Positions 1 through 41,283 of a DNA stretch of 41,283 bases are shown here, in pieces. The translations under genes were made by a program, and so were the position numbers. Source of the DNA: Chloroflexota bacterium (GTDB lineage: Bacteria; Chloroflexota; Limnocylindria; P2-11E); NCBI GenBank assembly GCA_005879975.1, contig VBIL01000164.1:1-41283 (forward strand). The letters are read 5' to 3'. The stretch's first letter is position 1. Each line of letters begins with the position of its first letter. A model generated the notes under the pieces. That model was not told the origin of the DNA. It was given only the letters and a program-made list of their open reading frames with translations, and ran no database searches.

Positions 1-276
1 GAGGCGCGCGAGGAGATCGGCGTCGAGCTCGAGGTCGATCGGCTCACCGGCGTCTATTGGGAGCCGGCGAGCCGCGCGCACCACTTCGTCTTCCGCGCAC
101 GCGCGATCGGCAGGCCGCGCGTGGCGGACCCAGCGGAGATTACGGAGATCGGTTGGTTCTCACCGGACGACCTGCCTCGACCCATCAGCGACTTCACGAT
201 GGGGCGTATCGCCGATGGCCTGACGGACCAGCCGATACGCGTGCACCAGGTAGGACCGCGCGTGTGGCTTCGCTAG
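1..276 (+). CDS. NUDIX hydrolase, C-terminal part (5' end outside window)
   Basis: The frame is open from base 1 to a TAG at 274-276, giving 91 residues without a start. It opens with EAREEIGVEL, which fits the end of the NUDIX box (REUxEExGU), the Mg-binding helix of nucleoside-diphosphate-linked hydrolases. The rest (HHFVFRARAIG, then EITEIGWFSPDDLP) is the usual C-terminal half of a small NUDIX domain, where the E-x-x-E-x-x-W-F segment precedes the last helix. Substrate cannot be judged because the N-terminal half is missing. The next gene's preferred GTG start lies inside its last codons, so the two are probably co-transcribed. Confidence 0.85.
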   Translation, partial: EAREEIGVELEVDRLTGVYWEPASRAHHFVFRARAIGRPRVADPAEITEIGWFSPDDLPRPISDFTMGRIADGLTDQPIRVHQVGPRVWLR

Positions 277-2045
277 GGGCGCGGCGGCCGTCCCAGACTG
301 ATCCTGCCCAGACTGATCCTGTGCGCGGCGTCGCCCTCTGTCTTGCGCTGCTGCTCGCGGGCTGCATACCGTCCGCCACGGCGTCCCCGTCACCGGCGGC
401 GAGCGTCGCCCCTTCGCCGACGCCTGCGTCGACGGCGACCGTCTCGCTCGGGCCGCCGAAGGTGGACACGCCGCGCCTCCTGCTCTCGCTGCCGTACAAG
501 CCGCCCGCGGTCGAGCGTCCGGGTGCGACGACGAGTCGCGTCGGCGGCATCAGCGCTCGTGGTCCGGCCTCGCTCGCGGTCGATCAGAACGATCGCGTCT
601 ACATCTGGGACCAGGCACGGCTTCGCGTCGTCGTCTTCGAGGCGAACACATACGTGCGCGCGATCCCGCTTCCCTATGTCGAGCGCGGAGCGAACGCGCT
701 GCTGGTCGAAAGTGATCGGATGTACCTGCGCGCGGACGTGCTCCAGGGCGGACCGATCGAGTATGAGATCGACGCGAACAGCGGGATCCTCCTGCGCGCC
801 GCGACCGACGGTTCGCTGTACCCACGCCGGCGCACGGGTCTCGTCCAAGCCCCGCCTCCGTATGCCTACGGCGCCGATGCCTCTGGGCTCGAATACATCT
901 TCGCGGTCACGAACCCCGGCCAGGTCCAACGTTACGAGCGGCATGGCGCCGGCGGAGCGCTCCTCGCCTACGCCGTCGAACCGCTCTCGCTGAAGGGTAC
1001 CGACGCGTACGTGCGCGCCGACGGCGCTCTCTTCGAGCTTGCCTCCGACTTCGGTGATCGGAGCTCCGTGTACGTGTACTCGCTGCTCGCCCCCAGCGGC
1101 GCTGGCCGATCCGCTACGCCTCCTCCACCGGTGCCCGCGCCGAGCGCCTTCGGGCGTTCAGTCCCCGATCGATTGACGGCGTCGCTGCCCGATGCCGGAA
1201 GCGTCGAGTTCGACGCGTCGATGCGCGCGGCCTTCTGGTGGCTCGCGTCGCTCGCGAAGGAACGGGCCGACCTCGTCGACAACGCCATCAGGCCGATCTT
1301 CGCGGCGCGGTGGAACGATGGTTCGACCCTCGACATCGGCGCGGCCCAGACGAACCTGTCAGCGAGCGGGAAGACGTACTCCGGTCCGGCGCGCTCGTAC
1401 GAGCAGCTCGCGGCGTACGCGCTGGCGGCGCCGACGCGCCTCGCGGACCTCACCGCGCCTGGGGCGACGCTGCGGATCGCGGACCTGCCCGGGACGCAGC
1501 GCTCGCTCACGAGTGAGGAGATCTCGCAGTTGCACGATTCGCTCTCGCGCGGATTCGCGGTCTCGGAGGGCGAGCTTCCCGGTGTCCTCGAGCTGCCGTT
1601 CCCCGTGTACGAGTTCGTGCTCGGCGACGCGGTGATCCGGTTGCGTGGTGATGACTACGGCTCGGTCGGGCGGGATACGAGGTCGACGGGTGCGTTCGCC
1701 CACGACGGCCAACTGGATGATCTCGCGCGGCGCTGGCTGCCGGTGCCGGCGCTCTCACTGAGCGACGTGCACTCGCTCTTCCTCGCCGACAATGTGATGT
1801 TCGACCAGGGCGGACAGCGCCAGGACATCAGCCGCTGGAAGGCCTCGATCGTGCGCGCTCTGACCGGGGCTCCGGGGGACTCGCAGTCCGAACCCGCTGG
1901 CGAGCCGCCGGCGGCCCTCACCTTCCGCTTCTCGAGCGGACGCACTGAGACGGTCGTCGTGAGCCGGGGCTCGTTCACCTATCGCGGCCGCGCCATCGCG
2001 CTTCCCGGCGTCATGAGCTTGGTCTATTACCGCGGAGTGCCCTAG
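264..2045 (+). CDS. Large secreted lipoprotein with propeller-like repeats, function unknown
   Basis: The protein has a hydrophobic run ending in the lipobox LLAGC, so it should be lipidated and anchored outside the cytoplasmic membrane. A Pro/Ser/Thr-rich linker of about 30 residues follows. Segments such as ASLAVDQNDRVYIWDQ and NALLVESDRMYLRADV look like blades of an NHL/six-bladed propeller, but I do not recognise a family. I chose GTG 264 because AGGTAGGA sits 8 bases upstream (593 aa). GTG 321 is an alternative that gives a shorter signal peptide with Cys at residue 15. A perfect 15-base tandem duplication (292-306, 307-321) lies between the two candidate starts. The gene overlaps the NUDIX gene and is followed by the HAD phosphatase. 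Confidence 0.6.
   Translation: MASLGARRPSQTDPAQTDPVRGVALCLALLLAGCIPSATASPSPAASVAPSPTPASTATVSLGPPKVDTPRLLLSLPYKPPAVERPGATTSRVGGISARGPASLAVDQNDRVYIWDQARLRVVVFEANTYVRAIPLPYVERGANALLVESDRMYLRADVLQGGPIEYEIDANSGILLRAATDGSLYPRRRTGLVQAPPPYAYGADASGLEYIFAVTNPGQVQRYERHGAGGALLAYAVEPLSLKGTDAYVRADGALFELASDFGDRSSVYVYSLLAPSGAGRSATPPPPVPAPSAFGRSVPDRLTASLPDAGSVEFDASMRAAFWWLASLAKERADLVDNAIRPIFAARWNDGSTLDIGAAQTNLSASGKTYSGPARSYEQLAAYALAAPTRLADLTAPGATLRIADLPGTQRSLTSEEISQLHDSLSRGFAVSEGELPGVLELPFPVYEFVLGDAVIRLRGDDYGSVGRDTRSTGAFAHDGQLDDLARRWLPVPALSLSDVHSLFLADNVMFDQGGQRQDISRWKASIVRALTGAPGDSQSEPAGEPPAALTFRFSSGRTETVVVSRGSFTYRGRAIALPGVMSLVYYRGVP
292..321 (+). repeat. Perfect 15-bp tandem duplication
   Basis: The unit CCCAGACTGATCCTG occurs twice with no spacer and ends exactly on the G of the alternative GTG start at 321. 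If translation starts at 264 it encodes a repeated QTDP element in the signal-peptide n-region. Confidence 0.9.
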
Positions 2046-2067
2046 CGCCCGGCTACGCTCTCGCACG

Positions 2068-2952
2068 GTGCCGATCGCGATCTTCGACATGGACGGCGTG
2101 CTCTACCGAGGCGCGCAAGTCATGCCCTACGCGCGCGAGACGCTGACGCGCCTGCGCCGGGCGAGCTGGGACGTCTTCTTCGCCACGAACAACTCGACCG
2201 CGACACGCGACGAGTACCTGCGACGCCTCGAGCAGCTCGGGCTGGGCGGAGATCGTGAGCACATCGTGACGAGCGGCTACGCGACCGCGCACTACCTCGA
2301 ACGCCGCCGGCCGAGGTCGAACGACGTTCTCGTGATCGGGGCCGACGGCCTGCGCGACGAGATCCGCGCGGTCGGCATTCCCGTCCGTGCCGCGGCCGAC
2401 CTTCCCGGGCGGATGCCCCCGCCGGACGCCGCGGCCGACGGCGTGGATCCCGGGGCGATGCGCCGGTACCTCGTCGGCCTCACGCTGCCGCCACCACCGG
2501 ACACGGTGGTCGTCGGGCTCGACCTCCACCTCACGTACGCCAAGATCGCCGAAGCACAGCGCGCCGTGATCGCGGGCGCGCACTTTGTGTGCTCGAACCG
2601 CGACCGAGCCTATCCCGTCGAAGGCCGTCTCCTACCCGGCGCGGGCAGCATCGTGGCCGCGATCGAAGTCGCGACCGGAGCACGCGCCATCTGCATCGGC
2701 AAGCCGGAGCCCTTCCTCTTCCAGGAGGCCATCCGCCGCGCTGGGAAAGACGGAGAGCGGGTCGTCGTGGTCGGGGATTCGACGGACTACGACATGGTGC
2801 CCGCCCATCGTGTCGGGGCGACCGGGATCCTGATCACGACGGGGCTGACCGAAGAAGGGTCGCTCGACAGGGCTGCGGGCGACGCGGTCCCTGACCGCGT
2901 CGTCCGCTCCCTCGAAGACCTGTTCGCGCTACCGGAATTCGCGGGCGCCTAG
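2068..2952 (+). CDS. HAD superfamily subclass IIA phosphatase (NagD-like)
   Basis: This is a 294-residue cytosolic phosphatase of the NagD / 4-nitrophenylphosphatase / phosphoglycolate phosphatase group. Motif I is DMDGVLYRG near residue 7 (Asp nucleophile and acid). Motif II is the ATNNST segment near residue 37. The conserved IGKPEP precedes motif III/IV VVVGDSTDYD near residue 233, and the typical GATGILITTGLT follows it. The length fits the family. The GTG start has no clear Shine-Dalgarno; TACGCT (2054-2059) lies 8 bases upstream and could be the -10 of a leaderless transcript. The gene converges on the small secreted-peptide gene, with stops only 9 bases apart. The exact substrate is not readable from sequence. 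Confidence 0.85.
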   Translation: MPIAIFDMDGVLYRGAQVMPYARETLTRLRRASWDVFFATNNSTATRDEYLRRLEQLGLGGDREHIVTSGYATAHYLERRRPRSNDVLVIGADGLRDEIRAVGIPVRAAADLPGRMPPPDAAADGVDPGAMRRYLVGLTLPPPPDTVVVGLDLHLTYAKIAEAQRAVIAGAHFVCSNRDRAYPVEGRLLPGAGSIVAAIEVATGARAICIGKPEPFLFQEAIRRAGKDGERVVVVGDSTDYDMVPAHRVGATGILITTGLTEEGSLDRAAGDAVPDRVVRSLEDLFALPEFAGA

Positions 2953-2961
2953 CCCAGTGCT

Positions 2962-3141
2962 TTAGAAGCCTGGCGGTAGGAGCGAGTCCTCCCAGCTGAT
3001 CCCGATCGGGTCCGGCGTGACCGGGACCTGCTCCCAGCTCACACCGGCGTCGTCGGCCCACGCCGTGCCGCTTGCCGCGAACACGGAGAGCGTGAGGACC
3101 GCCCCAATGATCAGTGCCTTGAGTGTTCCAATGATCTTCAT
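2962..3141 (-). CDS. 59-residue secreted mini-protein with two Ser-Trp-Glu motifs
   Basis: ATG 3141 is preceded by AGGGGG at good Shine-Dalgarno distance and lies 12 bases after the HD-GYP stop, so translation is plausible. Residues 1-29 form a signal peptide (MKIIGTLKAL, hydrophobic core, AWA|DD cleavage site). The predicted mature peptide is about 30 residues, acidic and Pro-rich, with VSWEQV and ISWED spaced 14 residues apart. The S8 peptidase two genes upstream in the same operon ends in Trp-Glu pentapeptides, so the peptide may be its substrate, inhibitor or binding partner (inference). I do not recognise a named family. It is easily missed because of its size. Confidence 0.65.
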   Translation of the reverse strand: MKIIGTLKALIIGAVLTLSVFAASGTAWADDAGVSWEQVPVTPDPIGISWEDSLLPPGF

Positions 3142-3153
3142 TCCTGACCCCCT

Positions 3154-4422
3154 CTAACTCGCGACCTTTACGGCCTCGAGCGCCTGCTGGTAGACGTGCT
3201 GGTGACCGTGTACGGGCGCCTTACCGCGCGCCGCGCGGCGGCGTTCCTCGATGACGACCTGGATGAACGCTTCGACGACCACGGGGTTGAACTGCGTGCC
3301 GGCGTTCGCGCGAAGCTCGCGGAGTGCCTGCTTGGGACGGAGCGCGATGCGGTAGGGCCGCTCGCTGGTCATCGCGTCATACGAGTCGGCCACGGAGATG
3401 ATCTGCGCGGCGAGCGGGATCTCGCTGCCCTTGAGCCCGGCCGGATACCCGGTGCCATCGAAGTTCTCGTGGTGCGCGAGCACGATCGGACGGATCCGAT
3501 CGAGCATCGGAACGTTGCCGAGAAGGCTCGCGCCGATCGTTGGGTGGGCGCGCATTTCGATCCACTCCTCATCGGTGAGCTCTGCGGGCTTGGAGAGGAG
3601 CGACTCGGGAACCCCGTGCGACTCCTTGGCTTCAAGCGCTCCGATCAGCGCGCCGATGACCGAGACATGCGACTGCTCGAGCCGATCGTTGGTCTGTCGC
3701 AGGAGCTCGTTGACCGTGCTGAGCTCCTCATTCCGCTGTCGAACCTCCGTGGACTTCGCCATGTATAGACGGAAGGAGAACCATGCGACGCAGAGAGGGA
3801 CCGTGAAGACGAACACACCGAAGAGCCCCAGCGCCTGGTACGCGAGGGCGAGTGCTGCGCCCTGCACGGCCGTGGCGCCAAAGTTCACGGGCATCCAGCT
3901 GTAGTTCGTCCGCCACACCGAGACGACGTTCTGGCCTTCCGACATCGCGATCGCGACCGCGGTGAGAGAGGTGTTCACGAGGAAGTACGCGCCGGCCGAG
4001 ACTGCTACGGCCAGGAGTGTCGGGCCGATCGCGCTCGGTGGGGTCATGCCGCCGATGAGCCGGTACAGCTCGCCGGCGGCGAACGCCGAGAGCGCGAACG
4101 AACCGAAGTTGAACGCCGCCTTGCGCAGCGGCTTGCGACGCGGTGTGATCGAGTTCACGAGGGCCTGCGCGAGGCTGACCCACACCGCCGCACCGGTTCC
4201 GTAGAGCACGTACGCCGCGATCACGGCCGCGAACGAGACCGAGATCGCGCTCGACCGGAACAGGAAGACGGGCACGCGCTGGGCGACGCATGCGAGCGCG
4301 ACCAGCACAGCGAGCATGATCGGGTCGAGCATGTCCGTCCTCTGCGTGCTCGACGCGGCCATGAGCGCGATCAGCCCGGCGAAGGCCACCGTGCCGACGT
4401 AGAGATCGATCCGCCCTTTCAC
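3154..4422 (-). CDS. Membrane HD-GYP-type signalling protein lacking the HD segment
   Basis: The N-terminal 220 residues hold roughly six to eight hydrophobic segments (a MASE-like membrane sensor). A coiled linker follows (about 222-250), then a C-terminal HD-GYP domain of the cyclic-di-GMP phosphodiesterase class. The GYP part is present: KPAELTDEEW, HHENFDGTGYP (317-327), then VADSYDAMTSERPYR. The stretch that should carry the first His and the HD pair is absent, because EAKESH (264-269) runs straight into GVPESLLSKP. About 45 residues are missing in frame, so catalysis is unlikely as written. GTG 4422 overlaps the S8 stop (GTGA), and GGGAGG 7 bases upstream, inside the last S8 repeat, serves as Shine-Dalgarno. 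Upstream in-frame starts would only add out-of-frame repeat sequence. Confidence 0.8.
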   Translation of the reverse strand: MKGRIDLYVGTVAFAGLIALMAASSTQRTDMLDPIMLAVLVALACVAQRVPVFLFRSSAISVSFAAVIAAYVLYGTGAAVWVSLAQALVNSITPRRKPLRKAAFNFGSFALSAFAAGELYRLIGGMTPPSAIGPTLLAVAVSAGAYFLVNTSLTAVAIAMSEGQNVVSVWRTNYSWMPVNFGATAVQGAALALAYQALGLFGVFVFTVPLCVAWFSFRLYMAKSTEVRQRNEELSTVNELLRQTNDRLEQSHVSVIGALIGALEAKESHGVPESLLSKPAELTDEEWIEMRAHPTIGASLLGNVPMLDRIRPIVLAHHENFDGTGYPAGLKGSEIPLAAQIISVADSYDAMTSERPYRIALRPKQALRELRANAGTQFNPVVVEAFIQVVIEERRRAARGKAPVHGHQHVYQQALEAVKVAS

Positions 4423-5894
4423 GAACGTGCCTCCCATGTGACGCTCTCCCAAGTAACGCTCTCCCATGACACGCTCTCCCATGTGACTCCCTCCCAAGTG
4501 ACGCTCTCCCAGGTGATGCCCTCCCACGTAATGCCGTCCCAGTTCACGCTTCCAGAGATCTGACCGCTCGCGACGAGGACCTTCATGAGCGCCGCCGACG
4601 GCGCGACGCCCGCGTTAACCCGTGCCGGGCGCGCGCCGAGCGAAGCGGCCGCGTCGACCGCAGGGGTGCGCGTTCCATTCACGTCGCGACCGCCTGCGAC
4701 GAGCGCGCCTTTGACCTGGGTCGGCGAGTAATCGGTGTGGGCCTGCAAGACGAGCGCGGCAGCCCCCGCGGCCATCGCGCTCGACGCCGAGGTTCCGGTC
4801 AGGCGCGCGTACGCGCTGACGTTCGACCCTTCTTTGTCTTCTCTGTCGAGGGCCACACCGGGCACACGGAGCGAGACGATGTGCTCGCCCGGCGCCAGCA
4901 CGTCTGGCTTGGCGAAGCCATCGCGCGTTGGTCCGCGGCCGCTGAAGGTCGACTCGCGATCGTCCTTGGTCTCGACTGTCCCCTGGTCGTCGAGCGAGCC
5001 GATGGTGATCACGAACGGATCGGCGCCCGGCATGCTCACGCTGTGCGACCCAGGACCGGCGTTGCCCGCCGCCGCGACGACGGCGATGCCCGCGAAGTGA
5101 GCGGACTCGACGACGCCCGCGAGAAGGGTGCGGTGATACGACGTGGTCTGCTTCGCGCCGAAGGACAGATTCAGAACGCGGATGTGGTATGCGACGCGGT
5201 TGTGCAGCAGCCAGTCGAACGCGGCGAGGACCGAGTGCATCGTGCCCTGGCCCTTCTGATCCAGAACACGGAGGGAGACGAGCTTGGCGTCCGGCGCGAC
5301 ACCCTTGAACCTTTCGCCGTGCGCGGCGATGAGTCCGGCGACGAACGTGCCGTGGCCGCTCGGGTCGAGCTGGGTGGCGCCGTCACCGACGAAGTCGATC
5401 TGCGTCACGACCGATCCCTCGAGGTCGGGATGTCGCGCGACGCCGGTGTCCATCAGCGCGACGGTCACCCCGCGCCCGGTGGACCTGGACCAGGCCCGCT
5501 CGGCGCCGATCACCGTCACGCCGGGGCTCGGCTTCCCACCCGCCTTTTCGTAGTGGTCGTCCTTGCCGACGGCCGTGACGATGGTGTCGGCGGCGATGAA
5601 CGCGACGCGCGCGTCGCTCCGGAGCGCGCGGACCGCATCCTCGGAGACGCGTGCCGTGACGATGTCGATCGTGTCCAGAGCCGCGACATCGGTCGCGCCC
5701 GCGGCCACAGCCAGGGCCGCGACCGCTCCGGCGGCGCCGTGGCCGACGCGCAGGAGCGCGTAGCCGCCGGAGGCGAGCGCGGGGTCAACGGGAGCCTTGG
5801 TCCAGTTAGTCCCGGGGGCGGCTGCAAGGAGGAGAACGGCCGCGGCAAAGAACGCGACACACCGCCGCGATGCCCCACCTTTGCGCCCCGTCAT
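4419..5894 (-). CDS. Secreted S8 (subtilisin-like) serine peptidase with Trp-Glu pentapeptide tail
   Basis: The protein is 491 residues. It has a signal peptide (about 1-28), an I9-like prodomain (about 44-105) and a subtilase domain. The catalytic triad is visible: Asp149 in VALMDTG, His181 in PSGHGTFVAG and Ser369 in TGTSASSAMAAG. The oxyanion Asn278 is in AAGNAG. Residues 451-491 are eight five-residue units of the type T-W-E-S/G-V/I (first unit N-W-D-G-I). The peptidase should act outside the membrane. ATG 5894 was chosen because it leads directly into the signal peptide; ATG 5945 would add 17 polar residues. The gene is first in an operon with the HD-GYP-like protein and the Ser-Trp-Glu mini-protein. 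The 210 bases upstream, before the regulator gene's stop at 6105, hold no gene I can support and probably contain the promoter. Confidence 0.9.
   Translation of the reverse strand: MTGRKGGASRRCVAFFAAAVLLLAAAPGTNWTKAPVDPALASGGYALLRVGHGAAGAVAALAVAAGATDVAALDTIDIVTARVSEDAVRALRSDARVAFIAADTIVTAVGKDDHYEKAGGKPSPGVTVIGAERAWSRSTGRGVTVALMDTGVARHPDLEGSVVTQIDFVGDGATQLDPSGHGTFVAGLIAAHGERFKGVAPDAKLVSLRVLDQKGQGTMHSVLAAFDWLLHNRVAYHIRVLNLSFGAKQTTSYHRTLLAGVVESAHFAGIAVVAAAGNAGPGSHSVSMPGADPFVITIGSLDDQGTVETKDDRESTFSGRGPTRDGFAKPDVLAPGEHIVSLRVPGVALDREDKEGSNVSAYARLTGTSASSAMAAGAAALVLQAHTDYSPTQVKGALVAGGRDVNGTRTPAVDAAASLGARPARVNAGVAPSAALMKVLVASGQISGSVNWDGITWEGITWESVTWEGVTWESVSWESVTWESVTWEARS
4422..4544 (-). repeat. 15-bp coding tandem repeat (eight Trp-Glu pentapeptides)
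   Basis: Eight degenerate 15-base units at the 3' end of the S8 gene share the invariant core TGGGAG (TGGGAC in the first), encoding Trp-Glu (Trp-Asp in the first). Third positions vary (ACG/ACC/ACT/ACA/TCA) while the residues are kept, which suggests selection on protein rather than recent DNA duplication. The GGGAG core is also Shine-Dalgarno-like in every unit. Confidence 0.9.
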
Positions 5895-6104
5895 TTCCCC
5901 CGAAACTCCCAACCGAGTACTACCCACCTGTGACGAGGAGGTCATCCCCTGTGCGGGTGATGTTCACCGAAGCAGGCGAGCGCGCAATGGTTTGGGAGGC
6001 GTCCGAGCGAAGGTCGAAACGCATGCGAAACACTTTCGGGCGCCGCCTCCGTCACCTGCATGAGGCAGGGACATCAGAGGCGATGCGTGATTAGTCCAGG
6101 TTGA

Positions 6105-9100
6105 TTACCCGCCGGTGCGCTTGATCCGCTGGTAGAGCTCGCGCGTCGCGGCCTCGGGCTCGGCGCCGAGGTCGCGGCGGAGCATGGCCTCAAGGGCTTG
6201 GTAGTGACGCATCGCCAGAGCGGCGTCGCCGGACTCGTGGTGCGCGCGCATCAGCAGACGATGGGCTTCTTCGTCGTAGGGTTCGCGTTGCAGGAGCTTC
6301 TCGAGCGGACGGATCGCCTCGCGCGGCTCTTTCCATTCAAGCTCGAGCGTCGCGAGCTCCTTCGCCGCTCCGACCAGCTGCCGATTCGTCTCCTCGCGAT
6401 TGCGATCGATCCATGGGGCGCTCAGGTCAGCGAGGAATTCACCGCGGTGAACCGCCACGGCGGCGCGGAGGTGCTGGACGGCCTCTCGCGATCTACCGGC
6501 CTCGCGCGCTTCGCGGCCCCTCCGGAGCGATCGGCGGAATACCTCGAGGTCAACGTGTATCGATAGCGGAAGCGCGAGACGATATCCGGCGTCGGTGCGG
6601 ACCACGCTGGTCGCCTCGGACGCGCCGGCTGAGGCGAGCGCCTTGCGGAGCGCGTGTAGCGTGAAATGGAAGTTGGAGAGCGCGGACGCCGCGTCCGTCT
6701 CCGGCCAGAGCTGGGCGACGAGCTCGTCACGTGAGATCGCCCGCTGGCGATCGAGGAGCATGAGCGCGAAGAGCTCCTTCGCCTTGCTCGTTCGCCAGCC
6801 GCGGTCGCTGATGCGTGCGCCGCTCGCGCGGAGCTCGAACGGTCCGAGCATGAACGCCTGGATGCTCTCCGCGGCGGCGGAAGGCACGCCCTGAGATGCA
6901 GCGGGGACGACGGGCGCGGGCTGAAGAAGCAGCGCGAGTGAGCGCGTCTCATCCGGCGGGATTTCGAGGTCCGGCAATCGCTGACGCAGTGCTTCGGCCA
7001 GCGCGGGCCGCAGCAGGAGGAAATCGCGATAACGCTCCGCCGCGACGGCACGCAGCGCGGGCTTCGTCGCCTCAACGACCCAGTCGGCGACGGCGGTCGC
7101 CAGGAGAGTGGCTTTTACCTCAAGGTAGCGCGCGCCGATGGCACCGGCCGAGGCGCGGGCTTCGCCATATGCCTTGAACGCGCCGTCGCGGTCGCCTTCG
7201 GCCTCGAGGATCGCGCCGCGCGCGATCGCCGCGCGGATGCCCGCGACCGGTCCCGAGGATGACGCAGCGATCGCCTCCGCGGCGCGCAGCGCGTCATGCG
7301 CCGAGGTCGCTTCTCCGCGAAGCGCGCGTAGCTCCGCCGCCGTCGCGTGCAGCTCGGCGATGATGCGATCGTCACCTTGATCGCGGCTCAACTCGACGCC
7401 CGCGCGGTACACCTCCTCGACCGCACCGCGCTCGGCGGCGAGCGAGTGAACGGTCATGAGCGTCGCGCACATCGCAGCCTGCGCCAGGCGAAGGTCGTTC
7501 GCACTCGCGATCTCGAGCGTTTGCCGGAGCGTGTCGAGCGCCTCCGCGGTGTCGCCACGACGGGTGCGGACATCGACAAGTCCGGCCTCGGCCCAGCACA
7601 GGGCGGTTACGTCGGCGCTCTTCTGCTGCAGTGCGAGTGCACGGAGATACGTTCTCTGCGCGACATCGAGCTCGCCGAGCAGATGATGGAGCTGCGCGAG
7701 GGCTAGGGCTTCGGCGAGCTCGCCGGTCCGATCCGAAAGAAGCGAGAACATCGCTTCGGCCTTGAGATGCGCGGTCGTCGCCTGCTCGAGCTCGCCGAGA
7801 TCGGCGTGACAGCCGCCGATGAGATGCCAGATCCACGCCGCCTGTGAAGAGGCGCCTTCGCCGATGAGCTCCTGCGCGCCGCGAGCCTCTGCAAGTGCCT
7901 GCCCCGGCCGTCGCAGGTAGCGGAGCGCCTGCGCCGACCACGTCAGCGCGCGCGCGAGGCCCTCCTCGTCCCGCGCGCGCCGAAGCTGATCGGCGGCGTC
8001 GCGATAGTGCGCAAGCGCACGCTCGTAGTCGCCGCGCACGCGATGGAGAAGACCGCGGAGCAGGAGCACCCACGGAAGCCGGCGCTCGACCCCCGGCGGG
8101 AATCCGTCCAACCAGCGCTGCAGCGTCGCGACCTCACTCCCCTGCAGCACCCGTTCGCCGTGATCGCGGACGAGCTGCGCGGCGCGCTTGTGCTCGCCGG
8201 CCTGCTGCAGATGATGGATCGCGCGATCGACGTCACCGCGCGCGAGCGCGCGCTCGGCGTGACCGCGATGCAGCTCGACGATCTCGGCGGCGGGCAAGAG
8301 CTCGCGCGCGCGAGCGTGGAGGAACTCGGCGAACAGAGGCTGGAAGCGATGACCGGCTCCCGCCGCGCCGTCACGAATGACGAGCCCGGCTCCTTCGAGC
8401 GAGGCTACGAGCTCGCGCGAGGCGCCTCCCGCCGACACCGACTCGTCTTCCTCCAGCCGCTCGAGGAGCGACCAGCGGAGGAGCCTGTCTTGATCCTCAC
8501 GCGAGCCGCGACCGAGGACTTCGCTGTTGAAGTACGCGTACAGCTCGGCCCCGCTTCCGCGGAACTCGCCGAGTTCACGCCAGCCCCGCTCGCGAACGAA
8601 GGCTGCGGCGAGACGCAGGCCGGCGGGCCAACCGCCGGTGCGGCCGTAGATCGCGTCGACGGCGTGCTCGGGTAGATCGAGGCCGAACTCACCGCGCAGG
8701 AGCTCGATCGCCTCGGAACGCGTGAACGCGAGCTCCGCCGCCGAGATGTCCAGGACCGAGCCGGCGAGGCGCCAGCGCGGAAGACCACTGAGCTGCGGCG
8801 TCCGGCGTGTAGCGAGAACAAGGTGCGCGTTATCGGGAAGCAGCTCGACCAGCTCGCTCCCGAAGGTCGCGAGTGACGCGCCTTGCACGCTCGGGTGGTC
8901 GTCTACGAAGAAGACGAGGTCGCCGAGCGGCGCGAGCTCGTCGGCGAGCGCCTGCGCGAGCTGCGGCAGCCTTCGTTCGAGCCGGCGCCCGTGCTCGAGC
9001 GAGGACAGGAGCTGGTCCCCGAACTCCGCGTCGTCGCGGCGCAGCGCGCCGACCAGGTCGGTGAAGAGGACGAGCGGGTCCTCGTCGCCGCGCTGCAGGG

Positions 9101-9317
9101 TGAGCCAGGCCATGCGCCGGCCGGAGGCGCGGAGAAGGTCAGCGTGCTGCGCGAGGAGGGTCGTCTTGCCGTAGCCGGCCGCGGCATGGACGAGCGTGAG
9201 GCGATGCCGGTCGGCACCCCCCAGTCGATCGAGCAGCCGTTGCCGCTGCAGGAGCGGGAGCGGGAGCGAGGGTGGCGCGTACCGCGTGCGATCGGGCCTG
9301 CGGCTCGCGACGGTCAA
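6105..9317 (-). CDS. STAND-ATPase / TPR / BTAD transcriptional regulator
   Basis: A roughly 1070-residue cytosolic regulator. The N-terminus is a MalT-type NTPase with Walker A AAAGYGKTT (about 41-49), Walker B-like VFFVDD and the GGWPAGLRLAA motif. A long helical TPR-like middle follows. The C-terminal quarter has an OmpR-type winged helix (LGPFELR, KAKELFALML, LVAQLWPE) and a bacterial transcriptional activator domain (YDEEAHRLLMRAHHESGD). Such proteins bind an inducer through ATPase/TPR modules and activate transcription. In classical MalT/LuxR members the DNA-binding part is a C-terminal LuxR helix-turn-helix; here it is OmpR/BTAD. TTG 9317 was chosen because it avoids overlapping the PiT gene; TTG 9371 would overlap by 50 bases. 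The target genes are unknown; the S8 operon directly downstream is a candidate. Confidence 0.85.
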   Translation of the reverse strand: MTVASRRPDRTRYAPPSLPLPLLQRQRLLDRLGGADRHRLTLVHAAAGYGKTTLLAQHADLLRASGRRMAWLTLQRGDEDPLVLFTDLVGALRRDDAEFGDQLLSSLEHGRRLERRLPQLAQALADELAPLGDLVFFVDDHPSVQGASLATFGSELVELLPDNAHLVLATRRTPQLSGLPRWRLAGSVLDISAAELAFTRSEAIELLRGEFGLDLPEHAVDAIYGRTGGWPAGLRLAAAFVRERGWRELGEFRGSGAELYAYFNSEVLGRGSREDQDRLLRWSLLERLEEDESVSAGGASRELVASLEGAGLVIRDGAAGAGHRFQPLFAEFLHARARELLPAAEIVELHRGHAERALARGDVDRAIHHLQQAGEHKRAAQLVRDHGERVLQGSEVATLQRWLDGFPPGVERRLPWVLLLRGLLHRVRGDYERALAHYRDAADQLRRARDEEGLARALTWSAQALRYLRRPGQALAEARGAQELIGEGASSQAAWIWHLIGGCHADLGELEQATTAHLKAEAMFSLLSDRTGELAEALALAQLHHLLGELDVAQRTYLRALALQQKSADVTALCWAEAGLVDVRTRRGDTAEALDTLRQTLEIASANDLRLAQAAMCATLMTVHSLAAERGAVEEVYRAGVELSRDQGDDRIIAELHATAAELRALRGEATSAHDALRAAEAIAASSSGPVAGIRAAIARGAILEAEGDRDGAFKAYGEARASAGAIGARYLEVKATLLATAVADWVVEATKPALRAVAAERYRDFLLLRPALAEALRQRLPDLEIPPDETRSLALLLQPAPVVPAASQGVPSAAAESIQAFMLGPFELRASGARISDRGWRTSKAKELFALMLLDRQRAISRDELVAQLWPETDAASALSNFHFTLHALRKALASAGASEATSVVRTDAGYRLALPLSIHVDLEVFRRSLRRGREAREAGRSREAVQHLRAAVAVHRGEFLADLSAPWIDRNREETNRQLVGAAKELATLELEWKEPREAIRPLEKLLQREPYDEEAHRLLMRAHHESGDAALAMRHYQALEAMLRRDLGAEPEAATRELYQRIKRTGG

Positions 9318-9321
9318 GACG

Positions 9322-10332
9322 CTAAGGATGCACTCCGACCGCGCGCAAGAGGGTGGCGGTCCCGTAGCCAAGGAAGAAACAGCCAGGGATGGTTAGCACC
9401 CACGCGGTCACGATCCGGCCGGCGATCCCCCAACGGACCGCCGAAAGCCGTCGGGTCGATCCGACGCCGAGGATCGCGCCCGAGATCGCGTGCGTGGTGG
9501 ATATAGGAATGCCGAACCGGGTCGCGATCTCAATGACCGTCGCCGCGGACGTCTCCGCCGCGAACCCGCTGACGGGCGTGAGCGCGGTGATGCGCATGCC
9601 CATGGTCTTGATGATCCGCCAGCCGCCGGTCGCCGTCCCAAGTCCGATGGCGACGGCGCATAAGACCTTCACCCAATCCGGGATGTAGAAGCCCGGCCCG
9701 GTCGGCACGGCGCCGTACGCTGCGAGCGCCAGTGCGATGACGCCCATGGTCTTCTGTCCATCGTTGCCGCCATGGCTGAACGCCATGTACGCGCTCGAAA
9801 GGATCTGCGCGCGTCCGAAGAAACGGCTGACGAGTCGATAGCTCACGTTCCGGAGTCCCCAGTAGAGGGCGAGCATGAACGCATAGCCGAAGATGAACGC
9901 GACGAGCGGCGAGTACACGATGCCGAAGGAAGTCTTCTGCAGACCCGGTGCGATGATGACGTCCAAGCCGTGCGCCGAGACGGCGGCGCCGATGACGCTG
10001 AAGATGAGCGCGTGACTCGACGAAGTCGGGAGCGCCGCGACGAAAGTGATGAGATCCCAGATGATCGCGCCGACCAGCGCGGCGACGACGAGGTCCTGGG
10101 TGACCACCTTCGCATCGACGATGCCGTTTCCGACCGTCTTGGCGACGGCTTCGCCCGATAGCGCGCCGACGAGGTTCAGTCCGCCTGCCATGAGGATCGC
10201 CTGTAGTGGCGTAAGCACGCGAGTGGCGATGACCGTCGCGATGGCGTTCGCGGCGTCGTGGAAACCATTGACGAACTCGAAGCCGACGCCGAGAAGCACC
10301 ACCAGAACGAGCAGGACGGTGGCGTTGTCCAA
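9322..10332 (-). CDS. pit: PiT-family inorganic phosphate transporter
   Basis: A 336-residue polytopic membrane protein with the two inverted PiT signature repeats: NGFHDAANAIATVIATR near the N-terminus and AYMAFSHGGNDGQKTMG in the second half. The motif ALPTSSSHALI recurs as IPISTTHAISG. It takes up phosphate, usually as a metal-phosphate complex, driven by the proton (or sodium) gradient. The TTG start follows immediately after the TAG of the DUF47 gene (TAGTTG), so the two proteins should be translated in step. The length is on the short, bacterial side of the family and complete at both ends. Confidence 0.95.
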   Translation of the reverse strand: MDNATVLLVLVVLLGVGFEFVNGFHDAANAIATVIATRVLTPLQAILMAGGLNLVGALSGEAVAKTVGNGIVDAKVVTQDLVVAALVGAIIWDLITFVAALPTSSSHALIFSVIGAAVSAHGLDVIIAPGLQKTSFGIVYSPLVAFIFGYAFMLALYWGLRNVSYRLVSRFFGRAQILSSAYMAFSHGGNDGQKTMGVIALALAAYGAVPTGPGFYIPDWVKVLCAVAIGLGTATGGWRIIKTMGMRITALTPVSGFAAETSAATVIEIATRFGIPISTTHAISGAILGVGSTRRLSAVRWGIAGRIVTAWVLTIPGCFFLGYGTATLLRAVGVHP

Positions 10333-10950
10333 CTAGCTGTGCTTCACCATGATGGTCTCGACGATATTGGCGACGTCCTCGCAGCGGTCGATCGCGACCT
10401 CAACCAGTGAGTAGATGTCCTTCCACTTGACGATCTCGATCGCGTCATCGGTCCCAGCGAAGAGCTCGGCGACCGCCTCCCTCCAGATCTGATCACCCTC
10501 GTTCTCGAATGTGTGGATCTTGATCCAGTGGGGCTCGAGGTTCCTCAGTCCTTCCAGATTCTTCAGCATTGAAAGCATCTCGCTCGCCGCTGATATGAGG
10601 ACCTTTGCTTGACGTACCGCCGGCGGACGGATGCTCTTCACCTTGAAGAGCTGCACGAGCTCGGAGACGTCGTAGCAAACATCGGTGACATCGTCGATCT
10701 TGCTGGCGAGACCGACGATGTCCTCGCGATCGAGCGGCGTAACAAAAGTCTCGTTCAGATGCCGCACGATCTCGTGATTGAGCTTGTCCCCGTGGTGTTC
10801 AATCGCGTGGATGTCGCGCACCTTGTTCTCGACATCGGTGAAGTCGCCGAAGAGCTTCGCCAGCGCCTCAGCGGCCTCCACGGCGTTCTGGGCATGCTGC
10901 TCGAAGAGGACGAAGAACTCGCTCTTCTTGGGCATCAGCGATAGACGCAC
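10333..10950 (-). CDS. DUF47 / PhoU-like accessory protein of the PiT transporter
   Basis: A 205-residue all-helical cytosolic protein of the DUF47 (TIGR00153) family, a PhoU relative usually encoded beside PiT and thought to control it. The pattern is typical: FFVLFEQHAQN at the N-terminus, AIEHHGDKLNHEIVRHLNETFVTPLDREDI and later ENEGDQIWREAVAELF. The acidic/His E-x-x-x-D pairs resemble PhoU metal-binding motifs. GTG 10950 has GGGAGG five bases upstream, which favours it over ATG 10935. It is the first gene of a two-gene operon with pit. Confidence 0.93.
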   Translation of the reverse strand: MRLSLMPKKSEFFVLFEQHAQNAVEAAEALAKLFGDFTDVENKVRDIHAIEHHGDKLNHEIVRHLNETFVTPLDREDIVGLASKIDDVTDVCYDVSELVQLFKVKSIRPPAVRQAKVLISAASEMLSMLKNLEGLRNLEPHWIKIHTFENEGDQIWREAVAELFAGTDDAIEIVKWKDIYSLVEVAIDRCEDVANIVETIMVKHS

Positions 10951-10997
10951 GTCCGCCTCCCTTTGCGGGCATATCCTGCCTCAGAAACCCGCCGGCT

Positions 10998-11423
10998 CTA
11001 ACTGATCACTCGACGGACACGCTCCGCGATGGCCTCCAGCGCCGGGTCCGCCGGCCCGAACGTGCGGGGATGCGCGTCCGGATAGACGCGAAGCAGCCCA
11101 TCGCCGTGGTGCCGCGGGAGCACGTGGAAGTGCACGTGCGGTACTTCCTGGCCTCCGGCTTCGCCGTTCGACTCCCAGACGTTCATCCCCGGCGGCCGGT
11201 ACGCGCGCCGAACCGCGCGGGCCGTCCTCACGGTCGACCAGGCCAGATCCGACGCCAGCGGCTTTTCGAGCAGGTCGATCGTCTCGATATGCACGCGCGG
11301 CACGACGAGGATGTGGCCCTCGTTGGGCTGTCTGATGTCGACGAAAGCCACCGTGCTCTGATCCTCGAGGACGAAGCTCGCAGGAGCGTCGCGCGCGACG
11401 ATGCGACAGATGAAGCAGTCCAC
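10998..11423 (-). CDS. HIT-family (histidine triad) nucleotide hydrolase
   Basis: A 141-residue protein with the catalytic triad motif HVHFHVLPR near residue 96 and the N-terminal CFIC-x-I pattern of Hint/FHIT-like proteins. These cleave nucleoside phosphoramidates or dinucleoside polyphosphates. GTG 11423 is the only sensible start because MDCFICRI begins the domain. It lies 47 bases upstream of the DUF47/pit pair on the same strand. A possible small reading frame ends two bases before it. Confidence 0.92.
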   Translation of the reverse strand: MDCFICRIVARDAPASFVLEDQSTVAFVDIRQPNEGHILVVPRVHIETIDLLEKPLASDLAWSTVRTARAVRRAYRPPGMNVWESNGEAGGQEVPHVHFHVLPRHHGDGLLRVYPDAHPRTFGPADPALEAIAERVRRVIS

Positions 11424-11424
11424 G

Positions 11425-11634
11425 TCAGGAGCCGGGCGTACTGGTCACGACTCGCCGGAAAGGTTGGAGGCAAGCGTGACATGCGTCGGCATTCGGTTCG
11501 CCACGGCCGCCGCTGCGGCGGTGCAGAAGATCAATAAGCGGTAACGAATGCCGCCGCGCCCATATGTGCGCCCGCGCTAAACCCGTCACCCACTCGATGT
11601 ACGAGTCTTTTCCTGATAGGTTCGAGTCGAGCAT
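11425..11634 (-). CDS. Possible 69-residue protein, unsupported by homology
   Basis: A frame from ATG 11634 ends with TGA one base before the HIT start, so translational coupling is possible. It contains a helical stretch (GKDSYIEWVTGLARAHIW) and one CxxC (ACHACL). There is no clear Shine-Dalgarno and I recognise no family. The remaining sequence to 11844 shows nothing I can call; it may be promoter and leader DNA for the divergent genes. This is a tentative entry. Confidence 0.2.
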   Translation of the reverse strand: MLDSNLSGKDSYIEWVTGLARAHIWARRHSLPLIDLLHRRSGGRGEPNADACHACLQPFRRVVTSTPGS

Positions 11635-11844
11635 TCCGTGTTCTCGCCTCGAGGTGGGAGAGGGAGAGACGGCCGGGCCTCCGCCTTGCCGAAGCGCTTC
11701 CGAAGATCCATCGCCTTGGTGGCGGCGGTGCGGGCTCACGCGCGTGATGGTGCCACGCGAGGGAGCAGGCGACCGTCGTGGCATGAGGTTTGCTCAAGCG
11801 CTCGGCAGAGGACCTCGCCGCGAGGCGGAAGAAAGAGGAAAACG

Positions 11845-12036
11845 GTGGTGCTCTTCGCGATCGGACTCATGGCAGGTATCGCTCTCGGGATGATCATCGT
11901 CGGATTCCTCGCGATCGGTGCGTACGAGCGCGGGTTCAGCGAGGCCCTCGAGCGGCGCAAGGCCTGGCGGACGGAGCTCGTCGCCCGGACAGTGGTCGGA
12001 ACACGGGCGCTCGTCGCGACGCGCAAGGCGAGCTAG
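11845..12036 (+). CDS. Small single-pass membrane protein
   Basis: A 63-residue protein starting at GTG 11845 (a second GTG follows at once), with AGAGG about 8 bases upstream. Residues 3-28 are one strongly hydrophobic segment with small-residue spacing (GLMAGIALGMIIVGFLAIGA). A basic cytoplasmic tail (ERRKAWRTELVARTVVGTR) follows. No enzyme motif is present and I do not recognise it. It is monocistronic and followed by a good hairpin. Confidence 0.6.
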   Translation: MVLFAIGLMAGIALGMIIVGFLAIGAYERGFSEALERRKAWRTELVARTVVGTRALVATRKAS

Positions 12037-12054
12037 CCCGCATCAATTTGGTCG

Positions 12055-12081
12055 AAAGGGGCCGCCGAAGGGCGGCCCTTT
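12055..12081. terminator. Bidirectional hairpin terminator
   Basis: GGCCGCC pairs with GGCGGCC across a GAAG loop, and the stem extends outward through AAAG/CTTT. It lies between the convergent genes ending at 12036 (+) and 12089 (-). The flanking T/A runs are short, so strength is uncertain. Confidence 0.7.
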
Positions 12082-12088
12082 CGTCTAT

Positions 12089-12541
12089 CTAGGGTCCGAA
12101 GAACTTCCTCTTCAAGTCCTCGATGGCTCGCTGCAACGAATCGATAACGCCGGGAATGCCGGTGGGGACGATCTCGACGTTCCCGTCGCGCCCGATGCGC
12201 AGCTCGTCGCCCGGTCGGACGGCCGCACGGACCGCCGAGCGATCCGCCGTGATCGTGAAGACGACCCGGTCCTGTTCTTCGACGATCGTTGCGACCCTCA
12301 GTTTTCCTTCGGGCATGGCCCGGATCACCGCCTTTACCTGATCGTCACTTCGAAGGTCCGCCTGCGGCTGCGGCGCGACCCGGTTGATGGTCTTGCCAAG
12401 CTCGTCGAAGAACGCCGTTGGGCCTCGCACGACCGGGCCGATCAGCGCGGCGACGATCGCGATGGCAACCAGCACGACGAAAGCGCCGATCGCAAACTGC
12501 AGCGCCCAGAACGGGACGTATCTCGTCGGTCGTTGCTTCAT
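12089..12541 (-). CDS. Membrane-anchored protein of unknown function
   Basis: A 150-residue protein: a short basic N-terminus (MKQRPTRYVPFW), one transmembrane segment (about 13-38), then a soluble domain of about 110 residues. That domain alternates beta and charged segments (LRVATIVEEQDRVVFTITADRSAV, DELRIGRDGNVEIVPTGIPGV) and ends in an amphipathic helix. ATG 12541 has a purine-rich GGAGGGAGG just upstream. I do not recognise the domain. It is divergent from the small soluble gene at 12665, with a shared 123-base upstream region. Confidence 0.7.
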   Translation of the reverse strand: MKQRPTRYVPFWALQFAIGAFVVLVAIAIVAALIGPVVRGPTAFFDELGKTINRVAPQPQADLRSDDQVKAVIRAMPEGKLRVATIVEEQDRVVFTITADRSAVRAAVRPGDELRIGRDGNVEIVPTGIPGVIDSLQRAIEDLKRKFFGP

Positions 12542-12664
12542 AGACCTCCCTCCGGTCGAGCGACCACCCTTTCATTGTGCTCGGGCGAGGCCGCCCTTTC
12601 GCGTCTCTCCGGTGCCGGAACGCTCTGTGCAGCGATCGCTCGTGGGACAAAGAAAGGAGTAGTC

Positions 12665-12919
12665 ATGGCTGAGCTCGACACCAAAGACCGGGAGAAGCTC
12701 GACAAGGAGAAGTTCGCCTACGTCGACAAGAGCGGCGAGGGCCATTTGCCCATCCCCGATGAGGCCCATGTGCGCAACGCCATCGCGCGGTTCAACCAGA
12801 CCGAGTTCGAGTCCGCGAGCGCCAAGGAGGCGGCCCGCAAGAAGATCCTCGCGGCCGCGGAGCGTCATGGCATCGAGGTAGCCCAAGACGACAACATCCG
12901 GAAGCCCGCCACGGGCTGA
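12665..12919 (+). CDS. Small DUF6582-like protein
   Basis: An 84-residue, highly charged soluble protein from ATG 12665, with AAAGGAG 6 bases upstream. The core FAYVDKSGEGHLPIPDEAHV and the following RNAIARFNQ, then KEAARKKILAAAERHGI, match a small-protein pattern often annotated DUF6582 (phage- or capsid-associated in some genomes, also common as a lone chromosomal gene). No partner genes for a phage role are seen here. Function is unknown. Confidence 0.65.
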   Translation: MAELDTKDREKLDKEKFAYVDKSGEGHLPIPDEAHVRNAIARFNQTEFESASAKEAARKKILAAAERHGIEVAQDDNIRKPATG

Positions 12920-12960
12920 ATAAGGCCAAGGCCTAGCGCATATCTGCGACCATTCGGCGC

Positions 12961-13983
12961 GTGGCAGCGCTGCGGGCTGTGTGCGTGGGCGGCGGGCTCG
13001 GGGCCCCGACGGTGATGGCCGGGCTGCGCCGTCACACCGAGGACATCACGGGGCTCATCGCCGTCACCGACTCCGGTCGCTCGACGGGAAAGGTCCGCAT
13101 CGCGCTCGACGTACCCGCTCCCGGCGACATCCGTAGCGCGCTGACGGTCCTCGCCGAGGGTGACCCGGCGCTGGTGAAGCTCTTCTCGCACCGCTTCGAG
13201 ACCGAGAAGAGCGAAGAGCTCTCGGGGATGGCATTCGGCAACCTCTTCCTCGCCGCGCTCACGCAGCAGGAAGGGTCGTTCCTGCGCGCGGTCGAGGAGG
13301 CCTCGCGACTCCTCGGGATCCGCGGCCGCGTGCTTCCCGTGACCCTGTACAACACGCATCTTTGCGCGACGCTCGCCGATGGCACCGTCGTGGAAGAGGA
13401 GGTGAACGTTCGGGCTGCCGGCAAGGCACCCATCGAGCGGATCTACCTTAAGGACGACGACGTGCGCGCGACGGATGGAAGCATCGAAGCGATCGCCGCC
13501 GCCGACCTGATTACGCTCGGACCGGGGAGCCTCTTCACCACCGTCTGCTCATGTCTTCTCGTTCCGGATATCGCGCGCGCGATCGCCGACGCGAAGGGCC
13601 TGGTCGTCTACGTCGCCAACACGACGCGGCAGCCCGGGCAGACCGACGGCTTCGGCATCGCGGATCACGTGCGCGTCGTGCGCGACTATCTCGGCGGATC
13701 GGGTCTCGACGTGGCCTTGATCAACGACGATCCGCCGCCCGATCACCTCCGCGCGCACTACGCCGAGCGCGGCCTGGTGTACCTCGAGCCGAGCACAGAC
13801 GAGCTCGCGAAGATCGCGGACCTCGGCGTGCGACCCGTGACGGCTCCAGTCATCGACAAGTGGAGCGGCCCGCGGGATCTCTGGCTCAAGCAAGACACGA
13901 TTCGTCACGACGCCGCGCGCGTCGCCGCTGCGCTCGTCCGGCTCGTCGAGGAACGTCGCCCGCGGCTCCGCGCTCTCTCGTGA
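12961..13983 (+). CDS. YvcK/CofD-family protein (gluconeogenesis-factor-like)
   Basis: A 340-residue Rossmann-type cytosolic protein with the family start VCVGGGLGAPTVMAGLR, the TDSGRSTGK motif, PGDIRSAL and the later LITLGPGSLFTTV and NTTRQPGQTDGF. YvcK relatives bind UDP-sugars and influence cell-wall precursor supply and central carbon use; CofD relatives transfer 2-phospho-L-lactate to F420 precursors. The GGGLG, STG and GPGSLFTTV pattern fits YvcK better, and no other F420 gene is nearby. The GTG start lacks a clear Shine-Dalgarno. Its stop overlaps the argF start (GTGA). Confidence 0.88.
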   Translation: MAALRAVCVGGGLGAPTVMAGLRRHTEDITGLIAVTDSGRSTGKVRIALDVPAPGDIRSALTVLAEGDPALVKLFSHRFETEKSEELSGMAFGNLFLAALTQQEGSFLRAVEEASRLLGIRGRVLPVTLYNTHLCATLADGTVVEEEVNVRAAGKAPIERIYLKDDDVRATDGSIEAIAAADLITLGPGSLFTTVCSCLLVPDIARAIADAKGLVVYVANTTRQPGQTDGFGIADHVRVVRDYLGGSGLDVALINDDPPPDHLRAHYAERGLVYLEPSTDELAKIADLGVRPVTAPVIDKWSGPRDLWLKQDTIRHDAARVAAALVRLVEERRPRLRALS

Positions 13984-14921
13984 CCGCCGTCGCGTCCCGC
14001 GTCCGCCACTTCGTGTCGGTCGCCGACCTCGAAGAGAACGAGCTCGCGACACTGCTCGAGCTCTCCGCCCGGTTGAAGGCGGACCGCGCCGCACGGTCCG
14101 ACCTGCGCGGGCGGACGGTGGCGCTCGTCTTCGAGAAGCCGAGCCTCCGGACGCGTCTCTCTTTCGACGTCGGAACGGCGCAGCTCGGCGGTCACTGCGT
14201 GTACCTCTCTCCCGCGGAGGTGGGCCTCGGTCGGCGCGAGAGCGTCTCCGACGTCGCTCGGGTGGTGAGCCGCATGGCCGACGCCGTCGTCCTCCGAGTG
14301 AACGCACATGAGACGATCGAGGAGTTCGCACGCTACAGCGACGTGCCGGTGATCAATGGGCTTTCGGACCTCTCGCATCCGTGCCAGGGCCTCGCGGACA
14401 TCTTCACCATTCGCGAACGTGCTGGTCCGGACCTGCACGGGGTCGCCATCGCATACGTGGGGGACGGCAACAACGTCGCGCACTCGCTCATGCTCGCTGT
14501 GGCGAAGACCGGCGCCACGCTGCGGATCGCGACGCCGGCGGGCTACGAGCCGCTACCGCGCTACCGTGATCTCGCCGAGGCCGCCGCGAAGCGGACCGGC
14601 GCGCGCATCACGATCGGGAACGCCCCCGCTGCCGCGGTCGCCGACGCTGACGTCGTCTACACCGACGTGTGGACGAGCATGGGTCAGGAGCAGGAGTACG
14701 AGCGAAGGCGTCGTGCCTTCCAGGGCTTTCAGTTGAACGCTGCGCTGCTCGCCCGCGCGAAGCGCGATGCGATCGTCCTTCATGACCTGCCGGCCCATCG
14801 CGGAGAAGAGATCACCGACGAGGTCATCGACGGACCGCAAAGCGCGGTGTTCGATCAGGCGGAGAACCGCATGCACACGGAGAAAGCGCTGCTCTGCTGG
14901 CTGCTCGAAGGAAGGCGGTGA
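13980..14921 (+). CDS. argF: Ornithine carbamoyltransferase
   Basis: A 313-residue enzyme that makes citrulline from carbamoyl phosphate and ornithine in arginine synthesis. The carbamoyl-phosphate motif is EKPSLRTRLSF (52-62), with HPCQ at 133-136 and the DVWTSMG ornithine motif at 229-235. The fourth signature is usually HCLP; here it is HDLPAHRGEE, with Asp269 in place of the Cys that contacts ornithine. The remaining signatures are typical of OTC rather than aspartate or acetylornithine transcarbamylases. GTG 13980 overlaps the upstream stop by four bases, and the stop overlaps the next ATG (TGATG). No other arg gene lies in the window. Confidence 0.93.
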   Translation: MTAVASRVRHFVSVADLEENELATLLELSARLKADRAARSDLRGRTVALVFEKPSLRTRLSFDVGTAQLGGHCVYLSPAEVGLGRRESVSDVARVVSRMADAVVLRVNAHETIEEFARYSDVPVINGLSDLSHPCQGLADIFTIRERAGPDLHGVAIAYVGDGNNVAHSLMLAVAKTGATLRIATPAGYEPLPRYRDLAEAAAKRTGARITIGNAPAAAVADADVVYTDVWTSMGQEQEYERRRRAFQGFQLNAALLARAKRDAIVLHDLPAHRGEEITDEVIDGPQSAVFDQAENRMHTEKALLCWLLEGRR

Positions 14922-15400
14922 TGACGGCGATGAACGCGACGGAAGAGCGAACGATCCTCGCGGACTGCTGCGAGGACTGGATCATCGAGTGGGGCGGCTT
15001 CTACAAAGTCGAACGCGCGTTCCGCTGCCCTGAGTGTGCGACCGAGTGGACGAAGACGGCCGAGGAGTCGTATCGGCGCGCCGACGGCCGATCGTTCGTA
15101 CGCCGCACGCGCAAGGGACCGCAGGACGAGTTCCCGTATCTCGCCGCGGCCGACGGCCATGAGCCGAATGTGGAGCGCTGCTGCGCGAAGATCCTTCTTG
15201 CGCATGGCGAACGTCTCAGAGAGGGTCTGTTTGTGTGTCCGGTCTGCGGTACGGAGTGGACTCGAACCACACAGCGCCTACACGGACTTCGTGTTCCGGT
15301 GTTCGCCAAAGCGACACTGCGAGAACCGCTGACGGTGCAACCTGGGCGTACACGACCCTTCCTCGTCGCGCTTTCGGAATATTCGCCGCCGCGCGATTAG
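14921..15400 (+). CDS. Duplicated Cys-rich (CC...CPxC) zinc-ribbon-like protein
   Basis: A 159-residue protein made of two similar halves. Each has a Cys-Cys pair (16-17 and 87-88), a spacer of 19-20 residues, then F-x-CP-x-C-x-TEWT (36-44 and 106-114). Eight cysteines in two sets of four suggest two zinc sites, one per half. ATG 14921 overlaps the argF stop, with a GGAAGG-type site upstream; GTG 14918 and ATG 14930 are alternatives. The C-terminal 35 residues are unrelated to the repeat. I recognise no named family. Nucleic-acid or protein binding is only a guess from the fold class. Confidence 0.7.
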   Translation: MTAMNATEERTILADCCEDWIIEWGGFYKVERAFRCPECATEWTKTAEESYRRADGRSFVRRTRKGPQDEFPYLAAADGHEPNVERCCAKILLAHGERLREGLFVCPVCGTEWTRTTQRLHGLRVPVFAKATLREPLTVQPGRTRPFLVALSEYSPPRD

Positions 15401-15426
15401 ATCAGCGAACCGCGCAAATGAATCGA

Positions 15427-15447
15427 CGCGCGACATGATGTCGCGCG
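15427..15447. other. 21-bp near-perfect palindrome
   Basis: Ten bases mirror each other around one central G (GCGCGACAT-G-ATGTCGCGC plus flanking C/G). It lies 27 bases after the stop at 15400, in the 179-base gap before the FecR gene. There is no T-run, so it fits an operator as well as a weak terminator. Nothing else is recognisable in that gap. Confidence 0.6.
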
Positions 15448-15579
15448 GTCATCGCCTCATCGCGCTGCTTGAAACCTTGCTGACCGAACGTACGAGGCCT
15501 TGCCCCCGTTAGGCCAGCCGAGCGTCACACGCTCTGCCGCCGGTGTGGCCGAGGTGTGGAGCTTTGGGGAGGCCAACAT

Positions 15580-16434
15580 TTGCTTTGGTCCTCACGACGC
15601 CTCGCCGCCTCGCTCGCGCTCGCCATGGGCTTCGCACTGATTTTCGGCGCGAGCGCCGCGCTCGCGCCGGAGGCGGACGCGCGTGCCGCCATGAGCACGC
15701 TGACCGCGATACAGGGTGATGTCTTCGTTCGTCATGCCGACGGCACCGTCGCGCGTGCCAATGAGGGCGAAGTCATCGTGGCCGGCGATGCGATCCGCAC
15801 GGGATCGGGCGCCCTCGCGCAGATCACGTATTTCGAGGGCTCGACCGTACGCATCGAAGCCGACACAGAGCTCCTGGTGGAATCGCTCTCGAGCGAGCCG
15901 GACGGCGGAACCGTGATCGCCATGTGGCAGGCTGTCGGCCGCACCTGGCATGTGGTCACGAAGCTCATCACGGGAAGCTCTCGCTACGAGGTGCATACGC
16001 CGAGCTCGACGGCGACCGTGCGCGGGACGATCTTCGCAGTCGATGTGCAGCTCGAGCCGGACGGTGTCGCGGCGACCGTGACCACGAGCGAGGGCACCGT
16101 CGTGCACAGCACGCCTGACCCGGTGCATCCGGGGGCGACGACGGCGGTGTCCGTGACCGCCGGTCAGCAGTCGAAGGCATCGCGCGGGAAGGCGAGCGAG
16201 GCGGCGCATCCCGCGGCCCCTGCGACGCTCGGGTCCGCGCCGAAGCGAACCGCATCGTCGCCGACTTCTCGTGTGCCGAAGCAACCGTCGCCCCCGCCGG
16301 TCACGCGAGCGACGTCGCGTGACGTTCGGGCGACCGATCGTCAGAAGGCGGTACCGACCGCGACGGTGACGCGCGACCGCGCGAAGCCGACGCCCAGAGC
16401 GAAGCCGCGTCCGCGTGGAGAGGGAAACGGATGA
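15580..16434 (+). CDS. Secreted FecR-domain protein with basic Pro-rich tail
   Basis: A 284-residue protein with a signal peptide (about 1-35, cleavage near ADA|RA). A FecR domain follows: TAIQGDVFVRHADGTV, the DAIRTGSGALAQITYFEGSTVRIEADTEL pattern in segments, then YEVHTPSSTATVRGTIFAV. The last 80 residues are low complexity, rich in Pro, Thr, Lys and Arg. Classical FecR is an anti-sigma regulator with a cytoplasmic N-terminus; this one is an exported stand-alone domain of the type common outside Proteobacteria, whose role is unclear. TTG 15580 was chosen because GGGGAGG sits exactly 7 bases upstream; GTG 15556 would place that motif inside the gene. Confidence 0.78.
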   Translation: MLWSSRRLAASLALAMGFALIFGASAALAPEADARAAMSTLTAIQGDVFVRHADGTVARANEGEVIVAGDAIRTGSGALAQITYFEGSTVRIEADTELLVESLSSEPDGGTVIAMWQAVGRTWHVVTKLITGSSRYEVHTPSSTATVRGTIFAVDVQLEPDGVAATVTTSEGTVVHSTPDPVHPGATTAVSVTAGQQSKASRGKASEAAHPAAPATLGSAPKRTASSPTSRVPKQPSPPPVTRATSRDVRATDRQKAVPTATVTRDRAKPTPRAKPRPRGEGNG

Positions 16435-16452
16435 CGAACTGGACTTAGCGCG

Positions 16453-17289
16453 CTAGCGGAGGGGTGTGACACGCGGCGCGCGACCTTTGGCCCGGTCGCG
16501 CGACCAGGTCATGTAGTGGGCGTGACATAGACCGCGGGACCGATGCGATCTCTCGCAGCCCGACACGACGCACGTCGCGGGTACATTAATCAGGCGGATC
16601 GGATGGTAGGCGGCGAGCGCCTTGTTGATCGCGGAGATACGCCGCAGGCCCATGTAAGGACGCAGGCGACGCATCCACTCGGCGGCGCGGTGACCGCTGA
16701 TCTGCGCGATGTAGGTGATGCTCCATTCCGCACGTTTCGGATAACGTCGATATATCCGACCTACGCCGAGAATGTGACCTGCACGCGCAACGATCTCCTC
16801 ATCGCACATTTCCACTTTGAGAACTGGATACGACGATCGTGATTCGCGTATCAGCCCAAACGAACCTTCGCCCTCGAGGAGCCCGGCGAGCCAGGCTATT
16901 CGTTCGGCAGGCTCGGCCGTCTCCCATATGAGGATGGTCCCGTCCGTCGCGAGGCGAGTCGTTTGCCGCACACGCCGCCGAGGCTGCGTGCCGTGGCGGC
17001 GCAGCGCGCGCTCGATCTGCCGAATCCGACGTTGGCTCAGCAGCGGTACAAGCGCAATCATCATGCGAGCTGCGCCCGCCCCCTTGATTGTGGTGACGTA
17101 CGCGCGCTTGTGGTGCGCCTTCCGAGCTCTCGTCGCGATCACCGCGCGCTCGAAGATCGCAGCGACGCGCTCCACCACGTCCACATCTGTCATCGGTAGC
17201 CGGATCGCCGGACAGTTGGGTGAGGACGGCGGCCCGGCGAGAAAGGAACCCTCACCTTCAAGAATCCCCGCAAGCCAGAAGAGCGTCAC
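16453..17289 (-). CDS. Free-standing LAGLIDADG homing endonuclease
   Basis: A 278-residue protein with two LAGLIDADG helices: WLAGILEGEGSF at 5-16 and WLAGLLEGEGSF at 133-144. The acidic residue at the end of each motif should bind the catalytic metal, so one chain can act as a pseudo-dimer. Each helix is followed by a beta-rich half (VLKVEMCDEEIVARAGHI; WMRRLRPYMGLRRISAINKAL). The C-terminus adds a C-x4-C-x9-C-x2-H cluster (Cys240, Cys245, Cys255, His258), a small zinc finger seen on phage and mobile endonucleases. No intron or intein host gene surrounds it. GTG 17289 is the only start before the motif and has no Shine-Dalgarno. The 130 bases upstream to tRNA-His hold no gene. Confidence 0.85.
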   Translation of the reverse strand: MTLFWLAGILEGEGSFLAGPPSSPNCPAIRLPMTDVDVVERVAAIFERAVIATRARKAHHKRAYVTTIKGAGAARMMIALVPLLSQRRIRQIERALRRHGTQPRRRVRQTTRLATDGTILIWETAEPAERIAWLAGLLEGEGSFGLIRESRSSYPVLKVEMCDEEIVARAGHILGVGRIYRRYPKRAEWSITYIAQISGHRAAEWMRRLRPYMGLRRISAINKALAAYHPIRLINVPATCVVSGCERSHRSRGLCHAHYMTWSRDRAKGRAPRVTPLR

Positions 17290-17419
17290 ACATAGTCAAA
17301 TGACAGAGGCTGAAATTCGTGTCAATGGGACACCCGACCGGTACAACCGAAGCCACCCAGCCACGGGCGAGCTTGTCAGCAGGGACGTAATCCAGATGCA
17401 GTGTAGGTACTAAGTGCTG

Positions 17420-17491
17420 GGCGGCTATCCGGTTTCGAACCGGAACTGGGAGGTCCACAACCTCTAGTGCTGCCGTTACACCATAGCCGCC
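17420..17491 (-). tRNA. tRNA-His (anticodon GTG)
   Basis: The minus strand folds as a cloverleaf. The acceptor GCGGCTA pairs with TAGCCGC, and an encoded extra 5' G (position -1, base 17491) pairs with C73 (base 17420), the identity mark of tRNA-His. The anticodon loop is TTGTGGA (GTG). The T arm is TCCGG-TTCGAAA-CCGGA. The outer anticodon-stem pair is A-C, a mismatch. No CCA is encoded. Confidence 0.95.
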
Positions 17492-17523
17492 ATGGATCGA
17501 ACGCGAATGCGTTCTGTTCTTCA

Positions 17524-17550
17524 TTCTAAGTCGTCGATCGTGCTGTCAGC
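17524..17550 (-). promoter_or_regulatory. Possible promoter of tRNA-His
   Basis: On the minus strand CTGACA (17550-17545) and TAGAAT (17529-17524) are 15 bases apart, upstream of the tRNA. The site overlaps the end of ccmI. A 6-bp hairpin (GAACGC-GAAT-GCGTTC, 17499-17514) lies between it and the tRNA and could be leader structure or the weak end of the ccm operon. Confidence 0.4.
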
Positions 17551-18346
17551 GTCCCGCCTTCGTCTTCGCATCCGCATATAACGCACGGACCATGTCCGAC
17601 GCTGAATGGAATTCGCCGACGTCCAGGTACACAGTCCACACGTCCACGGCGCCGTTCCAATCCTTCTTGTTGTAGAGCGCGAACCCCTTCACGAACAGCG
17701 CGTCGGAATCCCGGGGCCGCAGCGCGAGGACCCGGTCCGCCGCGGTGATCGCGCCGTCGTTGCTCCCCGATGCGACGAGGATGAGCGCGAGCCCATCGAG
17801 CGCGGCCACGTTGTTCGGGTCGCGCGTCAGCACGGCTTGATAGCGTGGCACCGCATCGAGTGGCCGGCCGGCCTGGACGTAGGCATCGGCGAGGGCAAGC
17901 TGCGTGGGGATGTCGGTCGGGAGCGACTGCGCGCGCGCCTCAAGTGCCGCGAGGTCATTCGACCGTGGCACCGTCCCGGTGACCGTCTCGCCGGGCGCGC
18001 GATCACCGGCCGAGCGCGGCAGCGTGACCGCGACCACCCCCGCGACGACCCCGGCGATGAGCGCGGCCGCGAGGAGCGTGCGCACGGGCGCGGTGGAACG
18101 CGGCTCGTCGGACCGCCGTACGAACGCGTCGCGTTCGAGCATTCCGCGCAAGCGGGCGTAGTCCGAGGGAGCGATCGTGCCGGCGGCACGCGCGAACTCG
18201 AGGTCACGGAGCGAGCTCACGGCTCGCGCCAGGTCGTCGCGTTCGTCGGGCGGATCGGCGGGCCAGGCGATCGGGCGGCGTGCGAGCGGCGCGATCACCG
18301 CGGCCATCCCGGCGACCACGAACGCGACGAAGAGGGCGACGCTCAT
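17546..18346 (-). CDS. ccmI: CcmI-like cytochrome c maturation protein (TPR)
   Basis: A 266-residue protein with an N-terminal membrane segment, a cytoplasmic charged region (DDLARAVSSLRDLEFARAAGTIAPSDYARLRGML in two parts) and a second membrane segment (about 89-108). A periplasmic-side TPR domain follows (LALADAYVQAGRPLDAVPRYQAVL; VLALRPRDSDALFVKGFALYNKKDW). In System I, CcmI presents apocytochrome to the CcmF/H haem ligation complex. It is the last gene of the operon and overlaps ccmH by four bases (ATGA). Similarity is by architecture and position, since CcmI sequences diverge strongly. Confidence 0.85.
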   Translation of the reverse strand: MSVALFVAFVVAGMAAVIAPLARRPIAWPADPPDERDDLARAVSSLRDLEFARAAGTIAPSDYARLRGMLERDAFVRRSDEPRSTAPVRTLLAAALIAGVVAGVVAVTLPRSAGDRAPGETVTGTVPRSNDLAALEARAQSLPTDIPTQLALADAYVQAGRPLDAVPRYQAVLTRDPNNVAALDGLALILVASGSNDGAITAADRVLALRPRDSDALFVKGFALYNKKDWNGAVDVWTVYLDVGEFHSASDMVRALYADAKTKAGR

Positions 18347-18804
18347 CCTTCGGCCGCCTCCTCACGCGCGACGCGCTCGCGCAACGCCGCGCGCTCGGCC
18401 GCGCTGGGTTCCGCAGAGGCGACCGCAGCGCCGCCGCGCACGCGTCCGGTCGCGAGAACGACTCCGGCGGCGACCGCGGCCAGCGGTGCGAGCCAGACCA
18501 GGCCGCTCCACGATGCGATCGGAGGCGAGAGCAACACCCAGTCGCCGTAGGCGGTGCGGAACTCCGCCTCGATCTCGGCATCCGTCTTTCCCTCACGGAC
18601 GCGCTCGGCGACGAGGTCGCGCATCTGGCGCGCGGTCTCGGATGGCGAGTCCTTCACCGACAGTCCCTGACAGACCGGGCACCGCAGCTCGGCGGTGATG
18701 CGATCGACGCGCTCGTCCGCGGTCGCCTCGTGCGGCCGGGCCGCCAGAACGAGCGTCGCGGCGATCGCGAGCAATGCCGCGGCGATGACGATCCGTGCCG
18801 TCAT
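18343..18804 (-). CDS. ccmH: CcmH apocytochrome thiol reductase
   Basis: A 153-residue protein: signal/anchor segment (1-22), then the family motif LRCPVCQGLSV with redox Cys42 and Cys45. The usual helical bundle follows (ETARQMRDLVAERVREGKTDAEI, AYGDWVLLSPP), then a C-terminal membrane segment. It keeps the CxxCH cysteines of apocytochrome reduced for haem attachment. ATG 18804 overlaps the ccmG stop and its own stop overlaps ccmI, so the order G-H-I is tightly coupled. Confidence 0.95.
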   Translation of the reverse strand: MTARIVIAAALLAIAATLVLAARPHEATADERVDRITAELRCPVCQGLSVKDSPSETARQMRDLVAERVREGKTDAEIEAEFRTAYGDWVLLSPPIASWSGLVWLAPLAAVAAGVVLATGRVRGGAAVASAEPSAAERAALRERVAREEAAEG

Positions 18805-19340
18805 CGTGTGGCCTCACGGCGTAGCGCCTCGATCCCGGTGATCAGTGTCCCCTCGTCGATGGGTCCGATGTGGCGCCCCGCGATGACGCCATCCGGTCCG
18901 ATGAAGAACGTCTCGGGCGGACCGAACACCCCGTACGACAGCGCCACGCGCCCGTCATCGTCGGCGAGGGCCGGCCAGCTGATGCCCATCCGTTTGACGT
19001 ACGACAGGGCGCTGTCGCGGGACTCCTGATAGACGACGCCGAGCATCACGACGTCGCTCCCGCGATAGCGCTCGTACACGCGCACGAGCGCGGGGTTCTC
19101 CTGCGTGCACGGCAGGCACCACGATGCGAAGAAGTTCACGACGACGACCTTGCCGGTGTAGTCCGAGAGCGAGAGCGTGCCTCCTCCATCGAGACGCTCG
19201 GCGGTGAAGGCCGGCGCAGGCTTACCGATCGTGCCCGTCCTGATGTCGTGCGGGTCACGCCGGAACGCGAGCGCAAGGGTCACGACGAGCCCGAGCATGG
19301 CCACGACGATCGCGATGCGGACGGCGCGCGCGAGCGTCAC
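18801..19340 (-). CDS. ccmG: CcmG/TlpA-type membrane-anchored thioredoxin
   Basis: A 179-residue protein with one N-terminal membrane anchor (about 5-26) and a thioredoxin fold facing outward. The active site is FFASWCLPC (Cys75 and Cys78). GKPAPAFTAERLDG and FGPPETFFIGPDGVI (cis-Pro loop) are typical of ResA/TlpA/DsbE. It passes electrons to CcmH or the apocytochrome. GTG 19340 overlaps the ccmF stop (GTGA); an upstream extension would lie inside ccmF and break the anchor pattern. Confidence 0.95.
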   Translation of the reverse strand: MTLARAVRIAIVVAMLGLVVTLALAFRRDPHDIRTGTIGKPAPAFTAERLDGGGTLSLSDYTGKVVVVNFFASWCLPCTQENPALVRVYERYRGSDVVMLGVVYQESRDSALSYVKRMGISWPALADDDGRVALSYGVFGPPETFFIGPDGVIAGRHIGPIDEGTLITGIEALRREATR

Positions 19341-21337
19341 TTCGCCGGCGCCGGTGCTTCCGCGAGCGGAACCTGACGGGCGATGCGCCGTCTCGGCGCG
19401 GGCAGGGCGGCGATCACCGCGCCGATCCCGACGACCGCTCCGCCCAGCCAGAGCCACGAGACGAGCGGGATGACGCGCATCCGGATCGTCGCCCACGAGA
19501 GCGCCTTCTGGTCATATGCCGCGAGGATGGTGTAAAGGTCGTCGCGGACCCCGGCGCCAATACCCGGCGAGCCGACCGCGGACGCGCTGCTCGGGTACTG
19601 CACGAGCGCGGGGTGAAGCTGCGAGCTCGCGCCGTTGCCCGTGATCTCGAGGTCGGCGACGACCGAGTCGCGCTGCGGCTCGTGGACCGCGCGGAGAGCG
19701 TCGAGCCGGACCGCATATCCCGCGATGACGAGGGTCTCGCCCGGCGCGAGCGTCCTCTCCGCATCGACGGTGCGTGCCTGGCTCGTGGCGATCGCGAGCG
19801 CGACGAGCACGATCCCGAGATGAACAACGTAGCCGCCGTAGCGCCGCCCGCTGCGGCGGAACAGATTCGCGAAAGCCGTCAGGGCGCCTTCCGCATGGAG
19901 TACGCCCCGGGCGCGGATCCCACGCGCGAACTCCTGCACCACCGTGGCCGCCACGAACGCGGCGAGGGCATACGTCAGCACCGCCCCGATCGCAGTCGTG
20001 CCAGTCGCGACGGCGACAAGCGCGCCGCCTGCCGCGCACGCGAGCGGGGCCGTGAACTGTCGCTCAAGCGTCGCGCGTGAGGCGCCGTGCCACGGGAGCT
20101 GCGGACCCACGCCCATAAGGAAGAGGAGCGCGAGCCCGAGTGGGATCTCCACGCGGTCGAAGTACGGACCGCCGATCGAGAGCTGCGCCCCGGAGATCGC
20201 CTCCGCGATGAGCGGGTAGAGCGTCCCGAGCAGGACTGTCAGCATCGCGACCATGAAGATGACGTTCTGGAAGAGGAAGATCGCCTCACGTGAAAGCGGC
20301 GCGCCGACCGCGCCCGCATCGCGCAGGCGCCCCGAACGCCACAGCAGCAGCCCGACCGAAAGGACGAGGATCGTCACGAGGTATCCGAGAAGGAGCGGGC
20401 CGATCGCGGACTGCGTGAACGAGTGCACGCTGTTCACGACGCCGCTGCGCGTCAGGAACGTTCCGAGGATGGTGAGCGAGAACGTCGCGATGACGAGAGC
20501 GAGATTCCAGGTGCGCAGGAGGCGCCGCTTCTCCTCGACCATCACCGAGTGCAGGTACGCCGTCGCCGTGAGCCACGGCATGATCGCCGCGTTCTCGACC
20601 GGGTCCCACGCCCAGTACCCGCCCCAGCCGAGCACCGCATAGCTCCACCACGCCCCGGCGACGATCCCGACGCCGAGGAGCGCCCAGGACACGAGCGCGA
20701 AGCGTCGCGTCGCGATGAGCCACCGATCGCCGCCTTCCCCGATGATCAGCGACGCGATGGCGTAGGCGAACGGAACGGACGTGAGCACGTACCCGAGGTA
20801 GAGGAGCGGCGGATGGAGCGCCATGAGCGGATGGTTCTGCAGTAACGCGTTCGGACCGTTCCCGTTGTCCGGCGCGAGGGCGAGCCGGACAAAGGGGTCC
20901 GCCGCGGGCGTCGTGATAAGCAGGAGAAAGAAGGTGAGCATCGCGAACATCACCACGAGGGCGGTCGTAGCGAGGCGCGGGATCGCGGCGGTGCCACGGA
21001 ACGCCACGTACGCGGTCGCGCCGGCCAGGATCGCCGTCCAGAGGAGGATCGACCCCTCGAGGGCCGCCCAGAGACCGATGATCGAGTAGAAGAGCGGCGT
21101 CTCGCGGGCGTTGTTCTCGGCGACGTACAGGATCCTGAAGTCGTGCGTCGCGAGCGCGAACATCATCGCGACCGCGGCGAGGACCACGAGGCCAAAGCCG
21201 ACGCCGGCGGCGATGCGCGCCGAGGCAAGGGCGCGCGCGTCGCGGCGCCAGGAGGCGTAGGCCGCGGCACCGGTGCCCCAGAGTGCTAGGAAGAGCGCGG
21301 CACGCAGCGCGGCCGCGCCGAGGTCGCCGGCGCTCAC
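19337..21337 (-). CDS. ccmF: CcmF haem lyase subunit
   Basis: A 666-residue polytopic protein of the haem handling family. The tryptophan-rich WWD signature is WGGYWAWDPVENA at 238-250, flanked by conserved segments HPPLLYLGYV and FLTRSGVVNSVHSF. There are about fifteen hydrophobic segments and a soluble C-terminal loop with the family's beta-rich domain. It joins haem from CcmE to the CxxCH of apocytochromes. The length is normal. It overlaps ccmE by four bases upstream and ccmG by four downstream. Confidence 0.97.
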   Translation of the reverse strand: MSAGDLGAAALRAALFLALWGTGAAAYASWRRDARALASARIAAGVGFGLVVLAAVAMMFALATHDFRILYVAENNARETPLFYSIIGLWAALEGSILLWTAILAGATAYVAFRGTAAIPRLATTALVVMFAMLTFFLLLITTPAADPFVRLALAPDNGNGPNALLQNHPLMALHPPLLYLGYVLTSVPFAYAIASLIIGEGGDRWLIATRRFALVSWALLGVGIVAGAWWSYAVLGWGGYWAWDPVENAAIMPWLTATAYLHSVMVEEKRRLLRTWNLALVIATFSLTILGTFLTRSGVVNSVHSFTQSAIGPLLLGYLVTILVLSVGLLLWRSGRLRDAGAVGAPLSREAIFLFQNVIFMVAMLTVLLGTLYPLIAEAISGAQLSIGGPYFDRVEIPLGLALLFLMGVGPQLPWHGASRATLERQFTAPLACAAGGALVAVATGTTAIGAVLTYALAAFVAATVVQEFARGIRARGVLHAEGALTAFANLFRRSGRRYGGYVVHLGIVLVALAIATSQARTVDAERTLAPGETLVIAGYAVRLDALRAVHEPQRDSVVADLEITGNGASSQLHPALVQYPSSASAVGSPGIGAGVRDDLYTILAAYDQKALSWATIRMRVIPLVSWLWLGGAVVGIGAVIAALPAPRRRIARQVPLAEAPAPAK

Positions 21338-21780
21338 GGTGCGCTGGTCCGGTGGGGCGGCGTCTGGCCTGCCTTGGGCGCGGTGTAGACCTCGTCGTGC
21401 TTCGCGATCACCTGCGTCGCGTTGAACGTGCCGTCCGCCGCGAACGAGCCCTCGACGACCGCGCCCGCTCCTTCACGCAGCAGGCCGGGGATCGCGCCCC
21501 GCCCGAGCACACGGACCTCGACGTTCCCATCGGTGATGACGAATTCGAACTCGTTCGGGCCATGAAACGAGATCGGTCTCCACGCCAGCGAACCCGTCTT
21601 CACCAGCCCGCCGAGGCGCACGGTCTCACCCGGCGGGATCTTCCGCGCCATCGCCTCTGACGGGCTCAGGTAGTACACGGTCGAGCTCGCGAGGTTCGTG
21701 ACCGAGAAAGCGCCGACGATGACGGCCGTCGCGAGCGCGACGACGATCAGGACGCGGCGCGCTCCAAGGCGCTCAAGCAC
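21334..21780 (-). CDS. ccmE: CcmE haem chaperone
   Basis: A 148-residue protein with an N-terminal anchor (about 9-28) and an OB-fold domain. The covalent haem site is KHDEVY, with His128 and Tyr132, so this is the bacterial H-x3-Y form rather than the archaeal Cys form. GGLVKTGSLAW and VEGSFAADGTFNATQVIAKH are typical. It takes haem from CcmABCD and delivers it to CcmF. GTG 21780 lies inside the end of ccmD (8-base overlap). Confidence 0.97.
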   Translation of the reverse strand: MLERLGARRVLIVVALATAVIVGAFSVTNLASSTVYYLSPSEAMARKIPPGETVRLGGLVKTGSLAWRPISFHGPNEFEFVITDGNVEVRVLGRGAIPGLLREGAGAVVEGSFAADGTFNATQVIAKHDEVYTAPKAGQTPPHRTSAP

Positions 21781-21865
21781 CGCGTGCGCGCAGGGACGCG
21801 AGGTACGCGAGGAGCGTCCCCCAAACGATGGCGAAGGCGGCGACGATGAAGATCAGGTTGTCCAT
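21773..21865 (-). CDS. ccmD: CcmD-like mini membrane protein
   Basis: A 30-residue protein: [19 protein letters not shown] forms one membrane helix, followed by a short basic tail (SLRARGA). Size, topology and position between ccmC and ccmE match CcmD, which helps release holo-CcmE. Its ATG lies inside the last codons of ccmC (13-base overlap). Sequence similarity alone would not identify so short a protein. Confidence 0.85.
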   Translation of the reverse strand: MDNLIFIVAAFAIVWGTLLAYLASLRARGA

Positions 21866-22548
21866 AGCCGCTCCTGGCGCCCAAGCTCGAGGGAGACGCG
21901 CGCGGTCATGAGGTAGGCGTAGATGAGGGTGTACGCGCCGAGCGAGACCATGAGCGTGAGGAGCATCGAAGCGTCGAGCGCGGGCGCTCCGGCGGCGCGC
22001 AGAACGGTCGGTAGCTGGTGCAACGAGTTGGCCCAGAGGACCGATAGATGGACGATCGGCACGTCGATGACGGCGATGATCCCGAAGACCGCGGCGCGCG
22101 TCGCGCGCCGCGAGAAGTCCGTCGACAGCCCGCGAAGCAGAAGGTAGCCGACGTACATGATGAACATGATCGCGGTGGTCACGAGCCGCGGCTCCCACGT
22201 CCACCACACGCCCCACGTGGGCTTCGCCCAGAACGACCCGGCCACAAGGAAGAGGCCGGTGAAGAGCACGCCGATCTCCGCCGAGGCCACGGCGATAGCG
22301 TCGAAGACCGGTCGTTTCGTCCAGAGCCAGCCCACCGACGCGAGGAAGACGATGACGAAGGCGAGGTACGCGAGCCACGCCAGCGGGACATGCACGTAGA
22401 GGATCCGGTACACGTCGCCCTGCACCGCATCGGTGGGCGCCCAGAAGAGCGCCATCACGCTCGCCACCACAAATGACGCGGCGGCAGCGATGCCGAGCCA
22501 GGGACGGATGCGCAGCATCGGCGTGCCGCGCGGGAGGGTGGTTTCCAT
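21853..22548 (-). CDS. ccmC: CcmC haem delivery protein
   Basis: A 231-residue protein with about six membrane segments. The WWD-type motif is [12 protein letters not shown] (112-123), with conserved His53 in YVHVPLAW and a second His in DVPIVHLSV, the expected axial ligands. It loads haem onto CcmE. ATG 22548 shares one base with the ccmB stop (TGATG). A longer frame from 22626 would lie within ccmB and adds no family sequence. Confidence 0.96.
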
Positions 22549-23216
22549 CAGTCGATAGCCGCTGGAACGATGGTAAGGCCCAACACTGAGTACACAACCG
22601 CGAACGCGAAGAGCAGTCCGGCCCATGAAAGCGCACCGACCGCATCGCCGCTTATCGCCGCGCTCGCGCCTCGCGAGGCCGCGACGAGCTGCGGGACGAG
22701 GACCGGCAGCGCCAGGATCGGGACGAGCGCGGCGCGCGCGCGCAGCCGAAGCGCGAGCACCACGTTCACGACGACGACGGGCGGTAGCGCGATCACACCG
22801 AGCACGACGACCAGGACGAGATGGAACGGCAACGCGAGCGGAAGATCGAGTAACACGAGCGACAGGATGCCGCCGACCGCGGCGACGAGCGCGAGGACGA
22901 TCGAGAGGGCAACGACCTTGCCCCCGAAGAGCGCGTCACGTCCCCCGGGGAGCGCGACGAGTCCCTCGAGCGCATCGTCTTCGAGCTCGCGGTCGAAGGA
23001 GCGCATCGTGGCGAGGATCGTCGCGAACGCGAGCGCCAGCCAGAAGAGCGCAGGCGCGACGTCCGCATCGCGCGCGACGGCCGGACCGACGATCAGGCTC
23101 TCGAGCAGCACGAGGACCGTGATGAACGTGACCGCCGCGACGATCCCATCGGGCTGCCGCCGCTCGGCCCGGAGCTCCCGACCCACGACGAGACCGATGC
23201 GGTCGAGCTCCATCAT
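22548..23216 (-). CDS. ccmB: CcmB haem-export ABC permease
   Basis: A 222-residue protein with six hydrophobic segments. The family pattern includes RSFDRELEDDALEGLVALPGG in two blocks and LVPILALPVLVPQLVAA near the C-terminal half, a CcmB hallmark. With CcmA it forms the ATP-driven unit that helps release haem-loaded CcmE. ATG 23216 overlaps the ccmA stop (ATGA). Confidence 0.95.
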   Translation of the reverse strand: MMELDRIGLVVGRELRAERRQPDGIVAAVTFITVLVLLESLIVGPAVARDADVAPALFWLALAFATILATMRSFDRELEDDALEGLVALPGGRDALFGGKVVALSIVLALVAAVGGILSLVLLDLPLALPFHLVLVVVLGVIALPPVVVVNVVLALRLRARAALVPILALPVLVPQLVAASRGASAAISGDAVGALSWAGLLFAFAVVYSVLGLTIVPAAID

Positions 23217-23815
23217 GCGACGATCCCGCGGTCGACCGCGATGTGCGACGCGGCGAGATCATCGAGCTCCAGATGCGCGTGCGTGGCCACGACGACGATC
23301 CGCCCATCCTCGCGTGCCCCTGCGATCGCGTCCCGTAGACGGCTCACACCCGGGTCATCGAGATCAGCGAACGGCTCGTCGAGCAGTAGGACCGGAAGGC
23401 GCTCGGTCTCGATCCGCGCGAGCGAAGCGCGTCGCCGCTCCCCCGCCGAGAGCCTCTCGACCGGGCGGTCGAGGTCATTCCCCAGTCCCCAGGCGTCGAG
23501 CGCGTTCGCGATGCCATCCTCAGCGAGCCCGCGGAAACGGACATAGAAAGTGAGGTTTTCCCGCGCGGTCAAGCCGCGAAGGAGCATCGGGCGGTGGCCG
23601 ATGTAGAGCGCGTCCCCGGTCATCTCTCGAGTACCGCGCGCGAGCGGGACAAGGCCGGCGAACGCCCGGAGCAACGTCGTCTTTCCCGCGCCGTTCGGTC
23701 CGCGGACCAGCGTGAGTCCCGGCCCGAGCTCGACGCTCACATCGCGAAGGATCGGACGATCGTCGAGGATTACCGTTGCGCCGCGGAGGGATGCGCTAGC
23801 CTCCACCTTCCGCAT
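23213..23815 (-). CDS. ccmA: CcmA haem-export ABC ATPase
   Basis: A 200-residue ATPase with Walker A GPNGAGKTT (39-47), signature LSAGERRR (122-129), Walker B VLLLDEPF (142-149) and switch His179. The length is typical. ATG 23815 starts at the conserved N-terminus; ATG 23860 would add 15 residues inside the divergent gene. The start codon overlaps, on the opposite strand, the ATG of the cytochrome c gene, so the ccm promoter must lie inside that gene. It is first of the nine-gene ccm operon. Confidence 0.95.
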   Translation of the reverse strand: MRKVEASASLRGATVILDDRPILRDVSVELGPGLTLVRGPNGAGKTTLLRAFAGLVPLARGTREMTGDALYIGHRPMLLRGLTARENLTFYVRFRGLAEDGIANALDAWGLGNDLDRPVERLSAGERRRASLARIETERLPVLLLDEPFADLDDPGVSRLRDAIAGAREDGRIVVVATHAHLELDDLAASHIAVDRGIVA

Positions 23816-24179
23816 GATGGGACGCCTCGCCCTCGTGTGCATCGCGCTCGCTGTGCTCATCGTGGCGTGTGTTGGGGAGGCACCCGCGACCGACCCGGTG
23901 TCACGCGGACGCCAGCTTTACCGTTCACTTGGTTGTGCGAACTGCCATGAACCGAACCTGTTCGGGCAGCGGAACGGCCCGCCGCTCGACCACATCGGAA
24001 CCGTCGCCGCGACGCGCGTCCCGACCGTACGCGCCGAGGAATACATCCGGCAGTCGATCCTCGATCCGGGCGCGTACGTGGTACCTGGGTACCAGGACTC
24101 CATGCCCAGGGGTATCGGCCGAGACCTCTCGCCTACCGACCTGGACGCGCTGGTCGAATACCTTCTCTCGTTGAAGTGA
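23814..24179 (+). CDS. Lipoprotein monohaem cytochrome c
   Basis: A 121-residue protein with a lipoprotein signal (VLIVAC, Cys19), haem site CANCH (Cys41, Cys44, His45) and a likely Met ligand in QDSMPRG. The layout RGRQLYRSLGCANCHEPNLFG and SPTDLDALVEYLLSLK resembles the small cytochrome domains of oxidase subunit II, so it may carry electrons to a terminal oxidase. It starts head-to-head on ccmA, which makes the haem-attachment machinery. Its TGA is followed directly by the sigma-factor ATG. ATG 23817 is an equal alternative. There is no Shine-Dalgarno. Confidence 0.92.
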   Translation: MMGRLALVCIALAVLIVACVGEAPATDPVSRGRQLYRSLGCANCHEPNLFGQRNGPPLDHIGTVAATRVPTVRAEEYIRQSILDPGAYVVPGYQDSMPRGIGRDLSPTDLDALVEYLLSLK

Positions 24180-24776
24180 ATGGTGCCTAACGCCCCGGTC
24201 CCGACCCCCGTTAGCCCGGACAGAGCCGAGGGCGGGGACGCCAGCCTCGCCATTCGTGCCGGAAAGGGGGACACGGCCGCCTTCGGGGCGTTGTACGACC
24301 GCCACGTCGAGGCTGTGTACCGCTACGTGTACTACCGGGTAAGGAACGATGCGGATGCGGAGGATCTGACCAGCGACGTGTTCATGCGGGCCCTTCGCGC
24401 CATCTCTCGATACGAGCCGCGGCAGGCCTTCCTCGCCTGGCTCTACCGCATTGCCCGCAACGCCGTTATCGATCGCTCTCGCCGCACTCGGATCCAGATC
24501 AGCTTCGAAGACGCGCTCGCGCATCCCGGAGTCGACCAGGTCGTGGAGCCCGATTCCGCGCTCCTCGCCCTGTCGGACAAGCAGGCAGTGCGCGAGGCTC
24601 TTGCGCGCCTGACGCCGCTCCAGCAGGAGGTCATCGTCCTGCGCTACGTTGAGGGATACAGCACGCAGGAGATCGCCGCGTTCGTCGGAAAGCGCGAAGG
24701 GACGGTGCGCGGCATCCAGTTCCGCGCTCTCGAAGCGCTGCGTACGCTCATCCCGTCGCGCGAGGCGCTCGCATGA
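24180..24776 (+). CDS. ECF-type RNA polymerase sigma factor
   Basis: A 198-residue sigma-70-family factor. Region 2 is LYDRHVEAVYRYVYYRV and DAEDLTSDVFMRAL, with FLAWLYRIARNAVIDRSRR. Region 4 is LTPLQQEVIVLRYVEGYSTQEIAAFVGKREGTV in two parts, followed by a recognition helix. It directs polymerase to its own promoter set. ATG 24180 follows the cytochrome stop without a gap and its stop overlaps the DUF5667 gene (ATGA), an arrangement usual for an ECF factor and its membrane partner. Confidence 0.93.
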   Translation: MVPNAPVPTPVSPDRAEGGDASLAIRAGKGDTAAFGALYDRHVEAVYRYVYYRVRNDADAEDLTSDVFMRALRAISRYEPRQAFLAWLYRIARNAVIDRSRRTRIQISFEDALAHPGVDQVVEPDSALLALSDKQAVREALARLTPLQQEVIVLRYVEGYSTQEIAAFVGKREGTVRGIQFRALEALRTLIPSREALA

Positions 24777-25465
24777 GCGATAACGGCCGCCGCACACCGG
24801 TGCTCGAGCGTCCCCAGATCCGGGGCGCGTTCCGGAAGGAGCTCCGCGCGCGACTCATGTCGCAGGCTGCCGATGTGCTCGCCCCGCGCCGGCAGCGACC
24901 GTCGCTGTTCGCCTCGGCGTGGCTCCGCCCGGCGCTCGCTGCAGCGGTGCTTACGGTCTTCGTCGTGGCCGGCGCGACCAGCGCCGCCGCATCGAGCCTT
25001 CCGGGCGATCCGCTCTATGGCGTGAAGCGCGCGAGTGAGGACGTGCAGCTCGCTCTGACGTTCGACGATGTCGCGCGCATGCAACTCCTCTCCGATCTCA
25101 CGGACCGGCGCCTCGCCGAGCTCTCCGAGATCGCGAATGAGCGTCCTGGCTCGGCGCCGACCGCCACGGCCGAGTACTCCGATGCGGTCGACAAGTTCGC
25201 GGATGCCGTTGACAAGCTGCGCGACGCCGAGAGCGACGGGAGGGCCGACGCCGCCCAGGCGGTCGCCGACGCGGCGCGCGAAAAGCACAAGGTCGTGCTC
25301 GACGCCGTCAAGGACAGGCTGCCCGAGAACGCGCAGCCCGGAGTGCAAAAAGTCATTGAGAAGGAAGAGCAACGGACCGCGAATGAGCGTGACCGCGGCG
25401 GCCGGGGCTCGACCGGCGGCGAGCGGCGCGCGAACCCGACAAGCAGGCCGACCCCGAAGAGGTAG
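24773..25465 (+). CDS. DUF5667 membrane protein, probable sigma-factor partner
   Basis: A 230-residue protein: a cytosolic N-terminus of about 45 residues (GAFRKELRARLMSQ) and one membrane segment (about 49-68). Then comes the DUF5667 signature SSLPGDPLYGVKRASEDVQLALTFDD in blocks, with a helical outer domain and a basic, Gly/Arg-rich tail. Proteins of this type are commonly encoded just after an ECF sigma factor and are thought to act as anti-sigma factors. No zinc-binding anti-sigma motif is visible, so that role is inferred from context. Confidence 0.85.
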   Translation: MSDNGRRTPVLERPQIRGAFRKELRARLMSQAADVLAPRRQRPSLFASAWLRPALAAAVLTVFVVAGATSAAASSLPGDPLYGVKRASEDVQLALTFDDVARMQLLSDLTDRRLAELSEIANERPGSAPTATAEYSDAVDKFADAVDKLRDAESDGRADAAQAVADAAREKHKVVLDAVKDRLPENAQPGVQKVIEKEEQRTANERDRGGRGSTGGERRANPTSRPTPKR

Positions 25466-25498
25466 CGGCACGGGGACCGGAGGGCAGAGCCCCCCGAC

Positions 25499-25514
25499 TG
25501 GCACGCCCGTTGCA
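25499..25514 (+). promoter_or_regulatory. Sigma-54-like -24/-12 element
   Basis: TGGCACG-CCCG-TTGCA matches the sigma-54 consensus TGGCACG-N4-TTGCW at every specified base. It would start transcription near 25525, 72 bases before the response-regulator ATG. No rpoN or sigma-54 activator is in the window, so use by the cell is unproven. Confidence 0.45.
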
Positions 25515-25596
25515 TCCGTAGTTCCGATATGTGCCATTGCAAGCTCTGCACGAACGAGCGCATTTTCCTGCGGATCCTGGCGATGCTCCTCGTCGT

Positions 25597-25977
25597 ATGA
25601 AGCGAGTCCTCATCGCGGAGGACGACCCGGACACCGCGGCGGCCATGAAGGTGACGCTCGAGGACCGTCTCAGTGTGACCACCGACATCGTGACGAACGG
25701 AGCGCTCGTCCTCGACCAGATCACCGCGCGGCATCCGGACCTTCTCATCCTGGACGTATCGCTCCCCGGATTGAACGGGGTGGATGTGTTCGACCTCGTC
25801 CGGGGTAACGCGCGATGCGGCGAAGTACCGGTGCTCTTCGTCACCGCCGCACCCGACCGCGCTCGCGAGGCGTTCGCACACTGCGGCATCAGTGACGTGA
25901 TGGCGAAACCGTTCGACGTCGACGAGCTTGCCGCGCGCGTGATGGATCTGCTGGCCCTGACGGTGGCCGCCGCCTAG
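25597..25977 (+). CDS. Stand-alone response-regulator receiver
   Basis: A 126-residue single CheY-like domain with acidic pair Asp9/Asp10, phospho-acceptor Asp53 (LILDVSLPG), Thr83 (FVTAA) and Lys104 (MAKPFD). There is no output domain, so it must act through a partner. No histidine kinase is nearby. ATG 25597 starts directly at MKRVLIAEDD; an upstream start would add 22 non-family residues. Confidence 0.93.
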   Translation: MKRVLIAEDDPDTAAAMKVTLEDRLSVTTDIVTNGALVLDQITARHPDLLILDVSLPGLNGVDVFDLVRGNARCGEVPVLFVTAAPDRAREAFAHCGISDVMAKPFDVDELAARVMDLLALTVAAA

Positions 25978-25988
25978 CTCGCCTTCGC

Positions 25989-27887
25989 TTAGCCGGCGCT
26001 CTCCTCCGGCTCGCGCATGGGGGCGAGGCGTGGCCAGCGCCGTCTGATCGCGGCGGCGACACCTTCAGCGTCGATGCCGTAGTGATGACGCCAGAGCTTC
26101 TGGGCGCCGTGATCGACGTGCTCATCTGGAATGCCGAGCATCTCGAGGTCGACGCGCGCGCCGCGTTCGGCCAAGAGTTCGCCCACCGCGGAGCCGAAGC
26201 CACCTGCGACGACGTGCTCCTCGATGGTCACGAAGCGAGGGATCCGGGCGGCCAGGGCAAGGATCCGCTCGGTGTCCAGCGGCTTCGCGAACCGCGCGTT
26301 CACGACCGTCGCCTCGAGGCCGTCCTTCGCGAGGATGTTGGCCGCCTCGAGCGCGGCGCTGACCGGATGCCCGTAAGCGAGGATCACCACGCCGTCTCCC
26401 TCGCGCAGCGTCTCCGAGACGCCGATCGAGAGCTCCGTGAGCGGAGCGTCGAGCGTGGCGCCGACGCCGGCACCGCGGGGGAACCGGACGCCGATTGGCC
26501 CGCGGCCCGCCGCCGCGTGCCGGTATGCGGTCCACATCATTTGGCGCAGCTCGGCCTCGTCCTTCGGCGCCATGAGCGTCATGCCCGGCAGGATGCGCAG
26601 GTAGGCGATGTCGTAAAGGCCCTGATGCGTTCGCCCGTCGTCACCCACGATCCCTCCGCGGTCCATCGCGAACACGACCGGCAGCTCCTGGACGGCGACG
26701 TCGTGCACGACCTGATCGAAGCCACGTTGAAGGAAGGTGGAGTACACCGCGACGATCGGCACGATGCCTTGCGTCGCAAGGCCGGCGGCGAAGGTCACGG
26801 CGTGTTGTTCGCAGATGCCGACGTCGAAGAGCCGATCGGGGAACTCCTTGAAGAGGCCTTGCAGGCCGGTCCCTCCCGGCATCGCGGCCGTGATCGCCAC
26901 CGCGCGCTCGTCCGCCGTGAGGATCTCGCGGACCGAGTCCGCGAACACTGCGGTGTATTGAGGTGCGACCTGCTTCGCCGCTCCCGTCGCCGAGACTCCG
27001 TGCCACTTTACGTTGTCAGCCTCGGCCGGAGCGTATCCGTGACCCTTCTGCGTTTGCACATGAACGAAGACCGGGCCATCGCGGAAGTCGCGGGCCTTCT
27101 CGAGAAGGCTCTCAACCGCAAAGAGATCGTGCCCGTCGACCGGGCCGAAGTAGGTGAAGCCGAACTGCTCGAAGAGCAGGTTCGGAATGAACAGCGCCTT
27201 GAGGCTCGTGAAGATGCGGCGTCGCGCCTCTTCGGCCAGATCGCTGCCGGGCATGTGGTCGATGACCTGTCGTGCGATGTGCTTCGCGCCGCGGTACGGC
27301 TGGGCGGTCCGCAGAGCCTCGAGCATCCGCGACACCGCGCCGACGTTCGGGGCGATGCTCATGCCGTTGTCGTTCAGCACGACGATGACGCGGGTTCGCA
27401 TATGGCCGATGTTGTTCATCGCCTCGAAAGCCATACCCGCGGTCAACGCGCCGTCGCCGATGATCGCGACGACGTGGTTGTCGTCACCTTTAAGGTCGCG
27501 AGCCACGGCCATGCCCTGAGCGGCGGAGAGGGACGTTCCGGCATGGCCCGCACCGAACTGGTCGTGCTCGGACTCGGCGCGCGCGAGGAAGCCGGAGATC
27601 CCCCCAAATTGCCGAAGCGTGTCGAATCGATCGCGACGGCCCGTGAGCATCTTGTGCACGTAGGCCTGATGTCCGGTGTCCCAAACCAGCTTGTCTCGCG
27701 GCGAGTCGAAGACCCTGTGGAGCGCGATGGTGAGCTCGACCGTGCCGAGGCTCGATGAGATGTGCCCGCCGGTCTTCTGGACGCTCTCGACGGTGAAGTC
27801 GCGTATCTCGGCGCAGAGCTGCACGAGCTCGTCCCGATGCAGCACGCGTAGGTCGCGCGGCTGCTGTATGCGTTCGAGGACGCTCAC
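25989..27887 (-). CDS. dxs: 1-deoxy-D-xylulose-5-phosphate synthase
   Basis: A 632-residue thiamine-diphosphate enzyme that condenses pyruvate and glyceraldehyde 3-phosphate, the first step of the MEP isoprenoid pathway. Landmarks are KTGGHISSSLGTVELTIALH, WDTGHQAYVHK, the ThDP motif GDGALTAGMAFEAMNN, VDGHD and the transketolase-type pyrimidine-domain block (DVGICEQHAVTFAAGLA). The length is complete. The GTG start lies 6 bases from a minus-strand TAGTAT, so the message may be leaderless. It is divergent from the SDR remnant. Confidence 0.97.
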   Translation of the reverse strand: MSVLERIQQPRDLRVLHRDELVQLCAEIRDFTVESVQKTGGHISSSLGTVELTIALHRVFDSPRDKLVWDTGHQAYVHKMLTGRRDRFDTLRQFGGISGFLARAESEHDQFGAGHAGTSLSAAQGMAVARDLKGDDNHVVAIIGDGALTAGMAFEAMNNIGHMRTRVIVVLNDNGMSIAPNVGAVSRMLEALRTAQPYRGAKHIARQVIDHMPGSDLAEEARRRIFTSLKALFIPNLLFEQFGFTYFGPVDGHDLFAVESLLEKARDFRDGPVFVHVQTQKGHGYAPAEADNVKWHGVSATGAAKQVAPQYTAVFADSVREILTADERAVAITAAMPGGTGLQGLFKEFPDRLFDVGICEQHAVTFAAGLATQGIVPIVAVYSTFLQRGFDQVVHDVAVQELPVVFAMDRGGIVGDDGRTHQGLYDIAYLRILPGMTLMAPKDEAELRQMMWTAYRHAAAGRGPIGVRFPRGAGVGATLDAPLTELSIGVSETLREGDGVVILAYGHPVSAALEAANILAKDGLEATVVNARFAKPLDTERILALAARIPRFVTIEEHVVAGGFGSAVGELLAERGARVDLEMLGIPDEHVDHGAQKLWRHHYGIDAEGVAAAIRRRWPRLAPMREPEESAG

Positions 27888-27892
27888 ATGCC

Positions 27893-27899
27893 GATACTA
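27893..27899. promoter_or_regulatory. Shared back-to-back -10 element of dxs and the SDR gene
   Basis: Minus strand TAGTAT (27899-27894) lies 6 bases from the dxs GTG. Plus strand GATACT (27893-27898) lies 7 bases from the SDR ATG at 27906. Both spacings fit leaderless transcription, and neither start has a Shine-Dalgarno. Confidence 0.5.
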
Positions 27900-27905
27900 G
27901 CGGCG

Positions 27906-28495
27906 ATGTTCGATCTCACTAAGCGCGCCGTAGTACTTACGGGCGCGACGGGAAACATCGGTCCAGCGGTGATACGCGCGTATCTCGCGCAAGGGGCGCA
28001 CGTGGCCATCGCGGTCCGCGATCCGGCGAAAGGAGCGGCCCTCAAAGCAGAGCTCGGTGGTGGCGGACGCTTGATGGAAGCCGTGGCGGACCCCGCCGAC
28101 CGGCAGGGGATGGAGCGGTTTGTCGAGCAAGTGCTCCGCGTCTGGGGTCGATTGGACATCGTCGCGAACCTCGTCGGTGGATACGCCGCGAGCGCTGCTG
28201 CGGACGGCGACCTTGCTGCCTATCGCGCTTCGTGGGACCAAAAGATCGCTACCGCCGTGACGGCGACCGCGGCATGCCTCCGGCCGATGCGCGCTCGCGG
28301 CTACGGCCGCATTGTCAGCGTCGCGTCGACGGCCGCCTTAAAGGGAGAAAAGGGCGCTGCCGGCTACGCCATGGCCAACGCCGCGCTCGTCCGCTGGACC
28401 GAATCCCTGGCCGAGGAGAGCAAGCGCGAGGCCTTTCAAGCGATGAGGCGAGTGGAGTGACAGGAGCATCGATTCCAGTCGTCGCACGAACCTGA
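27906..28495 (+). pseudogene. Short-chain dehydrogenase/reductase with internal deletion and frame loss
   Basis: The N-terminal part is a normal SDR Rossmann fold: VVLTGATGNIGPAV, then NLVGGYAA and YGRIVSVASTAALKG. It reads to LAEESKRE and stops at 28460 after nine unrelated residues (184 aa). In the frame one base earlier, LSSDEASGVTGASIPVVART with a stop at 28495 is a typical SDR C-terminus. About 45-50 residues, including the cofactor and substrate loops, are missing at about 28428-28433. The catalytic YxxxK is YAMAN, lacking the Lys. As read it cannot be a working SDR. Decay and assembly error are both possible. ATG 27888 is an alternative start. Confidence 0.8.
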
Positions 28496-28638
28496 CGCCG
28501 GCGACACGGGGTGCCGCTCGGCGGAGCGGGGGGCGGCCACGCCAGAACGTGAGAGCAACACCTGTGCAGGGGCCCCGCGAGCCCGAGCGGTACCCCGGGG
28601 CGGCCGGCGCGCGGGCGCCCACTAGACTGCCGCTCGCC

Positions 28639-29100
28639 ATGTCGCTCTTCGTCGTGATCAAGTTCCTGCACGTCCTCCTCGCGATCATCGCGGTGGGATT
28701 CAATGCGACGTACGGCGTGTGGCTCGCACGCGTTGCGAAGGAGCCGGTGCCGACGCAGTCGTTCGTGCTTCGGGGCATCAAGCGTCTCGACGATTGGTTT
28801 GCCAATCCGGCGTACGTGCTGCTCGCGGTCACCGGCCTGACGATGGTGTTCATTGGCGATCTCCGTCTCAACACGTTCTGGATCGCCGGTGGACTGGTGC
28901 TCTGGGTCATCGCCGTCGGACTAGGGTTCTTCGTGTACACACCCGCCCTGCGGAATCAGATCAGGGCCCTCGAGAGTTCCGGTCCCGGAGGCGCTGACTA
29001 CCGCCGGTACGCCGCAAACGCTCGCTTTCTCGGGATCCTGCTCGCGGTGATCGTCGTGTTGATCGTGTTCCTCATGGTGACCAAACCGACGCTCGGCTGA
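28639..29100 (+). CDS. DUF2269-type integral membrane protein
   Basis: A 153-residue protein with four membrane segments: an N-terminal IKFLHVLLAIIAVGFNATYGVW, two in the centre (AYVLLAVTGLTMVFIG, TFWIAGGLVLWVIAVGLGFFVYTP in parts) and one at the C-terminus. The FLHVLLAIIAVG and LRLNTFW patterns match predicted membrane proteins of DUF2269. No catalytic motif is visible. ATG 28639 has TAGACT 10 bases upstream and no Shine-Dalgarno. The 143-base gap before it is very GC-rich and holds no gene. The 3' end overlaps the convergent GDSL gene. Confidence 0.8.
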   Translation: MSLFVVIKFLHVLLAIIAVGFNATYGVWLARVAKEPVPTQSFVLRGIKRLDDWFANPAYVLLAVTGLTMVFIGDLRLNTFWIAGGLVLWVIAVGLGFFVYTPALRNQIRALESSGPGGADYRRYAANARFLGILLAVIVVLIVFLMVTKPTLG

Positions 29101-29668
29101 GCTCGCGGGCCCACTCCGCGTACGCCTCAGCCGACGGATGAAGTCCATCCGACGCAAACATGCGTCTTTGCGCCTGCTCGCGCATGAGCGGAAAGAGATC
29201 GATCCATCCCGCACCGGCCTGCTCGGCCTCCTCCCGGGCGAGACCATTGAAGCGTTCGATGGTTCGCGCGATCACCACCGGATCGCCGAATCCAGCCGCC
29301 GCGGGCGACAGCGACCAGTCGGGCTGCGGCAATCCGATCACGCGCGCGTGCGCCGCGTCGGCGCGGAGACGCTCGTGGATGCGCGCGAGCTGCGAGCGAT
29401 AACGATCAGCCCGAGTGCCCTGGACGATGTCGTTCGCGCCGATCAGCACCGTGACGAGATCGGGGCCGTACGATGCGACGAGTGGCAGCTGGTCCGCGAT
29501 GAGGTCGTCGGTCGTGTAGCCGTTCACCGCGGGATTGGAGAGCTCGACCCGGTCGCCGCGATCGCGCCAAATGCCGACGAGCACCGCGGGAAACGATCGA
29601 TCCGGCGTGGTTCCGGTGCCGATGGTGAATGAATCACCGAGCGCAAGGAATCTTTCGGGAATGGTCAA
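29072..29668 (-). CDS. SGNH/GDSL-family esterase or lipase
   Basis: A 198-residue hydrolase with block I ALGDSFTIGTG (catalytic Ser), block III GANDI (oxyanion Asn) and block V DGLHPS (Asp and His). There is no signal peptide, so it is probably cytosolic; likely substrates are small esters or acyl-thioesters. TTG 29668 was chosen because MTIPERFLALGDS begins the domain; longer forms run into the divergent reductase gene. It overlaps the convergent DUF2269 gene by 29 bases. Confidence 0.88.
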   Translation of the reverse strand: MTIPERFLALGDSFTIGTGTTPDRSFPAVLVGIWRDRGDRVELSNPAVNGYTTDDLIADQLPLVASYGPDLVTVLIGANDIVQGTRADRYRSQLARIHERLRADAAHARVIGLPQPDWSLSPAAAGFGDPVVIARTIERFNGLAREEAEQAGAGWIDLFPLMREQAQRRMFASDGLHPSAEAYAEWARELSRASVWSP

Positions 29669-29696
29669 TTGTTCTAGTGTGGGAGAGCTTTCCAGA

Positions 29697-30937
29697 ATGG
29701 AGCCCGTGACCGACCTCGACCTCATCATCATCGGCGGCGGACCCGCCGGTCTCACTGCCGGGCTCTATGCGGCACGCGCGAATATGAAGACGATCCTCCT
29801 CGATTCAAAAGACGTCGGCGGCGAGATCCTCTCAAATTCGGTCTCAAGATCGAGACGTACAAACCCGTGAAGGAGATCCGGAGCGAGGGCGACCGGAAGA
29901 TCGTGAAGCTCGAGGACGGCACCGAGCTCTCCGCCTACGCGGTCATCGTGACCGTTGGTGGAGAGCCCACCAAGCTCGGCGTCGTCGGCGAGAAGGAGTA
30001 CCACGGCCGCGGCGTCTCGTATTGCGCGGTCTGCGACGGCGCCTTTTTCAAAGGAGCGGACCTGGCTGTCATCGGAGGGGGTGATTCGGCCTTCCAGGAG
30101 GGCCTTTTCCTCACGCGTTTCGCCAACAAGCTCTACGTCGTGCACCGGCGGAACGACTTTCGCGCGCAGGCCATCCTGCAGGACCGCCTCCTCAAGATGG
30201 ATAAGGTCGAGCCCCTCACGCCCGCCGAGGTGAAAGAGATCGGCGGGAACGGCGACGTGAAGTGGATCGACATCGAGCGGGACGGGAAGCGCGAGCGGGT
30301 CAAGGTGGAAGGCGTTTTTGTGTTCATCGGCTTCAAGCCCGTGGGGCGCCATCTCTTCAAGGAGCACATCGACCACGACAAGAATGGCTATCTCATCACC
30401 GACCAGTACATGCGTACGAGCATCCCGGGCGTGTACGCGGCGGGCGACACGCGTGCCCAGCTCGCCAAGCAGATCACGACGGCGGTCGGAGACGCGACGA
30501 CGGCGGTGCTCCACGCCGAGCGGTACATCGAGGAGTTGAAGGACATCGAGCGCGTGTTCCCCGGCGAGCCGAAGGACGTCGCCGCGGAGACCGCCAGCAA
30601 GGCCGATCTCCTCGTGTTTGCGCCAGGGGAGGTCATCCTGCGCGAGGGCGAGCCCGCCGATCGCTTCTATATGGTGATCAAGGGAGAGGCCGAGGCCTCT
30701 CAAACCGGACCCGACGGTGCTCAGGTCACGATCGCCCGGTTCGATCCCGGCGACTACTTCGGAGAGGTTGGGCTCCTGAACGACGCCCCGCGCATCGCGA
30801 CGGTGCGGGCGAAGACCGCACTTGAGGTGATGGCCCTCGATCGAGCCGCGTTCAGCCGTCTCTTGGAGAGCTCGCAGGCAACGAAGGCCGAGGTCAGGCG
30901 TGTTGCTGAGGGCCGTGAGCGTCTGGACCGCCGGTAG
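29697..30937 (+). pseudogene. Thioredoxin reductase fused to a cNMP-binding domain, broken by internal deletion
   Basis: The N-terminus has the FAD motif LIIIGGGPAGLTAGLYAARA and reads to GGEIL (residue 45). The next residues in this frame are out of family and stop at 29870. In the other frame, KFGLKIETYKPVKEIRSEG continues the reductase from about 29831, so roughly 30 residues are missing at 29829-29836. After that the protein is regular: redox site YCAVCDG, NAD motif VIGGGDSAFQEGL, GVYAAGDTR. The last 120 residues are a cyclic-nucleotide-binding domain (GEVILREGEPADRFYMVIKGEAE, FDPGDYFGEVGLLNDAPRIATV). As written it cannot be made as one chain; a start at 29867 would yield a FAD-less remnant. 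Confidence 0.8.
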
Positions 30938-31331
30938 CGCCATCTCGGCCGCTCGCGAGCCGCTTCACGTAGGACACCAGCTCGTTGAGGTCGAAGGGCT
31001 TCTTCACATAGGTAGCGATCCCGCGACGCTGGAACTCGAGGATGGTCTCTGATCCGCTCGCCGTCTCGAAGAGGATCGGTATGTTCCTGGTGCGCGGGTC
31101 CGTCTGGAGACGGTCGTAAAGCTCCAACCCGCTCATCCCGGGCAAACGGACATCGACCACCATCAGGTCGGGGGTGACGTGCTTGGTGGTCTCAAGCGCG
31201 GCCGTCGCCTCGCCGACATGGATCGCGCAATACCCAGGCTCGTCCGAAATGGCGCCGACGATCAACTCGCCGATCGCCCGCTCGTCCTCTACGACAAGCA
31301 CGACCTTGCGCCGGGTCGCCGGTGTCTCCAC
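30894..31331 (-). CDS. Response-regulator receiver protein
   Basis: A 145-residue CheY-like domain: acidic pocket in VVEDE (Glu15/Asp16), acceptor Asp60 (MVVDVRLPGMSG), Thr90 (FETAS) and Lys111 (YVKKPFD). A 20-residue Gly/His-rich tail follows, with no output domain. GTG 31331 is the start. Its 3' end overlaps the convergent reductase gene by 44 bases. No kinase is present in the window. It is a second orphan receiver beside the one at 25597, but the two are not close copies. Confidence 0.9.
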   Translation of the reverse strand: METPATRRKVVLVVEDERAIGELIVGAISDEPGYCAIHVGEATAALETTKHVTPDLMVVDVRLPGMSGLELYDRLQTDPRTRNIPILFETASGSETILEFQRRGIATYVKKPFDLNELVSYVKRLASGRDGATGGPDAHGPQQHA

Positions 31332-31522
31332 GGGCGCGCCTCCGGTCTGGACCCGGCAGTATCGGTACCCTGATTACCTGGCGTCATCAAACCGTCGCGA
31401 GGAAGACGCGTCATCGACTCATCTGGACGCCGGTCAGGTAACGAGCCTGCCCGGAGGGGTAACGCGAGCCTGATTCGGCCAGCGATATGCGGCGAGACCG
31501 GAAAGCGGAAAGGGAGCAGTGC

Positions 31523-31759
31523 GTGGCCGTTGTCGAACGCAGGACCGCCACCTTCATCGACGTTCTGGACCGCGTGCTGGACAAGGGCATCGTCATCGAT
31601 GGCTGGGGCCGAGTCGCGCTCGTCGGAGTCGATCTCATCACGATCGAGGGATGGGTCGTGGTGGCGTCGATCGAGACCTACCTGCAGCACGCCGACTCGC
31701 TCGGTTTGAGCCCGCGCATCGCCAGCGAGTGGCCCGTCAGCTCAGTGGGCGGCGCTTGA
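31523..31759 (+). CDS. Gas-vesicle structural protein GvpA/GvpJ-like
   Basis: A 78-residue protein with the gas-vesicle core FIDVLDRVLDKGIVIDGWGRV, VGVDLITIEGWVVVASIETYL. This matches the alpha-beta-beta-alpha shell subunit family (LDKGIVIDAW, VGIELLTIEARVVIASVDTYL in standard members). GTG 31523 has AAGGGAG 6 bases upstream; ATG 31487 would add 12 charged residues. Standard GvpA has Ala at DAW and Ala-Arg at IEAR; here they are Gly (DGW) and Gly-Trp (IEGW), so it may be a minor GvpJ/M/S-type subunit. No other gvp gene is in the window. Confidence 0.85.
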   Translation: MAVVERRTATFIDVLDRVLDKGIVIDGWGRVALVGVDLITIEGWVVVASIETYLQHADSLGLSPRIASEWPVSSVGGA

Positions 31760-32888
31760 AGCAGTCGTCGCCAGATAACGCTCTGCCCGGCCGAGCGGGC
31801 TCGCGATCCGGAACGCGAGCGCGATCAGGAAGGTGATCACACCAATCACGGCATAGATCAAGCGGACGTCGCCCGTTCTCTCGATGAGGAAGCCGCCCGC
31901 GAGCGCGCCGATCGGATTGGCGGACCATGCGAGCACCATCGCGACGCTGATGATGCGACCGAGCATGTGATTCGGGACGATTCCAGAAAGAGCTCGTGTA
32001 GGCAAGGGCTGTCGTGAGGAGGGCTGAGAGCATCAGTGCCCCGAGCGCGACATTGCCGAATGACCACCGCCTTCGAAGCGGACCTGCGGCGAGTGACAGC
32101 ACGACCACCCCCGCGGCACCCGCGGCGAATAGCGTGCCCACCTGAGTGTCCGAGGCGCCTAGAGCCTCCTTCGAGAACAGCACAAGTTGCGCGAATACCG
32201 TGGCGTCGACCATGTTGATCAGGGCCATCATCAGCGAGATGTTCCGCAGTACGGGGTGTGACAGGACGTAGCGGAGCCCCTCGACGATGTCCTGGCGGAT
32301 GCTCGTCGCACGCCGAATGACCGACGCGTTGAACGCGCGGCGGATCAGCGAGAGCGCGAGCGCCGACACGACGTACGACGCCGCGTCCACGTACAAGACC
32401 GTCTCGACGGGTACGAACGCCAGGGCAGCGCCGGCAACGAGCGGGCCGAGCACCGACGCAGCCGCGAAGCTTGCCTGGATCCGCCCATTCGCCGTGACGA
32501 GCTCATCGCCCGAGACAAGGCTCGGGATGGCGCCGAACTCGGCCGCGACGAAGAAGATCGAAAGCGTCGACGAGACGAACGTCACGGCGTAGATCCACCA
32601 GAGCGACAGCACGCCCGCCACCGCGGCGAGGGGCACCGAGGCGATCGTCAGCGCCGACAGGACGTCGACCGTGATCATCAGCCGCTTCCGGTCGGTGCGA
32701 TCCGTCCATGCTCCGATCGCGAGACCAAAAAGGAGCTGGGGCGCCGTGTAGATCGCTAGCGTGGCACCGAGCGCGATGGCCGACCCCGTGACCTTGAACA
32801 CGATGAGCGGCATCGCGAATTGGGTGATCGAATTGCCGAAGCTCGAGACCGTCTCGCCGGTCCAGAACTTCCAGAAGTCGAGCTTCAG
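31742..32888 (-). pseudogene. Major facilitator superfamily transporter, frame broken by internal deletion
   Basis: The frame from about 32888 reads a normal MFS half: FWKFWTGETVSSFGNSITQF, GAWTDRTDRKRLM, FGAIPSLVSGDELVTANG, and later LLTTALAYTSSFW. At about 31985-31993 the family sequence jumps to another frame (GIVPNHMLGRIISVAMVLAWSANPIGALAGGF in parts), ending at 31742. About 25-28 residues around transmembrane helices 9-10 are missing. There is no ATG, GTG or TTG before residue 26; CTG 32888 overlaps the upstream TGA and gives the expected N-terminus. The relatives export drugs or siderophores (enterobactin-exporter-like group). The gene is not functional as written. Confidence 0.75.
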
Positions 32889-34561
32889 TCGGCCGCGTCT
32901 CCGGTGGCGGTCTTCTTTTGGGCGCCGCCACCCCGGCGTCCGCGTCCGCCGCGGCGCCCGCGCCGCGTCCGCTTGCGCGGGGCACCTTCAGGTGTCATTG
33001 GAGCCGGGCTCGGACCCGGCACCGCGGCCGAGCCGACCTCCGCCAGCGGCGTTTGAGCGTCCGGCATCGGCAACGCCGGCTGCGCCGGCCGAACGTCCCC
33101 GTTCAGCCGGTCGAAGTCGCCGAGGACGGTGCGCACTTCAACATGCTCGCGGTCGATGACGAAGCCCGCCTTCTTGCCGTGCTCTTCCGCTCGCATGACG
33201 CCGCGCTCGACCGCGCGCCGCATCGTGGATTCGAGCGCGTCCCCTTCGACGCGCGACAGGAGCTCGGCGAAGAGCGCCTGGTTCACCCAGTCGACGCGCT
33301 CACCCTTCCCGCGGGTCGATCCGACGAAGTTGAAGAGGTGGACGATCGATGCCGCCGGCTGTCGCGCGTAGACGACGAGCGGATGACCTTCGCTGAGCCA
33401 GCACATCGTGATCTGCCGGCCCTCGCGCTCGACCTGCTCCGTCTGGATCGCGCCACGCTCCTCGGCGATGTTGAAGAGCGTTTCAAGGAGCAGTCGCCGC
33501 TGTGAACGGCCGCGCGCGAGCCCACCCGGTTGGTCCGCACGCGAAAGTGGATCGAGGACGGCCTCGACCGCCGGGATGCGCCGGGTGTCCTTGCTGGTCA
33601 CCGTGTCGATGCGGCGTAGCACGCGCACCAGGTGGAAGAACGTCTCGGCCACGAGCGGCGACGACATGTTCGGGGCGAGCATCTGCTTGGCCTTGGCGCG
33701 AGCGCGACCCTCGAGCTTCGCGAGGACCGTGCCCTGGTCGATGCCCGCGTCGATCCGCTGCTCGAGAACGCTGGAGGCTTCCTTCTCGGAGAGCGGCACG
33801 ACGCTCGTGACGAAGTCGCCGCGCGCCATTGCCCGCGCATGGAGCGCGACGAGCTGGTCGAGGAGCAGGACCGCGAGTCGGCGCTGCTCCTTTTCCGACT
33901 CGGGCGACGCGGTCGGCACGACCGCCGGAACGTGTGGCTCGGTGCGCGCATGCACGCGGACGGCGCCGCGCCGCTGCGGCGTGCGGCGCGCCGACTCGGC
34001 GAGGACGGGCTTGTCCACCTGCGTGTCGTCGGCCCGCAGAGCCGTGCGGGTCCAGCGCGCCTGCGGGATGAGATCTTCCAGGAGGAAGACGTCATCGCGC
34101 AGATACGGCGAGTCGCGGAGCTCGTTCGCGAGCGACTTGTCGCCGGCGATCAGATAGACCTTCTTGTCCTCGTCCTTGATGGCCTTGCAGAGCGCGTTGA
34201 GATCGCGATCACCCGAGACGATGAACCAGACCTCGATGTCCTGCCGGTCCTTGTACAGGAGCTTCAACGCACGGGTGATGAGGACCGCGTCCGACCGGCC
34301 CTTGAGGAGGCGGCCGCTCATGCGCTGGGCGACCGCGATCGGCTCCATCCCGGTGAACTCGAGGGCCATGAGGAGCGTCTCGTCCTGCGCCGCGACCTCC
34401 TGTCCGAAGATCGCGAGCTTCACGCGGACCGGGCCGAACTCCGCGGCCTTTTGCAGGATCGCTTGCAGGATCGAAAGCGTCGATGGCAGCGCGCCGGTGG
34501 TGTGCTGGCGCAGGGTGTAGTAGACGTTCTCCCAGTCGATTAGGAGGGCGACGTCAGGCAA
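32885..34561 (-). CDS. NYN-domain (PIN-like) protein with basic Arg/Gly-rich tail
   Basis: A 558-residue protein. Residues 1-160 form a NYN/LabA-type PIN-like domain, with acidic residues in VALLIDWENVYYTL, KGRSDAVLITRAL and FIVSGDRDLNALCKAI. These are the expected metal ligands of a nuclease. The long middle part is helical, includes winged-helix-like blocks and is not recognised. The last 40 residues are rich in Arg and Gly, suggesting RNA or DNA binding. TTG 34561 was chosen for GGAG 7 bases upstream and because the domain starts there; GTG 34621 is an alternative. The 183 bases to tldD hold a divergent promoter region only. An RNA-processing role is inferred. Confidence 0.82.
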   Translation of the reverse strand: MPDVALLIDWENVYYTLRQHTTGALPSTLSILQAILQKAAEFGPVRVKLAIFGQEVAAQDETLLMALEFTGMEPIAVAQRMSGRLLKGRSDAVLITRALKLLYKDRQDIEVWFIVSGDRDLNALCKAIKDEDKKVYLIAGDKSLANELRDSPYLRDDVFLLEDLIPQARWTRTALRADDTQVDKPVLAESARRTPQRRGAVRVHARTEPHVPAVVPTASPESEKEQRRLAVLLLDQLVALHARAMARGDFVTSVVPLSEKEASSVLEQRIDAGIDQGTVLAKLEGRARAKAKQMLAPNMSSPLVAETFFHLVRVLRRIDTVTSKDTRRIPAVEAVLDPLSRADQPGGLARGRSQRRLLLETLFNIAEERGAIQTEQVEREGRQITMCWLSEGHPLVVYARQPAASIVHLFNFVGSTRGKGERVDWVNQALFAELLSRVEGDALESTMRRAVERGVMRAEEHGKKAGFVIDREHVEVRTVLGDFDRLNGDVRPAQPALPMPDAQTPLAEVGSAAVPGPSPAPMTPEGAPRKRTRRGRRGGRGRRGGGAQKKTATGDAAD

Positions 34562-34744
34562 TAGTTTTCTCCGTATGGGCTCGCGTGCCGCCTGACTCGT
34601 TCGCGGATCGCGGAATTCCACCGCGGTCTCGCGCTTTTGCTCTCCCTCGTCCGCTACCCCGGTTTACCGAGGCTCGGCCGTGAGCGCGTCCATCACAAAC
34701 GCTTCAGTCGTCGCGCGCGCCGTTTTGTCTAACTCTAGCGTCTA

Positions 34745-36190
34745 ATGCGCTCGATGGCCATCACCAGCTCGGTGTCGACGGATCTCGTCCACCTCGCGTC
34801 GTCGCGCGGCGCGACCTACGCGGACGCGCGAGCCGTCGAAAGAGAGCACGAAGCGGTCGGCGTGAAGGATGGCGCGGTGGAGTCCGTGACCCGCACCTCC
34901 GATCGAGGACTCGGCCTTCGTGTGGTCCACAGGGGAGCCTGGGGATTCGCGGCCACCGATCGCACGGATGAGGCGTCGCTGCGCGCGCTGGTCGACGAGG
35001 CTTTCCGCCGCGCGGAGGCCTCGGCATCCGTCCAACGCCGCAGCGTGAGACTCGCGCCGGTCGCGCCGCAGCGCGGTGAGTACCGGACGTCCCTCAAACG
35101 CGATCCCTTTACCGTTCCTCTCGCCGAGCGTATCGACCATCTTCTCGCTGTGGACGCGAACTCCCTGGGCCCGAACGTGAAAACGCGCCGCTCAGCGGTG
35201 GCCGCTTACCGCACGCGCAAGCGCCTCGTCACAAGCGAAGGCACCGACGTAGCTCAGGAGATCGTCGAGACGGGCGCGGGGCTTTCCGTTCTCGCCGTGA
35301 AGGCAGGCCGGAAGCCAGCGAGCCGCTTTGACTCGCGTCTGGTGCGACAGGCGGGATGGGAGTACGTCGAGCATCTCGATCTGGTCGCGCGTGCGGCGCG
35401 CTACCGCGATGACGCCGAGGCGACACTCGACGCGCCGCTTCCGACCGAACGTCCGACGACGCTCGTGTTTGCTCCGGAGTTCCTCGCTCTGCTGGTGCAC
35501 GAGTCCTGCGGACATCCGACCGAGGCCGATCGGCTTCTCGAGCACGAGGTCGCGTTCGCGGGGACGACGTTCATGTGGCCCGAGGACCGCGGAAAGCTGC
35601 GATACGGATCCGCCCACGTGTCGATGACCGCCGACGCGACCCTCCCGGGCGGTATGGGGACGTTCGGGTGGGATGACGACGGCGTGCCGGGCATGCGCAC
35701 CATGCTCGTCGACAAGGGGATCTTCGTCGGCTACCTCACGTCGCGCGAGACGGCCGGCGCGCTCGGCCTGCCTGTCGCGATCGGCTCGGCCCGCGCGGAA
35801 GGCTGGCAGCACTTCCCGATCGTGCGGATGGTGAACGTGAGCCTCGATCCCGGAACCGTCCCCTACGCCGACCTCCTCCGCGGCGTCGACTCGGGGCTTC
35901 TCCTCGAAGCGCCGGCGTCGTACTCGCTCGACGACAAGCGTCAGAACTTCCACTTCTCGACGCAAACCGCGCGCGTCATCCGCGATGGCGCGCTCGACGG
36001 GTACGTCCGCGGTGTGGCGTTCCAATCGCTCACGCCGGACTTCTGGGGACGCTGCGACGGTGTCGCCGACGACTGGGAGCTCCATGGCTTTCTCTCGTGC
36101 GCGAAGGGCGAGCCGCTTCAGCTCATGCGGGTCGGCCACGGCGCCGCGCACGCGCGCTTCCGTGACGTCCCGATCGAGGTTCGCGAATGA
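34745..36190 (+). CDS. tldD: TldD metalloprotease subunit
   Basis: A 481-residue protein of peptidase family U62/M103. The zinc motif H-E-x3-H is in LVHESCGHPTEADRLLEHE (His252). The N-terminal DAR and G-x-GLRVVHRGAWGFAATD segments and the C-terminal block (DGYVRGVAFQS, FWGRCDGVADDW) are typical. TldD pairs with TldE to trim unfolded or modified peptides (microcin B17 maturation, CcdA turnover in E. coli). It overlaps tldE by four bases. No peptide-natural-product precursor is evident beside it. Confidence 0.95.
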   Translation: MRSMAITSSVSTDLVHLASSRGATYADARAVEREHEAVGVKDGAVESVTRTSDRGLGLRVVHRGAWGFAATDRTDEASLRALVDEAFRRAEASASVQRRSVRLAPVAPQRGEYRTSLKRDPFTVPLAERIDHLLAVDANSLGPNVKTRRSAVAAYRTRKRLVTSEGTDVAQEIVETGAGLSVLAVKAGRKPASRFDSRLVRQAGWEYVEHLDLVARAARYRDDAEATLDAPLPTERPTTLVFAPEFLALLVHESCGHPTEADRLLEHEVAFAGTTFMWPEDRGKLRYGSAHVSMTADATLPGGMGTFGWDDDGVPGMRTMLVDKGIFVGYLTSRETAGALGLPVAIGSARAEGWQHFPIVRMVNVSLDPGTVPYADLLRGVDSGLLLEAPASYSLDDKRQNFHFSTQTARVIRDGALDGYVRGVAFQSLTPDFWGRCDGVADDWELHGFLSCAKGEPLQLMRVGHGAAHARFRDVPIEVRE

Positions 36191-37554
36191 CGCTCCTCGG
36201 CGCGGACGCGCTTCTCGGTCCCGTCCGGGAAGCGCTCCGGGGCGTCCAGGCTGATGAGGCAGATGCGCACGTGCATCGTCGCCGCGCGGCGATCAGCCGC
36301 TATTCGCACAGCTCGATCCACCAGAACGCGGTATCCGACGAGACGCACGTCCGTGTTCGCGCGATCGTCGGCAAGGCGGTCGGCGTGGTGACGACGAACT
36401 CGCTGGCGGTCGCCGACGTGCGCCGTGCGCTCGCCGACGCCGCCGCGCTCGCGCGCGCGAGCCGGCCCGACGTCGCATGGCCCGGGGTCGCGGAGCCTGC
36501 GCCCATCCCGAGCAGCGCCGCCTTTCACGAGGAGACCGCGCGCACCGATGCGCGTACGCAGGCGCGGGCCATCGGAGCGATCTGCGCGGCCGTACCCCAG
36601 GGGATGCGCGCCGCGGGCACGTCGCAGATCGAGATCACCGAGGACGCCGTCGCGAACTCCCGGGGCGTCGCGGCGTACGCACCGGCGACGATGGCCTACC
36701 TGCGTGCTCTGGTGCAGAGCGAGACTCACAGCGGCTCGGGATACGCCGAAGATCTCTCGATGCGCATGGACGGGATCTTTCCCGAGCGCGTGGCCGCGCG
36801 TGCGGTGGAGAAATGCGCGCTCGACCGCGACCGCCGGCAGCTCCCGGCTGGCGACTACGAGGCGGTCTTCGAAGAGCTCGCCGTCGCCGAGATCCTCCGC
36901 ATCATGTCGATCACCGGCCTGGGCGCGGAATCGGTGCGGGAAGGGCGGTCATTCATGGCCGGTCGGATCGGCGAGCGCGTGACGAGCGAAGCCTTCACTC
37001 TCTCGGACGACGCGCTCGACGCGCGGACGCTCGGAATTCCCTTCGACGTGGAGGGCACGCCTAAGCTGAAGGTGCTGCTCATCGAGAAGGGCGTCGCGCG
37101 CGGACCGGTCTACGACCGGACCTCGGCGAAGGCGATGGGGGCGCGTTCGACCGGCCACGCCGCCGACCCCTCCCGCTACGCGCCCGGCGGACACGCCGGC
37201 AACCTCACGATGGCCGGCGGTGGCGCCACTCGCGAGGAGCTCATCGCCGCGGTCAGCCACGGCGTGTTGATCACGCGCTTCCATTACACGAATACGCCGG
37301 ACCCGCGCGCCGCGACGATGACCGGCACCACGCGGGATGGGACGTTCCTGATCGAGAACGGGAAGATCACGGCGGCGCTCGCGAACGTGCGCTACACGAT
37401 GAGCGCGCTCGACCTCTTCGCCGGGATCGAGCTCCTCGGACCGCAGCGGCTTGCGCGGGACTGGTGGAGCTCCAACGGGATGGGCTCCGTCGTGTGCCTC
37501 GTCCCGCCCATGAAGGTGCGCCGCGCGACGATCACGGGATCGAGCCCGCTCTAA
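36187..37554 (+). CDS. tldE: TldE/PmbA metalloprotease subunit
   Basis: A 455-residue partner of TldD in the same U62 family. It lacks the HExxxH motif, as expected for the structural subunit, but keeps the family blocks VGVVTTNSL, RTLGIPFDVEGTPKLKVLLIEKGVARGPVYD in pieces, GNLTMAGG and GVLITRFHYTNTPDP. It forms the heterodimer whose cavity holds the TldD zinc. ATG 36187 overlaps the tldD stop (ATGA). The stop overlaps the convergent cytochrome gene by four bases. Confidence 0.95.
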   Translation: MTLLGADALLGPVREALRGVQADEADAHVHRRRAAISRYSHSSIHQNAVSDETHVRVRAIVGKAVGVVTTNSLAVADVRRALADAAALARASRPDVAWPGVAEPAPIPSSAAFHEETARTDARTQARAIGAICAAVPQGMRAAGTSQIEITEDAVANSRGVAAYAPATMAYLRALVQSETHSGSGYAEDLSMRMDGIFPERVAARAVEKCALDRDRRQLPAGDYEAVFEELAVAEILRIMSITGLGAESVREGRSFMAGRIGERVTSEAFTLSDDALDARTLGIPFDVEGTPKLKVLLIEKGVARGPVYDRTSAKAMGARSTGHAADPSRYAPGGHAGNLTMAGGGATREELIAAVSHGVLITRFHYTNTPDPRAATMTGTTRDGTFLIENGKITAALANVRYTMSALDLFAGIELLGPQRLARDWWSSNGMGSVVCLVPPMKVRRATITGSSPL

Positions 37555-38111
37555 GTGGCTTTGCCCGCTGCGAGGGCCTGCAAGAAGCGGATGATCTCCC
37601 AGCGTTCGGTGTCGCTGAGCTTGGGCTTACCAGTCGCGGGATCGACGACCGACCACGCTGGCATCGCCGTCGAAGGGATGCCTTCACTGATCCAGTAGAA
37701 GAGCTCGCCCGGCGCGTGCTGCGGGACGTGGACCTGGAGATTGAATGGACGAGGCTGCAGCGTGAAGGCCGCGGGCCCATCGCCGAGCCCCTGCGGCCCG
37801 TGGCAGATCACGCAGTTCGCCTGATAGACCGCGCGTCCGGCGGCGACGCTGGCGGGCGTATCGGGCGTCGGATTCTGCGCGAGGCGCGCGAGGATCGGGA
37901 CGGGCGGCGTGGGGATGTTTGGTGCGACCGTATAGGCGAGACCGAGAGAGAGCGCGACGAGGGCGCCGAGGAAGCCCGCGCTCTGCGCGAAGCGGCGCCA
38001 GTCGTCCCCACGGCGCCATCGGATCAGCGCGAGAAGACCGAAGAGGACCACTCCGACCGCGAGCACGATGGCGATCTGCTCGAGACCTTGCCGCGAGATC
38101 GGAAAGGTCAC
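37551..38111 (-). CDS. Membrane-anchored monohaem cytochrome c
   Basis: A 186-residue protein with two N-terminal membrane segments (about 12-31 and 46-63) and a class I cytochrome domain. The haem site is NCVICHG (Cys100, Cys103, His104), with a likely Met ligand in STAMPAWS. The GRAVYQANCVICHGPQGLGDGPAA layout is of the cbb3/CcoP or oxidase-associated type. GTG 38111 overlaps the upstream stop (GTGA). It is the last gene of the CopCD operon and a client of the Ccm system. Confidence 0.92.
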   Translation of the reverse strand: MTFPISRQGLEQIAIVLAVGVVLFGLLALIRWRRGDDWRRFAQSAGFLGALVALSLGLAYTVAPNIPTPPVPILARLAQNPTPDTPASVAAGRAVYQANCVICHGPQGLGDGPAAFTLQPRPFNLQVHVPQHAPGELFYWISEGIPSTAMPAWSVVDPATGKPKLSDTERWEIIRFLQALAAGKAT

Positions 38112-38278
38112 TTCTCGAGGTCCGGCTTAATCGCGGGAGTGGCCTTCGCCTTCTTCTTCTCTTTGCGCGTCGACCACCACCAGAGGCCGACGAAGAGGAC
38201 GAGCGGCACGCCCAGCTCGAGGATCTCGTCGAGCCAGGTGCCGGTCACGCCGTGCGTCGAGACCGACGCGAAGATCAT
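38108..38278 (-). CDS. Small single-pass membrane protein of the CopCD operon
   Basis: A 56-residue protein: a short outer N-terminus (MIFASVSTHGVTG), one membrane helix (LGVPLVLFVGLWWWS) and a Lys-rich cytosolic tail. It overlaps both neighbours by about four bases (ATGA with CopCD, GTGA with the cytochrome), which supports it as a real gene. I do not recognise it. Position suggests an assembly or subunit role in the same membrane complex. Confidence 0.75.
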   Translation of the reverse strand: MIFASVSTHGVTGTWLDEILELGVPLVLFVGLWWWSTRKEKKKAKATPAIKPDLEK

Positions 38279-40242
38279 CGCGATACATCGAGGCTATACG
38301 CACCCGTGCCTTCGTTCCCGACGCCGATCGTGACCTTCCAGGTGCCCGGGTCGAGGCCGGCGATCGCGAATTTGTAGCGGCCCGGACCGAGCGTTGCGGC
38401 ATCTTCCGTCGCATCGATCGGGGCTTGCGACGTCGGACCCGTGAAGGTCGCTCGCATCTGCTTCCCCGTGACCGGGCTGCCGTCCGCCCCGATCAGGACC
38501 GCGAACATCGTGATCGGAGCTCCCGATTGCGGAGTCGCTGGATCGGTGAACACGATCATCGTGTACGGGCCGATCGTGATGACCTGCGATGTCGTCGAAC
38601 CGCCGCTTGGTGCGCCGACCGGGAAGGTGAAGACCGTGCTCACGTCCTCGCGCCCGGGCAGTCGAACGATTGCCTGGATCTTCCAAGTCCCATACATCGC
38701 GGTCGGGCTGCCGTTAGCGATGTACTCGCCCGGCACGCGCTCCGTCGCGACGAGCTCCTGTTCGCCCATGTCGTGCTCGACCATCGTGAAACGGAATGCG
38801 ACCTTCTCCGCGCCGGCGACCGGTGCGAGACCTTGATGCACGCGCAGCACGTAGGTGTTGCGACCCGGGCCGCCGCTCGCGACGAGCATCTCGAGCCGCA
38901 GACCGGAGACGTGCTGGGTCTGGTCGTACGCCGCGGCCGACGGCTGCGCCGGCGGCGCGAACGCCGTGAGGAATGCGGCGGCGACGACGATCGCGACGAA
39001 GATCGCCGTTTCGGCAAGCGTGTCCCGGATAAGCGCCGCCCGCGCGCGAATCCCCGCGCGGAGGCGCGGTCCCCAGCGCAGCAGATTGAAGGCGCCGATC
39101 GCGAGCGCGACGAGCACCAGGACGATCTTTGTCGCAAGCGCGATCCCGTACGGTGTCTCGTAGAGGTCGTTGATGAGAACGAGTCGGTCGAAGGCCTGGA
39201 GCGCACCCGCGGTGATCAGCAGCCCGGTGGCGATGAGCGCGGTCACTGAGAAGCGCCAGACAGCTGCGCCCAGCGCTCTCGCGTCCTCGACCGTCTCGTC
39301 GTGGCTCGCGAGGAGTACGCACCAGAGCAGCGCGACGACGCCCCCGGTCCAGACCGAGACAGATAGCACATGGACGAAGTCGAGCGCCATGCTCTTGAGG
39401 CTCCCGAGCGCCGTGGCATGCGACACGAGGGTCGCCGTCATCGCGGCGGCGATGCCCGCCGCGAGCGCGATCATGCGCCGAGGGCGGAATGTCGCGAGCG
39501 GACCGAGCGTCATGACGCCCCCCCCGGCGAGCGCACCGACCGGCCGCATCAATGCGAGGCGCGGACTGATCGAGACAGCCGCGAGCACGAGACCAGCGAA
39601 CGCCCGCACGGCGAGCATGAGGCCGAGCCGCGGAGGAAGCTTCGCGCCTTGATCGGCGATGAGTGCGAGCGATCCTGCGACGATGAACGCACCCGCGACG
39701 GTGAGAAGGGCCGACTCTCGGCGCGGGTCGGGCCCCGCGGGAGCCACGAAGAGCACGAAGAAGGCCGTGCCGAGCCCGAGCGCGATGCCGGCGTAGGAAA
39801 GAGCGCGGCCGGCGATCTCCAGGGGATTGGGAGGCGGAGCGGCCTCGGGGACAGGCGGCGGTGTGGGAATCGGACCGTTCCCCACGACGAAGGCGAAGCT
39901 CCCCTTCGTCGTGTGGCCATCGACCGCGCTCGTCGCTGTCCACGCGACCGTGTAGCCCCCGTCGGTGATGGGCTCAAGCGAGACCTTGAGGCCGTTGGGG
40001 TCGCCCGAAGGCGCGACGTCGCCCTTGTCGTGACGCTTGCCAGCCGTGTCGAGCACCTGGATGTCGCTCCCCTTGGGGTCGGGTGGCTCGCTGAACTCGA
40101 TCCGCACCTCCGTGGGCGGCTTCACCAGGCGCGCGTCCGACGCCGGGTTGGAACGAACGTAGTTCGCGTGCGCGTCGGCGGCGGTCCCCAGAAGGGCGAC
40201 ACCGCCGATCGCGCACGCGACGATGACGGCCAGGCGACGCAT
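38275..40242 (-). CDS. CopC-CopD-YtkA-type copper protein fusion
   Basis: A 655-residue three-part protein. The signal peptide ends at ADA|H, so the mature protein starts with His25, the CopC copper ligand; a second ligand candidate is His110 in VDGHTTKG. Residues 26-122 are the CopC beta-barrel (HANYVRSNPASDARL, VRIEFSEPP). Residues about 140-430 are CopD with eight or so membrane segments. Residues about 450-655 carry a YtkA/FixH-like outer beta domain (FTMVEHDMGEQEL; MRATFTGP). It should bind copper outside and move it inward, possibly for a cupro-oxidase. ATG 40242 shares a base with the previous stop. Confidence 0.9.
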   Translation of the reverse strand: MRRLAVIVACAIGGVALLGTAADAHANYVRSNPASDARLVKPPTEVRIEFSEPPDPKGSDIQVLDTAGKRHDKGDVAPSGDPNGLKVSLEPITDGGYTVAWTATSAVDGHTTKGSFAFVVGNGPIPTPPPVPEAAPPPNPLEIAGRALSYAGIALGLGTAFFVLFVAPAGPDPRRESALLTVAGAFIVAGSLALIADQGAKLPPRLGLMLAVRAFAGLVLAAVSISPRLALMRPVGALAGGGVMTLGPLATFRPRRMIALAAGIAAAMTATLVSHATALGSLKSMALDFVHVLSVSVWTGGVVALLWCVLLASHDETVEDARALGAAVWRFSVTALIATGLLITAGALQAFDRLVLINDLYETPYGIALATKIVLVLVALAIGAFNLLRWGPRLRAGIRARAALIRDTLAETAIFVAIVVAAAFLTAFAPPAQPSAAAYDQTQHVSGLRLEMLVASGGPGRNTYVLRVHQGLAPVAGAEKVAFRFTMVEHDMGEQELVATERVPGEYIANGSPTAMYGTWKIQAIVRLPGREDVSTVFTFPVGAPSGGSTTSQVITIGPYTMIVFTDPATPQSGAPITMFAVLIGADGSPVTGKQMRATFTGPTSQAPIDATEDAATLGPGRYKFAIAGLDPGTWKVTIGVGNEGTGAYSLDVSR

Positions 40243-40823
40243 CAGGTGCGGCGCGTGACCAGGCCGCCTACGGACGCGATGAGCGCGAGGCCGGCGATGA
40301 CGATGCCAGCGATGACGAGCGTCTGGAGCTGATCGAGACGCGCCGCGAGGTCCGTGGTGGATAGGGCCTTGTCAGGGAACTGCAATCCGTCGGTCGATTC
40401 GATGCCTCCGAACGTGTTCGGTCCCGATTCGAACTTCTCGTCGACCTTGGTCGTGCCTACGTTGCCGAAGATGTGGAACGAGTAATCGCCGGTCTTTGTC
40501 GGCAGCAGCTGGCCCTGGTACTTGCCGGGCAGACCAAACCGTGCGGCGACCTTCAGAGGCATGGTCTTTGCGGAGCCGCCGACGATGACCTCGGCCTGCA
40601 GAGTTTTCTCGAGTCCCTCAACGGCCTTTGCGCCTTGCGTCTCCGTGACGGTGAGGTCCAGAGCGTTCATGTTGTTCACATAAGCAGGTTCGACGATCCA
40701 GCCCACCACAAAGGTGTACGGACCGACATTCCGGCGCTCATGACCGAGCGCGACGTTCCCATTGATAGCGAAGCTCGACGCGACGATGGCGAGCGTCGCC
40801 AGCGCCGCGAGCATGCGCGACAT
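40242..40823 (-). CDS. Exported protein with C-terminal membrane anchor, copper-operon member
   Basis: A 193-residue protein with a signal peptide (about 1-27, cleavage near ALG|HE). Its single outer beta domain contains RNVGPYTFVVGWIVEPAYVNNMN and ends in a membrane helix (LVIAGIVIAGLALIASVGGLV). The domain resembles those found beside CopC/CopD-like genes, but I cannot name a family. AAGGAGGG lies 4 bases upstream of ATG 40823, the strongest Shine-Dalgarno in the operon. Its stop overlaps the CopCD start (TGATG). Confidence 0.75.
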   Translation of the reverse strand: MSRMLAALATLAIVASSFAINGNVALGHERRNVGPYTFVVGWIVEPAYVNNMNALDLTVTETQGAKAVEGLEKTLQAEVIVGGSAKTMPLKVAARFGLPGKYQGQLLPTKTGDYSFHIFGNVGTTKVDEKFESGPNTFGGIESTDGLQFPDKALSTTDLAARLDQLQTLVIAGIVIAGLALIASVGGLVTRRT

Positions 40824-40870
40824 GAGACCCTCCTTGGTCTATTCGAGGTGCGGAGCGCGACGAGGAGGGT

Positions 40871-41239
40871 CTAGGCCCGGGGAGGTCCGAGCAGGAGCGG
40901 CGCGCTCCAGAGCGCGCGCGCGATCCTGGGGGCTGCGACATAGGCCGCGGGCCGCCGCGTCGGCCGCGGCAGACGCGGCCAGGCGAAGACCAGCAGGCAC
41001 ATGACGAGCGCCGCTATGCCGCTGGCGAGCGGCGACACGAAGGTCGCCTTCGGCCCGCGGTCGTAAAGCTGCTGCAGGCGCATGACGAAGATCGGGAAGC
41101 GGTACGCGGCGAGCACGTGGTCGTGGAAGACCGGCGTCCCCGGTGGATCGACGTGGGGCGCCACGACCAGGCCGGAGCCCGCGAGGGTCGCCCCGGTCGC
41201 CGCGAGCGAGAAGACAACTATCGCCAGTAGGCGGCGCAC
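40871..41239 (-). CDS. Small exported or membrane protein, unknown function
   Basis: A 122-residue protein with an N-terminal signal or anchor (about 1-25), a His-containing outer segment (VAPHVDPPGTPVFHDHVLAA) and a second membrane segment (about 92-106). A Pro/Arg/Ala-rich end follows. GTG 41239 is the first start in the frame. The three His near residues 29-41 are compatible with metal binding, in line with the CopCD genes 47 bases downstream, but that is a guess. The last 44 bases of the window hold nothing I can call. Confidence 0.55.
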   Translation of the reverse strand: MRRLLAIVVFSLAATGATLAGSGLVVAPHVDPPGTPVFHDHVLAAYRFPIFVMRLQQLYDRGPKATFVSPLASGIAALVMCLLVFAWPRLPRPTRRPAAYVAAPRIARALWSAPLLLGPPRA

Positions 41240-41283
41240 CTTCTCATGAGCATACGGCTGGGCGTTGCGTCCGGCGTGTCGTT

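Follow-up and report, generated by a model that had tools for sequence, protein, structure and literature searches.

Three genes on the minus strand of the window (the whole 41,283-nucleotide stretch that was analysed, from a soil Chloroflexota bacterium) encode, in this order, an S8 peptidase, a MASE9/HD-GYP membrane protein and a 59-residue exported peptide. The close packing that an earlier note on this DNA had described was confirmed for all three open reading frames: the S8 and HD-GYP-like genes overlap by 4 nt (TCG-TGA/GTGA), the latter starting with GTG at 4422, and a gap of 12 nt containing an AGGGGG ribosome-binding site separates the HD-GYP-like gene from the peptide gene. The features of the locus are the following:

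2962..3141, minus strand: 59-aa exported peptide gene with two G[VI]SWE motifs (sequence and family alignments)
2989..3003, minus strand: peptide motif 2, GISWE, 8 residues before the C-terminus (sequence)
3031..3045, minus strand: peptide motif 1, GVSWE (sequence)
3055..3141, minus strand: predicted signal peptide, GTAWA cleavage context (by inspection; alignment)
3154..4422, minus strand: membrane protein, MASE9 sensor domain plus degenerate HD-GYP domain (MASE9 1.4e-7, HD_5 3.7e-29; alignment of 23 relatives)
3615..3616, minus strand: junction of an in-frame 123-nt (41-codon) deletion in the HD core (alignment to orthologs)
3814..4254, minus strand: MASE9-like transmembrane sensor domain, Pfam-matched stretch (Pfam)
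4419..5945, minus strand: exported S8 (subtilisin-type) serine peptidase, 508 aa (PF00082, E 6.7e-50)
4431..4550, minus strand: C-terminal tail of eight W[ED]xxx units with a 5-residue period (sequence)
6105..9371, minus strand: BTAD/TPR/ATPase-type transcription regulator, upstream of the S8 gene (Pfam BTAD 2.6e-30)

The peptidase passes the PF00082 gathering score (170.5 versus 21.8 bits), carries all the D-H-S motifs (VALMDTG, GHGTFVAG, GTSASSA) and is matched by subtilisins of the PDB over residues ~147–422, with E-values down to 4e-51; its orthologs in the genus are 57–80% identical. With the mycosins (TIGR03921) it has the S8 catalytic domain in common, to which it adds a Trp-acid tail; its partial score of 161.8 bits lies below the equivalog cut-off of 278.75, and no type VII secretion genes are found among its immediate neighbours. 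An anti-phage role was considered and rejected, given that the weak PADLOC subtilase/IetS matches are attributable to the S8 fold.

The tail, SVNWDGITWEGITWESVTWEGVTWESVSWESVTWESVTWEARS, contains eight Trp residues at an exact 5-residue spacing, in seven WE units and one WD unit. Across 32 aligned tailed S8 proteins the number and composition of the repeats vary while the Trp residues and the period are kept, and W474, W479 and W484 are invariant at identities as low as 31%. In 14 related genomes, triple 5-periodic TGGGA arrays lie in S8 tails, with one exception (G000:C108) that is taken as chance; among the listed matches to a DNA pattern of four W[ED] repeats, searched in the genomes of all species, nearly all were low-complexity chance arrays and few were S8 genes. 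Two small open reading frames made of tail only (G003:C132 and G009:C63) turned out to be contig-end fragments of S8 genes, and in what looked like a Rosetta-stone fusion of a tail-less S8 to HD-GYP (L042, G010:C23) a run of 99 N replaces the tail region. AlphaFold gave a mean pLDDT of 38 for the S8 with its tail and of 39 for the sensor, values that are low because only 5 and 3 sequences entered the input and that lend binding no structural support.

The membrane protein passes the MASE9 (PF20972) gathering score (32.1 versus 24.3 bits) and resembles other MASE9 c-di-GMP enzymes in that its MASE9 domain is fused to HD-GYP. Compared with its orthologs, the deletion takes out the stretch ...SGHAATTM...LFHDVGKI, that is, the conserved H and the HD pair, and no run of N lies at the junction. 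The metal site (H and HD) of HD-GYP phosphodiesterases, intact in most orthologs, is thus missing in the window copy, while the HHExxDGxGYP motif is retained as HHENFDGTGYP. This loss suggests that the enzymatic output of the window copy is probably dead, and that this copy can at most be a binding partner, if it is not decaying.

The mature peptide, DDAGVSWEQVPVTPDPIGISWEDSLLPPGF, follows a predicted signal peptide ending in ...GTAWA, whose residues G25, T26, A27, W28 and A29 are nearly invariant in the family alignment. The peptide is assigned to no family in Pfam, NCBIfam or PADLOC. The earlier note would have counted a lack of conservation of this small gene in relatives as refuting, and the gene is kept: it lies directly 3' of the HD-GYP gene in 10/10 same-genus genomes examined, and two further genera of the family have it after HD-GYP in six genomes, with 1–3 tandem copies directly after the HD-GYP 3' end in G016, G018, G020, G024 and G026. 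The gap between the two genes measures 10–18 nt among congeners; in G022 it is 3 nt. With a dN/dS of 0.13–0.49 in relatives, which corresponds to purifying selection, the peptide is, on its substitution pattern, a real protein-coding gene. Profile searches did not find it outside the family: matches with E <1e-8 are confined to genera g1 and g7, and weaker ones mostly cover the signal-peptide-like half, the exceptions being g7 and G018 (g3), which were accepted on their VTWE/ITWE ends and their location after HD-GYP.

Conservation is highest at the end of the signal peptide and in the [IV][ST]WE motif, while the spacer is variable. The family consensus, G[IV][ST]WE, sits at or close to the C-terminus; it forms the exact end of 13 of the 23 peptides and stops one residue short in three more. 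A hydrophobic residue precedes the most C-terminal motif in 16/22 peptides, and subtilases tend to favour such a residue before the cut site. The claim that the Trp-Glu motif is limited to protease and peptide was borne out, as [ILVM][STAN]W[ED] is absent from every other window ORF of at least 30 aa. The pentapeptide of the peptide recurs exactly in the S8 tail of its own genome in 10 of 14 genomes (in G001, for example, both contain the unusual TVSWE); in the window genome the peptide pentapeptides have no exact copy among the tail units. Within the genus alone the match is not significant (p 0.29), so that phylogeny may explain it. That the tail is diced into the same pentapeptides was considered and not adopted: with the cut at one and the same place in both, P1 would be Glu in the tail and mostly hydrophobic in the peptide, and on this comparison the tail itself is probably not cut into the same peptides.

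Within the genus the entire neighbourhood is syntenic, including the BTAD regulator and a HAD gene, and adjacency there, taken alone, is therefore weak evidence; the case rests on the loci of other genera and other families and on the dN/dS of the peptide. Across Chloroflexota, a MASE9-like membrane protein comes next after an S8 gene with a W[ED]xxx tail in 29 of the 32 assessable loci, which are related and do not amount to 32 independent events, versus 0/19 for tail-less S8 loci (a recount that omits L315 and L319, found through the sensor, and takes L060 as a degenerate tail). A scripted count that pools W[ED] and WS tails gave 37/46 versus 1/20 (Fisher p 7e-9), and S8 and sensor show correlated distances (r 0.75, 0/2000 permutations). 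The output is swapped among lineages between HD-GYP, GGDEF, GGDEF-EAL and histidine kinase, and in one arrangement a stand-alone sensor is followed by a GGDEF gene. WS-tailed loci have no sensor match in 5/11 cases; two of this type (L395 and L400) have a membrane GGDEF protein with a weak sensor score. Viewed from the sensor, an adjacent tailed S8 occurs in only 2/40 other Chloroflexota MASE9 loci examined (G284 and G382), and the S8-linked MASE9 domains are a high-scoring subset.

Tailed S8 genes lack such a peptide in paralogue group 2, in G028 and in all other families. Since these are many, the constant partner of the Trp-acid tail is, as far as gene neighbourhoods indicate, the membrane sensor; the peptide is an addition confined to one family. 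The linkage of the protease, sensor and peptide genes is non-accidental, judging by the conserved position, the dN/dS and the phylum-wide pair, but it does not extend to the many tailed S8 genes that stand without a peptide; a physical or functional link between tail, peptide and sensor is a putative one. The signalling partner, proposed as HD-GYP-type, survives as a MASE9 sensor that recurs beside tailed S8 genes, with an output that is swapped elsewhere and damaged in the window copy.

Taken together, these observations would be best explained by a protease-peptide-sensor signalling unit, to which we give a probability of roughly 0.4. Trp-acid pentads are present as a C-terminal array on an exported subtilase and as the same motif on a small exported pro-peptide; the MASE9 domain would bind this motif, as a short linear ligand, on its extracellular face. 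The tail would be the multivalent, tethered form of this ligand and bring the protease to the sensor. The peptide would be a soluble, Phr-like pro-signal, from which signal peptidase and then S8 would free a short mature peptide with G[IV][ST]WE, either a competitor of the tail or a reporter for it. Binding would change the cytoplasmic output, which, from the domain architecture, would normally be c-di-GMP breakdown by HD-GYP and in other lineages GGDEF synthesis or phosphotransfer. A broader proposal is tentative and rather doubtful: that Chloroflexota possess a signalling class, not yet described, in which a polymeric Trp-acid ligand borne by a secreted subtilase is read by a MASE9 membrane sensor whose output, second messenger or kinase, is interchangeable, and that one family evolved from it a free pheromone of the same pentapeptide.

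The nearest parallel is the Rap-Phr system (RRNPPA, Bacillota), whose pro-peptides carry internal and C-terminal copies of the pheromone, with a conserved motif and a variable spacer (PMC11343458), and are matured by secreted proteases that include subtilases (Lanigan-Gerdes 2007, as cited in PMC11343458). In the unit described here, too, the exported pro-peptide is small and repeats a 5–6-residue motif internally and at its C-terminus, with a variable spacer and with duplication, the C-terminal position being a feature of the family, whereas in the window peptide 8 residues follow the last motif. In contrast to Rap-Phr, the protease is encoded within the unit and itself bears the motif, and the part of receptor would fall to a membrane MASE9 protein; no cytoplasmic Rap/TPR receptor was found in the unit, and none of the scanned neighbours (MASE9-HD-GYP, the HAD protein, the BTAD regulator with its TPRs) matches the Rap family. 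Rap-Phr works by peptide import; a peptide signal acting through a membrane c-di-GMP enzyme would be a different route, for which no precedent was found in open-access text. In the literature searched (open-access), no description of a tailed-S8/sensor/peptide system and no paper naming MASE9 were found, and the arrangement may represent a peptide-and-protease signalling system that has not been described. A protease encoded next to MASE9 across a phylum, its tail motif repeated in an exported peptide, would offer a first candidate ligand for MASE9 and, in soil bacteria that have been little studied, tie secreted proteolysis to c-di-GMP in a way open to direct testing.

In the LapD-LapG system, the periplasmic domain of LapD, a receptor with HAMP and degenerate GGDEF-EAL domains, holds the cysteine protease LapG. 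This pairing of a membrane c-di-GMP protein with an extracytoplasmic protease (PMC3032545) is the precedent for a purely docking role, in which the Trp-acid tail would be a tag that retains the protease at the cell surface, whether on the wall, on a glycan or on the sensor, the peptide a soluble competitor or plug at the same site that sets the amount of protease released, and the membrane protein a controller of the protease from inside rather than a sensor. Tails whose repeats vary while period and Trp persist, as in multivalent binding tails, agree with it; the group 3 S8 paralogues (SIAWD tails), with a neighbouring sensor in 0/11, count against the signalling unit and suit a general surface tag, and the damaged HD core of the window copy, together with the H-to-Q and H-to-R changes in that of G022 and G028, suits a receptor-like, non-enzymatic role. 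However, the mostly intact HD-GYP, GGDEF and GGDEF-EAL motifs of the S8-linked sensors and the histidine kinase of L267 suggest signalling from outside in. The genetic pairing with an exported protease is LapD-LapG-like, but here it joins an S8 protease, MASE9, HD-GYP or an active-looking GGDEF-EAL, and a peptide, and Pfam finds in the window sensor only MASE9 and HD_5/HD, with neither HAMP nor a LapD-like periplasmic domain nor a degenerate GGDEF-EAL. We consider docking alone unlikely.

That peptide and protease share operon, motif and export would also fit a peptide acting as inhibitor or chaperone of the S8, a tail mimic that occupies the intramolecular site of the tail and keeps the enzyme inactive until it is outside, with the sensor merely co-transcribed. 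This is quite improbable: the peptide gene always adjoins the sensor and not the protease (including in G018, G020, G024 and G026), the tailed S8 proteins manage without it in paralogue group 2, in G028 and in other families, and the S8 has, before residue ~147, an N-terminal stretch of its own that is a candidate pro-region. Autonomous drift of a slippage-prone, low-complexity tail, with the peptide motifs as coincidence or a tail-derived relic, is already disfavoured and very improbable. Slippage can expand repeats and the motif is only five residues long, but synonymous codons differ between tail units, the tail Trp residues are invariant in distant S8 proteins, the 5-periodic arrays are concentrated in S8 tails and not scattered over the genome, and the peptide is under purifying selection and present in three genera. 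The BTAD regulator, 79–94% identical and neighbouring in 8 congeneric loci, is a syntenic neighbour with at most a putative part in the three-gene unit.

The three genes that the earlier note had joined into one unit are found on the minus strand in the order S8 peptidase, HD-GYP-type protein and peptide, and the 4-nt overlap and 12-nt gap between them were confirmed:

4419-5945, minus strand: S8 peptidase (Pfam Peptidase_S8, 6.7e-50)
3154-4422, minus strand: membrane HD-GYP-type protein with a GTG start, overlapping the S8 gene by 4 nt (Pfam HD_5, 3.7e-29; MASE9, 1.4e-7)
2962-3141, minus strand: 59-residue exported peptide, 12 nt from the HD-GYP gene with an AGGGGG ribosome-binding site in the gap (Pfam scan, no family match)

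The C-terminus of the S8 peptidase carries eight tryptophans spaced exactly 5 residues apart, and the claim that the Trp-Glu motif is peculiar to protease and peptide holds, [ILVM][STAN]W[ED] being present in no other protein of the 41-kb window. When 14 related genomes were scanned at the DNA level for W[ED] codons recurring three times with a period of 5, the matches listed were S8 tails bar one, an isolated match on contig C108 of the window's genome (G000), taken as chance; the reversed control gave zero matches in these genomes. Directly upstream of the unit lies a BTAD/TPR/ATPase regulator (6105-9371), kept across the genus and a possible regulator of the S8/HD-GYP/peptide operon.

A small ORF with a signal peptide and (G/T)[IV]SWE follows the HD-GYP stop in 10/10 same-genus genomes (G001-G010), at a distance of 10-18 nt, and is present in two tandem copies in G004. 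Tandem peptides also occur in a second genus of the family (three in G016; two each in G020, G022, G024 and G026) and a single one in a third (G018); in all of these except G022 the contig breaks within the HD-GYP gene, and the peptides still lie 3' of its end. The end of the signal peptide and [IV][ST]WE are conserved in alignments and the spacer is variable, with the motif at the very C-terminus of 13/23 peptides and a single residue short of it in 3/23. Pairwise dN/dS is 0.13-0.49 (pairs where computable), which makes translation of the peptide, and selection on it, very probable. Searches of 177 genomes of the class and 301 of the phylum gave no credible member beyond its one family. The ORF is conserved in relatives (ten congeners and two more genera), but it is absent from G028 (sister family), from G014 and from the second S8/HD-GYP locus that the congeners themselves carry. 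At one G022 locus (L040), a single tailed S8 lies between two MASE9-HD-GYP genes, followed by the two peptide genes.

Genus-wide synteny also covers the upstream BTAD-type regulator and a downstream HAD gene, so adjacency within the genus is expected from common descent, and the argument for a unit rests on other genera, other families and selective constraint.

What constantly accompanies the tail is the sensor, a MASE9-like membrane protein encoded beside it. Across the phylum, most of the multi-copy W[ED] arrays that were found by DNA pattern and inspected are S8 tails, and the next gene usually encodes a MASE9-like membrane protein, which is joined to HD-GYP in G284, G249, G354 and G277, to GGDEF-EAL in G382:C178, and to GGDEF, with a histidine kinase, in G291. 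In family f19 a stand-alone sensor follows the tailed S8, with a second sensor-GGDEF gene behind; the stand-alone proteins (L261-L264) have 236-252 residues, lack an output domain and directly follow the S8. Within the genus, a second S8 paralogue with a WEDITWE-type tail precedes a MASE9-HD-GYP gene (L051-L060), and a third, with SIAWD repeats, has the sensor next in 0/11 cases. The long SIAWD/SVAWD tails of this third paralogue (L044 in G000:C46; orthologs L058 and L061-L070) hold W[ED] 10-15 times, and this paralogue could reach the same sensor in trans.

By a scripted rule, whose sensor profile was trained on S8-linked sensors, 31/35 assessable W[ED]-tailed S8 loci have the sensor (29/32 leaving out L315 and L319, both found through the sensor), many of them close relatives, for which independent support is better counted by family: the pair occurs in seven (f1, f2, f19, f23, f33, f42 and f48), and the three of the 32 loci that lack it belong to f52 and f55. 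Many of the same sensors were also matched by an earlier profile built from the window's order only and by Pfam MASE9. Tail-less S8 of the phylum have the sensor in 1/20 cases by script, and in 0/19 once L060, the sole positive, is dropped, its tail being degenerate, not absent. Distances among S8 and among sensors are correlated (r 0.75; 0/2000 permutations as high). Most MASE9 genes have no adjoining S8; MASE9 is therefore a sensor of wide use, with a single branch linked to the tailed S8. A MASE9-HD-GYP protein of G028:C51 (L314), very close to that branch (282 bits) and without an adjoining S8, is a candidate orphan receptor.

A second tail type, with WSGxx-like repeats, is followed by a membrane GGDEF-EAL-type protein with weak sensor-domain similarity in 8/11 loci by direct reading of the results, and in 6/11 by script. 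Such loci in other Chloroflexota families (L395-L400, L403 and L405), where the GGDEF-EAL-type proteins have weak MASE9-like N-termini, are probably a wider form of the pairing. In G382, a tandem S8 pair with YYWDS and AFWDT repeats precedes one MASE9-like GGDEF protein (L319, C455), and an S8 with DQIRWD repeats precedes a class III nucleotide cyclase-like protein in place of a c-di-GMP enzyme (L268, C170).

Gene order, shared motif, conservation and swapped outputs are direct observations, and export signals were recognized by inspection. In the mechanism proposed, tail and peptide would bind one common partner, which would be the MASE9 domain, and the S8 would mature the peptide. The exchange of catalytic outputs behind one sensor argues for outside-in signalling. 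Since the pairing of sensor and protease spans the phylum and the peptide is confined to one family, we think that the tail came first as the ligand and that the peptide arose later as its soluble copy. The peptide's pentapeptide occurs exactly in the tail of its own genome in 10/14 genomes (shuffled mean 5.9, p 0.012; TVSWE in G001, for example); within the genus alone the match is not significant (p 0.29). Three of the 14 genomes (G020, G024 and G026) carry tail and peptide on different contigs.

The nearest functional parallel is found in the Phr pro-peptides, which have internal and C-terminal motif copies and which secreted proteases process to the mature form (PMC11343458), and LapD-LapG is a parallel for a membrane c-di-GMP protein paired with a protease (PMC3032545). 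The unit belongs to neither system, differing from them in receptor type, protease class and sensor domain. No description of the S8/HD-GYP/Trp-Glu combination, of MASE9, of subtilases with such repeats or of Chloroflexi c-di-GMP/peptidase links was found in open-access PMC text, an absence that is weak evidence.

Compared with aligned relatives, the HD-GYP protein of the window lacks 41 residues that include the conserved H and HD, and keeps HHENFDGTGYP. The deletion is of 123 nt, in frame, with its junction at 3615-3616 and no N there (the relative L043 is unreadable at this site because of N); it may be genuine or the result of a collapsed assembly. Through point changes, G022 has Q and G028 has R in place of the same H. 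The catalytic output is therefore not universal. At L040 the conserved H is lost in both HD-GYP copies.
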